From: an uncultured SAR116 cluster alpha proteobacterium
GTDB taxonomy: Bacteria; Pseudomonadota; Alphaproteobacteria; Puniceispirillales; Marisalimonadaceae
Reading direction: 5' to 3'
DNA length: 64,000 nt
Assembly: GCA_902623995.1 (NCBI GenBank)
Contig: CACNWE010000001.1
Coordinates: 124,001-188,000, forward strand
The notes under the pieces are model-generated. The model was not told the DNA's origin. It was given only the letters and a program-made list of their open reading frames with translations, and did no database searches. This document shows, one piece after another, positions 1-64,000 of the stretch. How positions within the stretch are numbered: the stretch's first letter is position 1; every line of letters starts with the position of its first letter. A program made the position numbers and the translations under genes.

Positions 1-330
1 AACCATACGTATCATGCAGTTATACTTTAACTGAATATAATTTAATCTTTTAAGTTTTGCAGGAATTATGCAAACAGCATAAGTAATATCTTTGAAACCT
101 GAACTTGCAAAATACTCAGCTTCTTCAAGGGTTGAAACAGTAATAGGACCGACATCTTTCCCAAGAGCAATTTTAGCAACTTCAATACTTTTAGGAGTTT
201 TAACGTGTGGTCTTAATATTGTGTTAAATTCATCACATTTTTTTCTAGCTTTACTACAGTTTTTTTCTAAAAGGTTTTTATCTAAAATCAAACAAGGAGT
301 ATTAAGTTCATTTAAATTGTTTATTTTCAT
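1..330 (-). CDS. D-threonine aldolase / D-serine dehydratase-like PLP enzyme (partial)
   Basis: This gene runs off the left edge; only the first 110 codons are present. The N-terminus begins TPCLILDKNLL and continues to LRPHVKTPKS near residues 39-48, which matches the alanine-racemase-like N-terminal barrel of the DSD1/D-threonine aldolase family. Lys44 in the HVK motif would carry the pyridoxal phosphate. Next comes the VSTLEEAEYFASSGF stretch that is well conserved in this family. Members act on D-hydroxyamino acids (D-threonine, D-serine, 3-hydroxyaspartate); which substrate is used cannot be told without the metal-binding C-terminal half. The ATG lies 36 bases from the stop of the next minus-strand gene, so the two may share a transcript. 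Family assignment is fairly sure, substrate is not. Confidence 0.75.
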   Translation of the reverse strand, partial: MKINNLNELNTPCLILDKNLLEKNCSKARKKCDEFNTILRPHVKTPKSIEVAKIALGKDVGPITVSTLEEAEYFASSGFKDITYAVCIIPAKLKRLNYIQLKYNCMIRMV

Positions 331-365
331 ATTTAATCTCATTTTATTTAAAATATTTGATTTTT

Positions 366-1526
366 CTATTTAATTACATTTATAAATTTTTCCCACCAGC
401 TCTCAGTATCAATTAAATTTTTCATATCTATTACCTGACCAATTATAGGAGTAATTAGAGATATACTTTTTTCTTCTGCTCTTTTTTTAATTTCAACTGG
501 AGGATCAAACCAGTTATGCATTGCTAAAGTAAACATGCCCCAATGAATTGGTATAAGATTTTCACCTTTTAAATCAATGAAGCCCTTGATAACTTCTTCA
601 GGCATGTTATGCACTTCTCTCCAGCGAGTATTATATTGCCCACTATCCATGAATACGACCTCCATAGGACCATATTTATCTCCAATTTGCTTATAGTGTT
701 TTGCATATCCTGAATCACCACTAAAATAAAAACTTCTCTTTCCTGATTTAACAACCCACGATGCCCACAATGATTTTTGTGTTTCTATAAAAGCTTTTCT
801 TCCAGAAAAATGTTGCGCAGGAGTACAAATAAATTTAATACCTTTAATTATTTTAGTATCCCACCAATCCATCTCTGTTATTCTTGAATTTTCAACTCCC
901 CATTTTTTTAAATGAGATCCTACTCCTAATGGTACAACGAATGAAATATCTTTGTTGTTGTTAAAAAACTTTATTGTTTTCATGTCTAAATGATCATAAT
1001 GATCATGCGAAATAAGTATAAAATCAATTTTTGGTAATTCCTTCAATTTAAATACAGGTGGTTGATACCTTTTAATAAGCCAACTAAATGGTGACGCAGA
1101 TGATGAAAATATAGGGTCAATTAAAATAATCTTATTATTTATAGACATCAAAATACTGGAATGACCTAACCAAGCAAATTTAATACTATTACTACTTTTT
1201 ACAAAATTTTCATTTAATGAAGTTTTATCTTCTGGTAAGAGTGTTTCTGGTTCTGTCTTGTTGGAATTAAAGAAATAATTGTTAGCCAAATTTTTTCTAG
1301 GATTTGCCCAAAATCCGCTATTTTTTTTCACATTTTCCATAACGTCTGAGTTTTGATTTACAAACTTATCTTCTGGAATATTATAATTAGACGATTTTTT
1401 CATTCTTAAGTAATCATCATCTTTAGGTATTGATCCAAATTGATCACAACCAGAAAATTGTAAAATCATTATTATTACATATAAACTAAATTTAAGTTTA
1501 TTTTTTAAAGTACTTGATTTTATCAA
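366..1526 (-). CDS. metallo-beta-lactamase-fold lipoprotein, NAPE-PLD/UlaG-like
   Basis: A 386-residue hydrolase of the metallo-beta-lactamase superfamily. The N-terminus has a hydrophobic segment (residues 11-26) ending in FSGC with Cys27, a plausible lipobox, so the protein is probably an envelope lipoprotein. The metal motif HDHYDH is at residues 174-179, preceded by FAWLGHSS and LIDPIF; TPAQHFSGR, FSGDSGY and PIHWGMF supply the remaining ligands. This set is typical of the N-acyl-phosphatidylethanolamine phospholipase D-like branch, which includes many bacterial proteins of unproven substrate. The start appears to be TTG with no strong ribosome site. It lies 15 bases downstream of the adenylate cyclase gene on the same strand, so the two are probably co-transcribed. 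Fold and metal site are clear; a phospholipase role is inference. Confidence 0.8.
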   Translation of the reverse strand: MIKSSTLKNKLKFSLYVIIMILQFSGCDQFGSIPKDDDYLRMKKSSNYNIPEDKFVNQNSDVMENVKKNSGFWANPRKNLANNYFFNSNKTEPETLLPEDKTSLNENFVKSSNSIKFAWLGHSSILMSINNKIILIDPIFSSSASPFSWLIKRYQPPVFKLKELPKIDFILISHDHYDHLDMKTIKFFNNNKDISFVVPLGVGSHLKKWGVENSRITEMDWWDTKIIKGIKFICTPAQHFSGRKAFIETQKSLWASWVVKSGKRSFYFSGDSGYAKHYKQIGDKYGPMEVVFMDSGQYNTRWREVHNMPEEVIKGFIDLKGENLIPIHWGMFTLAMHNWFDPPVEIKKRAEEKSISLITPIIGQVIDMKNLIDTESWWEKFINVIK

Positions 1527-1541
1527 TGTTTTACCAGTTCA

Positions 1542-3716
1542 TTATTTATTTCTTAAACGATTAACACCATCCCATAAATCAGGATCCCAACCTTCTTTTA
1601 TGATTTTTTTACATCTATTAATAAATATTTCTGTTACCTTATCATCAGGATTAATCTTATTTATTTTTGAAAATAATTTTAGTGAATTTTCAAAATTATG
1701 TTTAAAATAGCCTTTGATGGCTTTTGTGAAATCATTTAAAGTTTCAATTTTTAGTTGTTTTAATTTTTCAAGATCTGCATCAAAAACTTCAAAAATTTTT
1801 ATAGCTTTATTTTTTCCTTTTACAGCTACAAGATCTATAAATCTAATGGCGAATAAATCTTTATTAATATTTTTATAAGTTTCTTCTGAAATAATAATAC
1901 CAGCTTTATAATTTTTTGTTAACCCTTCTAGTCGTGAGGCTAAATTGACAGCATCACTGATTACTGATCCTTCCATTCTATTTATTTCACCTAGTGTGCC
2001 TAACATCATTTCTCCGGTATTAATCCCTATTCCAATATTAATTTTATGAGTTTTATTTTTAAAAGAACTAGCATTATATTGAATTAAATATTTTTGCATT
2101 TCTATTGCTGCTTTTACAGCGTCGTTTGCAGAATTCTTAAACAGAGCCATAACACCATCGCCCATAAATTTATCAATGTATCCTTTATTTTCTCTTATAA
2201 TTGGGCTCATTTGATTTAAATAGGAATTTAAAAAAGAAAAATTCTCCTTAGGCGTCATTTTCTCAGATATGGATGTAAAGGATCTTATATCTGAAAATAA
2301 TATACTCATTTTTACGTTTACTTGATCACCTAATGAGACGTCTAAAATACTATTTTTGCCAAGATTTTTGAGTAATTCAGATGGAACAAATCTTTGGTAA
2401 GCTTCAGTTAATTTAACTTGTTGTTGAAGTGCTAATAATTTCATATCATTTAATTGCTGAGCGACAGCAAAACCAAAAGTGATAAACATCCCTAGAAATA
2501 AAATTCCAACAGCAGAATTTATTATTAACCAAGTGATCCAATTAAAATCATAAAACAAATAAGCTATGCCCGAAATTGGTGCCGACAAGAAAGGAAGTGC
2601 AAAGGATATACATAAATATTTTGCATACTTACTCCCTTTTTTCCACAGATGAAATGATACAACAGCTGAAGTTAGTAATAATATGATAAAAGGTATAAAT
2701 AAATATTTTGGCTTAACTAGACCCGGCCCATTCATGTCAGGCGGATAAAGATTTAAATCAAGATAAGGAACGCTTGGCCAAAATAAAGACGAATAAAGAT
2801 TTAAAACAAACATTAAAATATAGAAAACTATAACTGATAGAAATATTTTGTTAAGCAATGGGTAATTCAATTTTAAGTTTAGAGACTGTCTAAAAAATTG
2901 AAGTAACAACAAAAATAAAAAGGAAATTAAACTTAAAGAAAATTCACTTGCATATAACCACGAAGTTATACCAATAATCCTTCCAACTACTAAATTTGTA
3001 ATGGAAAGAAAAGAAATTTGAAAGAGACTAAGTGAAAGCCATAAATAATTTCCTTTGGAAACAATAAAAATGAATAAATAATAAATAGCAAAAGTTATTG
3101 CTATTGCAAATGTTGCAATATTTGCTGCAATTTTTACAAATTGATGGGTTCGAATATTTTCCCAAGTACTTACGGTCATTCGATGTAAGCTGTCTCTACC
3201 CATATATCTATCAAATGGTTTTTTTCTAAAAAAACTGTAAACTTGAGCAATTTGATTCGATTTAATAGAAAGTTTATAACTTGTTCTTATCCTTTTATCA
3301 TCAATCCAATTGTCAAATTTCTCTCTCCAGTGAGGGTATTCAATGATTCCATTAATATTGTGAATAAAAACTTTTTTTTCATTATTGTAACTATAGTTAA
3401 TTCCAATACTATCTTTTTTAGTATTGTTCAAGATACTAAAACGAACCCAATAACCGTTAACAAATGATTGATCATCATCTAAAGTCTTTTTCCACTCTAA
3501 GTCAGATAGAGTTTTAAAAGAAACATTTTCATCAAATCCCTCAGCAAATTCTAAATATTTTTTTGGAATTGTATCAAAAGTATTTAAATCTAAGATGTAG
3601 TAGGGAGTAAATTTAATATTTGAATCGGCAAAAACTTTTTCAAAATTTATTAAAAAAATGCTTAAAAAAAATAGTAAATAATAAATTTTTACTTTTTGTT
3701 TCAAACAATTAACCAA
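1542..3716 (-). CDS. membrane adenylate cyclase with 7TMR-DISM sensor
   Basis: A 724-residue class III nucleotidyl cyclase. Order: signal peptide (about residues 8-30), periplasmic DISMED2-like beta-sandwich (about 35-170, with NGYWVRFSILNNT), seven predicted membrane helices (about 195-420), a short helical linker, then the catalytic domain (about 465-650). Asp476 in LFSDIRSFT and Asp520 in KFMGDGVMALF are the two metal aspartates. Lys517, with the later SDAVNLASRLEGLTK segment, fits adenine rather than guanine specificity. The domain plan means that a ligand bound outside the inner membrane would control cAMP production. A C-terminal tail of about 70 residues follows the cyclase domain. The likely start is TTG; a second in-frame TTG lies four codons later. 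The MBL lipoprotein follows after 15 bases. The signal sensed is unknown. Confidence 0.88.
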   Translation of the reverse strand: MVNCLKQKVKIYYLLFFLSIFLINFEKVFADSNIKFTPYYILDLNTFDTIPKKYLEFAEGFDENVSFKTLSDLEWKKTLDDDQSFVNGYWVRFSILNNTKKDSIGINYSYNNEKKVFIHNINGIIEYPHWREKFDNWIDDKRIRTSYKLSIKSNQIAQVYSFFRKKPFDRYMGRDSLHRMTVSTWENIRTHQFVKIAANIATFAIAITFAIYYLFIFIVSKGNYLWLSLSLFQISFLSITNLVVGRIIGITSWLYASEFSLSLISFLFLLLLQFFRQSLNLKLNYPLLNKIFLSVIVFYILMFVLNLYSSLFWPSVPYLDLNLYPPDMNGPGLVKPKYLFIPFIILLLTSAVVSFHLWKKGSKYAKYLCISFALPFLSAPISGIAYLFYDFNWITWLIINSAVGILFLGMFITFGFAVAQQLNDMKLLALQQQVKLTEAYQRFVPSELLKNLGKNSILDVSLGDQVNVKMSILFSDIRSFTSISEKMTPKENFSFLNSYLNQMSPIIRENKGYIDKFMGDGVMALFKNSANDAVKAAIEMQKYLIQYNASSFKNKTHKINIGIGINTGEMMLGTLGEINRMEGSVISDAVNLASRLEGLTKNYKAGIIISEETYKNINKDLFAIRFIDLVAVKGKNKAIKIFEVFDADLEKLKQLKIETLNDFTKAIKGYFKHNFENSLKLFSKINKINPDDKVTEIFINRCKKIIKEGWDPDLWDGVNRLRNK

Positions 3717-3769
3717 TCAATTAAGTTAAACAAGAATTTTTCAGTTAATCTTAATAATTTGAACCTTAA

Positions 3770-6562
3770 TTAAAAATGTGCTGATAAACTATTTTGATTT
3801 TTTTCTAATGGTGGCGCAAATTTAGTAAGATCAATACCTTCAACAGCTATTTTATACTCATCTATAGTTGGCGTTCTTCCCAAAATCGCTGAAAGAACAA
3901 CAACTGGTGTTGATGCAAGCAGTGACTCTCCTTTTTTTTCTTGGGAGTCTTCAACCACTCTTCCTTGAAATAGTCTAGTTGAAGTGGCTAACACTGTGTC
4001 ACCCTTTGCTGCTTTTTCTTGATTGCCCATGCAAAGATTACATCCTGGCCTTTCAAGGTAAAGAATATTTTCATATTCTAGACGAGCTGATTTCTTAGGA
4101 TTTTTATCATCAAATTCAAAACCTGAATATTTTTGTAATATACTCCAGTCACCTTCGTCCTTGAGTTCATCAATTATATTATAAGTTGGAGCTGCTACAA
4201 CTAAAGGTGCCTTAAACTTTACCTGGCCCGAAGCTTTTTCAAGATTACGAAGCATTTGTGCGACAATTTTTACATCGCCTTTATGTACCATACAAGAGCC
4301 GACAAAACCTAAATCTACCTTTTTTTCAGCATTATAATAAGAAATTGGTCTAATTGTATCATGTGTATATCTCTTTGACACGTCTGAATTATTAACATCT
4401 GGATCAGCAATCATTGGTTCATCTATTAAGTCTAAATCAACTTCAACTTCTGCTGAATACTTCGCATTTACATCAGGTCTTAAGGCAGGCTTTTCACCAG
4501 ATTTGATTTCTGAAATTCTTTTTTCAGCAATGCCTATTAACTTATTAAGCATTTTATTTTCGTTTTCCATTCCCTTGTCTATCATGACCTGTATTCTGTC
4601 TTTAGCAATTTCTAGTGACTTAATTAATGTTGCATCCTCTGAAATACATATTGATGCCTTTGCTTTCATCTCAGCAGTCCAATCGGTAAAAGTAAAAGCT
4701 TGGTCAGCAAGAAGAGTTCCCAAATGAACTTCGATTATTTTCCCTTGAAATACATTATCGCCGAACTGCTTTAGCATCTGTGCTTGTGTAGCGTGAACTA
4801 CATCTCTGAAGTCCATATGATCGCCCATTTTACCCTTAAAAGTTACTTTGACTGACTCTGGTATTGGCATTGTTGCCTCACCAGTTGCCAAAGCCAAAGC
4901 AACAGTTCCAGAGTCTGCTCCGAATGCTACACCTTTTGACATTCTAGTATGAGAGTCACCACCAATAATAATTGACCAATCATCAACAGTTATATCATTC
5001 AATACTTTATGGATAACGTCAGTCATTGAATGATAAGAATCTTTTGGGTCACGCGCAGTAATAAGACCAAATTTATGCATAAACTTCATCAGTCTTGGTG
5101 TATTTTCCTGAGCTTTAAAATCCCAAACTGAGGCTGTATGACATCCTGATTGATAAGCCCCATCTACAGTCGGCGAAATTACAGTTGCTGCCATTGCCTC
5201 TAATTCTTGGGATGTCATTAAACCTGTAGTATCTTGTGATCCAACAATATTTACTTTTACCCTCACATCTGAGCCTGCATGTAAAAGCACATCCCCTTCT
5301 ACACCTACCGCATTTGCGTTAAATATCTTCTCGACAGCTGTAAATCCTTGCCCTTCATTATAAATTTGTTTTGAAGGTGCAAAAGCAGACTTTAATTCAA
5401 CATTTAGAACCTTACAGGCAAAACTTTGCAATTTTTTTCCGAAGACAATTGCATAGGATCCGCCTGCTTTCATGAATTCTTGTTTTTGGGGTGAAAACGA
5501 AGATGATAAATCAACTAATTCTTTCTCTCCTGTTTCTTCAAAAAGTTTTTTCTTTTTTGTGTTTATTTTTAATACCGTACCAGTATCTACACTATATTTC
5601 TGTTCAAGGACTGGATTATCATCATTGTTAATTATTGGATTACCATCTGAATCAAGTTTTTTTACCCAATTTTTCAGGTCTATACCTATTCCTCCTGTAA
5701 CTCCTACAGTTGTTAAAAATATTGGAGAAATTCCATTTGTACCAGCAACAATTGGTGCAATATTTACAAACGGCACATAAGGACTTGCTTGCTTCCCAGT
5801 CCATAAGGCAACATTATTAACACCAGACATTCTTGATGATCCAACACCCATAGTACCCTTTTCTGCGATTAACATTACTCGCTTATCAGGATGTTGCTTT
5901 TTTAATTCAGTAATTTCCAATTGGGCTTTTTCTGAAATCATACATTTGCCATGTAGCTCTCGATCAGACCTTGAGTGTGCCTGATTTCCAGGTGATAACA
6001 AATCCGTAGAAATATCACCCTCTGCGGCAACGTAAGTAACAACTTTTACTTCTTCTTCAATTTCTGGAAGTTTAGTAAAAAATTCAGCATTAGAATAACT
6101 TTTTAGAATATCTTCTGCAATTTTGTTTCCATCTTTGTAAGCATTTTCTAATCTAGAAGTGTCAACCTCATATAGAAATACTTGGGTTTTTAGAACTTCT
6201 GCGGCGTCTAACGCCACAGAATTGTCATCGCTAAGAGCTAAATCAAGAAGAACCTCGATAGAAGGACCACCTTTCATATGTGATAATAGTTCAAAAGCAA
6301 ATGATGGTTTTATTTCATCAACTTTAATATTTTCTAAAATTATCTCTTTTAGAAATTTAGATTTTTCATGAGCGGCTGAGGTTGTTCCAGGTATAGTATT
6401 ATAAATTAAGAAATTGATAGATTCTTTTCTGTGATCATTTTTAGGATCTTTAATTTGAAAAATTATTTCTTTTAATAAAGCGCCATCTTCAATTGGTTTT
6501 GGTTTTAAGCCCTCTCTTTTACGACTTTCTATTTCTGACAAATAATCTATATATAAACTCAT
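3770..6562 (-). CDS. acnB: aconitate hydratase B (long form)
   Basis: A 930-residue aconitase that interconverts citrate and isocitrate in the TCA cycle; AcnB enzymes often also act on 2-methylisocitrate. The [4Fe-4S] ligands are visible as Cys757 in VGSCMVHKGD and Cys841 and Cys844 in GCNLCMGNQ. The N-terminal HEAT-like region carries LPGT/IPGTTSAA and SHMKGGPSIEVLLDLAL motifs typical of AcnB. It is longer than the Escherichia coli enzyme (about 865 residues), and the N-terminal wording resembles the long AcnB forms I associate with Bacteroidetes. The gene is preceded by an AGGAAA ribosome site and stands alone between the cyclase gene and the divergent fccA. Function is sure; the origin of this form is inference. 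Confidence 0.96.
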   Translation of the reverse strand: MSLYIDYLSEIESRKREGLKPKPIEDGALLKEIIFQIKDPKNDHRKESINFLIYNTIPGTTSAAHEKSKFLKEIILENIKVDEIKPSFAFELLSHMKGGPSIEVLLDLALSDDNSVALDAAEVLKTQVFLYEVDTSRLENAYKDGNKIAEDILKSYSNAEFFTKLPEIEEEVKVVTYVAAEGDISTDLLSPGNQAHSRSDRELHGKCMISEKAQLEITELKKQHPDKRVMLIAEKGTMGVGSSRMSGVNNVALWTGKQASPYVPFVNIAPIVAGTNGISPIFLTTVGVTGGIGIDLKNWVKKLDSDGNPIINNDDNPVLEQKYSVDTGTVLKINTKKKKLFEETGEKELVDLSSSFSPQKQEFMKAGGSYAIVFGKKLQSFACKVLNVELKSAFAPSKQIYNEGQGFTAVEKIFNANAVGVEGDVLLHAGSDVRVKVNIVGSQDTTGLMTSQELEAMAATVISPTVDGAYQSGCHTASVWDFKAQENTPRLMKFMHKFGLITARDPKDSYHSMTDVIHKVLNDITVDDWSIIIGGDSHTRMSKGVAFGADSGTVALALATGEATMPIPESVKVTFKGKMGDHMDFRDVVHATQAQMLKQFGDNVFQGKIIEVHLGTLLADQAFTFTDWTAEMKAKASICISEDATLIKSLEIAKDRIQVMIDKGMENENKMLNKLIGIAEKRISEIKSGEKPALRPDVNAKYSAEVEVDLDLIDEPMIADPDVNNSDVSKRYTHDTIRPISYYNAEKKVDLGFVGSCMVHKGDVKIVAQMLRNLEKASGQVKFKAPLVVAAPTYNIIDELKDEGDWSILQKYSGFEFDDKNPKKSARLEYENILYLERPGCNLCMGNQEKAAKGDTVLATSTRLFQGRVVEDSQEKKGESLLASTPVVVLSAILGRTPTIDEYKIAVEGIDLTKFAPPLEKNQNSLSAHF

Positions 6563-6764
6563 AATCTTTCCTAAAAATTAAAAAATATAACTTAAAATAC
6601 TAAAATATATTCGTAGAACAGTTTCGTTTAATTTACTTGTAAACTAGAATCATAACAACAAAATTTTGTGAATTATAATTATCTCTTGATAAAAAAAATT
6701 AAATTGGAAATAATTAGAATATTAAAAGTAAAATATTATTATACTTTTAAACCTGGGGGAGGTT

Positions 6765-7085
6765 ATGAAGTCTAAATTAGTACTTTTATCAATTGTATTT
6801 TCATTAATTTTTACTAACAGTATATTTGCTGACCAAAAACAATTGGTTGGAGCAGATGCAGATTATGGTGAACATCTATTTGGTGAATGTGTTACTTGCC
6901 ACAATTCAACTGGATTAGGAAAAGGTATACCAAAAATAACTGGAATGAAGACGAATCAATTTATTACGAAAATTTTGGCTTACAAATCAAAAGAAAAAGA
7001 GAATGCAGTTATGCAAATGGTTGCTGAAAGACTTGGAGAAGAAGAAATAAACTCACTTGCTCTTTACCTAAGCAAGTTGAAATAA
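6765..7085 (+). CDS. fccA: monoheme cytochrome c subunit of flavocytochrome c sulfide dehydrogenase
   Basis: A 106-residue secreted class I cytochrome c. A signal peptide ends near FADQ (residue 23), and the single heme site is Cys42-Val-Thr-Cys45-His46. A Met that could be the distal ligand lies in KITGMKTNQ. The gene is followed after 71 bases by the flavoprotein gene fccB, which identifies it as the electron-accepting subunit of a sulfide dehydrogenase; a monoheme subunit is like the Chlorobium type, while the Allochromatium subunit has two hemes. A very strong purine-rich ribosome site (GGGGGAGG) lies 7 bases before the ATG. The 202-base AT-rich gap upstream, shared with divergent acnB, should hold promoters for both genes. 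Confidence 0.85.
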   Translation: MKSKLVLLSIVFSLIFTNSIFADQKQLVGADADYGEHLFGECVTCHNSTGLGKGIPKITGMKTNQFITKILAYKSKEKENAVMQMVAERLGEEEINSLALYLSKLK

Positions 7086-7156
7086 AAATAAAATTTTACT
7101 TAAGATAAAAAAACTATAACATTTATACTAGTTATTAACTTCTGGAGGAGGATTAA

Positions 7157-8422
7157 ATGACAAAAATCAAAAGACGAACCTTTGTTGGGCTTGCCGCAGC
7201 CTCAACAACGGCGCTTTCAATGCCTTCAATTGCTTTTGGAGCACTGCCAAGAGTGGTTGTAATTGGCGGTGGAGCAGGTGGAGCGACTGCAGCAAAGTAT
7301 ATTGCTAAAGACTCAAAAGGAGCTATTGATGTTACTTTAGTTGAAGCATCAAAGAGATATTATACATGTTTCTTCTCAAATCTTTATTTAGGAGACTTTA
7401 GGACTTATGGTTCTATAGGTCATAATTATTACGGATTAGCAGTAAATCATGGTGTGAATATGGTTCATGAATGGGCTTTATCCGTTAATAATGCAGCAAA
7501 AAAAGTTAATCTAGGTTCTGGCGAAAGTATTTCATATGATAAACTCGTAATTTCGCCTGGTATTGATCTTAAGTTTGAAAGTGTAAACGGATATTCTGCA
7601 GAAGCACAATCTAAAATGCCACACGCATGGAAATCTGGCACACAAGTTCAATTGTTAAAGAATCAGGTTAAAGGTATGAAGAAAGGTGGAACATTTGTTA
7701 TGGTACCTCCACCAAACCCATATCGTTGCCCACCTGGACCTTATGAGAGAGTTTCAATGATTGCTCATCAATTTAAAAAATCTAATCCTACAGCTAAAAT
7801 TGTAATTTTAGATCCTAAAAATAAGTTTTCTAAACAAGGCTTATTTATGGAAGGTTGGCAGAAGCATTATCCAGGAATGATTGAATGGATAAACGCAGAA
7901 ACTCATGGCGGTATCAAAAAAATTAATGCTGCAACCATGGAGTTTGAAACTGATTTAGACACTTTCAAAGCAGATGCAGCAAGTGTTGTTCCTGCTCAAA
8001 GAGCTGGACGTATAGCAATGAACGCTGGTGTAAACAAAGGTGATTGGTGTCCAATCGTTCCTGCATCTATGCAAGCTCAAGCTGATGAAAATATTTATGT
8101 TTTAGGTGATGCTTCAATTGCTAAGTCAATGCCTAAGTCTGGTTTCTCTGCTAACAGCCAAGCCAAAGTTGCTGCAAACCATATCAGAGGAAGTTTAACA
8201 GGTAGTAAAGTATTTACTCCGCGTTTTGCTAATACTTGTTGGTCACTTGTAGCAACTAATGATGGTATCAAAGTTGGAGCAAACTATAAAGCCACAGGTG
8301 AAAAGATTGATAAAACCAGTGGGTTTATTTCTAAGACTGGTGAAGACAGTAACTTAAGAAAAGCAACCTATGAAGAATCAATCGGATGGTACTCAGGAAT
8401 TACATCCGACATGTTTTCATAA
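7157..8422 (+). CDS. fccB: flavocytochrome c sulfide dehydrogenase, flavoprotein subunit (SoxF-like)
   Basis: A 421-residue periplasmic FAD protein that oxidises sulfide and passes electrons to the cytochrome encoded just upstream. A twin-arginine type signal (KRRTFVGLAAAS) covers residues 1-28. The FAD Rossmann motif VVVIGGGAGGATAA is at residues 33-46. Cys71 (YYTCFFSN) and Cys191 (PYRCPPGPYERV) match the redox-active disulfide of this family, and the C-terminal FCSD domain follows (VLGDASIAKSMPKSG, then NTCWSL). The ribosome site is a strong GGAGGAGG. The gene ends in a perfect hairpin terminator shared with the convergent soxB. The pair is called SoxE/SoxF when part of a Sox cluster, as here. 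Confidence 0.93.
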   Translation: MTKIKRRTFVGLAAASTTALSMPSIAFGALPRVVVIGGGAGGATAAKYIAKDSKGAIDVTLVEASKRYYTCFFSNLYLGDFRTYGSIGHNYYGLAVNHGVNMVHEWALSVNNAAKKVNLGSGESISYDKLVISPGIDLKFESVNGYSAEAQSKMPHAWKSGTQVQLLKNQVKGMKKGGTFVMVPPPNPYRCPPGPYERVSMIAHQFKKSNPTAKIVILDPKNKFSKQGLFMEGWQKHYPGMIEWINAETHGGIKKINAATMEFETDLDTFKADAASVVPAQRAGRIAMNAGVNKGDWCPIVPASMQAQADENIYVLGDASIAKSMPKSGFSANSQAKVAANHIRGSLTGSKVFTPRFANTCWSLVATNDGIKVGANYKATGEKIDKTSGFISKTGEDSNLRKATYEESIGWYSGITSDMFS

Positions 8423-8431
8423 TTTAAAACC

Positions 8432-8470
8432 AACAGAAGGTAATCATATTATAGATTACCTTCTGTTTTT
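8432..8470. terminator. bidirectional hairpin terminator between fccB and soxB
   Basis: A perfect 14-bp stem (AACAGAAGGTAATC at 8432-8445 pairing with 8454-8467) closes an 8-base loop, followed on the plus strand by TTTTT. On the minus strand the A/T-rich side also works, so it can end both convergent transcripts. It overlaps the stop codon of soxB by two bases. Confidence 0.88.
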
Positions 8471-10157
8471 ACATTCCAAGAACTTCAACAATTTCAGATT
8501 TTTTTGAGTTTATAACTTTTTTTTCTGATATATATTTTTCTAAAATTGAATATATGGGTGGCCCATTGACATCTGGATTAACTGATCCCCAGCCACCTAC
8601 TATGTATTTTTTACTAGTCTCTAGAGGTTGGTCTGTAGAAGCTATTCTTAAGTTACTTATTCTTTTTCCCATTTCATTTTTTGGACTACAAGTGTACTTA
8701 ATTCCTCCAACTCGAACCATGTCTCCTCCTTGTTGAAAAAAAGGATCTGGATTAAAAATATTATCACAAACATCTTCAAGAATTTCTTTTATCATTTTCC
8801 CAGACATTTCTACTCTATAAACTTCAGGATAGTTCATTGCAGTTTGTGAATAAATATCATCAATTGTAATTTTTTGTCCTGGTAAAATTGTAGTTCCCCA
8901 TCTAAATCCAGGGCTTAAAGATATTTCTGTATCCCTCTCTTGAATGATAGAATCACAAATAATGTCATCCCAACTTCCATTAAAATTACCTCTTCTATAT
9001 AAAAGTGTTTCTGTTTCACCAATAACACGATCACACTCTTTTTCAAAAGGAGCTCTTACTTTATTTATTAAATTTGAAATCTTTGGATCTGGTGGAATTA
9101 CATCTGAAAAAATTGGAATTAAATTTGAAGATGTTTCTACAACTTTGCCATTTTTAACCTCTAAGTCTATTCTACCTAAATATTTACCATGCGAACCAGA
9201 TGACAAAAGAAGCGTTTTATTTATTCTTATTGCTTTGGGTATAGCGTCATGTGTATGACCAGTTAAAATTACGTCTATACCCTCAATCATTGTTGCTAAC
9301 TTTTGGTCTACATCAAATCCATTATGGGATAGAAGCACAACTATTGCTGCACCTTCTTTTCGTGCTTTATTTACATTTTTTTGGATAACCTCTGGCCTAA
9401 TTCCAAAAGACCACCCTTTAACAAGATAGCTTGGATTCGCAATGGGCGTATATGGGAAATGTTGACCTATAACTGCAATATTCACTCCACCTTTTTCAAA
9501 AAAAGCCGTACTTTCAAATACTGGCTCATCCCATTCAGTGTCGAATACATTTCCTCCTATAAATGGATATTCCATCTTTTGAATTAATTCTTGTACCCTT
9601 TCTTTACCAAGAGTAAATTCCCAATGACCTACCATTGCCTCAGTTCCTATTGCTTTCATAAGTTCAACCATATCTTCACCTTGAGTTTTAAGTGAAGTAT
9701 AAGAACCTTGCCAAGTATCGCCACCATCCAAAAGTAAAACTTTATCATTACCTCTGTCAGAACGAATTTTATTTATTAATGTAGAGGTATGGTCTAGACC
9801 TCCTAATTTACCATATTCCATGGCCAATGGAATATAATCAATCATAGTATGAGCGTATGCGAGTGGTGTTTTTGGCGAGATACCAAAATATTTCAAGAAT
9901 GCCTTTCCAACTAAGTGTGGAGGTATACCCTCGTATTTTCCTACTCCAAAATTTTCCGATGGTGGTCTAAAGTAAACAGGTCTTAACTGACCATGTAAGT
10001 CTGTTAAATGTAATAGTGTAACTTGACCTTTTGTATCAAACTCCAAAAGATCTTCAATTTTTAATTTTTGTTTTGCGGCAATTGAGTTCCAAGGTTTGGT
10101 TGCCAGCAACATAGCTGAAATAGATGCAAGTTGAATAAATTCACGTCTAGAACGCAT
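8469..10157 (-). CDS. soxB: thiosulfohydrolase SoxB
   Basis: A 562-residue periplasmic dimanganese hydrolase that releases sulfate from the sulfonate group bound to the SoxY carrier cysteine. The signal is twin-arginine type (MRSRREFIQLAS). The metallophosphatase core shows Asp53 and His55 in LTDLHGQL, Asp147 in DGGDTWQGS, the MVGHWEFT segment at about 176-182 (typical of SoxB in place of the GNHE of nucleotidases), LSHNGFDVD and LTGHTHDA. The C-terminal 5'-nucleotidase-like domain is complete, with GGDMVRVGG near residue 480. It is the last gene of the soxS-Y-Z-C-D-B run and starts 15 bases after soxD with an AAAGGAAA ribosome site. Confidence 0.95.
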   Translation of the reverse strand: MRSRREFIQLASISAMLLATKPWNSIAAKQKLKIEDLLEFDTKGQVTLLHLTDLHGQLRPVYFRPPSENFGVGKYEGIPPHLVGKAFLKYFGISPKTPLAYAHTMIDYIPLAMEYGKLGGLDHTSTLINKIRSDRGNDKVLLLDGGDTWQGSYTSLKTQGEDMVELMKAIGTEAMVGHWEFTLGKERVQELIQKMEYPFIGGNVFDTEWDEPVFESTAFFEKGGVNIAVIGQHFPYTPIANPSYLVKGWSFGIRPEVIQKNVNKARKEGAAIVVLLSHNGFDVDQKLATMIEGIDVILTGHTHDAIPKAIRINKTLLLSSGSHGKYLGRIDLEVKNGKVVETSSNLIPIFSDVIPPDPKISNLINKVRAPFEKECDRVIGETETLLYRRGNFNGSWDDIICDSIIQERDTEISLSPGFRWGTTILPGQKITIDDIYSQTAMNYPEVYRVEMSGKMIKEILEDVCDNIFNPDPFFQQGGDMVRVGGIKYTCSPKNEMGKRISNLRIASTDQPLETSKKYIVGGWGSVNPDVNGPPIYSILEKYISEKKVINSKKSEIVEVLGM

Positions 10158-10172
10158 AAACTTTCCTTTTGA

Positions 10173-10817
10173 TTACGATTTTTCGTCCTCAGGTGTCACG
10201 TCTATATCACGAGCTTTTCCAATAATTTTAGTTGGCGAAACACAATTTTTCATACATGGTTTACCATTTAAGTTTGCAATATCTGGTCTTGGATCTGGTA
10301 GAAGAAAACCCTCTATATTTGGCATCTTTATCTTGCCAATATTTTTTTCATTTAATACAAAATCTTCTTCAATTATTTCATTCATATATAAAAGATAAGC
10401 AACAACTCTATATGTTTCATCATGTGTTAATGATTGAGCAACACCAAAAGGCATTGCGCGATATATATAATCATACATAGTTGATGCGTATGGCCAATAA
10501 CTTCCAGTTGTTTTTACTGGATCATGAGTATCTAAACTGTCTTCACCACCAACTAATTCTGGCCATCTATCAAGACCTTCCCCAAAATCTCCATGACAAG
10601 AAGCGCATTGTTCTGCATATACTTCTTCACCATCTATTGCATTACCGCTACCTATTGGAGCACCCATTCCGTCAGGTCTAACATCGATATTCCACCCAGC
10701 GATTTCTGTTTTAGTAGCAATTTTGCCTAAATTAAATTTTCTTTCACTAGCATGAAGGATTGTAGAAATGGCTATCATTAGAAAAAAAATTGTTAGTTTT
10801 CTAACCAAGTCGAACAT
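10173..10817 (-). CDS. soxD: SoxD, cytochrome c subunit of sulfane dehydrogenase SoxCD
   Basis: A 214-residue secreted cytochrome c that accepts electrons from SoxC. A signal peptide ends near LHASE (residue 25). The one heme motif is Cys71-Ala-Ser-Cys74-His75, with Met in RAMPFG as probable distal ligand. A pair of further cysteines in GKPCMKNCVSP near the C-terminus is common in SoxD. The Paracoccus protein has two hemes and is much longer, so this is a short monoheme form. The ATG overlaps the end of soxC by 17 bases, which suggests translational coupling and fixed stoichiometry with the molybdoprotein. Confidence 0.9.
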   Translation of the reverse strand: MFDLVRKLTIFFLMIAISTILHASERKFNLGKIATKTEIAGWNIDVRPDGMGAPIGSGNAIDGEEVYAEQCASCHGDFGEGLDRWPELVGGEDSLDTHDPVKTTGSYWPYASTMYDYIYRAMPFGVAQSLTHDETYRVVAYLLYMNEIIEEDFVLNEKNIGKIKMPNIEGFLLPDPRPDIANLNGKPCMKNCVSPTKIIGKARDIDVTPEDEKS

Positions 10818-12078
10818 TGTCTACCGTTCCATCTTTGTTAACTTTCCAAGTTGCAATGGAATTGTTATGATAAATTGAATTAACACCTCTCAATTTTTGA
10901 AGTTCTTGAATTGTTGGTTGTACATAATTTGTTTCGTCAATAGCTCTTGATTGAACCAAAAGCTCTTGACCATTCCACTCAAATGGTAAAGTAAATCGGG
11001 CTAAACTTTTACTCAATACAGGATCATGCAATTTTGCAGTTTTCCAGTTTTTTCCACCATCTAAAGAAACATCAACCCGTTTGATCTTACCTCTACCAGA
11101 CCACGCAAGCCCTCTTAATTGATGAACTCCTTTTTTAAATATTGCCTTTTCTGGACTAGGAGAGGTAACAACGGATTTAGCATCCATTACCCAAGTAAAC
11201 ATTCTTGCTTTCCCGTTTGGTAGTAAATCTGTGTATTTTGAAGTTTCTTCTCTTGTCATATATGGCAAATCACCAAATTCCAGCCTTCTTAACCACTTTA
11301 CCCACATATTTCCTTCCCAACCTGGAACAACAAGTCTAGCTGGATATCCTTGTTCAGATCTCAAAGCTTCACCATTCATAGCCCAAGCAATCATGCAGTC
11401 ATCAAGAATTTTTTCAATAGGAATTGACCTTGTCATACCTGATGAATCACTCCCTTCTGCAAGGACCCACTTAGCCTTTGGTTTTAGACCAGTTTCAAGA
11501 ATTAAATCTGATAATTTTACACCAGTATATTGGACATTATGGACCATACCGAAAGTATATTGACAACCATTAAGTTGTGATCCTTTCCATTCCATGCCTC
11601 CATTAGCAGCACATTCTAAAAAATAAAATTTATTAGTTTGTGGAAATCTTTTTAAATCATCTAATGTGAAGATCATTTCTCTATCAACCAAACCATTAAT
11701 CATTAGTCGATAATCTTTAGGGTTTATTATAGATACTCCACCATGATGTCTTTCAAAACATAAACCATTAGGTGTTACAATTCCTTCTAAGTCTTGTATA
11801 GGAGTAAAATTAACAGAGGACTCAGTACTAGCTGTTAACCATTCTACATTTCTTCGAATAACATTTTTTTCAAATTCAGATGGCATTCCATAAGGATTAG
11901 CGTCAACCCCAGCTCCTAATTCAGCAGTCCACTCCGGAACATTAGGTGGTAAATTATTAGGGTTTGTTTCTTGAGAATTAACTACCTTTGTTGTAAGAGC
12001 GATAGCACCAAATGAGGCAGTACCTGCTAGCAACTCTCTGCGGTTTATCTTTAGTTTTTTCTTATTGTTTTTTTTCAA
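10801..12078 (-). CDS. soxC: SoxC, molybdenum subunit of sulfane dehydrogenase SoxCD
   Basis: A 425-residue molybdopterin protein of the sulfite oxidase family; with SoxD it oxidises the sulfane sulfur held on SoxY and so increases electron yield. A twin-arginine signal (INRRELLAGTASFG) occupies residues 11-24. Cys156 in FYFLECAANGG is the molybdenum ligand, and HHGG at residues 111-114 and GWEGNMWVKW belong to the cofactor site. The C-terminal dimerisation domain is present. No ATG precedes the signal sequence; a TTG with AAGG seven bases upstream is the only good start, so translation begins at TTG. The downstream overlap with soxD and the 13-base gap from soxZ place it mid-operon. Confidence 0.94.
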   Translation of the reverse strand: MKKNNKKKLKINRRELLAGTASFGAIALTTKVVNSQETNPNNLPPNVPEWTAELGAGVDANPYGMPSEFEKNVIRRNVEWLTASTESSVNFTPIQDLEGIVTPNGLCFERHHGGVSIINPKDYRLMINGLVDREMIFTLDDLKRFPQTNKFYFLECAANGGMEWKGSQLNGCQYTFGMVHNVQYTGVKLSDLILETGLKPKAKWVLAEGSDSSGMTRSIPIEKILDDCMIAWAMNGEALRSEQGYPARLVVPGWEGNMWVKWLRRLEFGDLPYMTREETSKYTDLLPNGKARMFTWVMDAKSVVTSPSPEKAIFKKGVHQLRGLAWSGRGKIKRVDVSLDGGKNWKTAKLHDPVLSKSLARFTLPFEWNGQELLVQSRAIDETNYVQPTIQELQKLRGVNSIYHNNSIATWKVNKDGTVDNVRLG

Positions 12079-12091
12079 TGCAAAACCTTAT

Positions 12092-12418
12092 TTAAGACAC
12101 TGTCATTTTTCTGGACATTGTATATTTCTCACCATTGTCATCAGTCCACTCAAAGTCAAAAGTTCCTGTTTCTTTTGCCTTAAAAGGAAATGCAATATAT
12201 GGATTTGTTGATATGGAAGGTTCTAAATCCATCACAAAAACCTGTTTGCCATTAAACTTGACTAAAAATTTGTTAATTATACGTTTTGGGATGTTTTTAC
12301 CATTTTTATCTTTCATACGTCCACTATGCATTGGATGCCTTATAAGTGTTTTTATCTCTATTATTTCATCAACGGAGGCTTTTTTAGGTACTTTTCCTCT
12401 TGGTTTAATTTTAGACAT
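12092..12418 (-). CDS. soxZ: sulfur carrier complex subunit SoxZ
   Basis: A 108-residue cytoplasm-made partner of SoxY with no signal peptide of its own; SoxZ is exported with SoxY by the Tat route. The family pattern is clear: KTLIRHPMHSGRM near residues 24-36, FLVKFNGKQVF, then ISTNPYIAFPFKAKETG and a FEWTDDNGE strand. It has an ideal GGAGAG ribosome site and lies 15 bases after soxY and 13 bases before soxC. Length is normal for the family. Confidence 0.96.
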   Translation of the reverse strand: MSKIKPRGKVPKKASVDEIIEIKTLIRHPMHSGRMKDKNGKNIPKRIINKFLVKFNGKQVFVMDLEPSISTNPYIAFPFKAKETGTFDFEWTDDNGEKYTMSRKMTVS

Positions 12419-12433
12419 ACTGTATCTCTCCTT

Positions 12434-12895
12434 CTAACCGCCACAACCACCAATTGTTACTTTTACTTTTGATTTTGTCATGGCAAATTTACCATTATTA
12501 TATTCTGCTAAAAGATAAACATTTTGTGTTTTAGATAATCTCATTCTAGTTGTTGCTGAGCATGCTCCCATATCTGTGCTAAAAGAAAATTTAGCTACAT
12601 TAGGAGCTGGATTACCATCTGCTAATAAATAAACTGTTTTAACAAAATCATCATTAGTCATAGGACTATCAATATCAAAGCTAACTTTTACTTGATTTCC
12701 ATTTTCAGCAATTTCAGGAACATCTAAGAATAAATCAATTTCTTCAACATTGTTTTTACTTATTTCTTTGATTCTTTTAAGAGCTAAGTTGGGTTTAGCT
12801 AATGCATAATTTGAAAATAATGCAGTACTTGCAACCCCGCCTAATAGATACATAATATTTCTTCTTGAAATCATAATCATTTTTTGACGTTTCAT
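12434..12895 (-). CDS. soxY: sulfur carrier protein SoxY
   Basis: A 153-residue periplasmic carrier that holds the sulfur substrate as a cysteine adduct during thiosulfate oxidation. The C-terminus ends in GGCGG, the swinging-arm motif, with Cys151 as carrier. A twin-arginine signal (SRRNIMYLLGG) is at the N-terminus and cleavage probably follows ALA. The ATG at 12895 is preferred because GGAG sits 8 bases before it; an in-frame TTG four codons upstream overlaps that ribosome site. It is followed closely by soxZ, its partner. A carrier without SoxAX in the same operon is unusual. Confidence 0.95.
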   Translation of the reverse strand: MKRQKMIMISRRNIMYLLGGVASTALFSNYALAKPNLALKRIKEISKNNVEEIDLFLDVPEIAENGNQVKVSFDIDSPMTNDDFVKTVYLLADGNPAPNVAKFSFSTDMGACSATTRMRLSKTQNVYLLAEYNNGKFAMTKSKVKVTIGGCGG

Positions 12896-12943
12896 AGAAA
12901 TCTCCAAAAAATTAATAGTTTAATAATTACTTATTATATTATA

Positions 12944-13318
12944 TTAGTCACGAATAATTTCGTCAACTTGCCACCAAAACATTTCAGGACTTGTGTATCC
13001 TTCAATTCGACCCTTTTCATTGTTATTTCTTATAAAAATAAATGTTGGGGTTATATTTGTTTTTTTTATTTTATGTTTAGAGTAATTTACAAAATCATTC
13101 ATTTCAATTCTTGAAAGAGGAAATTTATTAGCAATTTCAGTTTTGGGATATATTTTACCTATTTGCTTTTCCCATACCATACAAATTAAACATGTTTTGT
13201 CAGTTATCATCAACAACAGAGAATTATCTTTCGCGAAAGAAGAACTTACAGTTAAATTGAATACAAAAATAATAAAAATAATAAACTTAAAATACATTTT
13301 TGTTAATTTATAGAACAT
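12944..13318 (-). CDS. soxS: SoxS-like periplasmic thioredoxin
   Basis: A 124-residue secreted thioredoxin-fold protein. Signal peptide of about 28 residues ending in SSSFAKD; active site Cys-Leu-Ile-Cys in DKTCLICMVWEKQIG, then YPKTEIANKFPLSRIEM and ITPTFIF, where the cis-proline follows the Thr. This arrangement matches SoxS of Paracoccus, which reduces the SoxY cysteine and keeps the carrier active. It is the first gene of the minus-strand sox run, 48 bases ahead of soxY. An internal ATG seven codons in would still leave a full signal peptide. The SoxV/SoxW electron donors are not in this window. Confidence 0.8.
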   Translation of the reverse strand: MFYKLTKMYFKFIIFIIFVFNLTVSSSFAKDNSLLLMITDKTCLICMVWEKQIGKIYPKTEIANKFPLSRIEMNDFVNYSKHKIKKTNITPTFIFIRNNNEKGRIEGYTSPEMFWWQVDEIIRD

Positions 13319-13392
13319 TGTTTTACCATAATATATTTTTGGGATAATTAATAAATAAAGAAATTATTGGTAACCAATTAAAAAGATAATCT

Positions 13393-13914
13393 TTACAGAT
13401 CCGTCCAATAAGGGGTTACGTAAATTTTCTTAAAAAATTTTTCAAGTTGATCAAATTTAATTTCTAGGGTTTGGTTATTTTCTAGGGGATGTGCAAAGAT
13501 ATTTTTATAAGATTTTAGCTTGCTGTCTAAAAAAATAGTCACGTTATTCTTTACTCCGTTAATCATTGCAAAAGGAGAAACAGCTCCTGGTAAAACACCT
13601 AAATTTTCCATTAACCTTTCATGAGAACCAAAACTAAGTCTGCCAACATTTATATTTTCTGCAAGTAACTTTAGGTTAATAATTGCATCTTGATGAGCTA
13701 CAAATAAAATATTATTCTTCTTTTTATCCCTTAGATAAAGGTTCTTTATATGACCATTATCTTTGTTAATACCAAAAAGTTTTTCTTGAATAATTTTTGA
13801 TTCATTGACTGAAATCAGAGGTTTGTGGGTAAAATGTTTATAGACAATATTCCATTCATCTAGTTGTTTTAATAGTTGCTTAGATGATATTGGAAGTTTT
13901 AAGTGATGATCCAT
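13393..13914 (-). CDS. prolyl-tRNA editing deacylase (YbaK/ProXp family)
   Basis: A 173-residue trans-editing protein of the YbaK/EbsC fold that clears mischarged aminoacyl-tRNA(Pro), normally Ala-tRNA(Pro). Signatures are HFTHKPLISVNES near residue 32, LFVAHQDAIINLK near 88, LGVLPGAVSPFAMIN in the middle and AHPLENNQTLEI towards the end. The length matches the free-standing PrdX/ProX type of alphaproteobacteria. It lies 27 bases after coxG on the same strand. Lys in the catalytic position of this group is consistent with the AHQDAIINLK segment. Specificity between the Ala and Cys forms is inferred from family resemblance. Confidence 0.87.
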   Translation of the reverse strand: MDHHLKLPISSKQLLKQLDEWNIVYKHFTHKPLISVNESKIIQEKLFGINKDNGHIKNLYLRDKKKNNILFVAHQDAIINLKLLAENINVGRLSFGSHERLMENLGVLPGAVSPFAMINGVKNNVTIFLDSKLKSYKNIFAHPLENNQTLEIKFDQLEKFFKKIYVTPYWTDL

Positions 13915-13941
13915 TTTAAGTTTTTATTTACATTGTAATTC

Positions 13942-14403
13942 TTATATTTTATTAATTTTTTTCTCTTCTGAAACATAATTCTTAAAGTTTTCAAAAAATG
14001 TTTTAGATAATTTTTTTGCAGTGCTTAAAATCAAACGACTTCCAAGTTGAGCTATTTTACCTTTAACTTCGCTTTTTGCGATATATTTTAATATAGTCTC
14101 GTTGCCATCTTCGACTAACTCAACATCCGCACCACCTTTAGCAAATCCAGCAACACCTCCATCCCCTTCTCCACTGAGAGAATATTTAGTAGGGCCAGAA
14201 GATAAATCTAGAGTGACCTTTCCTTTAAATTTTGCCTTGATAGGACCAATTTTTAAAATCACTTTTGCTGACAAAGTTCTGTCTTCGGCTTCTAATAATT
14301 CTTCACATCCAGGAATACATTTTTGCAAAACTTTAAGATCGTTCAAGCAATCATAAACGTATTCTAATTTTGCTGGTATTCTGACTTCATCATTAAGTTC
14401 CAT
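13942..14403 (-). CDS. coxG: CoxG-like SRPBCC protein
   Basis: A 153-residue single-domain START/Bet v1-like protein of the carbon monoxide dehydrogenase subunit G family. The start MELNDEVRIPAKLEYVYDCLND, IPGCEEL, and GGAGFAKGGADVELVED-like glycine stretch (here GDGGVAGFAKGGADV) are typical. The C-terminal membrane-anchoring hydrophobic tail found in some CoxG proteins is absent. CoxG recruits or anchors molybdenum hydroxylases to the membrane; no such enzyme is nearby, although an XdhC/MocA pair lies at 29.6-31.2 kb. Its start lies only 11 bases from the outer copy of the tRNA-Leu repeat, so before island insertion this gene probably sat directly behind tRNA-Leu. Confidence 0.8.
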   Translation of the reverse strand: MELNDEVRIPAKLEYVYDCLNDLKVLQKCIPGCEELLEAEDRTLSAKVILKIGPIKAKFKGKVTLDLSSGPTKYSLSGEGDGGVAGFAKGGADVELVEDGNETILKYIAKSEVKGKIAQLGSRLILSTAKKLSKTFFENFKNYVSEEKKINKI

Positions 14404-14413
14404 TTTTAAATTT

Positions 14414-14490
14414 CTACCTACATTTAATTAAGAATTATGGTAGGAATATCCGGAATCGAACCGGGAAGCCTTGCGGCACTCGTTTTTGAG
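14414..14490 (-). repeat. island end: displaced 3' fragment of tRNA-Leu
   Basis: This 77-bp sequence repeats 18795-18871 with 7 substitutions and no gaps. The tRNA part is 14438-14490 and covers anticodon loop, variable arm, T arm, acceptor 3' strand and CCA; the remaining 24 bases match the DNA just behind the real tRNA. Two substitutions fall in the acceptor and T-stem positions and one in the anticodon stem, as expected of a copy no longer under selection. There is no 5' half, so it cannot be a working tRNA. Confidence 0.85.
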
Positions 14491-15069
14491 TTACTTGATG
14501 ACACTTATGCATAATCAACATATTTAAGTAATTTTAGGTATTCACTTAAATTCAAATTAATAGTTATTCTTTATTGTCAACACAGTCAAGCCAGTTTAGT
14601 TTATTTTCGTACTATTTTTCGTAGCATTTACTTAACAGTTATGTAGAGTAAGTTGACGGCACTCACCATTATAGCTTTAGTGGTATTGATAATTACTTTG
14701 TATTTTCTATTTAATTGCTCTATTCACATTGGACTGCCACGCTATTTTGTTGATAAATAGGTGTCAACATAAGAATGACACACCAAGATTTACTATTAAG
14801 AGAATTTCAAATATCCAATAAATTTCGAGATTCAAGCTGTAAAGCGATTGTAGTAAAATGCTATAATTGAATTTGTATTTTCGATGTATGAGTAATTTCG
14901 ATTTATGCTGTTTTATTAAACATTAATTAAAATGATTAACTAATTTAGCTTAATTTTTTTGCATCTCGAGCTTTCAGTGAAAAAAAACTGGATAAAATTT
15001 GTGTTATATAATGCAAAACAATACCGTCCAATACGTTTAACGTTATCTAAAGATATAGGAGTATGTAAT
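14491..15069. other. 579-base stretch without a convincing gene (island left arm)
   Basis: No open frame here has a recognisable product. The ORF of 31 codons at 14774 and the upstream extension of the binding protein (from 14959) look fortuitous. A TATAAT hexamer at 14862-14867 could be the -10 box of the transporter operon, but no matching -35 hexamer is seen at normal spacing. The position, between the left island repeat and the cargo, is where an integrase would usually lie; no trace of one was recognised. Confidence 0.5.
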
Positions 15070-15924
15070 ATGAAATCAAATAAATTTTCACGCCGTCAAG
15101 TTTTAGTCACTGCTGCATCGGGTTTGGCAGTATCAATGTTGCCACCAAGTTTAGCTCGCGCAGCAGGTAAAACTTTGTCTGATGTGAAAGCATCGGGAGT
15201 ATTGCAAATCGGATGTGAAGCAACCTATCCGCCTTTTACTTTTCGGGACTCGGGTAAGATAGTGGGCTATGATGTCGACTTAGCAGCTTTGATGTGTTCT
15301 TCATTGGGGGTTAAGCCAGAATTTATTGATACGCAATGGTCAGGTGTAATTCCAGCGCTCTACGCTGGAAGGTTCGATGTGATTATGTCGTCTATGAGTT
15401 ACCGTAAAGAGCGTTTAAAAAAGGTTGCTTTTTCTATTCCTTATGCTGAAGCAAGCCAAGCTATGCTTATTCGAGCAGATGATGCATCAAAAATCATGTC
15501 AGTGAAGGATCTTTCAGGCAAAGTACTTGGCGTTAAACTTGGATCACCTGGTGAAATGATGAAGCCTGCTCTTGAAAAAGAAATTGCAGCCGCCAAAGGA
15601 AAGGGTTTTTCTGATGTAAAAATTTATGATGATCATCCTTCTGCTTACCTTGCGCTCAGCCAAGGAACGGTTGATGGTGTGCTTAACACTCTGCCAACAT
15701 TAGGAAAAGTGATGAAGGACCGTCCAGGTGCATATGCATTGGTACGCCCGGTAGGAAAGTTGAATTGGGCAGGGATAGCAGCGCGTAAAGAAGATACAGA
15801 AATTGTCAAATGGATGGATACTGAACTCACGAGGCTGAAAGATAGCGGTGAGATTTACGCATTGCAAGAAAAGTGGTTTGGTTTCAAAATGGAACTGTCA
15901 GACACAATTCCGTCGTTTGCGTGA
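15070..15924 (+). CDS. polar amino acid-type ABC transporter, substrate-binding protein
   Basis: A 284-residue periplasmic family 3 solute-binding protein. The ATG at 15070 is chosen because it has a GGAG ribosome site and opens directly into a twin-arginine type signal (FSRRQVLVTAASG) cleaved near ARA-AGK; an in-frame ATG 37 codons upstream would bury that signal. Family features follow: GVLQIGCEATYPPFTFRD, GYDVDLAALM, DTQWSGVIPALYAGRFDVIMS, MSYRKERLKKVAFSIPY. Proteins of this type bind polar amino acids, opines and related nitrogen compounds. It is the first gene of an operon with its permease, ATPase and an amidohydrolase, so its ligand is probably the substrate, or a relative of the substrate, of that enzyme. 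Codon use is visibly less AT-rich than outside the island. Confidence 0.9.
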   Translation: MKSNKFSRRQVLVTAASGLAVSMLPPSLARAAGKTLSDVKASGVLQIGCEATYPPFTFRDSGKIVGYDVDLAALMCSSLGVKPEFIDTQWSGVIPALYAGRFDVIMSSMSYRKERLKKVAFSIPYAEASQAMLIRADDASKIMSVKDLSGKVLGVKLGSPGEMMKPALEKEIAAAKGKGFSDVKIYDDHPSAYLALSQGTVDGVLNTLPTLGKVMKDRPGAYALVRPVGKLNWAGIAARKEDTEIVKWMDTELTRLKDSGEIYALQEKWFGFKMELSDTIPSFA

Positions 15925-15935
15925 TTACTTAACTT

Positions 15936-15968
15936 ACCTTGTCCCTTTTATAGCCTTGGGGACAAGGT
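15936..15968 (+). promoter_or_regulatory. intercistronic hairpin between binding protein and permease genes
   Basis: ACCTTGTCCC at 15936-15945 pairs perfectly with 15959-15968 around a 13-base loop. The following bases are A-rich, not a U tract, so it is not a standard terminator. Hairpins in this position often protect the binding-protein part of the message from 3' decay and raise its level above that of the membrane parts; that role is inferred here. Confidence 0.6.
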
Positions 15969-15983
15969 TAAAAAGGTACTTAT

Positions 15984-16637
15984 ATGACTATTGATTGGGG
16001 CATTATATTTAAAAGCATTCCACTCCTTGGTCATGGTGTAGTAGTAACGTTGCAAGTCTCAGCACTAGCATCTGTCTTGGGTTTGATGCTCGGTGTAGTT
16101 TTGGGATTGTGCTCGCTGTCTCATAGCAGACCCCTTCGTTGGATTGTTGCTGGTTATGTTGATTTTATACGCGGTACACCATTGCTGATCCAAATTTTTT
16201 TAGTTTTTTTTGCACTCCCTGCGCTTGGTGTTCGATTTGATGAATTTTGGGCCGGTGTTGTTGCGCTTTCTTTGAACTCTGCAGCATTCGTAGCTGAAGT
16301 TGTACGAGGTGGCGTTGGGTCTATTGAGCGGGGCCAGTCCGAAGCAGCAACTGCCATAGGCATGCGACATAGGCAAATCCTAATATATATCTTACTTCCA
16401 CAAGCTTATAGACAAATGGTTCCGCCACTTACAAACGAGCTGATAAGCTTAGTAAAAAATTCATCTTTACTCTCGGTAATATCAGTTTATGAACTAACAA
16501 GAGCAGGTCAGGCAATAATCTCAGTGCACTTTGTGCCATTTGAGATTTATACTCTGCTGGCGCTGTATTATTATGTTCTTATTAAAGTATTAAGCTGGTT
16601 GTCAAGTCGACTTGAGCGGAGGCTTCCAACATGGTAA
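15984..16637 (+). CDS. polar amino acid-type ABC transporter permease
   Basis: A 217-residue inner-membrane permease of the HisM/GlnP family with about five membrane helices. The EAA loop that contacts the ATPase is visible as [14 protein letters not shown] followed by [13 protein letters not shown] near residues 118-145, and [16 protein letters not shown] is the conserved N-terminal motif. Only one permease is present, so the transporter is probably a homodimer of this protein with two ATPases. It overlaps the ATPase gene by 7 bases. It belongs to the island operon. Confidence 0.92.
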
Positions 16638-17377
16638 ATCCGGTAATCCAGGTGCAAGACCTTAGCAAAAGCTTTGGGGATAATTCTGTGTTACGTCGTG
16701 TATCGATGGATGTAGCCACTGGTGAAACTGTTGTAATTATTGGAGCATCTGGTTCAGGTAAGACCACCTTTCTACGCTGCCTGAATAGATTGGAGGAGCC
16801 TGGCGCTGGTACTATACGGTTAGATGGAAACCCAGTGGTGAATAGTGGTTCTGAAAAACAAATCGCAGACCAACGCAGTCAATTTGGCTTTGTTTTCCAA
16901 AGGTTCAATCTATTTCCTCATTTTTCTGCCCTAGATAATGTAGCTATCGGGCCTGAAAAGGTTCGTGGTATGTCTAAGTCGGATGCAAGAGCTCTCGCTG
17001 CAGCTGAACTTAAACGGGTTCATATGTCTGATCACGCAATGAAGCGTCCAGTTCAGCTATCCGGCGGGCAACAGCAAAGAGTAGCAATAGCACGAGCACT
17101 AGCAATGAAGCCTAGAGTTATGCTGTTTGATGAACCAACTTCGGCACTGGATCCTGAACTGGTTCAAGAGGTACTAGATGTGATGAAGGAATTAGCAAAC
17201 GGAGGTATGACTATGGTAGTAGTTACCCATGAAATGAATTTTGCGCGTGAAGTTGCAGACCGTGTAATTTATATGGAGAATGGTAGGATTGCTGAGGAGG
17301 GTCCACCAGAGATTCTGTTCAGAGAACCAAAATCGCCTGGTGCACAGCGGTTTCTTAGGCATTTGACCCATGAGTGA
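16631..17377 (+). CDS. polar amino acid-type ABC transporter ATPase
   Basis: A 248-residue cytoplasmic ATPase of the GlnQ/HisP family that powers the adjoining permease. Walker A is GASGSGKTT near residues 38-46, the Q loop is in [14 protein letters not shown], the signature is LSGGQQQR, Walker B is [12 protein letters not shown] and the switch His is in VVTHEMNFA. Length and motif spacing are normal. It overlaps the permease by 7 bases and the amidohydrolase by 8 bases, so the three are probably translationally coupled. Confidence 0.94.
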
Positions 17378-18743
17378 AGCTCTTGCAACACCAGATATGA
17401 TCGTAGCAGGAGGCACTCTGCTTACATCAGATCCCAATAGACCTTACATCCAAGAAGGTTGGGTAGTTATAGATAATGGCCGAATACAGTCAATACAAGA
17501 CAAAAAGCCGGACAGATTTCACCCGGCAACAAAAGTAATTGATGCGAAGGGGTTTGTCATTACACCTGGGTTTGTTAACGTCCACACCCATGCTATCCTT
17601 AGTATGGTTCGCGGAGTGGCGGAAGATATGGGGTTTGCGCCGGCTTATACCATTGGTGTGCCTCATGGACATGATCCAAGCCCAGAAGAGGCATATGCCA
17701 TGGCTCAGCTGGGCGGTTTAGAAGCACTCCTCTTCGGATCAACGATAATCAACGATACCTTCACACACCAGAATATTGCACTTCCAGCGATGGCTGAAAC
17801 AGGGATCAGAGCATGGGGCTGTGGAAGAATCCACGATGTTGATTTTACACGCGTACATCTCGGTGAGTGGACCTATAACACAGAAATAGGAGAACATACT
17901 CTTAGAGAAGCCTTGGAACTGATTGAAGAATACCACGATCCAGTTAGTCTACGCACTGGGGTGGTTCTAGCACCTCACGCGCCAGACACTTGTTCGCCAG
18001 ATCTATTGCGCCAAGTACGTAATATGCGCGACCACAAAGGATTGCGGATCAACACTCATGTTTCACAAAGTCAAGTTGAAGTTGATTTCATTCGAGAACG
18101 TGACAAGATGAGCCCCCCTGAATTATTGGAAGATGTCGGACTGCTAGATGATCGTTTAATTGGTGCGCATTGTATACACGTCTCAAAAACAGATATTGAG
18201 CGACTTGGACGCGCAGGCGCACATTTGGCTCATATAGCTAAGGGCAATCAAACACACGGACAGGTAGCGCCGACCAGTGCTCTGCGTCGCGCGGGTATGA
18301 ATTTGGCACTTTCAACCGACAACATGCATGCTGATATGGTAGAATTGATGAGATGGGCTTTAGCTTCAGGTCGTTTGCAAGATGGTAAGATTACCGACGA
18401 TTGGCAGCCTACCAATGTATTTGAGGCTGCTACAATTGGAGGTGCGCGGGCGCTTGGTCTGGAAGACGAGGTTGGTTCTTTAACAGTTGGTAAACGTGCT
18501 GATTTAGTAATGTTTGACTTTAGGCGCCCACATTTGAGACCGCTTACAAACGTGTTGGGAACACTTGTACACACAGGACAGGGTCGAGACGTAGATACAG
18601 TCATTGTGGAGGGCGAGGTTGTTGTTTCTGGTGGAGAGCCACTACGAGTAGACAAATCAGCTGTTCTTGAAGCTGCAGAAACTGCAGCCGCTGCGCTATG
18701 GCGCCGAGCGCGATCAGAAGAGTTAGCGTTTTCAAAAAGTTAA
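17370..18743 (+). CDS. amidohydrolase of the ATZ/TRZ (cytosine deaminase-like) family
   Basis: A 457-residue metal-dependent hydrolase. A beta-sandwich part at both ends (residues 1-65 and about 385-440) encloses the barrel. Metal ligands expected from the family are present: His72 and His74 in NVHTHA, His230 in NTHVSQ, His267 in GAHCIH and Asp317 in STDN. The residue three after His230, which is the catalytic Glu (HxxE) in most deaminases and dechlorinases of this family, is Gln233. Substrates in the family include N-heterocycles, methylthioadenosine and guanine; the exact one is unknown. The 8-base overlap with the transporter ATPase suggests that the imported compound is its substrate. The gene is in the high-G+C island and ends 51 bases before the right island repeat. 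Confidence 0.86.
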
Positions 18744-18794
18744 ATTTTAAGAATGTTGGTTGAATTCAAAACTACGAATAACCTTCTAAACCCC

Positions 18795-18871
18795 CTACCT
18801 ACATTTATTTATGAAGTTTGGTAGGGATACCCGGAATCGAACCGGGAAGCCTTGCGGCACTGGTTTTTGAG
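18795..18871 (-). repeat. island end inside tRNA-Leu (right repeat)
   Basis: The intact partner of the 77-bp repeat at 14414-14490. On the tRNA strand it starts with CTCAAAAA at the anticodon loop and continues through the CCA and 24 bases of 3' flank. The start in the anticodon loop is a classical crossover site for tyrosine integrases that target tRNA genes. Confidence 0.85.
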
Positions 18872-18903
18872 ACCAGCGTGTTTACCTATTTCACCATATC
18901 CCC
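18819..18903 (-). tRNA. tRNA-Leu (anticodon CAA)
   Basis: An 85-base class II tRNA read from the minus strand. The acceptor stem GGGGATA pairs with TATCCCT (one G-U pair at the first position), followed by discriminator A and an encoded CCA. The anticodon stem CTGGT/ACCAG holds the loop CTCAAAA, giving anticodon CAA for UUG codons. A long variable arm with the GCC/GGC stem and a T arm with GTTCGAATC are present, as expected of tRNA-Leu. The gene is the insertion target of the island to its left. Confidence 0.95.
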
Positions 18904-18994
18904 AAATAATTATTTCAATTACCTATTTAATACTTATAACAATGTTAATAAATTTAAAATATTAATTTAATTTTTTTAATATATAACAAGCAAC

Positions 18995-19594
18995 ATGATA
19001 TTCTTAAGTATTAAAACTAAAATTGATCTTTTAATTGAAAAAGCAAAGTATAATGCGAAAAAATCCTTAGCTGAAAAAATTCTTGGCTTTGTTTCTTCAA
19101 TAGAATCAATAATTTTTCCTATTCCAGTTGATCCATTTCTTGCAGGATTGACATTAGCTGCCCCTAAGAAAGTTTTAAAATTTGCATTATTTTGTACGAT
19201 TGGCTCTGTTATCGGAGGTGTTGTAGGATGGTTGCTGGGTTATTTTATAGGACCTTCAATTGAAAATATATTATTGAACATTCCTTGGTTTACCGAAGAA
19301 AAATTTATGTCAGTAAAGTCAGCCTATAATGAAAATGGTATGCTAATAATTTTTTTAGGAGCATTTACACCTCTTCCATACAAAATCATTACCATTACAA
19401 GTGGTATGGCTGGAATAAACATTATTGGGTTTGTATTAATGTCTCTTGTAGGGAGGGGTATAAGATTTTTTATGGTTGCATATTTAACAAAATATTTTGG
19501 GATGCCAGCTTTATTATTTTTACAGAGACATTTTCTTTTATCTTCTAGTATATTAGGAATAGCAATTATTGTATTTTCGATTTATGTTTTTTAA
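18995..19594 (+). CDS. DedA/YqaA-like membrane protein
   Basis: A 199-residue inner-membrane protein of the VTT/SNARE-associated family. The re-entrant motif region is seen as SSIESIIFPIPVDPFLAGL near residues 35-53, GGVVGWLLGYFIG near 75-87, and FLGAFTPLPYKIITITSGMAG at about 121-141, the last with the FTP-P pattern common in YqaA. Related proteins move or scramble undecaprenyl phosphate or other lipids; the substrate here is not known. It is followed without a gap by dsbB and then by coq7, so the three form one transcript. The start is an ATG 92 bases from the tRNA. Confidence 0.8.
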   Translation: MIFLSIKTKIDLLIEKAKYNAKKSLAEKILGFVSSIESIIFPIPVDPFLAGLTLAAPKKVLKFALFCTIGSVIGGVVGWLLGYFIGPSIENILLNIPWFTEEKFMSVKSAYNENGMLIIFLGAFTPLPYKIITITSGMAGINIIGFVLMSLVGRGIRFFMVAYLTKYFGMPALLFLQRHFLLSSSILGIAIIVFSIYVF

Positions 19595-20077
19595 ATGTCC
19601 ACAAGCAATATTTTCAAAATTTCGTTTATTTTTTCATCTTTAATGCTACTTTCAGCTTTTTATTTAGAGTATTTTCATGGTGCTTTACCGTGCGATCTTT
19701 GTATCACTCAAAGATGGTTTCATGGTGCAATCATTGGTTATAGTTTCATAATTATTTTAATTATTAACAAAATTTTAATTTCTAACAAACTTCTAGTGCT
19801 AGTTGTTGCTATTCTTTGGCTTTCAAGCTCCTTAGCTGGGTTATACCATTTTGGAATAGAGATGAATTTTTGGACTGGTCCTGATGGGTGTTCATCAAAT
19901 ATTGATTTTTCAAAAGATACACTTACATACTTATTAAATAAGTCTCCTATCAAGTGTGACGAAATAATGTTTGAAATATTAGGATTATCTCTTGCTGGTT
20001 GGAACGCGCTAGCTTCATTCTTTATCTTCTTACTAGCTATTATTTTATTATTTAACAAAAGGCTAATGAAAATATGA
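19595..20077 (+). CDS. dsbB: disulfide bond formation protein B (DsbB-like)
   Basis: A 160-residue inner-membrane protein with four predicted helices. Cys33 and Cys36 in LPCDLCITQRW form the quinone-side pair, and Cys99 and Cys121 in the second periplasmic loop form the DsbA-side pair. DsbB reoxidises DsbA with ubiquinone. The ATG follows directly on the stop of the preceding gene and the end overlaps coq7 by 4 bases (ATGA), so coupling is expected. A link with ubiquinone biosynthesis through coq7 makes functional sense. Confidence 0.9.
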   Translation: MSTSNIFKISFIFSSLMLLSAFYLEYFHGALPCDLCITQRWFHGAIIGYSFIIILIINKILISNKLLVLVVAILWLSSSLAGLYHFGIEMNFWTGPDGCSSNIDFSKDTLTYLLNKSPIKCDEIMFEILGLSLAGWNALASFFIFLLAIILLFNKRLMKI

Positions 20078-20598
20078 ATAAGAAATCAAACAAAAATCAT
20101 ATCGATTCAATATTAAGAGTAGATCACGCTGGAGAAACCGCAGCTGCCAAAATATATGATGGTCAATTAGCAGTACTAAAAAACACACCGGTTGGACCAA
20201 CTATTCAGCATATGAAAGACCAAGAACAAGAACACCTAGATACATTCAATAAACTTTTATATGAAAATGATACTAGACCTACAGCATTACTTCCACTTTG
20301 GAATGTCATGGGCTTTGGCCTTGGAGTTGCTAGTGCTGTAATGGGTGAAAAGGCAGCTATGGCTTGTACTATTGCAGTGGAAGAAGTGATCGGAGAGCAT
20401 TATGCAAAGCAAGCGGAGACCCTGAATGATGATCACAAAGAACTTAAATCAACTTTAATGAAGTTCAGAGATGATGAGTTAGATCATCTTGAAACAGGTG
20501 TTGAACATGACGGAGAAAACGCACCTGGTTATGAAATAATGAAAGCTATTGTGCAACTTGGATGCAGAACAGCTATTAAAATTTCAGAAAAAATTTAA
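20074..20598 (+). CDS. coq7: 3-demethoxyubiquinol 3-hydroxylase Coq7
   Basis: A 174-residue diiron hydroxylase that carries out the last ring hydroxylation in ubiquinone synthesis. The ligand motifs are in order: DHAGETAA near residue 17, DQEQEHLDTF near 49, AVEEVIGEHY near 109 and DDELDHLETGVEHD near 131. The length is that of the compact bacterial form. It starts in the stop codon of dsbB and its 3' end faces the convergent HNH gene with a gap of six bases. Confidence 0.95.
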   Translation: MNKKSNKNHIDSILRVDHAGETAAAKIYDGQLAVLKNTPVGPTIQHMKDQEQEHLDTFNKLLYENDTRPTALLPLWNVMGFGLGVASAVMGEKAAMACTIAVEEVIGEHYAKQAETLNDDHKELKSTLMKFRDDELDHLETGVEHDGENAPGYEIMKAIVQLGCRTAIKISEKI

Positions 20599-20604
20599 TT
20601 AAAC

Positions 20605-21162
20605 TTAATTTTCTAGTTCTATATCCCAATACAAAAAATCCCGCCAAGATTGATGTAAATAATTTGGAGGGAAATGCCTTCCATTTCTTTTAAGCAAATT
20701 AGTTGTTGGAGCTTCGGGTTTAATTATTGGAAACATATTTATTTCCTTGGCATTTTTACTTCCCTTTTTGAAGTTACAAGTTCTACATGCAGCTACCACA
20801 TTTGTCCAATTGGTCTTTCCACCCTTAGATCTAGGTATTACATGATCAAAAGTTAGATCGTGCGATTGTTTAATTACACCACAATACTGACAGGAGAATT
20901 TATCTCTTAAAAAAACATTAAATCTTGTAAACACCGGTGACTTTTGATTTTTTACATATTCTTTTAAAGAAATAACACTTGGCACTTTCATAGAAAACCC
21001 AGGTGACCTTACAACTTCATCATATTCAGATACAATGTTTACCCTATCAAGAAAAACAGCTTTTATCGTATCCTGCCATGACCATAATGATAATGGAAAA
21101 TAACTTAGAGGTTGATAGTCAGCATTTAGCACTAAAGTAGGAGAGAATGTAGAAGCAGTCAT
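20605..21162 (-). CDS. HNH endonuclease family protein
   Basis: A 185-residue protein with a C-terminal HNH nuclease domain: zinc knuckle CQYCG, the core LTFDHVIPRSKGG, N-W-T-N-V, and a second CRTC pair before NFKKGS. The N-terminal 70 residues (TLVLNADYQPLSYFPLSLWSW) match a widely distributed chromosomal form found in alphaproteobacteria and cyanobacteria, not a mobile intron or restriction enzyme. Its biological role is unknown. No mobile element signs surround it. It stands alone, converging on coq7. Confidence 0.85.
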   Translation of the reverse strand: MTASTFSPTLVLNADYQPLSYFPLSLWSWQDTIKAVFLDRVNIVSEYDEVVRSPGFSMKVPSVISLKEYVKNQKSPVFTRFNVFLRDKFSCQYCGVIKQSHDLTFDHVIPRSKGGKTNWTNVVAACRTCNFKKGSKNAKEINMFPIIKPEAPTTNLLKRNGRHFPPNYLHQSWRDFLYWDIELEN

Positions 21163-21248
21163 AAAATTTAATATTTAACTATGGTTAGATTTCTTATAAT
21201 CCTATCAATATTACAATTTAATGAAACTAAAAATTTTATTTAAATGAA

Positions 21249-21905
21249 TTAATTTAACATCTTTAAAAATTCCATTCCTTTACTGATACCTTCAGGATCA
21301 ATCCCGTGAGCAAGATTTTGTCTAGATAAAGTTTGAGTGTTGAAACCAATTTTATTTAAGAGATTTTTTGATCTTTCTAATGACTCAATCGGTACAACTT
21401 CATCTTGTTCTCCATGAACTAGTAATATTGGCGTGTCTGAGAATTTATGTTTACCATTTAAAATTTTATCATTTGCGGCATCTATATTTTCTTGTCTTAA
21501 TGCACCAGAATATCCAATTATTGCACCGAGTTGTTTATCATTAATTAACAAACACTGCATACCCATCATAGCACCTTGTGAAAAACCAATTAGTATTACA
21601 TCTTTGAAAGTTAAATTTAATTTTTTTGCTTCATTTTCAATTAATTCAAGCAAACCTAATGAAGCTTTAATAGCACCCTTTGGAATTTCCTCTATTGGGA
21701 ACCATTGCCTTCCTTTAGGAGAAATTTCACATGGATGAGGAGCATCAGGAGATATAAAGCTAGCATTTGGCAAAGCCATTCCAAAAGGATTTGCTAAATC
21801 AATTAAATCTTTTCCATCTGCACCATATCCATGAAGAAAAACAACTAACTTATTTGCATTTCCACCAGCAGGTGGATTCTGTCTATAAATTTTCTTATTA
21901 TTCAT
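21249..21905 (-). CDS. carboxylesterase/lysophospholipase, alpha/beta hydrolase
   Basis: A 218-residue cytoplasmic serine hydrolase of the YpfH/phospholipase-carboxylesterase family. FLHGYGADGKDL near residues 23-33 forms the oxyanion side, Ser109 in IGFSQGAMM is the nucleophile, Asp in HGEQDEVVP and His in NLAHGID complete the triad. There is no signal peptide. Such enzymes cleave short acyl esters and, in eukaryotes, acyl-protein thioesters; the natural substrate here is not known. It is divergent from moaA across a short gap. Confidence 0.88.
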   Translation of the reverse strand: MNNKKIYRQNPPAGGNANKLVVFLHGYGADGKDLIDLANPFGMALPNASFISPDAPHPCEISPKGRQWFPIEEIPKGAIKASLGLLELIENEAKKLNLTFKDVILIGFSQGAMMGMQCLLINDKQLGAIIGYSGALRQENIDAANDKILNGKHKFSDTPILLVHGEQDEVVPIESLERSKNLLNKIGFNTQTLSRQNLAHGIDPEGISKGMEFLKMLN

Positions 21906-22023
21906 TTAATACCTAAAATTATTGTATTAAATTCATTATATAACCTACATAAAAAAATTGTTACTTAAATTTATGAAATTAGAGTATAATAAATTTTCTT
22001 GGGAGATATATAAGATACATTCT

Positions 22024-23040
22024 ATGAATGAAATAATTAATAATACAAATAAGTTAATCGATCCTTTTGGAAGAACCGTAGATTATTTAAGAGTATCTGT
22101 AACTGACAGGTGTGATTTCAGATGCACCTATTGTATGGCAGAAGACATGCAATTTCTTCCTAAAAAAGATATTTTAAGCCTTGAGGAATTAGAAGATATC
22201 TGCAGAGTTTTTATGAGACTTGGAACAAGAAAAATAAGATTAACAGGTGGTGAACCTTTAGTTAGAAAAGGTATAATGCAAGTTATAAATAACTTAGGAA
22301 AAGAAGTTGGAAATTCTCTTGATGAATTAACAATTACTACAAATGGTAGTCAATTAGAAACAAAAGCAGAAGAGTTATTTAATGCAGGCGTTAGACGAAT
22401 TAACGTATCATTAGATCATCTTGATCCTGACAAGTTTAGAGAAATAACAAGATGGGGAGACCTAGAAAAAGTAAAGAGAGGTCTAAAAAAAGCTCGGGAA
22501 GTTGGGCTTAAAATTAAAATCAATACAGTAGCGATAAGTAATTTCAATCAATATCATTTACCTGAAATATTGGCATGGTGTGGAGAAGAACATTTTGATA
22601 TGACGATTATTGAAGTAATGCCAATGGGTGATATAGGTGGAGATACTCGATATGGACAATATCTTCCATTATCACAGGTTAGAAAGGACCTTCAAAAAAA
22701 ATTTACTCTTACTGATCTTCCAGAAAGAACTAGCGGTCCTGCTAGATACGTTTCTGTAAAGGAGACTAGAAATAAACTTGGTTTTATTACCCCTTTAACT
22801 CATAACTTTTGTGAAAGTTGTAACAGAGTAAGGCTTACCTGCACCGGAATCCTTTACATGTGTCTAGGTCAAGATGACAATGCTGATTTAAAAATTGTAT
22901 TACGTAATAAAGGTTTAAATGCACTTGAAGATACCATAAAAAAAGCCATAGAAAGAAAACCAAAAGGACATGATTTTGAAATCTCACGTCAGTCACCAAA
23001 TATATCTGTAAATAGACATATGTCCCTGACAGGGGGATAA
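22024..23040 (+). CDS. moaA: GTP 3',8-cyclase MoaA
   Basis: A 338-residue radical SAM enzyme for the first step of molybdenum cofactor synthesis. The first cluster motif is in [11 protein letters not shown], about 30 residues from the start, followed by [10 protein letters not shown]. The second, substrate-binding cluster is made by [12 protein letters not shown] and a later Cys in YMCLG. The C-terminus is the conserved GG, needed with MoaC. An open frame extends 22 codons upstream to a TTG, with an ATG at 21973; none of these starts has a strong ribosome site, and I chose 22024 because family members begin close to the DPFGR motif. SoxC needs this cofactor. Confidence 0.94.
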
Positions 23041-23042
23041 AT

Positions 23043-24215
23043 CTAAGTAGCCTTTATTTCTCTTGGATTAATAAACACTATACTTAAAAATAAAATAGAT
23101 ATGGGTATTGATGTATAAAACATCATTATATCCCATCCAAGATTATTGTGTAAACTACCTGCTAAAAAAGACCCCGAGGCAACGAACATAAAGATGATAA
23201 AATCTGAGACACCTTGTACTTTAGCTCTTTCTTCTGGTAAAGCCGATTTAGCTATTATGTCACTTCCACCTACATAAAGAAAATTCCATCCTAAACCGCA
23301 TAAAAATAATGATATCCAAAAGTATTCAATGGTTTGACCCATAATACCAATACAAATTGATAATATGTATAACAAAACTCCCATCAACATAACTTTACGA
23401 TTACCAAGAAAATTTATAATTGATCCTGTGAAAAATGAAGGTGCAAACATGGCAATTACATGCCACTGAATAACTGTTGCGCTTGCACTATCTCCCAATT
23501 TACAAACATTTACAATCTGTAAAGGAGTCGCCGTCATGATAAAACTCATTAAAGAATATCCTACTGACGCAGCTAAAATTGCAATAATGACTGTTTTACG
23601 AATTAAAATTTTACTTAATGGCCTAATTGAATTTTTTGTTGGTTTTGGTTTTTTTATTTTAACAAATATTAAAATCCCAAAATTAAATATTTGTATTAAA
23701 GCAGCACATAAATAAGTTGCTAAATATATATAATCTGAGAAAAAATCAAAAGAGTATCTAGAAACCTCTGGCCCTACTATTGCAGCGATTAACCCTCCAG
23801 CTAAAACTAGGGATATAGCCTTACTTTTTAGTTTTATTGAAACATCATCTGCTGCGGCATAACGATAAAACTGTTGATTAGCTTGAGAAAAACCTAACAA
23901 AATTGATCCAACTATAAATAAAAAAAAGACCTTGTTAAAAATTGAGTAGGCTATTATTGAGCATCCGATAAAGGCTGCCATTGCTCCAATCAAAAACATT
24001 GGCCTTCTTCCTATTTTGCCCATTAATAATGAAACAGGTATAAGAGTTATGGCAATTGTCAAAAATTGCAGTGACAATGGAAGGGTCGCGTTAGATGGAT
24101 CTGTTGCTAGTATAGACCCAACTAAACCAGTATTAATCATATTAATATTTGTAGTAGTTATAGATAAGCCTTGTGCAACTGAGAGAACTAAAATATTTTT
24201 CTTTTCTTGTTCCAA
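23043..24215 (-). CDS. MFS transporter
   Basis: A 390-residue membrane protein with 12 predicted helices. The loop between helices 2 and 3 carries GKIGRRPMFLIGA, the major-facilitator signature, and the middle loop (IKKPKPTKNS) separates two six-helix halves. The substrate is unknown; the YOR378-like general exporter families look similar. Its 3' end is 2 bases from that of moaA on the other strand, with no terminator visible between them. It diverges from the P1 peptidase gene. Confidence 0.85.
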   Translation of the reverse strand: MEQEKKNILVLSVAQGLSITTTNINMINTGLVGSILATDPSNATLPLSLQFLTIAITLIPVSLLMGKIGRRPMFLIGAMAAFIGCSIIAYSIFNKVFFLFIVGSILLGFSQANQQFYRYAAADDVSIKLKSKAISLVLAGGLIAAIVGPEVSRYSFDFFSDYIYLATYLCAALIQIFNFGILIFVKIKKPKPTKNSIRPLSKILIRKTVIIAILAASVGYSLMSFIMTATPLQIVNVCKLGDSASATVIQWHVIAMFAPSFFTGSIINFLGNRKVMLMGVLLYILSICIGIMGQTIEYFWISLFLCGLGWNFLYVGGSDIIAKSALPEERAKVQGVSDFIIFMFVASGSFLAGSLHNNLGWDIMMFYTSIPISILFLSIVFINPREIKAT

Positions 24216-24297
24216 CTACTTGTTGTCTTTATATGGAGATAATATTAACGTCATTTAATAATCATTCTAAATAAACAGTCATTGAAAGAGATCAATA

Positions 24298-25359
24298 ATG
24301 GATCCTGCCCCCGGAAATAAAAACCTTATTACAGATATACCTGGAATTCAAGTTGGTCATGCCGAAGATAATACAATAGGCACAGGCGTAACGGTCATAA
24401 CAGGAGACAATCCTTTTTCAACTGCTGTAGATGTCAGAGGAGGGGGGCCAGGTACAAGAGAGACAGATATGCTAAGTTTAGAAAACTCTATAGGACGTGC
24501 TGATGCGATCGTACTATCTGGTGGTTCTGCATTTGGCCTAGAAGCTTGCTCAGAGGTTCAAAATTTATTAAGACAAGATAATAAAGGGTATAAAGTAGGT
24601 AAGGCTATTGTTCCACTTGTACCTGGAGCAGTGATTTTTGATCTAAATATAAATGATAAACCTTATGTGAACACCATTGGAGAATATTCTCCTTGGAGAG
24701 TACTTGCAAACAAAGCGTTTAAATCAGCTAACACAAATTTTCTTTTAGGTTCTTTTGGGGCAGGATGTGGTGCAACTACAGCCACCCTTAAAGGAGGACA
24801 GGGTTCTTCATCATGGTCGCAAACTTTTTCAAATGGTGAAAAATATACGGTTGGAGCAATTGTTATCAACAATGCTGTAGGTAACCCTTTACTTAATGAA
24901 GGACCACATTTCTTATCTGCTCACTTAGAATTTGATAACGAATTCGGTGGATATGGCGTTAGTAATGATATGTATGACAATATTTTAAGAGCAAAAAGAT
25001 TACCAAAATCAATTGATAGAACTGAAATTTTCGATGACATTTCTAGTAACACAGTTATTGGTGTAGTAGCCACAGATGCACCTTTAACTCGTACAAACCT
25101 CAAAAGATTAGCTATTATGTCACATGATGGTATAGCAAGATCTCTAAGTCCAGCCCATACACCTATGGACGGAGACACAATATTTTCAATAACAACAAGT
25201 CAAGATATCAAAGAACAAGTATTAGATAATGTTGATATATTAGCTCTAGGTTCAAGAGCAAGCGATTGCGTTGCCAGAGCTTGTAATAGAGCTATCTATG
25301 AAGCTGAAGCCATTGGAAATTCCAAACCCGGATGGAAAAATTTTTTTCAATCAAAGTAA
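24298..25359 (+). CDS. P1 family peptidase (DmpA/NylC-like, self-cleaving)
   Basis: A 353-residue N-terminal-nucleophile hydrolase of MEROPS family S58/P1. The start NLITDIPGIQVGHAED, VDVRGGGPGTRETD and VLSGGSAFGLEA are characteristic. The probable self-cleavage site is Asn251-Thr252 in SSNTVIGVVATDAPL, which would give a large alpha and a small beta chain with Thr252 as nucleophile, as in NylC; the DmpA enzyme uses Gly-Ser at this place. Family members remove N-terminal D- or beta-amino acids or hydrolyse nylon oligomers; the natural role here is unknown. It has no signal peptide and stands alone. Confidence 0.88.
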   Translation: MDPAPGNKNLITDIPGIQVGHAEDNTIGTGVTVITGDNPFSTAVDVRGGGPGTRETDMLSLENSIGRADAIVLSGGSAFGLEACSEVQNLLRQDNKGYKVGKAIVPLVPGAVIFDLNINDKPYVNTIGEYSPWRVLANKAFKSANTNFLLGSFGAGCGATTATLKGGQGSSSWSQTFSNGEKYTVGAIVINNAVGNPLLNEGPHFLSAHLEFDNEFGGYGVSNDMYDNILRAKRLPKSIDRTEIFDDISSNTVIGVVATDAPLTRTNLKRLAIMSHDGIARSLSPAHTPMDGDTIFSITTSQDIKEQVLDNVDILALGSRASDCVARACNRAIYEAEAIGNSKPGWKNFFQSK

Positions 25360-25366
25360 TTATTTA

Positions 25367-26158
25367 TTAATTTTTAAGGTTCAAAGCCTCGGCTTTCTTT
25401 TTCAAACGTAAATAAAAAATTGAAGCAAATGGAATACTTATTAAGTAGCCACATACTAATATTATAAACCCCTTTATTGGATTACTTATGATTGCATTAC
25501 TAAGTATAGCTAGAATTATTAATAAGGGTATCACGAGAGATTTTGGTATTTGAAAAACTTTCCCAGAAAAAGTGGGTAAATTACTTACCATTGCAATTGA
25601 TATAAATCCAATCCAAAACACAATTATATCAAAAGATTTTAAATTGTATGAAATTAAAAACTCATCAATAGCAATAGGAAACAAGACTAAAAAAGCAGCC
25701 GCAGGAGTAGGAACACCTGTAAAATAATTCTTTGCATAATTTGGTCTCTCTGATAACTCTGAATTAAACCTTGCTAATCTCAATGCAGAACAAATTACAT
25801 ATAAAACTATTATAATCCAAAAAAAATTACCTTGAGGTTTATCCATCCATAAATAAATAGAAAATGCTGGCACAGCTCCAAAAACAACAAAATCAGAGAG
25901 GGAGTCGAGATGCATACCAAATTCGCTTGTTGATTTTAATAGTCTAGCCACTCTCCCATCTAACATATCAAAAACGGAGGCGATTATTATCATTATGATT
26001 ACATTATCCCAATTATTAAAAATCGCCTGATACATTGCCTGCAAACCAAAAATCAAAGCGCATATTGTAAGGAAATTAGGAAGCATCCAAATTACAGAAA
26101 AACGTCTTGGTCTAGTTTGTAATGCTTTTTTGGCGAGTTTGATGCCTCTATTTTTCAT
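25367..26158 (-). CDS. pssA: CDP-diacylglycerol-serine O-phosphatidyltransferase
   Basis: A 263-residue inner-membrane enzyme that makes phosphatidylserine. The CDP-alcohol phosphotransferase motif is complete: D-M-L-D-G-R-V-A-R, then G, then H-L-D-S-L-S-D, with all acidic residues in place. Seven or eight membrane helices are predicted. The gene overlaps psd, its pathway partner, by 11 bases, so the two enzymes are made together. It is the sub-family II form usual for alphaproteobacteria. Confidence 0.94.
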   Translation of the reverse strand: MKNRGIKLAKKALQTRPRRFSVIWMLPNFLTICALIFGLQAMYQAIFNNWDNVIIMIIIASVFDMLDGRVARLLKSTSEFGMHLDSLSDFVVFGAVPAFSIYLWMDKPQGNFFWIIIVLYVICSALRLARFNSELSERPNYAKNYFTGVPTPAAAFLVLFPIAIDEFLISYNLKSFDIIVFWIGFISIAMVSNLPTFSGKVFQIPKSLVIPLLIILAILSNAIISNPIKGFIILVCGYLISIPFASIFYLRLKKKAEALNLKN

Positions 26159-26873
26159 CTGTAATTTCCTTTACAGTTCTGGCATTTTTACTGAAGTCTC
26201 CAATAATTGTCTCACCTGCGATCATTTTTTGTCCTTTTAAAACCATGACAGAAACTTCTGGAGGGAAATAAATATCAACCCTACTTCCAAATCTTATTAG
26301 ACCAAAAATATCACCTGCCTTAAGTGAATGACCAATATCAACATCACAAATAATTCTTCTTGCTACTAAACCTGCAATTTGAACAAAAGCAATCTTATTT
26401 CCATTTTCTGTGTCCATGTTTAATATAAGTCTTTCATTTTCCTCAGATGCCTTGTCTAAACTTGCATTAAAAAAGGATCCTGGAATGTATTTTTTATATG
26501 TAATTTGTCCGAACATCGGTGATCTATTCACGTGAACGTCAAAAACATTCATAAAAATGCAAATTCTTCTCCACTGTCCCTCTGGCAATCCAATATCTTC
26601 AGCAGGAGTTATTTTTGAAATTTCTATAACTGTTCCATCGGCAGGTGATATTATTAGATTATTCTTGTTTGATCCCGATAATATTGGTGTTGTTCTAGAT
26701 GGGTTCCTGAAAAAATATATACACCAAATTGTTAAAGTAAAACCAAGATAATATAGAGGATTCCAGATCCAACCTATGATTATAGTTAAGATTAAAAAAA
26801 GAGCTATAAAGGGCATGCCTGCAGGATGTATTGGAGTAAAAACAGACGTTTTGATCGAATCAAGAATGTTCAT
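26148..26873 (-). CDS. psd: phosphatidylserine decarboxylase (short form)
   Basis: A 241-residue self-processing enzyme that makes phosphatidylethanolamine. Cleavage would occur at Gly196-Ser197 in RFGSRVDIYFP, producing the pyruvoyl group; SPADG (residues 76-80) and FMNVFDVHVNRSPM are the other family motifs. Two N-terminal helices anchor it to the membrane. It is the compact PSD-A form found in alphaproteobacteria. The gene is first in a two-gene operon with pssA. Confidence 0.94.
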   Translation of the reverse strand: MNILDSIKTSVFTPIHPAGMPFIALFLILTIIIGWIWNPLYYLGFTLTIWCIYFFRNPSRTTPILSGSNKNNLIISPADGTVIEISKITPAEDIGLPEGQWRRICIFMNVFDVHVNRSPMFGQITYKKYIPGSFFNASLDKASEENERLILNMDTENGNKIAFVQIAGLVARRIICDVDIGHSLKAGDIFGLIRFGSRVDIYFPPEVSVMVLKGQKMIAGETIIGDFSKNARTVKEITDEK

Positions 26874-27004
26874 TTATTTTCCTATAGTATTTTATTATGG
26901 AATTATTATACTTATAATATAGCATCAATTCAAAAAAATGTTATTATACACTTATCAATAGTTTTATACAATAAAGATAGTAAAGTAGAGAATCGGATAT
27001 AAAA

Positions 27005-27292
27005 TTGAGTAAAATTAAAGAAAAAAAACTTAATACAATTAAATCAGAAATGTCAGAAATTAAGAAATTTATAGTATCTAATAATGATTTAGATAATTCT
27101 GAACATAATGAAACAGATTATTCAAATAAAAATGATGAAAACACTGTAACTTTAACTAAAATCGTCAATAAAGAAAATAAATTACATTATAACAACAACT
27201 TAGATGATATAAAGAAAGAATTAAAAGAATTAAGAGAAGCAATTGAGAATAATAAAAATCTTCTTAATGAGATTTTATTAAAAATTAAATAA
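27005..27292 (+). CDS. small coiled-coil protein of unknown function
   Basis: A possible 95-residue protein starting at TTG. The last 30 residues (DDIKKELKELREAIENN) have a clear heptad pattern for a coiled coil, and the middle is rich in Asn, Asp and Glu. It has no signal peptide and no domain I recognise. There is no strong ribosome site, and an alternative ATG lies 15 codons further on. The base composition is like that of neighbouring native genes. It sits between divergent psd and the Ig-like repeat gene. A real gene is likely but not certain. Confidence 0.5.
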   Translation: MSKIKEKKLNTIKSEMSEIKKFIVSNNDLDNSEHNETDYSNKNDENTVTLTKIVNKENKLHYNNNLDDIKKELKELREAIENNKNLLNEILLKIK

Positions 27293-27424
27293 TTTTGTAA
27301 TAATAAAAATCTTATTTAATCAATTTAATACTCAATAGAATGATTTTAAGAATTAAAAAAACTGTATCTTTTTTAGTTCTTTGATATATATTGTTTGCTA
27401 GTTATTAAGTTAGTGGAGGCTTAA

Positions 27425-28603
27425 ATGCGTTTTATTAAAGACAATCTCTTACTATTTACACTCTTTGTGATAGTTAGTATTGCAACGCTTGATTCCAAAA
27501 ATGTTTTAGCAGGTGGAGACCCCTCCATAAAGGACAGTAAAGTTACAAATTCAAAAAGTAACATTAAACAACATAAACATAATAAAACATTTGTTGGCCA
27601 ACAAAATAAATTATCCACTACCGATAGAAAGAATATCACTGACAATTCTTCTGCAACTAAAAACAACAATAATATTAATAAAGATGAAAATTCAGAAACA
27701 GCTGGTTTTGCTGCTATCGAAGATGTCCCTTTGATAATAGATCTTTCCTCAGTAACTGATTCTGATGGAATGGGTTCAGTAAGTGTACAATGGCAAATTT
27801 CTTCAGATAATAAAAAATGGACAAATATAAGTGGCGCTACTAATCAATCATTTACTCCTAGAGAAATACACGTTGGTAGTAGATTGAGAGTTGCTATTTC
27901 TTATGTTGATGGTCAAGGAAACTTAGAACCTCTTATTAGTCCTCCTTCTACTCCTGTAAGAAATGTAAATGATAAACCTACAGGATCAGCACGCCTAATC
28001 GGTTCAGCCGTTGAAGATAGTGCTCTGGTAGTTGATACTTCAAGCATAGCTGATGAAGACGGTATTGGTGGATTTGATATTACATGGCAAAGATCTTCTT
28101 CTAAGTCTTCATGGGAGGCATACCCAGCAGGTCAGAATGAGGTGCTAAGGTTAACACAGAGTCAAGTCGGATATTCGTACAGAGCTGTTGTATCTTACAT
28201 TGATTCTCATGGCACAAGAGAAGTTCTTTACACAAGCCCATCTGAAACAATTGATAACTTAGACGACCCTGTACAAGGTGAAGTTACAATTATAGGAGAG
28301 CCAAAAGAAGGAGTAACTCTAAGAGCTTTATCTGATTCCTTATCAGATGAAGATGGTATTGCTTCAATTTCTATCAGCTGGGAAACTTCAAAAGATGGTA
28401 GGAACTGGATTGGATTAAATAGCCTTAGTGGTCCTGTTCTTCCTCTAAACCAATCATTGGTTGGTTCTCAGGTTAGAGCAAGAGTTGCAGTTGTTGATAA
28501 CTTTGGTATAGAGACAAATTTATATAGCCAAGCTACCAGAACAGTTGAAAATGTAAATAATAAACCCTCTGGAAGAATTGTAATAAGAAGGGTTGGTCAA
28601 TAA
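27425..28603 (+). CDS. secreted protein with three Ig-like tandem repeats
   Basis: A 392-residue protein with a signal peptide (residues 1-29, ending VLAGG), a low-complexity Asn/Lys/Ser linker (30-92) and three repeats of about 93 residues (about 93-183, 187-279 and 284-378). Each repeat has D(E/S)DG(I/M)G, then a W-Q/W-E strand, SxVGxxxRxxVSYxD, and ends in N-V-N-D/N-K-P-x-G. This is the Ig-like repeat seen in many copies in large RTX-type adhesins of marine bacteria. The protein stops 11 residues into what would be the first strand of a fourth repeat. The ATG has a GGAGG ribosome site. There is no export motif for type I secretion. Role in adhesion is inferred. Confidence 0.7.
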   Translation: MRFIKDNLLLFTLFVIVSIATLDSKNVLAGGDPSIKDSKVTNSKSNIKQHKHNKTFVGQQNKLSTTDRKNITDNSSATKNNNNINKDENSETAGFAAIEDVPLIIDLSSVTDSDGMGSVSVQWQISSDNKKWTNISGATNQSFTPREIHVGSRLRVAISYVDGQGNLEPLISPPSTPVRNVNDKPTGSARLIGSAVEDSALVVDTSSIADEDGIGGFDITWQRSSSKSSWEAYPAGQNEVLRLTQSQVGYSYRAVVSYIDSHGTREVLYTSPSETIDNLDDPVQGEVTIIGEPKEGVTLRALSDSLSDEDGIASISISWETSKDGRNWIGLNSLSGPVLPLNQSLVGSQVRARVAVVDNFGIETNLYSQATRTVENVNNKPSGRIVIRRVGQ

Positions 28604-28629
28604 TTTTTATTTTTTATGGAGTTTAATTT

Positions 28630-28908
28630 ATGAAGCATAATCCTAGTGCTAACAATTTATCGTGCAAGGTAATATCTTTTAAAAATTATAAAAATAAAAA
28701 AGTTAAGAGTGTTTCATCAACAATAGCTGCAATAATCGCAATTAATATAGATCACCCGTCTGATGTTTCACCAGAAGATTTTTTCATTAATGAGATTGAA
28801 GCTATTGAAAATATTGAGGTACTTGCCTTCGAGGATGCATTAGAAAATAATAACAATAAAAGTATGACTTCTGTTGATGCCCAGAATAATGCTTTAAACG
28901 ATGCGTAA
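28630..28908 (+). CDS. small acidic protein of unknown function
   Basis: A 92-residue protein 26 bases downstream of the Ig-like repeat gene, with a GGAG ribosome site 8 bases before its ATG. The first 35 residues are basic (SFKNYKNKKVKS) and the rest is acidic (EDFFINEIEAIENIE, EDALENNNN). There is no signal peptide or membrane helix. I do not recognise a family. The close spacing suggests co-transcription with the repeat protein. Confidence 0.6.
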   Translation: MKHNPSANNLSCKVISFKNYKNKKVKSVSSTIAAIIAINIDHPSDVSPEDFFINEIEAIENIEVLAFEDALENNNNKSMTSVDAQNNALNDA

Positions 28909-28919
28909 ATAATTGAATT

Positions 28920-29522
28920 TTAATTCAATTTATTAACTTTGTTAACAAGCTTCCAAATCTGTGGCAAAAGAAGTGCTGCTAATATAAGCTTATATAGATC
29001 ACCGATAATAAATGGTCTTAAACCATTTATTATTGCGAAGTCAAAGCCTTTTAAAATACTAAGTTGAAAAACTCCACAAGTATAAATAATAATCATTCCT
29101 ATTAACATTGTAAAAACAGATTTAAAATAATGCTTTCCCCATCCTCTATCCGCAAGCTCTCCTATTACCATTGATGCAAATAAAAATCCAAAAAGAAAAC
29201 CTCCAGTTGGACCTAATAAATAAGGTAAGCCTCCTCCATAAGCAAACACAGGAAACCCAACCATTCCTTGAAATAAATATAAACTCACGGCAGCAACAGA
29301 AATATTTCTTCCACATAACATCGCAATCATGAGCACAGCTAAAGGTTGTAAAGTCATTGGAACTGGATACAAATCTACTTTAATTTTTGCAGATAATATT
29401 AATAACAAACTACAAGTAACAATAGTTACAAAATTAGTTAATTGAGAGAAACGTTCTTTAACACTATTTTTTAAGACAAGAGTTTCTATCCAACTAATCC
29501 TTGTTATTTTGATGCTTTTCAT
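28920..29522 (-). CDS. bioY: biotin transporter substrate-specificity component BioY
   Basis: A 200-residue membrane protein with about six helices. The motifs VDLYPVPMTLQPLAVLM near residues 49-65, YLFQGMVGFPVFAYGGG and LLGPTGGFLFGFL near 106-118 are diagnostic for BioY, the biotin-binding S component of ECF transporters. No ECF ATPase or BioN gene is adjacent, so it may work alone or with a shared module. Both biotin-dependent carboxylase genes at 50-54 kb need its product. An N-terminal tail of about 30 residues precedes the first helix. Confidence 0.92.
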   Translation of the reverse strand: MKSIKITRISWIETLVLKNSVKERFSQLTNFVTIVTCSLLLILSAKIKVDLYPVPMTLQPLAVLMIAMLCGRNISVAAVSLYLFQGMVGFPVFAYGGGLPYLLGPTGGFLFGFLFASMVIGELADRGWGKHYFKSVFTMLIGMIIIYTCGVFQLSILKGFDFAIINGLRPFIIGDLYKLILAALLLPQIWKLVNKVNKLN

Positions 29523-29623
29523 AACGAAATCCCTTTTAAAATAATGTTTAACTTACTAATATTATATAATGGTATATATCATAAATTATTTTTTTATAAA
29601 ATTATATTTTATGAGGTTATAAA

Positions 29624-30574
29624 GTGAATGATGTAGATGACATTCTTACACCAACAAGTTTGTGGTTAAAACAAAAAAGAAAAATTGCCCTTGCTACTGT
29701 GATTTCAACATGGGGCAGTTCCCCAAGACCAGTAGGTGGACAAATGGCAATTGATGAAAATGGTGAAATAATAGGTTCTGTTTCTGGTGGATGTATTGAA
29801 GGGGCAGTAATTTCTGAAGGTATTAATTCTATTAAAGATGGTAAATCAAGAGTAAAAGATTATGGCATTTCAAATCATATGGCTTGGGAAGTTGGATTGG
29901 CATGTGGTGGTGAACTAAAGGTCCTAATCCAACCTTTGAATTTAGAAGATAAGATTGTTTATTATATAGTAAAAAGCATAGAAAAAAGAGAAGTTGTTAA
30001 ACTACGAATTAATTGCTCTAATGGTAAAAGAATAATTGATAATACTATAGACAACCAGATAAGTCATTTTGATAAATCAAAAAATGAATTCATTCATATT
30101 ATTGACCCTAAACCTAGACTATTTATTATTGGAGCAGTTCATATTGCGCAAGCACTTGTTTCATTAGCTAATGTAGCTGATTATGAAATTATATTAATTG
30201 ATCCTAGAGACCATTTTGCAACAAAAAGTAGATTTCCAAACTGTAAAATAATTAATGAGTGGCCAGATGAAGCTCTTTCAAAGTTTAATCTAGATAAATC
30301 TTCGCATTTAGTAACACTTACACATGATCCTAAAATTGATGACTTAGCCTTAATTTTTTGTATGAAAAAGAATATTGGATATATGGGATCTTTAGGAAGT
30401 AAAAAAACTCATAATAAAAGATATGAAAGGTTAATTAAAAAAGGGTTCAATGAAATAGAATTATCTAAAATTCATGCTCCAATAGGCCTGGATATTAATG
30501 CAAAAACACCTGCAGAAATAGCTACTTCAATATTAGCAGAGATAATAAACTATAGACGCAAAAATTATGATTAA
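29624..30574 (+). CDS. XdhC/CoxI family protein
   Basis: A 316-residue protein needed to insert sulfurated molybdenum cofactor into hydroxylases of the xanthine dehydrogenase/CO dehydrogenase type. The N-terminal XdhC domain shows TVISTWGSSPRPVGGQMAI, GSVSGGCIEG and WEVGLACGGEL; the C-terminal Rossmann domain shows FIIGAVHIAQAL, LIDPRDHFATKSRFP and YMGSLGSKKTHNKR. The start is GTG with GAGGT eight bases upstream. It overlaps the next gene, a MocA-like nucleotidyltransferase, by 8 bases. The client enzyme is not in the window. Confidence 0.88.
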   Translation: MNDVDDILTPTSLWLKQKRKIALATVISTWGSSPRPVGGQMAIDENGEIIGSVSGGCIEGAVISEGINSIKDGKSRVKDYGISNHMAWEVGLACGGELKVLIQPLNLEDKIVYYIVKSIEKREVVKLRINCSNGKRIIDNTIDNQISHFDKSKNEFIHIIDPKPRLFIIGAVHIAQALVSLANVADYEIILIDPRDHFATKSRFPNCKIINEWPDEALSKFNLDKSSHLVTLTHDPKIDDLALIFCMKKNIGYMGSLGSKKTHNKRYERLIKKGFNEIELSKIHAPIGLDINAKTPAEIATSILAEIINYRRKNYD

Positions 30575-31175
30575 TGAAAAGAAAAATTATAATATCAAAA
30601 AAATTTTACTAGCTGCAGGTGAAAGTAAACGTTTTGGAGATAAAAATAAACTTTCAGAAATAATGAATGGCAAGCCTATAATTAACCATATTTTAGATAC
30701 ATTAATAGAAATATTTGATCCGTCAGAATTGATAGTAATAGTAGGACACGAACAAAATATAATTAAAAATTTAATATTTAATAAAGACATCAAAATTTTA
30801 GAAAATAAAGACTACAAAAAAGGTATTGGAACTTCAATTGCTTTAGGAGTGAATAATTTAAACGCAAATATTGATGGGGTTATGATTATTCCAGCAGATA
30901 TGCCACATATTAATTCTAAAGATCTGATTAACTTGGAAAAAAAATTTATGGAATTCAGTTGTTTAAAAGTAGTAATACCTGAACATAATTATCGATTAGG
31001 TAATCCTGTTATATTGCCAAGAAGTTATTTTAAAACTTTAAAAAGTCTCAAAGATGATTTTGGTGCCAGATCCCTAATTAAAAATAAAGATATAATTACT
31101 CTTAAGGCTGGATTTGGAACAAATTTTGATATTGACACAAAAGAAGAGCTAGCTAAAACAAATGTAAACTATTAA
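30567..31175 (+). CDS. MocA/MobA-like molybdopterin nucleotidyltransferase
   Basis: A 202-residue transferase with the nucleotide-binding start KKILLAAGESKRFGDKNKL (LAAGxSxRFG), IVGHEQ, and VMIIPADMPHI with the metal Asp. The C-terminal RLGNPVILPRSYF is typical of the MocA group, which attaches CMP to molybdopterin for hydroxylases of the CO dehydrogenase or aldehyde oxidase type. Its overlap with the XdhC-like gene supports that role. A GMP (MobA) role is less likely. The stop lies directly against the stop of typA on the other strand. Confidence 0.85.
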   Translation: MINEKKNYNIKKILLAAGESKRFGDKNKLSEIMNGKPIINHILDTLIEIFDPSELIVIVGHEQNIIKNLIFNKDIKILENKDYKKGIGTSIALGVNNLNANIDGVMIIPADMPHINSKDLINLEKKFMEFSCLKVVIPEHNYRLGNPVILPRSYFKTLKSLKDDFGARSLIKNKDIITLKAGFGTNFDIDTKEELAKTNVNY

Positions 31176-33020
31176 TTAAGATGCAGCTCTTGCGGCTTTT
31201 TTTCTTTCATGTTCTTTTAAAAATTTTTTTCTAATCCTAAGACTAATTGGCGTTACTTCAATGAGTTCATCATTATTTATAAATTCCAATGCAAATTCTA
31301 AAGTAACATTAATAGGTGTTGTTAATAAGACAGCGTCGTCATTACCAGAGGCTCTTACATTTGTAAGTTGTTTACCTTTAAGAGGATTTACAACAAGATC
31401 ATTATTTCTACTGTGAATGCCAATGATCATCCCCTCATAAACTTCAATACCATTTTTAATTATCATTTTTCCTCTATCTTGAAGGTTAAATAATGCGTAT
31501 GGAAGAGCTTTACCTTGGCCAATTGAAATTAAGGCTCCATTTCTTCTTCCAGTCTGTAATCCCTCAATAACAGGTCTATATTTGTCAAATGTATGATACA
31601 TTAGACCTGATCCAGAGGTTAATGTTAAAAATTCTGTCCTGAAACCTATTAAACCTCTACTAGCAATGCTATAGTCTATACGAACTCTACCATTGCTGTC
31701 TGGGATCATATCTATCAATTGAGCTTTTCTTTCACCCAGTTTTTCCATTATTTTGCCTTGATGAATTTCTTCTATATCAATGGTTAAGTTTTCAAATGGC
31801 TCATTTTTAACATTGTCTATAATTTTTGTAATGACTTCTGGAGATGAAACTCCCATTTCAAAACCTTCTCTTCTCATATTCTCGATAAGAATAGATAAGT
31901 GAAGTTCACCACGACCTGAAATTCTAAATTTGTCTGGATTATCTGTATCTTCAACTTTTAATGCGACATTAGTTTTTAATTCTTGATGTAATCGTTCACG
32001 GATTGACCTACTTGTAACTAATTTTCCTTCTTGGCCTGCAAATGGACTATCATTTACTTGTATCATCATACTAATGGTAGGCTCATCCACTGACAGTTTT
32101 TCTAATGCTTCAAACTTTCCTACCTCACAAATTGTATCAGAGATTTTTAACTCTCCTAGACCACTTATTGCAACAATATCACCTGCATTAGCCTCATCAA
32201 CTTCCTTCTTTTCTAAACCATGAAAATTCATTATTTGTAGAACTTTACCTTGACGAACATTTCCATTTTCATCTCCAATAGAGACGTTTTGACCCCTTTT
32301 TAAATGCCCTCTTCTTATTCTTCCTGTTCCTATCAAACCAACATAACTAGAATAACTTAAAGCTGATATTTGCATTTGAAGATTACTATTTGGATCAACA
32401 TTTGGATAAGGAACTTTGTTTATGATAGTATTGAATATTGAATCCATATTATTTTTTTTATTTATCAAATCATTAGTTGCCCATCCCTGAATTCCAGATG
32501 CATAAACTACAGGAAAATCAAGTTGTGATTCATTAGCGCCTAATTTATCAAAAAGATCAAATGTCTGATCTAACACCCAATCTGGTCTAGCCCCATCTCT
32601 GTCAACTTTGTTTATTACGACAATTGGACAGAGACCTGCTTCAAGAGCTTTTTTAGTAACAAAGCTAGTTTGCGGCATAGGACCATCAACAGCATCTACT
32701 AATAATAATACCGAGTCTACCATAGATAAAACTCTTTCAACTTCACCACCAAAATCCGCATGGCCTGGAGTATCTACAATATTAATTCTCCATTCTTTCC
32801 ATCTCAATCCTGTATTTTTTGATAAAATCGTTATGCCACGTTCTTTTTCTAAATCATTAGAATCCATTACTCTTTCAACTAATTCTGAATGAGCAGCAAA
32901 TGTACCGGATTGTTGCAACAATGTATCAACTAAGGTTGTTTTACCATGATCAACATGAGCAACTATGGCTATATTTCTGATTAATTTTATTTTCTCTTCT
33001 GGTGACATAATATTTTTCAT
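31176..33020 (-). CDS. typA: translational GTPase TypA/BipA
   Basis: A 614-residue ribosome-binding GTPase involved in assembly of the large subunit and in stress growth. The G motifs are [25 protein letters not shown] and [13 protein letters not shown]-like domains III and V and the TypA-specific C-terminal domain follow ([25 protein letters not shown]). The length is full. It stands alone between the MocA-like gene and the RND genes. Confidence 0.97.
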
Positions 33021-33125
33021 TTTACTTCTTTAATTTTGTTAAGATTTTACATAACGGTGCTTATATAGCTTTTTATTAAGTCTTTTGTCACTAAATAAAA
33101 ATAAAGAGTTATAATTTAGTTAAAA

Positions 33126-36100
33126 TTAAATAAATTCTTCCTGTGTATTTTTTGATATTGGTTTTACTTTTTCGAATTTTAACGCTAAAGCAAGCAAAGG
33201 TGGAACCATAAGTAAAGTTAAAATAGCAGAGGTGGATAATCCTCCAAAAACAACAGTACCAATACCGCGATATAATTCTGAACCAGAACCAGGGAAAATT
33301 ACAAGTGGAATTAAACCAAACAAACTTGTCAAAGTTGACATAAAAATTGGTCTTATTCTATTTCTTGTTGCTTCTGTGATAGCTTCTGAAATTTTCATAC
33401 TTTCATATCTAATATGCCAAAGAGTTTGCTCCACCATTAAGATAGAATTATTTACAACAATTCCAGTCAAGATTATAAAACCTAACATAGTTAGCATATC
33501 AAGTGATTGAGCAGTAAACTGATTTAAAACAACTAGTCCCATAACACCTCCTGCACCCGCTATTGGAACAGTTATTACAATTACAAAAGGTAGTATAAAT
33601 GACCTCATTAAAACTGTAAGCAACAAGAAAATAACAAAAAGAGCAATTACTACGTTATTTTTCATTGCAATCCATGTCCGCTCTAATTCACTTGCTGCAC
33701 CAGATAAGTTAATTGAAATACCACTAGGCACATCTTTTATTAGAGGTTCAATTACTGAATTCTGCAATTTTAAAACTGCATCTTCTAATGAAATACTTTC
33801 ATGTGGACGTAGTTGTAATGTAATTACTCTTCTGCCTGACAACCTTTTTATTTGTTCAGGAACACCAATTAAGTCAATCTCAGCAACTTGTGACAATCTT
33901 ACTAATTCTCCTGTTTTGAGTATCAATGGTAAATTTTTTAAGTCATCTATTTTGTTGGTATTGGCTTTATTTGAAGTTAAAACTAGCTCAATCAATCTTC
34001 CTTCAAACGGTATCTCCAATATTCGTATTCCATCATTATAAACATCCAAAGATTGTGCTAAATCTCTAGCTGTCATTCCAATGTCAGCTAATCTTTCAGG
34101 AATAGGTTTTATGATAACTTGAGGAGATCCAGTTCCCATTTGAGGGACTGATCTAACTTGATGTCCATTTTTAGGAGGAAATTCACTCCTAACAATTCTA
34201 AAAATATTTTGTGCTGTTGGTTGTATTAAATCCAGTGAAGGTCCTGTAATTTCAAGTTTTATTACTCTAGATCCACCTACCGATCTTCCAAATAATGAAG
34301 CTTGTTGAGCAAATGCTCTAGCACCTGGTTGTGATCTTATCGGTTTTGTGAGTACTGGTAAAATTTCTTTTACTCTATCAGGATTTTCAGTAGCTGCTCC
34401 TGCAAATGCTCCACCTGAATAAGCTACAAAGAAGAAACGTGAAATCTTTGGCTTTCCATAAGGACCGTCACTTTCAGCCTCCCAAAGTGGTTTTGCAGCT
34501 ATCTCCATCGCTCGAGATATTTCAACAGTTGATTCTTTATTATACCCTGGAGGTACAATTATACGAGCAAATACAAAATTTCTATTCCCATCAGGCAAAT
34601 AATCAAGTGGAGGAAGAAAAGACACTATTATTAAGCCAGCGGTAATTATCAAACAAAAAACAACAGTCAAACCAGATTTCAAAGAACTAGTTGTCCAAGA
34701 AGCATATGTTTGTATTAATTTTGCTAACTTACCTGCAAAATTATCAATAAATTTAATAGAAAACCATTTTTCTTCTTTTTCTTTTGAACTCTCAAGTATT
34801 CTAGAAGCTACAGATGGTATTAATGTTATTGAAATTATAACTGAGATTAATACAGATACTGAAATTGCTATGCCTATATCTCTAAATAATTGTCCTACTG
34901 GCAAATCTAGTAATAAAATTGGAATAAAAACAACAACAGTAGTTAGTGCAGAACCTAGTATAGGAGCCCAAACTTGTTTTGAGCCCCTGTATGAAGCCAT
35001 GGCAGCAGACATGCCTGACTGTTTTAATCTATATATATTCTCTTGACTGACAATTGAAGCATCAACTACCATTCCAACAGCAAAGGCTAGTCCAGCCAAC
35101 GATATAACGTTCACCGAAAGACCCAACCAAGAAATTGCTACAAATGTACCAATAACAGAAACTGGTATTGCTAACATAATTATAGATGTAGGTCTGATGC
35201 TCCTTAAAAAAAGCATTAATATACATATTGCAAGAATTCCACCAATAATGATGTTTTGTTGAACTAATTTAATGGCAGCATTTATATAAACTGTTTCATC
35301 ATAAACATTATTTAAAACAAGATCATTTTCAGCAAGAATACCCTTGTTTAATTTTTCAATTTCTATCTTTAAACTTTTGATAATTTCTACAACGTTTGAA
35401 TCAGGTTCTCTTATTACTGCAAAAGTAATTGCATCCTGTCCGTTTAATCTTCGAAAACTAGTAGGTTTTTTGTAAGACATATAAATTTTTGCTACATCTT
35501 CTAACTTAACATTTACCGGGATACCATCTAAACCCGTTTCAGATCTCAAAATTATATTTCTAGCAGTTTTAGGTGTATATGAAATAGCTTCAGTTCGAAG
35601 AGAATAAGTTCTTTTTCCCTCAATAATTTCTCCTGCCGTGACTTGTGCTGAACTAGCTCTCAGTGCCTCCAGTACAGCTGGTATTGAAATTGAATATTCA
35701 GCTAATTTATTTATATCTAATGCTACTTTTAATTCTTTTTTTTGCCCTCCTCGGAATGTTATTTCTGAAACACCTTCTATTCGTGATAATTTTTCTATAA
35801 TTTCATATTCTACAAAATCACCCAAACTACCTAGATCCTGTACTTTAGATCCAGGTAATTTAATCATAGCCAATCTTGAAATTGGGCTATCATCTGAATT
35901 AGATGTACGAACAGTTGGCCGTTTTGCATCAAAAGGTAAACCGTCAATTGAGGAAACTTTACTTAAGAGCTGTACAAGAGCAATGTCCATATCTTGACCA
36001 ACAGAATATGTTAAAGTTACTCTTGCAGATCCAAAACGACTATCCGATTCAACCGTTTCAACACCAGTAAGTGAACTAACAGCTAATTCAACCCTAGTAA

Positions 36101-36293
36101 CAACTTCCCTTTCAACATCTTTAGGAGAAGCACCTGGCCATGAAACTCTTACCTGTAAAACTGGCTTGTCTATGTCAGGTGTCATTTGAATTGGTATTTT
36201 TTGTAAAGAAACAAAACCAAAAGCAATGATAAGAAAAACCATCGCAGCAACTGCTATAGGTTGTTTAATTGCAAATTTGATTAAATTATCCAT
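33126..36293 (-). CDS. RND efflux transporter, inner membrane pump
   Basis: A 1055-residue pump of the AcrB superfamily with 12 membrane helices and two large periplasmic loops. The start MDNLIKFAIKQPIAVAAM, PIQMTPDIDKPVLQVRV and SWPGASPKDVEREVV are typical. In helix 4 the motif is GMVVDASIVSQEN: a single Asp, like CusA-type pumps and other divergent branches, where AcrB/MexB have two. The substrate is unknown. It follows its membrane fusion partner by 21 bases. No outer-membrane channel gene is adjacent, so a shared TolC is expected. Confidence 0.92.
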   Translation of the reverse strand: MDNLIKFAIKQPIAVAAMVFLIIAFGFVSLQKIPIQMTPDIDKPVLQVRVSWPGASPKDVEREVVTRVELAVSSLTGVETVESDSRFGSARVTLTYSVGQDMDIALVQLLSKVSSIDGLPFDAKRPTVRTSNSDDSPISRLAMIKLPGSKVQDLGSLGDFVEYEIIEKLSRIEGVSEITFRGGQKKELKVALDINKLAEYSISIPAVLEALRASSAQVTAGEIIEGKRTYSLRTEAISYTPKTARNIILRSETGLDGIPVNVKLEDVAKIYMSYKKPTSFRRLNGQDAITFAVIREPDSNVVEIIKSLKIEIEKLNKGILAENDLVLNNVYDETVYINAAIKLVQQNIIIGGILAICILMLFLRSIRPTSIIMLAIPVSVIGTFVAISWLGLSVNVISLAGLAFAVGMVVDASIVSQENIYRLKQSGMSAAMASYRGSKQVWAPILGSALTTVVVFIPILLLDLPVGQLFRDIGIAISVSVLISVIISITLIPSVASRILESSKEKEEKWFSIKFIDNFAGKLAKLIQTYASWTTSSLKSGLTVVFCLIITAGLIIVSFLPPLDYLPDGNRNFVFARIIVPPGYNKESTVEISRAMEIAAKPLWEAESDGPYGKPKISRFFFVAYSGGAFAGAATENPDRVKEILPVLTKPIRSQPGARAFAQQASLFGRSVGGSRVIKLEITGPSLDLIQPTAQNIFRIVRSEFPPKNGHQVRSVPQMGTGSPQVIIKPIPERLADIGMTARDLAQSLDVYNDGIRILEIPFEGRLIELVLTSNKANTNKIDDLKNLPLILKTGELVRLSQVAEIDLIGVPEQIKRLSGRRVITLQLRPHESISLEDAVLKLQNSVIEPLIKDVPSGISINLSGAASELERTWIAMKNNVVIALFVIFLLLTVLMRSFILPFVIVITVPIAGAGGVMGLVVLNQFTAQSLDMLTMLGFIILTGIVVNNSILMVEQTLWHIRYESMKISEAITEATRNRIRPIFMSTLTSLFGLIPLVIFPGSGSELYRGIGTVVFGGLSTSAILTLLMVPPLLALALKFEKVKPISKNTQEEFI

Positions 36294-36314
36294 ATTTTAT
36301 GACTAAATCTTAGA

Positions 36315-37433
36315 TTATTTTTTTTTTCTTTTTAATTTAATTGCTTGGTTTGGCCTTAAGTTTTCGTTCCCCTTCACCACTACGAGTTGGCCTTCTTCTA
36401 GACCTTTTAAAATCTCTATTTTATCTCCAACAGATACTCCACTTTGAATGAATCTCTGTTTGGCCAACCCTTTGTCAAAAATATATACAATTTGTTTATT
36501 AGTTGATGGTATTAGTGCATCTTTTGGTATAAGCAACCTTGGCTTAATGTCCCCAAAAGGTATATATAAAGAAAATCTAGTACCAGAAGCATTGATATTT
36601 GTTGGCAAATCTTCATTCAAACTTATTCTAAGTTTCCTAGTCCCAGTTCTAACATTCTCTATGTTTACAATACCTCTCACTTTCCCAGAAAATTTAGCTC
36701 TTTGACTAAAAATATCGACTATTGAACCTATTTTAACTTCTGAAGCTATATCAGATCTTAAATCAGTTTCTATTTCTTTAAATTGAGTGTTAAGAATTGA
36801 TGCTAAAATTTTACCTTTTGATGTTAATGCACCAACTTGTGCATCTATATTGATAATGTTTCCATCAATTGGTGATAAAATTTTAGAAAAACTTAACTTT
36901 TCTTTATTTTCACTAAGTAAAATTTCAAGCCTTTTAATATTATATTTTCTTTGAGCAATTTGTTGCTGATTTTCAAGAAGCAAAATATTAATGCCATCTA
37001 AGTTGTCTTGAGTAATAATATTTTGTTTTTTTAAATTATTAGCATTTTGAACTTTAGATAGCCTTAATAATAATTTTTTTTTCAAAATATCAAGTGTTTC
37101 CTTCTCATAATTCATTTCAGCAGAAATTTGCTCTATGTTTCTCAAAATATCTTTTGAATCAAGAGTAAACAAAACATCATTTTTCTTAACATTATCTCCA
37201 ATGTTAAAGTGAATTTTTAAGATTTCCTGATTAATTTTCGAAGAAATGATAGTTGGATTAACTGCTACTAATCTACCAATAGATTTAGTCTTTTCTGCTA
37301 TATTAAAATATTGAACTTTGGCAACATTGACTAAAGAGGCTCTTTTGTCCTTGTTCTTGAAAGATGACTGAGCAGACAAAGGAAGTGAAATAAAAAATGA
37401 TAAGTTAAATAAAATTACGATCAAAATTTTCAT
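36315..37433 (-). CDS. RND efflux periplasmic adaptor (membrane fusion protein)
   Basis: A 372-residue secreted adaptor that links the RND pump to an outer-membrane channel. A signal peptide ends near SAQSS (residue 23). The lipoyl half-motifs (NKINQEILKIHFNIGDNVKKND near 66, and LSPIDGNIINIDAQVGAL near 186, each quoted only in part here) flank a coiled-coil hairpin of about 80 residues; beta-barrel and membrane-proximal domains follow, ending in GLEEGQLVVVKGNENLRPNQ. The C-terminus is basic (KLKRKKK). It is the first gene of the pump operon. Confidence 0.9.
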   Translation of the reverse strand: MKILIVILFNLSFFISLPLSAQSSFKNKDKRASLVNVAKVQYFNIAEKTKSIGRLVAVNPTIISSKINQEILKIHFNIGDNVKKNDVLFTLDSKDILRNIEQISAEMNYEKETLDILKKKLLLRLSKVQNANNLKKQNIITQDNLDGINILLLENQQQIAQRKYNIKRLEILLSENKEKLSFSKILSPIDGNIINIDAQVGALTSKGKILASILNTQFKEIETDLRSDIASEVKIGSIVDIFSQRAKFSGKVRGIVNIENVRTGTRKLRISLNEDLPTNINASGTRFSLYIPFGDIKPRLLIPKDALIPSTNKQIVYIFDKGLAKQRFIQSGVSVGDKIEILKGLEEGQLVVVKGNENLRPNQAIKLKRKKK

Positions 37434-37459
37434 TTTTTATATCAATACAAAATATATTG

Positions 37460-39070
37460 TTAAAGTTGTGGACCAGCAGCTAAAAGTCTTCTTCCATGGT
37501 CATTATCACAAAATTTTTGAAAGTTATTGACAAATAGTTGTGCTAATTCCTTAGCTTTATCTTCCCATTCAGAATTATTTTTCCATGATGATCTTGGATC
37601 TAACAAATTAGAAGGAACATTTTTAATACTTTTAGGAATTGATAAATTAAAATAAGGTATAGTTTCAGTTTCTATATCTTTTAATTCATCATTTAATATT
37701 GCGTCTATAATTAATCTTGTATCCTTTAAAGAAATTCTTTCACCTTTACCATTCCATCCTGTATTTACTAAAAAAACTTGTGAATTTGATTCTTTCATTT
37801 TTTTGGAGAATACATTTGAATATAATGTTGGATGTAACATTAAAAAAGCTGCACCATAGCATGCAGAAAATGTTGGCTGCGGCTCAGTAATCCCTCTTTC
37901 TGTTCCAGCAGTTTTTGCAGTAAACCCTGATAGAAAATGATATTCAGCTTGATCATAAGTAAGTTTAGATACTGGAGGAAGAACCCCAAAAGCGTCAGCC
38001 GCTAAAAAAATTATTTTACTAGCATGTGTTCCTTTAGATACAGGCTTTACAATATTATCAATATGATGAATTGGATATGATACTCTTGTGTTTTGTGTAA
38101 CTGATGTATCAAAATAATCGACAATACCTTCTGGACTTACACTTACATTCTCTAGTAAAGCATTCCTTTTAATTGCTTTATAGATATCGGGTTCTTTATT
38201 CTTGTCAAGGTCTATAGTTTTTGCATAACATCCGCCCTCAAAGTTAAATACACCCTCTTCATCCCATCCGTGTTCATCATCTCCAATTAGTTGTCTTTTA
38301 GGATCAGTTGATAAAGTTGTTTTTCCAGTTCCTGAGAGACCAAAAAACAATGCAACTGAACCGTCTTCTCCCTTATTCGCTGAGCAATGCATTGATGCTA
38401 TATTTTTTTGTGGTAGAAGATAATTCATTATAGAGAACATACCTTTTTTCATTTCTCCGCCATACCAACTTCCGCCAATAATTTGTATTTTGTCAGTTAG
38501 ATTAAAAGCTATGAAAGTTTCAGAATTAAGACCTTGTTCTTCAAAGTTTTTGTTAATTGATTTAGAGCCATTTAAAACGTGGAAATCTGGTTTAAAATTT
38601 TTTAGCTCTTCTTCAGATGGTCTTATAAACATATTTTTAACAAAATGCGCTTGCCATGCTACTTCCACTACAAATCTTACACTAAGACAAGTATCCTTGT
38701 TTGCTCCACAAAATGCATCAACAACATAAAGTTTTTTGTTTGATAGTTGTTTGCTAACAATTTTATAGAGGTGATCCCATACATTTTTATCTATTGGTTT
38801 ATTGTCATTTCTTGCAAAATCTGTAGTCCACCACAAATTACCCTCAGTTGTTTCATCCTTCAGAATATACTTATCTTTAGGAGATCGACCTGTATAAATG
38901 CCCGTCATTACGTTAACGGCTCCATACTCTGTATTTTGAACCCTTTCAAATCCTGATAAACTTTTATCATTTTCTTCATTATAAAGAAGGTTATAAGATG
39001 GATTGTAAACAATTTCAGAAATATTATTAATTCCAATGTCGGATAATTGTTTTTTTACTTTTATATGCAT
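37460..39070 (-). CDS. pckA: phosphoenolpyruvate carboxykinase (ATP)
   Basis: A 536-residue cytoplasmic enzyme that converts oxaloacetate to phosphoenolpyruvate for gluconeogenesis. The kinase-1a motif [11 protein letters not shown] and kinase-2 motif IGDDEHGWD are in place, with [11 protein letters not shown] near residue 60, and [12 protein letters not shown] in the substrate site. It is the ATP-dependent form. A 211-base AT-rich gap lies upstream, shared with the divergent monooxygenase gene. It provides the route from acetate and propionate carbon to sugars. Confidence 0.97.
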
Positions 39071-39281
39071 AAATTGCTCAAAATATAATTATAATTGTAA
39101 TTTAATTTTTAGTATTTTTTGTGAAAGTTCAAGTCATTTATAATCGATAATACTATATTAAAAAATTAAAATTAATGATGTAAAATATCAATTTTTCTAA
39201 TATGATAGCCATATGATATCTAATATTTATATTTCAAGGTTTAATCCTAATTAAAATTAATAATAAATAGTTTATTTAAAG

Positions 39282-40385
39282 ATGAAAAAACATTTAACTA
39301 TAATTGGTGGAGGGTTTTCTTCTTGGGTGGCCGCAAGTATTTATGCTGATAGTGGTTACTCTATAGATATTTTTGAAGGGAAAAATGAAAGTTTTGGGTC
39401 TCAACAGATTACACCCAATGGTTGGGAAGCGTTATCAAACCTAATAGAATTAAGAAATATCCAGAAATATTTTGAACCATTTTATAGTATTTACATAAAA
39501 AAATTAAATTTAAACAATAATTTAGAAGTTTTATATCATCACGACTTATTAGAACAAAATTACAATTACGGTTCTGTTGAAAGAAAAAGCATAATCAGTT
39601 TTTTAAAAAAAAATGCACTTAAAAAAAATACAATTAAAATAATTAACTCTAATGTGACAAATATAATTTCAAATTATAAGTATAATGAATTAATTGATGA
39701 CACAGGAAAGATTTACAAAACTAATTTAATTATTGGCTCTGATGGAATTGATGGAGTTAGTAGAAAGTTTGTAGTTGGATCAAATAATTATGTTAAAAAG
39801 AAAAAAATTTATAGGACAATCTCATTTAAAGAGAGTGCCTATAATTTATCCAAAACAATTTTACAGATATTGATACAAGAAAATGGTTATTATGTAATTT
39901 ATCCTACAATTATTAATAATCAAAAAGCAACAAATTATATCTTTGTTCCACAAAATAATGAAACTGAATTACCAACCCTAGACAACAAACTTTTAAGTTA
40001 CCTTATTCCTGAAGATTTAGAATGGAAAACAACATATGCTTCATTTAATGATGGAGAAAAAACTTCAATTTATAAAAATGGTTTATTTCTATTTGGAGAT
40101 GCCGCTTTTGCAATACCACCACATACTGCACAGGCAGGAAATCAAATATTAGAAGACGCTGTTTACATCAAGAAATTATTAAATGCAAATTATGATTATT
40201 ATGAAACAGTAAATAGGTTTATTAAAGAAAGATATTTAAAAAAAGACATATTGGCTAAAAAATCAAAAATGGTTGGTGAGATACTTAATGCCCAAAATAT
40301 TACGAAATATTTAAGAGATTATAGCTTAAAGTTAAATGGGAATGATTTATTAGATAAAATTTTGAGCCCTATTTGGACAACATAA
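39282..40385 (+). CDS. FAD-dependent monooxygenase, UbiH/salicylate hydroxylase-like
   Basis: A 367-residue flavoprotein of the PHBH fold. The Rossmann start is TIIGGGFSSWVAASIYADSG (shortened GxGxxG with Phe-Ser in the loop), the DG motif is IGSDGIDGVSR near residue 157, and the GD motif is LFGDAAFAIPPHTAQAG near 266. These mark an NAD(P)H-dependent aromatic hydroxylase or a ubiquinone-pathway hydroxylase. The sequence is divergent and Lys/Asn-rich, so the substrate cannot be told. The next gene, glutathione peroxidase, starts 4 bases after its stop, so they share an mRNA. Confidence 0.78.
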   Translation: MKKHLTIIGGGFSSWVAASIYADSGYSIDIFEGKNESFGSQQITPNGWEALSNLIELRNIQKYFEPFYSIYIKKLNLNNNLEVLYHHDLLEQNYNYGSVERKSIISFLKKNALKKNTIKIINSNVTNIISNYKYNELIDDTGKIYKTNLIIGSDGIDGVSRKFVVGSNNYVKKKKIYRTISFKESAYNLSKTILQILIQENGYYVIYPTIINNQKATNYIFVPQNNETELPTLDNKLLSYLIPEDLEWKTTYASFNDGEKTSIYKNGLFLFGDAAFAIPPHTAQAGNQILEDAVYIKKLLNANYDYYETVNRFIKERYLKKDILAKKSKMVGEILNAQNITKYLRDYSLKLNGNDLLDKILSPIWTT

Positions 40386-40389
40386 AGTT

Positions 40390-40929
40390 ATGAATAAAAT
40401 TTTAATTTACATAATGATAATAGGGATATTAATGACTTCTGAGGTTAAAGCAAATGTATATCAGTTTAATTTTAAATCAATAGACGGAAAAGAGATTAAT
40501 TTAAATGATTTCAAAGGAAAACCTATTTTCATTGTTAATACAGCTTCGCTTTGTGGATTTACTTATCAATATAGCGATATCGAAATTCTTCAACAGAAAT
40601 ATAATAAAGATGGACTAATCATTATTGGTATACCTTCTAATGACTTTGGAAATCAAGAACTATCATCAAATCAAAAGGTCAAAGAATTTTGTACCACAAA
40701 TTTTGATATTTCATTCATGCTTACTGAAATAACTAATATAAAAGGTGAAAAAGGTCACCCTTTTTTTAAATGGGTAAAAAAAGAAGCTGGTTTTTTAGCT
40801 TTTCCAAAGTGGAATTTCTATAAATATCTTATTAACAAAGAAGGCTTGTTAGTTAAATGGTATGCTAGCACTACTCGGCCAAACTCAAATAAAATTACAA
40901 CAGAAATAGATAAAATAATATTACAATAA
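40390..40929 (+). CDS. glutathione peroxidase-like protein (exported, Cys type)
   Basis: A 179-residue thiol peroxidase. A hydrophobic N-terminus ending EVKANVYQ (residues 1-23) suggests export. The peroxidatic Cys55 is in NTASLCGFT, with Gln89 in NDFGNQE and Trp141-Asn142 in FPKWNF completing the catalytic tetrad; the selenocysteine of animal enzymes is replaced by Cys. Most bacterial relatives use thioredoxin rather than glutathione. It follows the monooxygenase gene by 4 bases and ends in a hairpin terminator. Confidence 0.92.
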   Translation: MNKILIYIMIIGILMTSEVKANVYQFNFKSIDGKEINLNDFKGKPIFIVNTASLCGFTYQYSDIEILQQKYNKDGLIIIGIPSNDFGNQELSSNQKVKEFCTTNFDISFMLTEITNIKGEKGHPFFKWVKKEAGFLAFPKWNFYKYLINKEGLLVKWYASTTRPNSNKITTEIDKIILQ

Positions 40930-40956
40930 AAAAAGCCATCAAAAGATGACTTTTTT
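40928..40956. terminator. hairpin terminator between gpx and bax-inhibitor genes
   Basis: An A-rich arm and CATC pair with GATG and a T-rich arm around an AAAA loop, with one C-A mismatch in the stem; the T6 run follows. The mirrored A and T runs allow termination in both directions, as suits the convergent genes. Confidence 0.7.
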
Positions 40957-40975
40957 CAAATTGATTTTATAAATC

Positions 40976-41704
40976 TTATTCTCTGTTACCTAAAAAAGCT
41001 AATAAGAATTGAAACATTAGGATAAAGTCTAAGTATAAGGTTAAAGCCCCTAGCACAGACTTTTTACCAGCTGCTTCATCATTATCACCAGATAGATACA
41101 TATTTTTAATTTTTTGAGTGTCATAAGCAGTTAAACCAGCAAAGATTAACACACCAATAATAGAAATCATAAAATCTAATTGTGTTGAAGCCATAAAAAT
41201 ATTTACTATCTGTGCTATTATAAGTCCAAATACACCCATCATAAGGAAAGATCCTAAACCTGAAAGGGATTTTTTAGTAGTATACCCATATATAGACAAT
41301 GCTGCGAAAGCTGCTGCTGTAACAAAGAAAGCTCTAACTACTGATGCGCCTGTATAAATTAGCAACAATGAAGATAAAGACAAACCCATTAGACCGGCAT
41401 ATATGTAAAATAAGTTTCTAGCCTTTTCAGCAGAGATACTATTTAGCTTTGCTGAAATATAGAATACCATACCTAATGGTGCTAACATAACAACCCACTT
41501 AAGCGGACTTAAGAAAAATAACTCACCAATGGGTGTTAACGCACCATTTGATATGGCAAGAAAATTTAATCCCATAGCCATTAATCCTGTCAAAGCTAGG
41601 GCAGTTGTCATATGATTATAAACACCAAGCATGTATGATCTAAGTCCCAAATCAATTTGGGTAGCTTGAGCATTTGAGCTTGACATAAAGCGATTATTAT
41701 TCAT
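40976..41704 (-). CDS. Bax inhibitor-1/YccA family membrane protein
   Basis: A 242-residue protein with seven predicted helices. The family patterns GLRSYMLGVYNHMTTALALTG (shortened: LRSYMLGVYNHM) near residue 21, LTAYDTQKIKNMY near 191 and the ending ALTLYLDFILMFQFLLAFLGNR are all seen. Bacterial members are pH-sensitive calcium leak channels or interact with the FtsH protease; which applies here is not known. It stands alone, with a ribosome site AAGGAT before ATG. Confidence 0.92.
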   Translation of the reverse strand: MNNNRFMSSSNAQATQIDLGLRSYMLGVYNHMTTALALTGLMAMGLNFLAISNGALTPIGELFFLSPLKWVVMLAPLGMVFYISAKLNSISAEKARNLFYIYAGLMGLSLSSLLLIYTGASVVRAFFVTAAAFAALSIYGYTTKKSLSGLGSFLMMGVFGLIIAQIVNIFMASTQLDFMISIIGVLIFAGLTAYDTQKIKNMYLSGDNDEAAGKKSVLGALTLYLDFILMFQFLLAFLGNRE

Positions 41705-41796
41705 GTAATTATTATCCTTTTAAATAATTAAATTTATATTTTATAATGTAATACTTAATGTGACCTAAAGCAATAGTTTCACAAAAATTTAATATT

Positions 41797-42894
41797 TTAA
41801 AAGTTATGAATTGGCACAAGCTTATTAATTTGAGATTTTCTTTTTTTTTCACTATTTGACTTTAACTGTCCACAAGCAGCATAAATATCTTGTCCTCTTG
41901 GCTTTCTTATTGGAGAAGCAAATCCTGCATCCATCAAAATTTTAGCAAAGTTATCAATATTTTTCTGAGTTGATGTCTCAAAAAATGATCCTGGCCAGGG
42001 ATTGAAAGGAATTAGATTTATCTTTGATGGGATACCTTTAATTAATTTTATTAAATTGACGGCGTCTTTTGATGTATCGTTCACACCTCTTAACATTACA
42101 TATTCCCATGTAATTCTTCTGGAATTAGATAATTTAGGATAATTCCTACAGGATTTTATCAACTTTTCTAAATTATACTTTTTATTAATTGGAACTAATT
42201 TATTTCTCAATTCATCATTAACAGCATGAAGTGAGATAGCTAAATTAACACCTAAGTCAATTCCAGTTTTTTCGATGTTTGGTATAATGCCTGATGTGGA
42301 TAAAGTAATTCTTCTTCTTGAAATGGCAATACCATCATCAGACATCATAATCTTTATTGCTTTGCAAACTTCATCATAATTAAGTAATGGTTCTCCCATA
42401 CCCATCATTACAATGTTAGTTACTTTTCTATTATTTTTTCCTGAAGGCCAATCATTTAAATAATCCATGACAACCATCAACTGTCCGATAATTTCACCTG
42501 ATGTCAGATTTCTAACTAGAGCCTGTGTTCCAGTATGACAAAATGAGCAATTGAGAGTACAACCTACTTGACTAGAAAGGCAAACAGTTCCTCGATCATC
42601 CTGTGGTATATACACAGTTTCTACTTCAGAATTATCTTTTAATTTTATCAACCATTTTATAGTACCATCTGTACTAATTTGCATTTCAGAAATTTGAGGT
42701 CTGGAAATTAAAGAAATATCATTTAACAATTCCCTAGTTGATTTTGAGATATTATTCATTCCATCAAATGATTTAATACCAAAACAATAGATCCATCTCC
42801 AAATCTGGGAAGCTCTAAATTTTGGCAGATTTTTATCTTTACAAAAATTTTGTAACTCGCCAAAACTAAAATCAATAAGATCCTGTTTAAACAT
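41797..42894 (-). CDS. rlmN: 23S rRNA/tRNA methyltransferase RlmN
   Basis: A 365-residue radical SAM methyltransferase that methylates A2503 of 23S rRNA and A37 of some tRNAs. The cluster motif is in CTLNCSFCHTG, followed by MGMGEPLLNYDEV and later ISLHAVNDELRN. The catalytic Cys of the C-terminal part is in RGQDIYAACGQL. The N-terminal RlmN domain (KFRASQIWRWIYCFG) is complete. It is preceded by an IalB-like gene 27 bases upstream. Confidence 0.96.
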   Translation of the reverse strand: MFKQDLIDFSFGELQNFCKDKNLPKFRASQIWRWIYCFGIKSFDGMNNISKSTRELLNDISLISRPQISEMQISTDGTIKWLIKLKDNSEVETVYIPQDDRGTVCLSSQVGCTLNCSFCHTGTQALVRNLTSGEIIGQLMVVMDYLNDWPSGKNNRKVTNIVMMGMGEPLLNYDEVCKAIKIMMSDDGIAISRRRITLSTSGIIPNIEKTGIDLGVNLAISLHAVNDELRNKLVPINKKYNLEKLIKSCRNYPKLSNSRRITWEYVMLRGVNDTSKDAVNLIKLIKGIPSKINLIPFNPWPGSFFETSTQKNIDNFAKILMDAGFASPIRKPRGQDIYAACGQLKSNSEKKRKSQINKLVPIHNF

Positions 42895-42921
42895 TATAAA
42901 TATCTCATAAATTGTTTTTGC

Positions 42922-43461
42922 TTAAGAACAACTTTTGTCAATTAATCTGAGTGCTTTTGTAAAACCTGACAATGAATAAGTGTCGATAATTTTATTGCCA
43001 GGAGTAGATATTCCAGTAACTATTAATTTTTGTCCCCTCCTCATTGATTGAACCAAAAATCTATCAATTTTAGTACTTTCAGACCATGCTCTATCATCAA
43101 CTGGAAATAATTTTGTTTTCTGTCCATCTACATCAAAAATCACATCTTTATTTTTTTTAAAATTAAAACCTGCCTTGATAGATACTTCGTGATTAGTCCC
43201 ATTTTTTATGTTTGTTACAAAAACGTAGGGTTTTCCTCTATTGTTTTTATTAAATTTACCTTCAGTCTTTATTGGCTCAGACGTAATAAAACAGGTTTTT
43301 GTTTTATCTATTTTGGTTGAATAAGCTTTCCAATTTTTTTCTGTACCCAACAATTTTGTTTCACTAAACGCATGAGTTGTAAAGAAAATTGATACTGTCA
43401 TAAACAACAGAATTTTGTAGAATTTGTAAATCATTATCCTAAATCTCATTACTATAATCAT
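42922..43461 (-). CDS. IalB-like periplasmic protein
   Basis: A 179-residue secreted protein of the invasion-associated locus B family, common in free-living alphaproteobacteria despite the name. A signal peptide lies at about residues 12-33 (ending HAFSE). The diagnostic C-terminal part is seen: DRFLVQSMRRGQKLIVTG then DTYSLSGFTKALRLI, with Cys at the end (DKSCS) able to pair with the Cys in KTCFITSEP. The function is unknown. ATGs at residues 1, 5 and 10 are all possible starts; the one at residue 10 gives the most usual signal peptide. Confidence 0.82.
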   Translation of the reverse strand: MIIVMRFRIMIYKFYKILLFMTVSIFFTTHAFSETKLLGTEKNWKAYSTKIDKTKTCFITSEPIKTEGKFNKNNRGKPYVFVTNIKNGTNHEVSIKAGFNFKKNKDVIFDVDGQKTKLFPVDDRAWSESTKIDRFLVQSMRRGQKLIVTGISTPGNKIIDTYSLSGFTKALRLIDKSCS

Positions 43462-43681
43462 TGATTATGCAAATTCATGACCATATTGATTATGTGTTAA
43501 AAATAAATATTTTAAATCATTATATACCATAACATACAATATTTATTAATAGTGACAACCCTTAATAAATAAGTTTACTTTGAAGAGTATTAAAAAATTA
43601 CTTAACATAATTACAAAATTATAATTTGAGGTTATACATAAAATTGTAGATTCCAATAATGTTGTGAAATAAGGTGAAAGA

Positions 43682-44908
43682 ATGCTAAATGAAAATTCTA
43701 AAATAAAAAAAATAGTTTTAGCTTATTCTGGAGGACTTGATACATCAGTTATTCTAAAATGGTTGCAAGACAATTATCAATGTGAGGTAGTAACTTTCAC
43801 TGCTGATATTGGTCAAGGTGAAGAAGTAGAGCCTGCAAGGAAAAAGGCTGAATTATTAGGTGTAAAAGAAATTTTCATTGATGATTTAAAAGAAGAATTT
43901 GTAAAAGATTTTGTTTTTCCTATGTTTAGAGCAAATGCTTTATATGAAGGTATTTATCTACTAGGCACATCTATAGCCAGACCTCTAATTGCTAAAAGAC
44001 AAATAGAAATTGCTAATTTAACAGGTTCTAATGCTGTATCTCATGGAGCTACAGGTAAAGGAAATGATCAAGTAAGATTTGAATTGGGTTACTATAGCTT
44101 ACAACCAAATATCAGAGTAATTGCCCCCTGGAGAGAATGGAATCTATCCAGTAGGACAAACCTAATTAAATACGCAGAAGAAAATCAAATAAAAGTTCCC
44201 AAAGATAAAAGAGGTGAAGCACCTTTTAGTGTTGACGCAAACTTATTACACATATCAGCTGAAGGAAAGATTCTAGAAGATCCTTGGGTTGAACCTGAAG
44301 AGTTTATTTATTCCAGAACTAAGTCGCCGTTTGACGCTCCAAACAAACCAACAGAAATCACATTAGAGTTTTTGAATGGTGATCCAGTAAGTTTGAATGG
44401 GAAAGATTTATCTCCAGCCAAAATGTTACATCAGTTAAATATTTTAGGAGGAGAAAATGGTATAGGAAGAATAGATTTAGTTGAAAATAGATTTGTTGGA
44501 ATGAAATCTAGAGGTATTTATGAAACACCCGGTGGTACAATTCTCTTCCATATGCGAAGAGCAATTGAGTCTATAACTTTAGACAGAGGTGCTGCACATC
44601 TTAAAGATGAGTTAATGCCAAAATATGCTTCTTTAATATATAATGGTTTCTGGTTTTCTCCTGAAAGAGAAATGTTACAATCAGCAATTGATAAATCTCA
44701 GAAGAATGTATCTGGTACTGTACGAGCAAAACTTTACAAAGGTAACGTTATAATTACTGGGAGAAAATCACCATTTTCTTTATATAGCGAAAGCTTAGTA
44801 ACTTTTGAAGAAGGAACAGCTGATTATGATCATTCAGATGCAGAAGGTTTCATTAAATTGAATGCTCTTAGACTTAGAGTTAAAAAAATGATTGAGGACT
44901 CTAAATAA
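43682..44908 (+). CDS. argG: argininosuccinate synthase
   Basis: A 408-residue cytoplasmic enzyme joining citrulline and aspartate in arginine synthesis. The ATP pyrophosphatase loop is [15 protein letters not shown] near residues 14-28; [18 protein letters not shown] near 120-137 and the ending [15 protein letters not shown] are typical. The upstream 220-base gap is very AT-rich, with no leader peptide or ARG box that I can identify. The other late arginine genes (argF, argD) are at 58.9-61.0 kb. Confidence 0.97.
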
Positions 44909-44912
44909 AAGA

Positions 44913-45140
44913 TTATTTAATACAAACTGGACCTATTGAACCATCCTTGGAAACTTGTTTTAACACAACCTTACCATTTTGAGCTAATACGTAACTATCT
45001 TTTAATTTGCCAGATAAACAGTCTTTTGGTTTTACAAAACTATATTTAATTGGACCAGATTTAGAAGCCTCAACTAGGAATTCTTTAACATGTGGTTGTT
45101 CAAGGGTTAGAACTGTATAAACTGCTATAAAAAATATCAT
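44913..45140 (-). CDS. small exported protein of unknown function
   Basis: A 75-residue protein with a strong ribosome site (GAGGAGA, 6 bases before ATG), which makes it likely to be real. The first 13 residues are hydrophobic and may form a short signal or anchor, but there is no basic start. Two cysteines (41 and 73) could form a disulfide. No family is recognised. Its 3' end is 4 bases from the end of argG. Confidence 0.6.
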   Translation of the reverse strand: MIFFIAVYTVLTLEQPHVKEFLVEASKSGPIKYSFVKPKDCLSGKLKDSYVLAQNGKVVLKQVSKDGSIGPVCIK

Positions 45141-45244
45141 TTTGTTTCTCCTCTTTTATATTATAGCTTATCTCATTATTAAATGGCTATAGTTTGACAA
45201 AATAAGACGGAATTTTGGCAATTAAATTAATTTAGGAGATAAAA

Positions 45245-46258
45245 GTGAAAAAAGAATTTTTAAACATACCAAGAATAATGCAAGCTATAGAAATAGAAGA
45301 TTTTGGGAAAGCTGATAATTTAAAACTTTGCGTTAGACCAACTCCTCATATTTCCAATAATCAAATTTTAATTAAAGTATCGTTTGCTGGTGTCAATAGA
45401 CCAGACATTTTGCAAAGACAAGGTAATTACAAAGTTCCTGAAGATGCATCAGACTTACCTGGCTTAGAAGTTTCTGGGATAGTGGTTAAAAAAAAAGGTT
45501 CAAATGTAAAATTTAATGTTGGCGATAAAGTTTGCGCTCTTTGTCATGGTGGTGGATATGCCGAATATGTTGCTGTAGACGAGGGTCACTGTATGCCAAT
45601 ACCTAAGGGCTATACGATGGCTGAAGGAGCATGTATACCAGAAACTTTTATCACAGTTTGGAGCAATTTATTTATGAGAGGAAAATTACAAAAGAATGAA
45701 AAAGTCTTAATTCATGGTGGTGCCAGTGGTATAGGTACAACTGCAATTCAATTAGCTAAACACTTTGGTGCTAAAGTTTATGCAACTGCTGGAAGTGACG
45801 AAAAATGTCAGGTTGTAGAAAAACTGGGTGCTATAAAATGTTTTAACTATAAAACAAAAGAATTTGAGAAAGAGATAAATCAGCTTACAAATAAACAAGG
45901 TGTAGATGTCATTTTGGATATGGTTGCTGGACCCTATATTTCAAGAAATTTAAAATGTTTAAGTATTAATGGAAGACTAGTTATTATTGCCGTCCAAGGT
46001 GGTATTAAGGATGAAGTTAATTTTGCAAATATAATGATAAAAAGACAAACAATAACTGGATCAACATTGAGACCTCAACCATCAACAAAAAAAACAGAAT
46101 ATGTAAATAGTTTACTTAAAAATGCTTGGGAATATTTAGATAAAGGTAAAATTAAACCAATAATTCAAAGAGAATTTCTATTTAGCGATGCTAGTGAAGC
46201 ACATAAGGCCCTTGAAAAAGGAAATCATGTTGGAAAATTTATTTTGAAAGTTTCATAA
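45245..46258 (+). CDS. NAD(P)H quinone oxidoreductase, zinc-independent MDR family
   Basis: A 337-residue medium-chain reductase of the PIG3/QOR type. FAGVNRPDILQRQGNYKVP near residues 50-68 is the family mark, and the nucleotide site is LIHGGASGIGTTAIQLA near 154-170. The structural and catalytic zinc Cys sets of alcohol dehydrogenases are missing. It reduces quinones or other enones with NADPH. The start is GTG with an AGGAG site seven bases upstream. The stop lies 8 bases from that of prpE on the other strand. Confidence 0.9.
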   Translation: MKKEFLNIPRIMQAIEIEDFGKADNLKLCVRPTPHISNNQILIKVSFAGVNRPDILQRQGNYKVPEDASDLPGLEVSGIVVKKKGSNVKFNVGDKVCALCHGGGYAEYVAVDEGHCMPIPKGYTMAEGACIPETFITVWSNLFMRGKLQKNEKVLIHGGASGIGTTAIQLAKHFGAKVYATAGSDEKCQVVEKLGAIKCFNYKTKEFEKEINQLTNKQGVDVILDMVAGPYISRNLKCLSINGRLVIIAVQGGIKDEVNFANIMIKRQTITGSTLRPQPSTKKTEYVNSLLKNAWEYLDKGKIKPIIQREFLFSDASEAHKALEKGNHVGKFILKVS

Positions 46259-46266
46259 AATTTAAA

Positions 46267-48171
46267 TTAATAACCTAATGGTTTTAAAGCTTCTTCAATT
46301 TCTTTAAAAACTTGTGGATTATCTACTGTGGCAGGCATTTCCCATTCAACTTTATCAGCTATTTTTCTTATAGTGGCTCTTAAAATTTTTCCCGATCTAG
46401 TCTTTGGAAGTGCAGAAACAACAGCAATTGATTTAAATGCAGCAACTGGGCCTATTTCATTTCGAACTAAATCTACAACTTCTTTACACACATCCTCATG
46501 AGTTTTATTACATCCTTTATTCAAGCATATCAATCCTAATGGAACTTGTCCTTTTAAATCATCTGAAACACCCACAACTGCACATTCAGCTACATCTACA
46601 TGATTAGATAAAGTTTCTTCCATTGCGCCTGTTGAAAGCCTATGACCTGCTACATTTATTACATCATCAGTTCTTGACATAATGTATAAATAACCGTCCT
46701 CGTCTTGATAACCTGCGTCTCCAGTTTCATAAAAACCTTCAAAAGTTGATAAATAAGACTCTATAAATCTATCATCTGCATTCCACAAACTAGGTAAAGA
46801 TCCTGGTGGCAAAGGTAATTTTATTGAAATTGCTCCTAATGTTCCTTTTGGAACCTCATTGCCATCTTCTGATAAAACCCTTACATCATATCCTGGCATA
46901 GCTAAAGTGGGGGAACCCATTTTAATTGGAAGCGGTTCTATACCTAAAGGGTTTGCAGCAACAGGCCATCCAGTTTCTGTTTGCCACCAATGATCAATTA
47001 TAGGAATATTTAATTTTTTTTCCAGCCACGACACCGTATCAGGATCAGCTCTTTCTCCAGCAAGAAATAGAGACTGCAAAGATATTAAATCAAATTTTTT
47101 AATAAACATACCATTTGGGTCATCTCTCTTGACAGCTCTTAGAGCTGTTGGAGCTGTAAATAATACCTTGACCTTATACTCAGAAATAATTCTCCAAAAT
47201 GTCCCAGCATCTGGTGTCCCAACAGGTTTCCCTTCAAATAAAATTGTCGTGCAACCATGAAGCAAAGGTGCATAAACAATATAAGAATGACCAACTACCC
47301 ATCCAATATCCGAAGCAGCCCAATAAACATCCCCAGGTTCTACATTATATATATTTTTCATTGACCATTTTAGAGACACCGCATGTCCTCCATTATCCCT
47401 AACAACTCCTTTAGGTTTTCCAGTTGTTCCTGATGTATATAAAATATACAAAGGGTCGTTTGCTTGTACTTCAACAGGATCAGCCAATGAAACATCTTTA
47501 ACAACCTCATTCCAATCTATATCTTGGCCAGGAATAAGCTCAACATTTAGGGCTTCACGTTGATAAATTATACATCTTTCTACTTGATGACTGGCAATTT
47601 TAATTGCGTTGTCAAGCAAGGGTTTATATTCAACAATTCTATTTGGCTCATGCCCACACGATGCAGACACTATTATTTTTGGCTTACAATCATCAATTCT
47701 TACGGCTAGTTCATTTGAAGCAAAACCACCAAATACTACAGAGTGAATTGCTCCTAGTCTAGAACAAGCTAGCATGGCCACCAACGCTTCAGGTATCATT
47801 GGCATATAAATAATTACACGATCCCCCTTTAGAACACCTAATTTTTTAAGTGCTCCAGCAAAAATGGAAACTTGATATTTAAGTTCTGAATAGGTAATTT
47901 TCTTTTTTGTATTTGTGACAGGACTATCATACAGTATTGCATCTTGTTCTCCTCTCCCATTTAATACGTGTCTGTCGATAGCATTGAAACATGTGTTTAA
48001 ACTTCCATCTGGATACCATTTATAAAATGGTTTGTTATCATCATCTAATATCTTTCCGGGATTTTTTTCCCAATCAATATTTTCAGATTGTTCTTTCCAA
48101 AATTTTTTTGGGTATTTTTGCCAATTATCATAAATTTTTTTGTAATTTCCCAAATTTACCTCCCTCCCCAA
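46267..48171 (-). CDS. prpE: propionyl-CoA synthetase
   Basis: A 634-residue acyl-CoA synthetase. The PrpE-specific stretch YTSGTTGKPKGVVRDNGG, then HAVSLKWSM, separates it from Acs; the motif DHWWQTETGWPV near residue 394 and the catalytic Lys in PKTRSGKILRATIRK follow. It activates propionate for the carboxylase and mutase encoded directly upstream, 11 bases from the mutase stop, as the last gene of pccB-pccA-mutase-prpE. It may also act on acetate at a lower rate. Confidence 0.94.
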   Translation of the reverse strand: MGREVNLGNYKKIYDNWQKYPKKFWKEQSENIDWEKNPGKILDDDNKPFYKWYPDGSLNTCFNAIDRHVLNGRGEQDAILYDSPVTNTKKKITYSELKYQVSIFAGALKKLGVLKGDRVIIYMPMIPEALVAMLACSRLGAIHSVVFGGFASNELAVRIDDCKPKIIVSASCGHEPNRIVEYKPLLDNAIKIASHQVERCIIYQREALNVELIPGQDIDWNEVVKDVSLADPVEVQANDPLYILYTSGTTGKPKGVVRDNGGHAVSLKWSMKNIYNVEPGDVYWAASDIGWVVGHSYIVYAPLLHGCTTILFEGKPVGTPDAGTFWRIISEYKVKVLFTAPTALRAVKRDDPNGMFIKKFDLISLQSLFLAGERADPDTVSWLEKKLNIPIIDHWWQTETGWPVAANPLGIEPLPIKMGSPTLAMPGYDVRVLSEDGNEVPKGTLGAISIKLPLPPGSLPSLWNADDRFIESYLSTFEGFYETGDAGYQDEDGYLYIMSRTDDVINVAGHRLSTGAMEETLSNHVDVAECAVVGVSDDLKGQVPLGLICLNKGCNKTHEDVCKEVVDLVRNEIGPVAAFKSIAVVSALPKTRSGKILRATIRKIADKVEWEMPATVDNPQVFKEIEEALKPLGY

Positions 48172-48182
48172 AAAAATAACAA

Positions 48183-50357
48183 TTATTTCGTTCTTGCTTT
48201 TCTAAAATTATGCATTCTCATTAATTGTTCGGCTGCTTTGTTTATAGTTGTTGATGCAGCATCAGGAATAGGTGTGCCAGGTCCAAAGATAGCCGCAACT
48301 CCAGAATCATATAAAAATTGATAATCTTTTGCAGGGATTACACCACCACAAACTACAAGAATATCATCAGCTTGTCTTTTTTTAAGTTCATCTATTAATT
48401 CAGGTATCAATGTTTTATGACCCGCTGCTAGAGAGGATATACCAATGACGTGAACCCCTAATTCTATAGCAAGATCAACAGCCTCTTTAGGAGTTTGAAA
48501 CAAAGTACCAATCTCGACTGAGAAACCAATATCTGTAAAAGCAGAAGCAATTACTTTTGCTCCTCTGTCATGACCATCTTGTCCAAGTTTAGCCATAAAA
48601 ATTTTTGGATTTTCACCTGCAATATTTTTAAAATTAGATAGAGCAATATTCACCTCTTTAAAGTCTTCTTCATTTTGATAAGAACTTTTGTATACATCTT
48701 TAATTATATCTTGTTTTACTCCATAACGACCATAAACTTCTTCTAGAGCATAAGACACCTCACCAACAGTTGCTCTTGCTTTAATTGCAACAATTGTCAA
48801 ATCTAATAAGTTACCTTTATTTTCTTTTGCAGCTTGTTTTAAGTTTTGCAATGCTTTGTTGACTTCTTTAGAATTTCTAGCTTGTTTTATTTCATTTAAT
48901 TTTTTAATTTGCTCTTCACGAACTGCTTTATTATCAATATCTAAAACGTCTACCTTTTCTTTTTCATCTGATTTATATTTGTTCACTCCTACAATTACTT
49001 GTTCTCCGGAATCAATTTTTGCTTGACGTTTTGTCGCGGAAATTTCTATTTCAGATTTTGGAAAACCACTAATTACAGCTACAGTCATACCTCCCATTTC
49101 TTCGATTTTTTCAATTAATTCGTTAGATTTATCAATTAACTCTTTTGTCATACTCTCAACAAAATAACTACCTGCAAGTGGATCCACTGTATCTGTAATA
49201 CCGGTTTCATGTTGAAGGATTAGTTGAGTGTTTCTGGCTATTTTAGCAGAAAATTCAGTGGGCAAACCTATTGCTTCATCAAATGAATTTGTATGTAAAG
49301 ATTGTGTCCCCCCTAAAGTAGCCGCTAGAGCTTCAATAGTAGTTCTAATAATATTATTGTAAGGATCTTGCTCTTGTAAACTTGCCCCAGACGTTTGACA
49401 ATGAGTCCTTAGCATTTGTGATTTTGGATTTTGACAATTAAACAACTTTTTTGTCCATTGTGACCATAAATATCTCGCAGCTCTCAATTTAGCAGCTTCC
49501 ATAAAAAAATTCATTCCTATTGCAAAGAAAAAGGATAATCTAGGTGCAAAATCATCAACCAATAACCCACTTTTTGTTGCTGCTCTTATGTATTCTAATC
49601 CATCTGCAATGGTAAAAGCTAATTCTTGAACGAGAGAGGCACCTGCTTCCTGCATATGATATCCTGAAATAGATATAGAATTAAATTTTGGCATTTCTTT
49701 TGATGTAAAATTGATAATATCAGAGACAATTCTCATAGACGGTTCTGGTGGGTATATATATGTGTTCCTAACCATGAATTCTTTAAGTATGTCATTCTGT
49801 ATAGTTCCGCTAAGTTCTCTTGTACTTACACCTTGTTCTTGTGCCGCAACTATATAACCTGCTAACACAGGAAGAACTGCTCCATTCATTGTCATTGATA
49901 CCGACATTTTATCAAGAGGAATACCATCAAAAAGAATTTTCATATCTTCTACACTATCTATTGCGACACCAGCTTTGCCTACATCTCCATATACCCTCTC
50001 ATGATCTGAATCGTAGCCCCTGTGAGTTGCTAGATCAAAAGCAACTGACAAACCTTTTTGTCCAGAGGCCAGATTTTTTTTATAAAATTTATTCGATTCT
50101 GAAGCTGTTGAAAAACCAGCATATTGCCGAATTGTCCAAGGTCTACCTGTATACATTGTAGCTTTAGGGCCTCTTAAAAATGGAGGTTCACCAGGATAGC
50201 TATCAAGATGACTAATATTTTCATTGTCTTCTGAAGTGTATAATGGCTTTATATTAATTCCTTCTGGTGTGTTAATGAATATATTATCAACATTTGGAGT
50301 TTTTAACTCATTAATAGCGTTTTTCTTCCAGTTTTCTAAATTATCTTTTTTCTCCAT
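48183..50357 (-). CDS. methylmalonyl-CoA mutase (single chain)
   Basis: A 724-residue B12 enzyme that converts methylmalonyl-CoA into succinyl-CoA. The barrel part has [16 protein letters not shown] and [18 protein letters not shown]; the C-terminal cobalamin domain has [16 protein letters not shown] (DxHxxG) near residue 600. It is the full-length, homodimer-type (ScpA/MCM alpha) form. The ATG at 50357 is chosen: it has an AAGAGA site and gives the normal length, while an in-frame ATG 40 codons upstream would lie within pccA. It starts 25 bases after pccA and is followed by prpE. Confidence 0.96.
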
Positions 50358-50382
50358 ACAAAATCTCTTACTTTTATAATTT

Positions 50383-52452
50383 TTATTTAAATGAAAACTC
50401 CATAATGACTTGATCAACAGATAGCGTGTCACCTTCTTTATAATTGATTTTTTTAATAGTGCATTGTTTTCGAGCAACTAATGTATTCTCCATTTTCATT
50501 GCCTCTACAACACATAAGGATTGCCCTTCTTCAATAATCTGATTTTCTTTTACTAGTATTTTAATTAATTTTCCTGGCATTGGGCAGATTAATAGATTTG
50601 ATTTATCTAAGTTTTTTATTGGTTTCATATATTTATGATAATCAGCTACGTGTTTTGGAAACACATTTACCGACATTGTAATTCCTCTATATTGAAACTC
50701 GATATTAGTATTTTTGATATTTAATCTACATTGAATATTTTGGGGGTCATTTGATGGATCTTGTGAGTTTATTTTGAATGTAACTAATTTTTTTATAAAA
50801 TCTTGGTGTACTTCAATTGTAGAAAAATCATCAATCAGACCCTTTGTTATTTGATTTTGCATTGGCTTAATACAAACGAAAGGCAAATTTAAATTATCTT
50901 TATTGATCATATATTTCAATTTTGAAGGATTTTGTGGAAATTGCTTGTAATTAAGATAAACTTCCCACTCATCAGAAATCTGATCATTTTCAAAACTTTC
51001 AAAATTTTTTGAAATTTCACAGATATGATATGCTAAAACTAAAGATCCTAGGGTCCATTCCAATTTCTTGTTTGGAATTATTCCTTGAAATCCTTCTCTA
51101 AATTCCTCTTCTATAAATGCAGTGTTTATATCGCCAGATTTAAATCTTTTATTTGATAAAATAGCTGAAAGAAAGGATATATTATGATCTATCCCTTCAA
51201 GTAAAAAGTTGTCTAAGTCAGATTCCATTCTATTAATAGATAAATCACGTGTTTTCCCCCAAGAACATAATTTTGCAATCATAGGATCATAGAACATTGA
51301 TACATCATCACCTTCTCTAACTCCAGTATCATTTCTAGTAATTGTGCCATCCAGATGTTGCGTTTCTTTAGGTGGATTATATTTAGTCAATCTTCCAATC
51401 GAAGGTAGAAAATTTTTATAGGGATTTTCTGCATATATTCTAGTTTCAATTGCTGAACCATTTAAATGAACATCATTTTGGGTAATTTCTAGTTTTTTTC
51501 CATATGCTATGTTAATCATCTGTTCTACTAAATCTATCCCTGTGATTAATTCTGTAACAGGGTGCTCAACTTGAAGACGTGTGTTCATCTCTAAAAAATA
51601 AAAATTTTTATCTTTATCAACTATAAATTCAACTGTACCAGCGCTACTATAATTAACTTTTTTGGACAATTGAACGGCTTGATCACCCATCTGTTTTCTT
51701 GTTTGTTTATCTAAAAAAGGTGAAGGGGCCTCTTCAATTACCTTTTGGTTTCTTCTTTGAATAGAACATTCTCTCTCACCTAAATAAATTACATTGCCAA
51801 AATTATCTGCTAATACTTGTATTTCAATATGTCTTGGTTCGGTGATAAATTTTTCTATAAAAATACGTTTGTCGCCAAAACTCTTAAGAGCTTCACTTGA
51901 AGCTCTTTCAAAATTATCTTCTACTTGATCACTTGAAAATGCAATTCGCATACCTTTGCCGCCACCACCCGCACTAGCCTTTATCATTACCGGATAGCCT
52001 ATTTCATCTGCAATCTTTATTGCTTCATTTTTATTCTTTATTATTCCAATATGACCGGGAACAGTATTAACATTTGCTGACTTAGCAATTTTTTTAGATT
52101 CAATCTTATCACCCATTGATGCTATTGCTGATTTTGAAGGGCCAATAAAAGTAATTCCAGCTTTACTTAAAGATTCTGGAAAACTTGAGTTTTCGGATAA
52201 AAATCCATACCCTGGATGTAAGGCATCACATTTTTTTTCTTTACACGCTTTTATTATCAATTCTGCTCTAAGATAACTCTCTGATGCTGGAGACGGTCCT
52301 AGATAAACTGCTTCATCTGCTAAACGAACATGTTCTGCATACCTGTCAGAATCTGAAAAAACTGCAACAGTTTTAATCTTCATTTTTTTTGCAGTTTTGA
52401 TTATTCTACAAGCTATTTCTCCACGATTTGCAATTAAGATTTTTTTAAACAT
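50383..52452 (-). CDS. pccA: propionyl-CoA carboxylase, biotin carboxylase/carrier subunit
   Basis: A 689-residue subunit that carboxylates biotin with bicarbonate and ATP. Biotin carboxylase motifs include [16 protein letters not shown]-like [14 protein letters not shown] near residue 160, [17 protein letters not shown] and [16 protein letters not shown]; a BT linker domain follows, then the carrier domain with the biotinyl Lys in [11 protein letters not shown] near residue 650. Its substrate is fixed by its partners pccB, mutase and prpE. It starts 15 bases after pccB. Confidence 0.95.
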
Positions 52453-52467
52453 TATTTACTTCTATTA

Positions 52468-54012
52468 TTAAAGTGGAATATTTCCAAATTTTTTATCAGG
52501 ATTCTTTTGTGTCTTATTTTTTAATTTAGAAAATGCTTGTATCAACCTAAATCTGGAATTACTAGGTATAATAACATCGTCTAAGAACCCCCTTTCTGCA
52601 GCTATAAATGGATTTGCGAATCTTTCCTCATACTCTAATGTTCTAGCTTCTATTTTTTTTAAGTCATTTAGTTCATTTCGGAAAAGAATTTCTACTGCTC
52701 CTTTTGCTCCCATTACTGCAATTTCAGCGGTAGGCCAGGCATAGTTAGCATCCCCTCTTAAATGTTTTGAGCTCATGACATCATATGCTCCACCATATGC
52801 TTTTCTAGTAATTAGAGTAACCTTTGGCGTTGTAGCTTCTGCATATGCAAATAAAAGTTTTGCTCCATGCTTAATTATACCACCATACTCTTGAGCAGTT
52901 CCTGGCATAAAACCTGGTACATCTACTAATGTAAGTATGGGAATATTGAAAGCGTCACAAAATCTTACAAATCTTGCTGCTTTTCTACTAGAATCATTGT
53001 CCAAACAACCTGCTAAAACCATTGGTTGATTTGCTACAACCCCAATAGTTTGGCCATCTAACCTTATAAAACCAATAAGAATGTTTTTTGCAAAATTTTC
53101 TTGCAACTCAAAGAAATCATATTCATCAGCTATTGATACAATAAGTTCTTTCATATCATACGGTAAGTTTGGATTTTCAGGTATCAAAGTATCTAATGCT
53201 AAAGAAATTCTTTTTTTTGGGTCATCAGTTTTTCTTTTTATATATTTGTATTCATTACTAGATGGCAAAAAACTGAGAAATTTTCTTAATACATTTAAAG
53301 CTTCAATATCATTATTAAATGATCCGTCTGCTACTGAAGAAATTGTTGTGTGAGTTTCAGCTCCACCCAGTTCTTCTGCGGTAACTTCTTCGGAGGTGAC
53401 AGTTTTAACTACATCAGGCCCTGTGACAAACATATAACTTGTTTCTTTGACCATGAATGTGAAATCCGTCATAGCTGGAGAGTAAACAGCTCCTCCAGCA
53501 CACGGTCCCATAATCATAGAAATTTGTGGGACTACACCAGAAGCTAGAGCATTCTGCAAAAAAACATCCGCGTAACCACCTAAAGATTCAACGCCTTCTT
53601 GGATCCTTGCTCCTCCACTATCATTCAAGCCAATTATAGGTGCTTTGTTTTGTATTGCTAGTTTCATTATTTTTACAATTTTTTTTGCGTGATCTGATGA
53701 TAACGAACCACCAAAAACGGTAAAATCCTGAGCATAAATATAGACTAATTTGCCATTAACTTTTCCAGATCCAGTGATTACACCATCACCTGGAATAGTA
53801 TTTCCATCCATTCCAAAATCTCTTATTCGATGGACAACAAACATATCAGTTTCTTCAAATGAACCATCATCTAAAAGAGTGTTTATTCTTTCTCTTGCAG
53901 TAAGTTTTCCAAGTGAATGTTGTTTTTCTGTCCTTTTTATTCCACCACCAAGCCGCGCTTTTTCTCTTCTCGACTGTAATTCAGAAATTATTTCTCTACT
54001 TGATTTCTTAAT
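52468..54012 (-). CDS. pccB: propionyl-CoA carboxylase, carboxyltransferase subunit (ATT start)
   Basis: A 514-residue carboxyltransferase subunit. The crotonase-like halves are complete: [48 protein letters not shown] and [18 protein letters not shown]. The first ATG in frame (53844) would remove 56 residues that match the family: [18 protein letters not shown], then [21 protein letters not shown]. This frame is open and has no ATG, GTG or TTG before a stop at about 54030. An AAGGAG ribosome site lies 7 bases before an ATT at 54012, so I use that as start. A one-base assembly error near ATGTT could also explain it. Confidence 0.85.
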
Positions 54013-54159
54013 AACATTTCTCCTTAAGAAGACACTAAAAAGTAATATTTAGCAAAATTTGATAAAATTAACTAGTAATAATCAATCAATGATAATTGAA
54101 AATTATTAAAATTAAATATAACTTGTTAAAGTAAATTTTGTTTTTTTTTGGAGTATTCT

Positions 54160-54585
54160 ATGGCAGAATTTTATTCAAATATCGGGAGACTTAATCATAT
54201 TGCTATTGCTGTTCCTAATATAAAAAAAGCTTCTGATATGTGGCAAAAGGCCCTAGGTGCTAACGTTAGCAAACCACAAGCTTTACCTGAGCATGGAGTT
54301 AAAGTAGTATTTATAGAATCTCCAAACACAAAAGTTGAACTTCTTGAACCGTTAAATGAGAATAGTCCAATTAGTAAGTTTCTTGCAAAAAATCCTAATG
54401 GAGGTATGCATCATATTTGTTATGAGGTTAGTGATTTAAAATCTGCCTCAAAAAAACTTAAAGAAGTAGGAGCAACAATTTTAGGTGATGGCAGCCCTAA
54501 GATTGGAGCTCATGGAAACCCTGTAATATTTTTGCAACCATCAGATTTTTCAGGAACTCTTATTGAATTAGAAGAAATTAAATAA
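54160..54585 (+). CDS. mce: methylmalonyl-CoA epimerase
   Basis: A 141-residue vicinal-oxygen-chelate enzyme that converts the (S) product of the carboxylase to the (R) form used by the mutase. RLNHIAIAVPNIKKA near residue 9, the LEPLNENSPISKFL region, GMHHICYEVSDL and the last metal ligand in GTLIELEE are typical; His in NHIA and HHIC and the C-terminal Glu bind the metal. The ATG with GGAG is preferred over an in-frame TTG four codons earlier. It is divergent from pccB across about 150 bases, which must hold both promoters. Confidence 0.94.
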   Translation: MAEFYSNIGRLNHIAIAVPNIKKASDMWQKALGANVSKPQALPEHGVKVVFIESPNTKVELLEPLNENSPISKFLAKNPNGGMHHICYEVSDLKSASKKLKEVGATILGDGSPKIGAHGNPVIFLQPSDFSGTLIELEEIK

Positions 54586-54588
54586 TTT

Positions 54589-55098
54589 CTATATATTTTT
54601 CTTATAGCAAACAGAGGCTCCACATTTTCTACAAATTAAATTTAATTTTCGCCTATGTGTTTTTTGTTCCCAACAAAAATTTTCACAATACCTTATCCAT
54701 TTATAATCTGAAAATTCTAAAGTATGACATCTCTTCGCTGAGCACCCAAGCTTTTTAGCCATTTTTTGCCATACGGTGTCATGACCATGCTTAGGACCAA
54801 CAAGGGCATGAGCTATTTCATGAAGAATTGTGTCATAAATTTCTGACTCATTTGAATTTTTAATGAAATTCCTTGAAAACGAGATTTTTTTCTCTCTAAA
54901 AAAACATGCGCCTGCTCTTACTTTTGCATGATCTAGATCTAATTTCCAATTAAATAGTCCATTTTTGTCCATTTCAAATCTAGCTAGATCCAAAAATTTT
55001 CTAAAAGACTCGAAATCTTTAGGCTGTTCATTCTTAATAGAATTATTACTTCTACTCAATTTAAACACATTTTTTATTTTTAAAATTTCTTTTATCAT
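54589..55098 (-). CDS. SprT-like zinc metalloprotease domain protein
   Basis: A 169-residue protein with the SprT pattern: HAKVRAGACFF-like strand, then the zinc site ILHEIAHALVG near residues 90-100, with the third ligand His in GHDTVWQ. A zinc ribbon of two Cys pairs closes the protein (CENFCWEQ and ICRKCGAS). SprT-like domains of eukaryotic Spartan repair DNA-protein crosslinks; the bacterial role is less clear. It converges on mce with a 3-base gap and diverges from the ABC ATPase gene. Confidence 0.83.
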   Translation of the reverse strand: MIKEILKIKNVFKLSRSNNSIKNEQPKDFESFRKFLDLARFEMDKNGLFNWKLDLDHAKVRAGACFFREKKISFSRNFIKNSNESEIYDTILHEIAHALVGPKHGHDTVWQKMAKKLGCSAKRCHTLEFSDYKWIRYCENFCWEQKTHRRKLNLICRKCGASVCYKKNI

Positions 55099-55136
55099 TA
55101 ATTTATTTTAATGTTTTAACTTTAGGTTATCTAACT

Positions 55137-55784
55137 TTGCTTGAATTAATTAACATATCATTGAAATGGAATTCTCCAAAAGAAAAACCATTTATCAAAA
55201 ATCTTAATCTAAAGATAAATAATGGTAATATTTTATGCGTGTTTGGCAAAAGTGGAGTTGGAAAATCTTCTTTAATTAACGTTATTGCAGGCACTACTGA
55301 AGATAACTTATTATTTGAAGGTGAAATAGTTTTAAATGGGAAAATTTTGAATAATATTCCAATTGAACAAAGAAGAATTGGACTTTTACTGCAAGACGGT
55401 GCTTTATTTCCTCATTTGACTGTCGAACAAAATATTTATTTTGGAATGAATAGAAAACTAAAATCAAGAGAAAAATTATTTTTAATAAATGAAAATTTAA
55501 AAAAAGCTAATATGGAGAACTTTCAAAATAGATATCCACATACTCTTTCAGGAGGTCAAAAAGCCAGAATAGCTTGCCTGAGAGCAGTAATGTCAGAACC
55601 AGAATTATTATTACTTGATGAACCCTTTTCATCTTTAGATCCTGAATACAGAAATACGTTCAGAAATTTTGTTACTAGTATAATTAAAGAAAGTAAAATT
55701 CCTTGTTTATTAGTTACTCACGATGAAGCTGATAAAAAGATTAGTCATGAAAAACCCATAGATTTGAATTTATTTTTAAAATAA
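55137..55784 (+). CDS. ABC transporter ATPase, orphan (YnjD/ThiQ-like)
   Basis: A 215-residue ATPase. Walker A is FGKSGVGKSSL near residues 37-47, the Q loop is in GLLLQDGALFPHLTV, the signature is LSGGQKARIA, Walker B is LLLLDEPFSSLD, and the switch His is in LVTHDEAD. The nearest resemblance I see is to thiamine or molybdate/sulfate importers (ThiQ, YnjD), but no permease or binding protein gene is adjacent. The only start in frame is TTG, 38 bases from the divergent SprT-like gene. Function in transport is likely, the substrate is unknown. Confidence 0.85.
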   Translation: MLELINISLKWNSPKEKPFIKNLNLKINNGNILCVFGKSGVGKSSLINVIAGTTEDNLLFEGEIVLNGKILNNIPIEQRRIGLLLQDGALFPHLTVEQNIYFGMNRKLKSREKLFLINENLKKANMENFQNRYPHTLSGGQKARIACLRAVMSEPELLLLDEPFSSLDPEYRNTFRNFVTSIIKESKIPCLLVTHDEADKKISHEKPIDLNLFLK

Positions 55785-55872
55785 ATATTTATTTAATTTG
55801 TAATAAAACAATAATACGTTGCTTAAAAAATATTATTCGTTAAGAATTAATTATAAAAATTAAAGGTGCAGA

Positions 55873-56487
55873 ATGAATTCGTCTATTAATGCTTCAAAGA
55901 TTGTAATTGACAATGAAGATGATAAAATTATTTCAAAAGCGGAGGCCGAAGAAGCGGTTAAAACATTAATACGCTATATAGGTGAAGATCCTGAGAGAGA
56001 AGGACTAATAGAAACACCTAAGAGAGTAATAAAATCATTCAACGAATTTTATGCAGGTTACAGCCAAGATCCTGAAATATTTTTATCTAAAACTTTTGAA
56101 GATATCGAAGGATATAACGATATTGTTTTGTTAAAAAATATAAACTTCGAAAGTCATTGTGAACACCATATGGTTCCTATTATTGGTAGAGCTTCTATAG
56201 GTTATTATCCAGACAAAAGAGTTGTTGGAATTTCAAAACTAGCGAGAGTGTTAGATCTCTATGCTAAAAGACTTCAAACTCAAGAGACTATGACCGCACA
56301 AATTTTAAATTGTATCGATAAAACCCTACTACCTAAGGGAACAGCAGTATTTATTGACGCAGAACATCACTGCATGAGCACTAGAGGTGTTTTAAAAAAT
56401 GATGTTACAATGACTACTAATCTTTTTAGTGGTTGTTTTTTAGATGATACAAATTTACAAGATAGATTTTTGAAAATGGCAACTTAA
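55873..56487 (+). CDS. folE: GTP cyclohydrolase I
   Basis: A 204-residue enzyme for the first step of tetrahydrofolate synthesis. The zinc site is made by Cys in CEHHMVPIIG (near residue 96), its second His, and Cys in HHCMSTRGV. KRVIKSFNEFYAGYSQDPE and KLARVLDLYAKRLQTQE are standard. A Cys-Glu-His-His zinc site marks the classical type IA. It stands 46 bases before trkH and may share its transcript. Confidence 0.96.
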   Translation: MNSSINASKIVIDNEDDKIISKAEAEEAVKTLIRYIGEDPEREGLIETPKRVIKSFNEFYAGYSQDPEIFLSKTFEDIEGYNDIVLLKNINFESHCEHHMVPIIGRASIGYYPDKRVVGISKLARVLDLYAKRLQTQETMTAQILNCIDKTLLPKGTAVFIDAEHHCMSTRGVLKNDVTMTTNLFSGCFLDDTNLQDRFLKMAT

Positions 56488-56533
56488 GGAAATTTAAATT
56501 AAATAGTCTTTAATAAAGCTCACAGAATAAATC

Positions 56534-57979
56534 ATGAAATTTTCACCGATAATTTATCTCATTGGAATGTTATTATGCATTCTTTCAATATTCATGCTAG
56601 TACCTGCATTAGTGGATTGGTTTTATGGTAGTCAAAACTGGCCCACATTTGTTGGATCTTCTATGGCTACGTTATTTGTAGGGTCGATACTTTTCTTAAC
56701 AAACAAAGGAAGTGCAACTGAACATCTGGAATTGAGACAGGCATTTTTATTGACAAATAGTGCATGGATCTCAATAGCTTTATTTGGATCATTACCCTTT
56801 TTACTTTCAGATATTGAAATGAGTTTTATAGACGCTTTTTTTGAATCAACATCTGGAATAACAACTACAGGTGCAACTGTAATTGAAAATTTAGAAATAA
56901 AATCTCATGGCATTTTAATTTGGCGAGCCCTTCTTCAATGGCTTGGTGGAGTCGGTATAATTGTTATGGCTTTAGCAGTATTGCCAATGTTATCAATTGG
57001 GGGTATGCAACTCTTTAAAACAGAATCATATGAAACCCCTGACAAAGTAGTCCCAAAGGCAGCAAGCTTTGCTGCAGGAATAAGTATTGTTTATATAACT
57101 TTAACTGTAATGTGGGCATTTATGCTATGGGGTGCTGGAATGCCTGTATTTGATTCAATTGCACATGCAATGACAACTCTTGCAACTGGTGGGTACTCAA
57201 CAAAATCTGAATCTTTAGCTGCATTTAATTCTTCAACCATTGAAATAATTATTATTTTTGGAATGTTAGTTGGATCACTTCCATTTGTTCATTATTTAGC
57301 TTTAACTAAAAATGGTATAAAAAATCTAATTAAAGATGATCAAGTTAAACTATTTTTAACTTTGGTTTTATTTATAGTTCTGATCATGTCATTATATTTA
57401 AGTACGAATAATATACCATATCTTGAATCTCTAAGGTTGGCTTCTTTTAATGTGATTTCAATAATAACTGGAACTGGCTTTGGAACATCCGATTTTAATA
57501 ATTGGGGTGGCTTTCCTACAACTATTTTACTTATTCTTATGTTTGTAGGAGGTTGTGCAGGTTCAACAACTTGTGGTTTAAGAATGGCAAGAATACAAGT
57601 TCTGATAGCCAATGCAAAAGCACAAGTCTCAAAACTTATAAGACCACATGCAGTGGTAGTTTCTTATTACAACCAAAAACCAATTCCAGAAAATGTGGCT
57701 GAGTCTGTAATGGGTTTTTTCTTTTTATATATAATCTCATTTGCGGTAATTGCTTGTTTGTTGGGCGGATTAGGACTTGATTTAATTACAGCAATTTCAG
57801 GTGCAGCCTCAGCTATTGGTAACGTTGGTCCTGGATTAGGAGATATAATTGGTCCATCTGGATCATATCAATCGATCCCAGATCTAGGAAAATTAATTTT
57901 ATGTGCGGGAATGATATTAGGTCGCCTAGAAATATTTGCAATATTAGTTATGTTTTCACCATTATTTTGGAAAAATTGA
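56534..57979 (+). CDS. trkH: Trk/Ktr potassium uptake protein TrkH
   Basis: A 481-residue inner-membrane potassium channel protein with eight core helices in four M1-P-M2 repeats. All four filter loops can be read: TGATVIENL, LATGGYSTKS, TGTGFGTSDF and GNVGPGLGDI; the conserved Gly of each is present. Extra helices at the N-terminus match TrkH rather than KtrB. The NAD-binding TrkA partner is not in this window. Its stop lies 9 bases from that of hslO on the other strand. Confidence 0.94.
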   Translation: MKFSPIIYLIGMLLCILSIFMLVPALVDWFYGSQNWPTFVGSSMATLFVGSILFLTNKGSATEHLELRQAFLLTNSAWISIALFGSLPFLLSDIEMSFIDAFFESTSGITTTGATVIENLEIKSHGILIWRALLQWLGGVGIIVMALAVLPMLSIGGMQLFKTESYETPDKVVPKAASFAAGISIVYITLTVMWAFMLWGAGMPVFDSIAHAMTTLATGGYSTKSESLAAFNSSTIEIIIIFGMLVGSLPFVHYLALTKNGIKNLIKDDQVKLFLTLVLFIVLIMSLYLSTNNIPYLESLRLASFNVISIITGTGFGTSDFNNWGGFPTTILLILMFVGGCAGSTTCGLRMARIQVLIANAKAQVSKLIRPHAVVVSYYNQKPIPENVAESVMGFFFLYIISFAVIACLLGGLGLDLITAISGAASAIGNVGPGLGDIIGPSGSYQSIPDLGKLILCAGMILGRLEIFAILVMFSPLFWKN

Positions 57980-57987
57980 TTTCAAAT

Positions 57988-58857
57988 TTAACTAGGCAAT
58001 ATTCTTTCTGTTTTACAGAACTCACAGACAACTCTCACATTTCCGTTTTTATCTGCAATTTCTTTTAATTCTTTTTTACTTAAATTCTTGATAGCAAATT
58101 TAATCTTTTCGTCTGAACACCTACATTTATCTTTGATAATTATTTCATTATAAACTGTGATTTCTAGCTCATTAAATAATCTATAAAGAATTTCTTCTGA
58201 TGTAAGATTGGTTGATAAAAACTCTTCTATTCCTAATGATGATAAAAAATTTAATGAATTTTGCCAAACTTCTTCACAGCTTTCCTCGTAAAAACTATTT
58301 TTAACTGGCAATTTTTGTAACATTATAAGTCCTGCAGAAAAGAAATTTTTTCTATTTCTTTTATTAATGTCATAATAATTGAAGGTAAGAAATTTAGTTT
58401 CTAACTGTTCAGAATTATTAAAGTAAAGTTCTGTTGTTTTGGACATGCTTGGTTCTTCAAGAGATACTATACCTTGATATCTTTTGGTATATTTACCTTG
58501 ATCTAAAGTGAATGAAATATGCCCTGAACCCATTAAAGAATGTAAGTTACTCTCAGCACTTGTTAAACCTTCATTAAAACCAACATAACCCCTAAGAAAT
58601 CCATCACTTGTTATGTCAGAAAATAAGGTGTGAACGTCTCCTGTACCCTTAGCTTGAATAGTAAAAACACCCTCATGCTTCATTCTAGATCCTAAACATG
58701 CAGTAATAGTAAGAGTGTCTGCAAATAGACTTTCAATATTTTCTGGATATTCATGGCGTTTTACTATTTCAGATACAACAGTTTGAAGTCTTACTATATT
58801 TCCTCTAACTGTGTTGTTGCCTAAATGGAATGGAATTACGTGGTTATTTAAAGTCAT
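57988..58857 (-). CDS. hslO: redox-regulated chaperone Hsp33
   Basis: A 289-residue cytoplasmic chaperone that is switched on by oxidation. The C-terminal zinc switch is KCRCSDEK and VCEFCKTE (CxC...CxxC), the usual arrangement. The N-terminal part has a substrate-binding fold with GDVHTLFSDIT-like motif and HLGNNTVRGNIVRL at the start. It follows argF on the same strand by 23 bases; argD-argF-hslO is a common order in alphaproteobacteria. Confidence 0.95.
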   Translation of the reverse strand: MTLNNHVIPFHLGNNTVRGNIVRLQTVVSEIVKRHEYPENIESLFADTLTITACLGSRMKHEGVFTIQAKGTGDVHTLFSDITSDGFLRGYVGFNEGLTSAESNLHSLMGSGHISFTLDQGKYTKRYQGIVSLEEPSMSKTTELYFNNSEQLETKFLTFNYYDINKRNRKNFFSAGLIMLQKLPVKNSFYEESCEEVWQNSLNFLSSLGIEEFLSTNLTSEEILYRLFNELEITVYNEIIIKDKCRCSDEKIKFAIKNLSKKELKEIADKNGNVRVVCEFCKTERILPS

Positions 58858-58880
58858 TTCAAGAATAATTTACTCAAATT

Positions 58881-59768
58881 TTATTTTATACAAAAATGCA
58901 TAATAGCTTTTTGTGCATGCAGTCTATTTTCAGCTTCGTCAAATACTACAGATTGACTTCCTTCTAAAACATCAGAACTTACCTCTTTATTTCGGTAAGC
59001 TGGTAAACAATGCATAAAGATCGCATTTTTATCTGCTAATTCCATTATTTTTTTATTCACTTGAAATGGTATGAATTGATCTTCAGGAAATGGACTTTTG
59101 TTACCCATTGATCTCCATGTATCAGTAATAATACAGTTAGCACCTTCTGCAGCTTCTTGAGGATTATGTGTGATAGAAATATTATTATTTCTTTCAAGAG
59201 CCCATGATATTGTTTTCGCATCTGGTTTTATACCCTCTGGACAAGCTATGTATAATTCAAAATTTAGTAACCCAGAAGCCTCTATCCAACTTTGTAAAAC
59301 GTTATTACAATCACCAAACCAAGTAATTTTTTTATTTTCAAAATCTTTTAGATGTTCTTTAATAGTAATTAAATCTGCTACAACTTGGCAAGGATGACTA
59401 AAATCTGTAAGAGCGTTAATTACAGGAACCTCAGATATGTTTGCATACTTTATTAACTGATCATGACCAAAGCATCTAATAATCACCATGTCGGCATATC
59501 GTTCTAAAACTCTAGCAGTATCCTCGACGGTCTCTCTTTCACCTAACTGCATTTCTTTTTCATTTAAAAGGTAACTGTTTCCACCTAATTGATTTATTCC
59601 TACTTCAAAAGATATTCGAGTTCTTAAAGAAGGTTTTTCAAAGATAAGAACAACATTTTTATCTTTCATAAATGGAACACAATTATTGTTTTTCCATTTT
59701 AAAGACAATGAAATTATATCAATAAGTTTATCTTTATTTAAATCCTTTAAATCAATAAAATGAGGCAT
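58881..59768 (-). CDS. argF: ornithine carbamoyltransferase
   Basis: A 295-residue enzyme that makes citrulline. The carbamoyl-phosphate loop reads SLRTR (residues 47-51) instead of the usual STRTR; HPCQ (125-128), the ornithine site D216-T-W-R-S220-M-G (usually DTWVSMG) and HCLP with Cys254 are present. Since the Asp, Ser and Met of the ornithine site are kept, ornithine is still the expected substrate. It starts 6 bases after argD and precedes hslO. Confidence 0.93.
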   Translation of the reverse strand: MPHFIDLKDLNKDKLIDIISLSLKWKNNNCVPFMKDKNVVLIFEKPSLRTRISFEVGINQLGGNSYLLNEKEMQLGERETVEDTARVLERYADMVIIRCFGHDQLIKYANISEVPVINALTDFSHPCQVVADLITIKEHLKDFENKKITWFGDCNNVLQSWIEASGLLNFELYIACPEGIKPDAKTISWALERNNNISITHNPQEAAEGANCIITDTWRSMGNKSPFPEDQFIPFQVNKKIMELADKNAIFMHCLPAYRNKEVSSDVLEGSQSVVFDEAENRLHAQKAIMHFCIK

Positions 59769-59774
59769 AATATT

Positions 59775-60971
59775 TTAGTTTTTTTTAATTTTTTTAACAA
59801 CTTCACCCAAGATTTCAAAAGCTTGGTCTATTTCTTCTTTAGAAGTATTAAGTGGTGGAAGTAATCTAATAGTATTTTCTGCAGCGCCTACTAACAACAA
59901 ACCTTTTTCTCTTGAAATATTACCAAAATCACCTGCGGCAACATTTTCTGTTAACTGAAAACCCCTTAACATTCCTGAGCCTTTTTTACATAATATTACT
60001 GGAGATACCTTGTCGTCATCATTTATTAGACCATCCATTTTATTATCAAAGTAAATAATATTTTCTCTTAAGCTTTTGAGAAAATCATCCTTTAATAGAA
60101 GATCCATAACAGCATTCGCGGATCGCATAGCTAAAGGATTACCTCCAAATGTACTGCCATGGGTGCCAGGTATCATTGCGTCACCTACTTTAGCTTTTGC
60201 CATAACTGCTCCTACTGGAAACCCCCCACCAAGACCCTTAGCTAATGCTACTATGTCTGGTTCAATATTTTCTTGTTGATAAGCAAAAAGAGTACCTGAT
60301 CTACCCATTCCAATTTGCACCTCATCTGAAATCAACAAAGATCCATTTTCATTGGCAATATCTTGCAGTAATTTAAGGTAGCCTTTAGGAGCTTTTCTGG
60401 CACCACCTTCTCCTTGAACTGGTTCTACCAAAATAGCCGCAACATGTTTACCTATTTTATTTTTTAAACTTTCAATGTCTCCCCATTCAACATGTGTAAA
60501 CCCTTGGGCAGATGGTCCAAAACCTTCCCTAAATAATGGTCTATCATTTGCAGCTAACATTGCTAAAGTACGCCCATGAAAAGCTCCAGTAGCACAAATA
60601 ATTTCTGTCCTATCTTTTTCACCGTTTGCCCATGCAAACCTTCTAGCAACTTTAACAGCTCCTTCAGTCGCTTCAGCACCAGAATTACAGAAGAAGACTC
60701 TATCTGCACATGAATTTTCTACAAGTTTTTCTGCAACTGTTTCTTGTTCAGGTATCCTATAAAGATTAGATGTATGCCATAATTTTGAAGCTTGATCTTT
60801 TAAAGCCTCTACCAACTTTGGATGACAATGTCCAAATGCATTAACAGCAATACCACTTGCATAATCTAAATATTTTTTTCCATCTTCTGAGTATAAATAA
60901 CTACCTTCACCATGCGTAAAGGCTATATCAATTCTTCCATATGTTGTCATTATAGATGGGCTTATTGTCAT
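59775..60971 (-). CDS. argD: acetylornithine aminotransferase
   Basis: A 398-residue PLP aminotransferase in arginine synthesis; such enzymes often also act on succinyldiaminopimelate. The start TYGRIDIAFTHGEGSYLYSE, FCNSGAEATEGAVKVAR, and the PLP Lys in VALAKGLGGGFPVGAV near residue 238 are diagnostic, with DEVQIGMGR supplying the Asp. It is the first gene of argD-argF-hslO, with the dcd gene upstream after 64 bases. Confidence 0.95.
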   Translation of the reverse strand: MTISPSIMTTYGRIDIAFTHGEGSYLYSEDGKKYLDYASGIAVNAFGHCHPKLVEALKDQASKLWHTSNLYRIPEQETVAEKLVENSCADRVFFCNSGAEATEGAVKVARRFAWANGEKDRTEIICATGAFHGRTLAMLAANDRPLFREGFGPSAQGFTHVEWGDIESLKNKIGKHVAAILVEPVQGEGGARKAPKGYLKLLQDIANENGSLLISDEVQIGMGRSGTLFAYQQENIEPDIVALAKGLGGGFPVGAVMAKAKVGDAMIPGTHGSTFGGNPLAMRSANAVMDLLLKDDFLKSLRENIIYFDNKMDGLINDDDKVSPVILCKKGSGMLRGFQLTENVAAGDFGNISREKGLLLVGAAENTIRLLPPLNTSKEEIDQAFEILGEVVKKIKKN

Positions 60972-61035
60972 ACTAGAACTTTCATAAATTTATAAGAATA
61001 TACAATAATAATTAAAAAGAAATAAATAAGAAATT

Positions 61036-62184
61036 TTAAATAAAATGCTTAGCTAATTTTAGTCCTTGAGCTTGATAATTATTTGAGCTTCCAACCTCAC
61101 CATACAAGATACTTGGTACATTTGCCATTGGTTCATAAACAAGTCTACAGACTGTCTGGTCTTGTTCTATTAAAAAAGGTACATCATGAGATCTTACCTC
61201 CAACACTGCTTTGGTTTTAGAAGCACCAAGTTCTGTCAAACCAAATCCAGGGTCAAAAAAGCCAGCATAATGAGCTCTAAATTCACCAACCTTGGTATCA
61301 TAGGCTCTCATCTCTGCAGCATACTTTGACGGAACAGAAACATATTCTTTACTAGCTAATATGTAGAATGCATCAGGGCTGAGTATTAAACTTCCTTGAT
61401 TGTTTTTATTCTTATAATCGCCACCTCGGTATAAAAGATCTTCTACAGTTATTTTTTCCCAAAACAATTCACGTTTATAATGATTTGGTTTATCGATGTC
61501 TATAAGCATAGAATGTTTTCTCGCTTTGTAGCCAATCAAACCATTTTCACCAATTAAATCTACAGATAACGGAACACCATTTTTTATTTTATCAAGAAGA
61601 TTGATATTATCTTGATTTCTAACCAATCCAACATGTTCTTGCAATATTTCCATTTCCTTATCTGAAGTAAATGACTGTCCTCTTTTTAACCTTAATTGAT
61701 TAAGTCGAGAACCAGTTCTTACTAAAACAGAAAATGTCCTAGGAGATATTTCTGCATATAAGGGGCCCTGATATCCAGCTGGAACTTCTTCAAATTCCAT
61801 TGCACCATCAACAATTAACCTAGTGAAAACGTCCAGTCTTCCAGTAGAACTTTTTGGATTTGCAATCCCTGTTAAATCCTCAGTCAAACTTACGTTTTCT
61901 AACAACTTGACGATATACACACATCCACATTCTAAAACAGCACCATCTATTAGACTAAATTCATGCATTGCAAGATCTTTTAATCTACTAGATACCTTAT
62001 TTCCCTTACCTGGAAGAAAGGATGCTGGCACTCTCCATGCTTTAATACCTAATCTTAAATCTATAGAGGCTGGTTGGATTAGATCTTTTTCAATGCCATT
62101 TTCACTATTAATTACGTTTTTATGAATCAATCCTAAAATTTCTTGACTTGATAAAACACCAGCGATTTTTTGAATTTTATTCAT
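61036..62184 (-). CDS. dcd: 2'-deoxycytidine 5'-triphosphate deaminase (double-domain type)
   Basis: A 382-residue protein about twice the length of the Escherichia coli Dcd (193). Both halves look like the dCTP deaminase/dUTPase fold: SIDLRLG (residues 41-47) and ANPKSSTGRLDVFTRLIVDG near 112 in the first, and LILSPDAFYILASKEYVSVP and AHYAGFFDPGFG near 305 in the second. This fused form is known from alphaproteobacteria. It deaminates dCTP to supply dUTP for thymidylate. It starts 24 bases after an ABC-2 permease gene. Confidence 0.92.
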   Translation of the reverse strand: MNKIQKIAGVLSSQEILGLIHKNVINSENGIEKDLIQPASIDLRLGIKAWRVPASFLPGKGNKVSSRLKDLAMHEFSLIDGAVLECGCVYIVKLLENVSLTEDLTGIANPKSSTGRLDVFTRLIVDGAMEFEEVPAGYQGPLYAEISPRTFSVLVRTGSRLNQLRLKRGQSFTSDKEMEILQEHVGLVRNQDNINLLDKIKNGVPLSVDLIGENGLIGYKARKHSMLIDIDKPNHYKRELFWEKITVEDLLYRGGDYKNKNNQGSLILSPDAFYILASKEYVSVPSKYAAEMRAYDTKVGEFRAHYAGFFDPGFGLTELGASKTKAVLEVRSHDVPFLIEQDQTVCRLVYEPMANVPSILYGEVGSSNNYQAQGLKLAKHFI

Positions 62185-62208
62185 TCTAGATTTCCAAAAT
62201 TATTTTAG

Positions 62209-63018
62209 CTAAGACCTGAGCCTATAACCTGTTTTTAGTATATACCAAGCAAATATACTTAGTGCAAAGTTACAACAAAGTAAAACTGAACTTCCCAATA
62301 TAGGAGATGCGTCACTTAATCCAATAAAACTAAATCTTAACCCATCAATAGCATAAAAAAATGGATTACAATAAGCTAAAATTTTTAGAGATTCAGGCAG
62401 TCTTTCAATTGAATAAAAAGTGCCAGATAAAAATGCTAGTGGTTGAATAACAAAATTTGAAATTATTGATAATTGATCGAATTTTTGAGCCCATATGCCA
62501 GCAAGTAGTCCAATTATGGCCAATGTGATACCTCCCTGAATTAAATACAACATCATCCAAAAAATATTTTTAGGAAAATCTATGATTCCTAAAATCCATA
62601 ACAATAAAAAAGAAGCTGTAAAAACACATAATCCTCTTGTGACGCTAGCTAAAGTATGAGCAATTAAAATTTCTATTGGCCCTAAAGGAGCCATTAATAA
62701 GTCCACAATAGATCCTTGGACTTTTGCAGTCATAAAAGCTGAAGAAGCATTTGCAAAAGAATTTTGGATAACACTCATCATAATTAATCCTGGAACCAAG
62801 AATGTTATAAACTCAACCTGATGAAATCCAGCATTTCTGTCAATTGCAATTGAAAACACAATTACAAAAAGTAAAGTAGTTACTATTGGGGCTGTAATAG
62901 TTTGTAAAAACACACTCGTAAACCTCTTTACTTCTTTAATGTATAAAGTAAATAAAGCCGTCCAATTTACCTTTCCAATTTCTCTTTTAACCCCAAGTTT
63001 TAAATTTTTATTTTTCAA
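62209..63018 (-). CDS. ABC-2 type permease, orphan
   Basis: A 269-residue membrane protein with six predicted helices of the NodJ/polysaccharide exporter permease family. FTSVFLQTITAPIVTTLLFVIVF near the start (in part TITAPIVTTLLFV) and FLSGTFYSIERLPESLK near residue 191 are typical. The start is TTG with an excellent GGAGAG site 6 bases upstream. No ATPase gene is adjacent; recX lies on the other strand. The exported compound is unknown. It is probably co-transcribed with dcd, although the two have no known link. Confidence 0.85.
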   Translation of the reverse strand: MKNKNLKLGVKREIGKVNWTALFTLYIKEVKRFTSVFLQTITAPIVTTLLFVIVFSIAIDRNAGFHQVEFITFLVPGLIMMSVIQNSFANASSAFMTAKVQGSIVDLLMAPLGPIEILIAHTLASVTRGLCVFTASFLLLWILGIIDFPKNIFWMMLYLIQGGITLAIIGLLAGIWAQKFDQLSIISNFVIQPLAFLSGTFYSIERLPESLKILAYCNPFFYAIDGLRFSFIGLSDASPILGSSVLLCCNFALSIFAWYILKTGYRLRS

Positions 63019-63109
63019 AAATTTCTCTCCAGCGATATAAATATTTATAATTTTAATAATCTATATATATTAATAAGTAATTATATTTATAAAAAAAAAT
63101 AAATTTCGC

Positions 63110-63670
63110 ATGAATGAAGAAGAAAAAATAATAAAGAAACTAAGAAAATCTGCAATGTCTTATTTAGCTAGATATGAGGTTTCAGTTCACCAGTTTGAAA
63201 AGACAATGAAACGAAAACTATCTAATTTAAAAGCTAATTTAGAAGACTTAGATAAAATAAAAATAATAAGAAATTTAAAAAAAGAGATGATATTAGCAAA
63301 ATTTATTGATGACAAGCGTTTTGCTGAGACAAAAATTCGTTCAATCAGACGTCAAGGTGGTTCAGAAAGATTTATCTATGCAAAATTAAATGAAAAAGGA
63401 ATATCAAATGATATAATCAAATGTGCTATTAATACAGTAGACGAGGGTCATGAAAACGCAGAAATGATCGCAGCAATAAATTTTATTAAGAAAAAAAATA
63501 TAGGTATATATTATACAAAGAATTTAGAGAATAAAATTGATGAATTTGAATTAAAAAATAAATGGTATGGAGCACTTTCAAGAAGAGGTTTCTCATTAGA
63601 TATAGTTAAAAAGGTTTTTGAAATTAAAGATATTGAAAAAGCTGATTTAATTTTAGAAGATAATCTATAA
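63110..63670 (+). CDS. recX: RecX-like regulatory protein
   Basis: A 186-residue, highly basic, helical protein. The pattern KLRKSAMSYLARYEVSVHQFEKTMKRKL near the start (part: SYLARYEVSVHQ), FIDDKRFAETKIRSIRRQGGSERFIYAKLNEKGI (part: DDKRFAETKIRS) and LSRRGFSLDIVKKVF are the three RecX three-helix repeats. RecX binds RecA filaments and limits their growth. recA is not adjacent. It is followed by acs after 20 bases. Confidence 0.85.
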   Translation: MNEEEKIIKKLRKSAMSYLARYEVSVHQFEKTMKRKLSNLKANLEDLDKIKIIRNLKKEMILAKFIDDKRFAETKIRSIRRQGGSERFIYAKLNEKGISNDIIKCAINTVDEGHENAEMIAAINFIKKKNIGIYYTKNLENKIDEFELKNKWYGALSRRGFSLDIVKKVFEIKDIEKADLILEDNL

Positions 63671-63690
63671 AAATATAAAAGGATTAGAAA

Positions 63691-64000
63691 ATGACTAATA
63701 AAGATTTATATGAACCATCCTCTGACATAATTAAAAATTCTCATGCAAATAAGGCTGAATATGAAAAAATGTATGAAGAATCTATTACTTCTCCTGAAAA
63801 ATTTTGGGAAAAACATGGTAAAAGAATTGACTGGATGAAGCCCTACACAAAAATTAGGGATGTGTCCTACAATAAAGAAGATCTTCATATCAAATGGTAT
63901 GAGGATGGAACACTAAACGCTAGTTATAATTGTTTAGACAGACATCTAGAAACCAAAGGTAACAATACAGCAATTATTTGGGAAGGTGACGACCCAAATG
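63691..64000 (+). CDS. acs: acetyl-CoA synthetase (partial, runs off right edge)
   Basis: The first 103 codons of an acyl-CoA synthetase. The N-terminal domain has YEKMYEESITSPEKFWEKHG, IDWMKPYTKIRD and WYEDGTLNASYNCLDRHL, the last typical of Acs (PrpE at 46-48 kb has GSLNTCFNAIDRHV). An AAAGGA ribosome site lies 7 bases before the ATG. The missing C-terminal region prevents a check of the catalytic Lys. Acs activates acetate for growth or recycles it. Confidence 0.88.
   Translation, partial: MTNKDLYEPSSDIIKNSHANKAEYEKMYEESITSPEKFWEKHGKRIDWMKPYTKIRDVSYNKEDLHIKWYEDGTLNASYNCLDRHLETKGNNTAIIWEGDDPN

Follow-up and report, generated by a model that had tools for sequence, protein, structure and literature searches.

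We identified a four-gene operon at tRNA-Leu(CAA) in a SAR116 genome as one slot of a multi-slot tandem array. The two-sided attachment module of this array is also that of an integrase-bearing element found at the same site in relatives. Very probably, this island is an integrase-free attL/attR cassette that was inserted into an accretion array by an integrase that related satellite-like elements encode. Its site-specific insertion and its transfer are well supported. The island lies in a 64-kb stretch of DNA, here called the window, whose assembly (G000) has a size of 2.08 Mb and is 89% complete.

Attachment cores and the operon between them

The island is bounded by two ungapped copies of a 77-nt direct repeat, at 14414–14490 and 18795–18871, that agree at 70 of 77 positions (91%), a core identity that mixes origins since the 24-base part outside the tRNA is host-derived at the distal side. 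All remaining direct repeats in the surrounding 5.8-kb stretch are 22–23 nt long. The second copy was matched at E = 3.3e-24 in the window's own assembly, with no third copy among the matches listed. A single tRNA was detected in the window using ARAGORN, namely the intact tRNA-Leu(CAA) at 18819–18903 on the minus strand, which is the target of the insertion and was restored at the proximal junction. The repeat reaches as far as 18871, where the anticodon loop begins (the classic crossover position of tyrosine integrases), and includes the CCA (18819–18821) as well as 24 bases past it. The tRNA-proximal core (18795–18871) therefore consists of the tRNA 3' half plus 24 bp, and the tRNA-distal core (14414–14490) represents the original 3' half of the tRNA, since displaced, and is mismatched at 3 of the 53 compared tRNA bases. 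The polarity suggested by the core alignments would make the proximal core the one that came from the element. These results agree with a sequence-only reading of the window, which had described the repeat with its seven mismatches and its boundaries in the tRNA. A tandem tRNA array, the other source of the repeat that this reading had considered, is ruled out by the single tRNA in the window and by the distal copy, which is half a tRNA gene.

The operon has a G+C content of 0.453, compared to 0.314 in the part of the window that lies beyond the island, where the maximum among 263 equal-sized windows was 0.352; the internal DNA is indeed richer in G+C, as had been noted. Its four genes are all on the plus strand and encode a family-3 extracellular solute-binding protein of 284 aa (15070–15924; PF00497, 6.8e-40), an ABC permease of the amino-acid/cystine type of 217 aa (15984–16637; PF00528, 7.9e-24; its NCBIfam matches are below their curated cut-offs), an ABC ATPase of 248 aa (16631–17377; PF00005, 3.5e-36), and an amidohydrolase of 457 aa (17370–18743; PF01979, 9.4e-50). 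The latter belongs to the atrazine chlorohydrolase/8-oxoguanine deaminase-like group, and its closest solved chain is 4v1x (E 7.8e-44). The 5' non-coding region from 14641 to 15069 (plus strand) is common only to other copies of the same operon and is probably the promoter region. The island is flanked by coxG (13942–14403, minus strand; PF06240) and, behind the tRNA, by a gene for a VTT-domain protein (18995–19594, plus strand; PF09335), a neighbor that is conserved in relatives. No integration or transfer genes were found among the four metabolic genes of the island, and a tblastn search across the slot (E ≤ 0.01) left no trace of the related integrase, in line with the four genes and missing integrase first reported.

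Outside SAR116, the nearest amidohydrolases are those of Rhodobacteraceae (82–83% identity), one of which (L126) has the whole operon in the same gene order at 0.597 G+C. No tRNA that could mark a donor array was found in the seven Rhodobacteraceae loci scanned (80 fetched).

A survey of the 23 genus genomes with an intact tRNA-Leu core (22 plus G062) revealed an empty site with one core copy in seven of them. The genomes surveyed are drafts, being either single-cell genomes or MAGs, and several arrays consequently run off contig ends. The tRNA is adjoined by coxG in four of the empty sites (G014, G019, G036, and G030), which is the arrangement predicted for removal of the island, and by coxM in the other three (G010, G013, and G035). 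Slots of the array family or the operon occupy the site in 14 genomes, while two (G007 and G029) have other inserts, for which no distal core was found. The single repeat copy at the tRNA-Leu(CAA)/coxG junction had been proposed as the proof of insertion, and the seven empty sites support an insertion into tRNA-Leu by site-specific recombination. The opposite outcome, with all relatives carrying the four genes at this place, was not observed, as the operon is present in 10 of 40 genus genomes. Other cargo at the same site, which had been proposed as something to look for, was found as slots with different genes.

Slots, arms, and integrases of the tandem array

Of the slots seen, 23 are closed, that is, bounded by two cores (22 of them in the genus and one in G077, which belongs to another genus of the same family). 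Using tblastn (E ≤ 0.01), an intact integrase was detected in one closed slot (G023), a truncated one in another (G006), and integrase scraps in four (two slots of G025, one of G034, and one of G077, the last copy with stop codons). The 17 closed slots with no trace include eight with the operon and nine with other cargo. Besides its eight closed slots, the operon is found in one slot cut by the contig start (G006, in which the contig begins inside the operon) and in one that lost its distal core and P' arm (G022). Among the cargo of other slots are an amidase together with ABC parts of the branched-chain type, a PnrA-like binding protein accompanied by a 2OG oxygenase and by hydantoinase A/B, and TPR-methyltransferase proteins. 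PADLOC gave mostly weak matches for eight cargo proteins, with MkoC matched at 3.5e-62 by one of them, which comes from G006 and is 1103 aa in length.

The first ~130–157 bp of the 579 bp that separate the distal core from the first gene recur next to tRNA fragments with other cargo, as detected by blastn. This distal (P') arm, at 14491–14640, carries TTCGTA motifs and is common to slots with different cargo in 18 other genomes. On the other side, a ~52-bp stretch forms the proximal (P) arm (18744–18794), part of which was also matched by blastn just behind the G023 integrase gene; the P arm of the window keeps TACGAATAA and is without the TTTCGTACC of the G023 integrase slot. The P' arm was matched 28 times, in 19 of the 40 genus genomes (the window's assembly among them), the match in G026 covering only 58 bases. 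It should be noted that the profile used for the arms derives from member sequences, and its E-values on these members are therefore by construction; the arms of G062, G032, and G077 are outside the profile, and the blastn search with the arm of the window only is independent of it. The G024 arm is weak by profile (E 2e-4), yet it was aligned by blastn. No arm was found in a 2.8-kb closed slot of G006, and the arms of the operon slots are conserved no better than the rest of their own non-coding region and thus give no sign of selection on them.

TTCGTA occurs 35 times in 26 P' arms (in 20 of the 26) versus 0.76 expected at the slot-interior rate or 1.34 in a Markov control (maximum 6 of 500), and TACGAA occurs 12 times in 24 P arms versus 0.29 expected, but these counts are not independent, as the arms share descent. 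Both attL and attR appear to be retained in the window, where the cores agree at 70 of 77 positions and each is accompanied by an arm.

An intact tyrosine integrase (PF00589, 3e-24 and 6.8e-25) is encoded beside the same tRNA in G023 and G017, the slot of the latter being cut by the contig end. The integrase-bearing elements of G023 and G006 look satellite-like, about 10–12 kb, with replication-type genes; no conjugation genes were identified among the 10 + 10 element proteins searched, some of which overlap. Scans of viral contigs for close relatives, which would miss distant ones, detected none for the integrase or the amidohydrolase. The 89% complete assembly of the window likewise encodes no integrase of the array's family and no close relative of it. 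In G077, where the flank proteins are 47–69% identical to those of the window, the same site combines a core of 96% identity (55 bp) with a P' arm and a broken integrase of 90% identity (134 aa). A more distant integrase (50–52% identical) is found beside tRNA-Trp in G070, with partial arm similarity.

In all eight arrays with at least two tRNA fragments, the farthest fragment has more mismatches than the nearest over the 53 tRNA bases, although indels inflate these ungapped counts and the G006 core is truncated. This order fits a stacking in which the newest slot is nearest to the tRNA. It had been suggested that the island was either a very small satellite or a trimmed remnant; since it is one slot of an array that shares its module with an integrase-bearing element, each of these descriptions is incomplete, and the idea of trimming stands to the extent that the integrase scraps in four other slots show that this also happens.

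We propose that a Rhodobacteraceae-type operon (ABC importer plus amidohydrolase) would lie between an attR-like junction, composed of the distal core and the P' arm (14414–14640), and an attL-like junction, composed of the P arm and the core (18744–18871). A tyrosine integrase from the satellite-like elements at the same tRNA-Leu(CAA) would recognize these cores and arms and insert cassettes at the anticodon loop, the tRNA being rebuilt each time. Successive insertions would then stack beside the tRNA and push older slots away. Neither a circular form nor an excision or transfer event was observed, and no vehicle between cells was found.

The most distal position of the operon is as expected of an old insertion. 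The cores adjoining the operon are more decayed than the others in several genomes.

Transfer between species and route of mobilization

The operon is found in the ten genomes at 95–98% amino acid identity, and its divergence at four-fold sites ranges from 0.08 to 0.14 in all 45 pairs. For six neighboring genes, it ranges from 0.12 to 0.60 in the 36 comparable pairs (nine pairs with G021 have no flank data), and the operon value is below the flank value in 36/36, which indicates that the operon moved between species. The difference is largest for G022, with 0.09–0.13 for the operon and 0.55–0.60 for the flank against the eight others with flank data. In addition, the flank tree groups G000, G002, G003, G012, and G024 with a support of 100, and the island data reject this clade (AU p = 0.0057). 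Vertical inheritance as the sole history of the operon is ruled out by the four-fold distances and the AU test. With homologous flanks at a shared site, homologous recombination via the flanking genes or the tRNA could in principle have spread the operon. This is very unlikely, as the VTT gene of G022 is only 73% identical (amino acids) right beside an operon at 95–96%, and this value, together with the flank divergence of G022, indicates that no long flanking tract came along.

A second cassette provides a further case. It is found in G003 as a 4.5-kb closed slot with no integrase and is 98.787% identical over 3,627 bp to a copy in G021, which is cut by the contig start, such that the integrase-free reading covers the G003 copy only. 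In its 459-aa gene, 1 of 151 four-fold sites differs between the two genomes, versus 24 of 43 in coxG and 17 of 31 in ybaK (~0.55), which are chromosomal neighbors of the array. The operon slots of these same genomes are 92.1% identical, and thus the slots have separate histories. From these comparisons, integrase-free cassettes of the array family evidently still spread between species.

These data also bear on a simpler history, in which a complete integrase-bearing element with fixed cargo entered a single time, its integrase disappeared, and descent was vertical from then on, with no movement in an integrase-free form. Such a history would account for the integrase scraps and the truncated gene described above, for the operon being farthest from the tRNA in each of the nine genomes with a readable slot order, for the decayed distal cores, and for the window's assembly being without an integrase. 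It is nevertheless improbable, given the departure of the operon distances from the flank, the rejected flank clade, and the near-identical cassette in two distant species, and as the sole explanation for the family it is already hard to hold.

The integrase family at the site would have moved the window's cassette, acting either in trans or on a tandem neighbor that was later lost. Movement only in tandem with an integrase-bearing neighbor is possible, if somewhat doubtful: tandems of integrase-free and integrase-bearing slots exist, for example in G023 and G006, and this route is described for CIMEs in the excerpted account (PMC5704250). However, six genomes (G000, G002, G012, G022, G024, and G063) have the operon as their only slot and no integrase, and the route in cis needs a separate loss each time. 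Mobilization in trans therefore seems more likely. Mobility may have been lost in the window's copy, given 7 mismatches in 77 between its cores and the absence of any close relative of the integrase from its assembly.

Relation to known tRNA-associated islands

Judging from the excerpted descriptions, islands of this kind are already known and are covered by CIMEs, Dehalococcoides ssrA islands, additive flexible genomic islands, and tycheposons. Within this kind, the integrase-free cassettes with shared arms and their evident recent transfer stand out. The titles and abstract openings of the literature on SAR116 genomic islands, flexible genome, and mobile elements announce no account of the array. 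There is a somewhat less than even chance that these cassettes represent a tRNA-anchored, integron-like form of sharing, in which cargo with a two-armed module would be moved in trans by one integrase family; the integrase would circulate across SAR116 genera on satellite-like elements, and nutrient-uptake/hydrolase operons would be traded slot by slot. If true, this would explain the swapping of nutrient operons in ocean bacteria that are small and streamlined and have few mobile elements to be seen, and most array slots would need no integrase of their own. The core and its two arms would then be a defined module for finding cassettes by sequence alone, and the integrase and an integrase-free cassette would form a concrete pair for studying mobilization in trans.

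CIMEs are integrase-free, keep attL and attR, and stack in tandem at one gene in ICE/IME accretion arrays, according to the excerpted text (PMC5704250). The island of the window is likewise integrase-free with att sites, in a tandem array at one gene, but the related full elements look satellite-like, with no conjugation genes identified among the proteins searched, and the cargo is a nutrient-uptake operon. The Dehalococcoides ssrA islands, as outlined in the part of the source consulted (PMC3146451), are in tandem, split by RNA-gene 3'-end repeats, and carry niche genes, with integration modules in 16 and none in 15. The SAR116 array is also tandem, with RNA-gene 3' repeats and slots with and without an integration module, but it appears to depend on a tyrosine integrase at tRNA-Leu instead of a serine recombinase at tmRNA.

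The additive flexible genomic islands of Alteromonas and Ca. Actinomarinales are summarized as tRNA-targeted cassettes gained or lost between strains, with tRNA-fragment repeats (PMC4119200, PMC7771536). The SAR116 cassettes are similarly located at a tRNA, present or absent among relatives, and separated by tRNA-fragment repeats, but they have a shared arm on integrase-free cassettes that the excerpted descriptions do not mention. Finally, tycheposons are presented, in the excerpts, as marine elements that are bordered by tRNAs, encode a tyrosine recombinase, and carry nitrogen and nutrient cargo (PMC10872708, PMC11389934). The island of the window is also tRNA-bordered marine cargo with nutrient genes; it differs in being without a recombinase, which is present in related slots.

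Cox genes beside the array

The CO dehydrogenase gene coxL was detected in 15 of the 40 genomes of the genus (E <= 1e-200), and at this threshold the search of these 40 genomes gave no match in the window's own assembly, which retains coxG (window 13942-14403). The array of tandem slots at tRNA-Leu(CAA) is neighboured by coxM in genomes with coxMSL and by coxG in genomes without coxMSL. A tandem coxG pair adjoins the array in G017 (locus L024, 11740-12881), as well as in G063 (L103) and G019 (L039).

Cargo of the slots

Slots bearing an integrase or integrase scraps encode a 1103-aa protein resembling MkoC of Mokosh defence in G006 (L028 6400-9711) and G025 (L029 7808-11119); the two proteins are 97% identical, with a four-fold divergence of 0.16. 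The G021 slot (L026 3632-10454) carries hydantoinase B/A together with 2OG oxygenase and PnrA-like genes. Of these two gene sets, only the first pair, hydantoinase B/A, is found in the G062 slot (L206 206-4903), and only the second, 2OG oxygenase with PnrA-like genes, in a G006 slot (L028 3444-6264) whose core is truncated and whose arm is absent.

The P' arm and a second tRNA

The integrase-free operon is present in G022, where the distal core and the adjacent P' arm have been lost (L114 15354-15676). In G070, a genome compared across genera, tRNA-Trp is adjoined by an integrase 50-52% related to the array's family, and the locus (L213) shows partial likeness to the P' arm, as if a single arm family might serve different tRNA targets.
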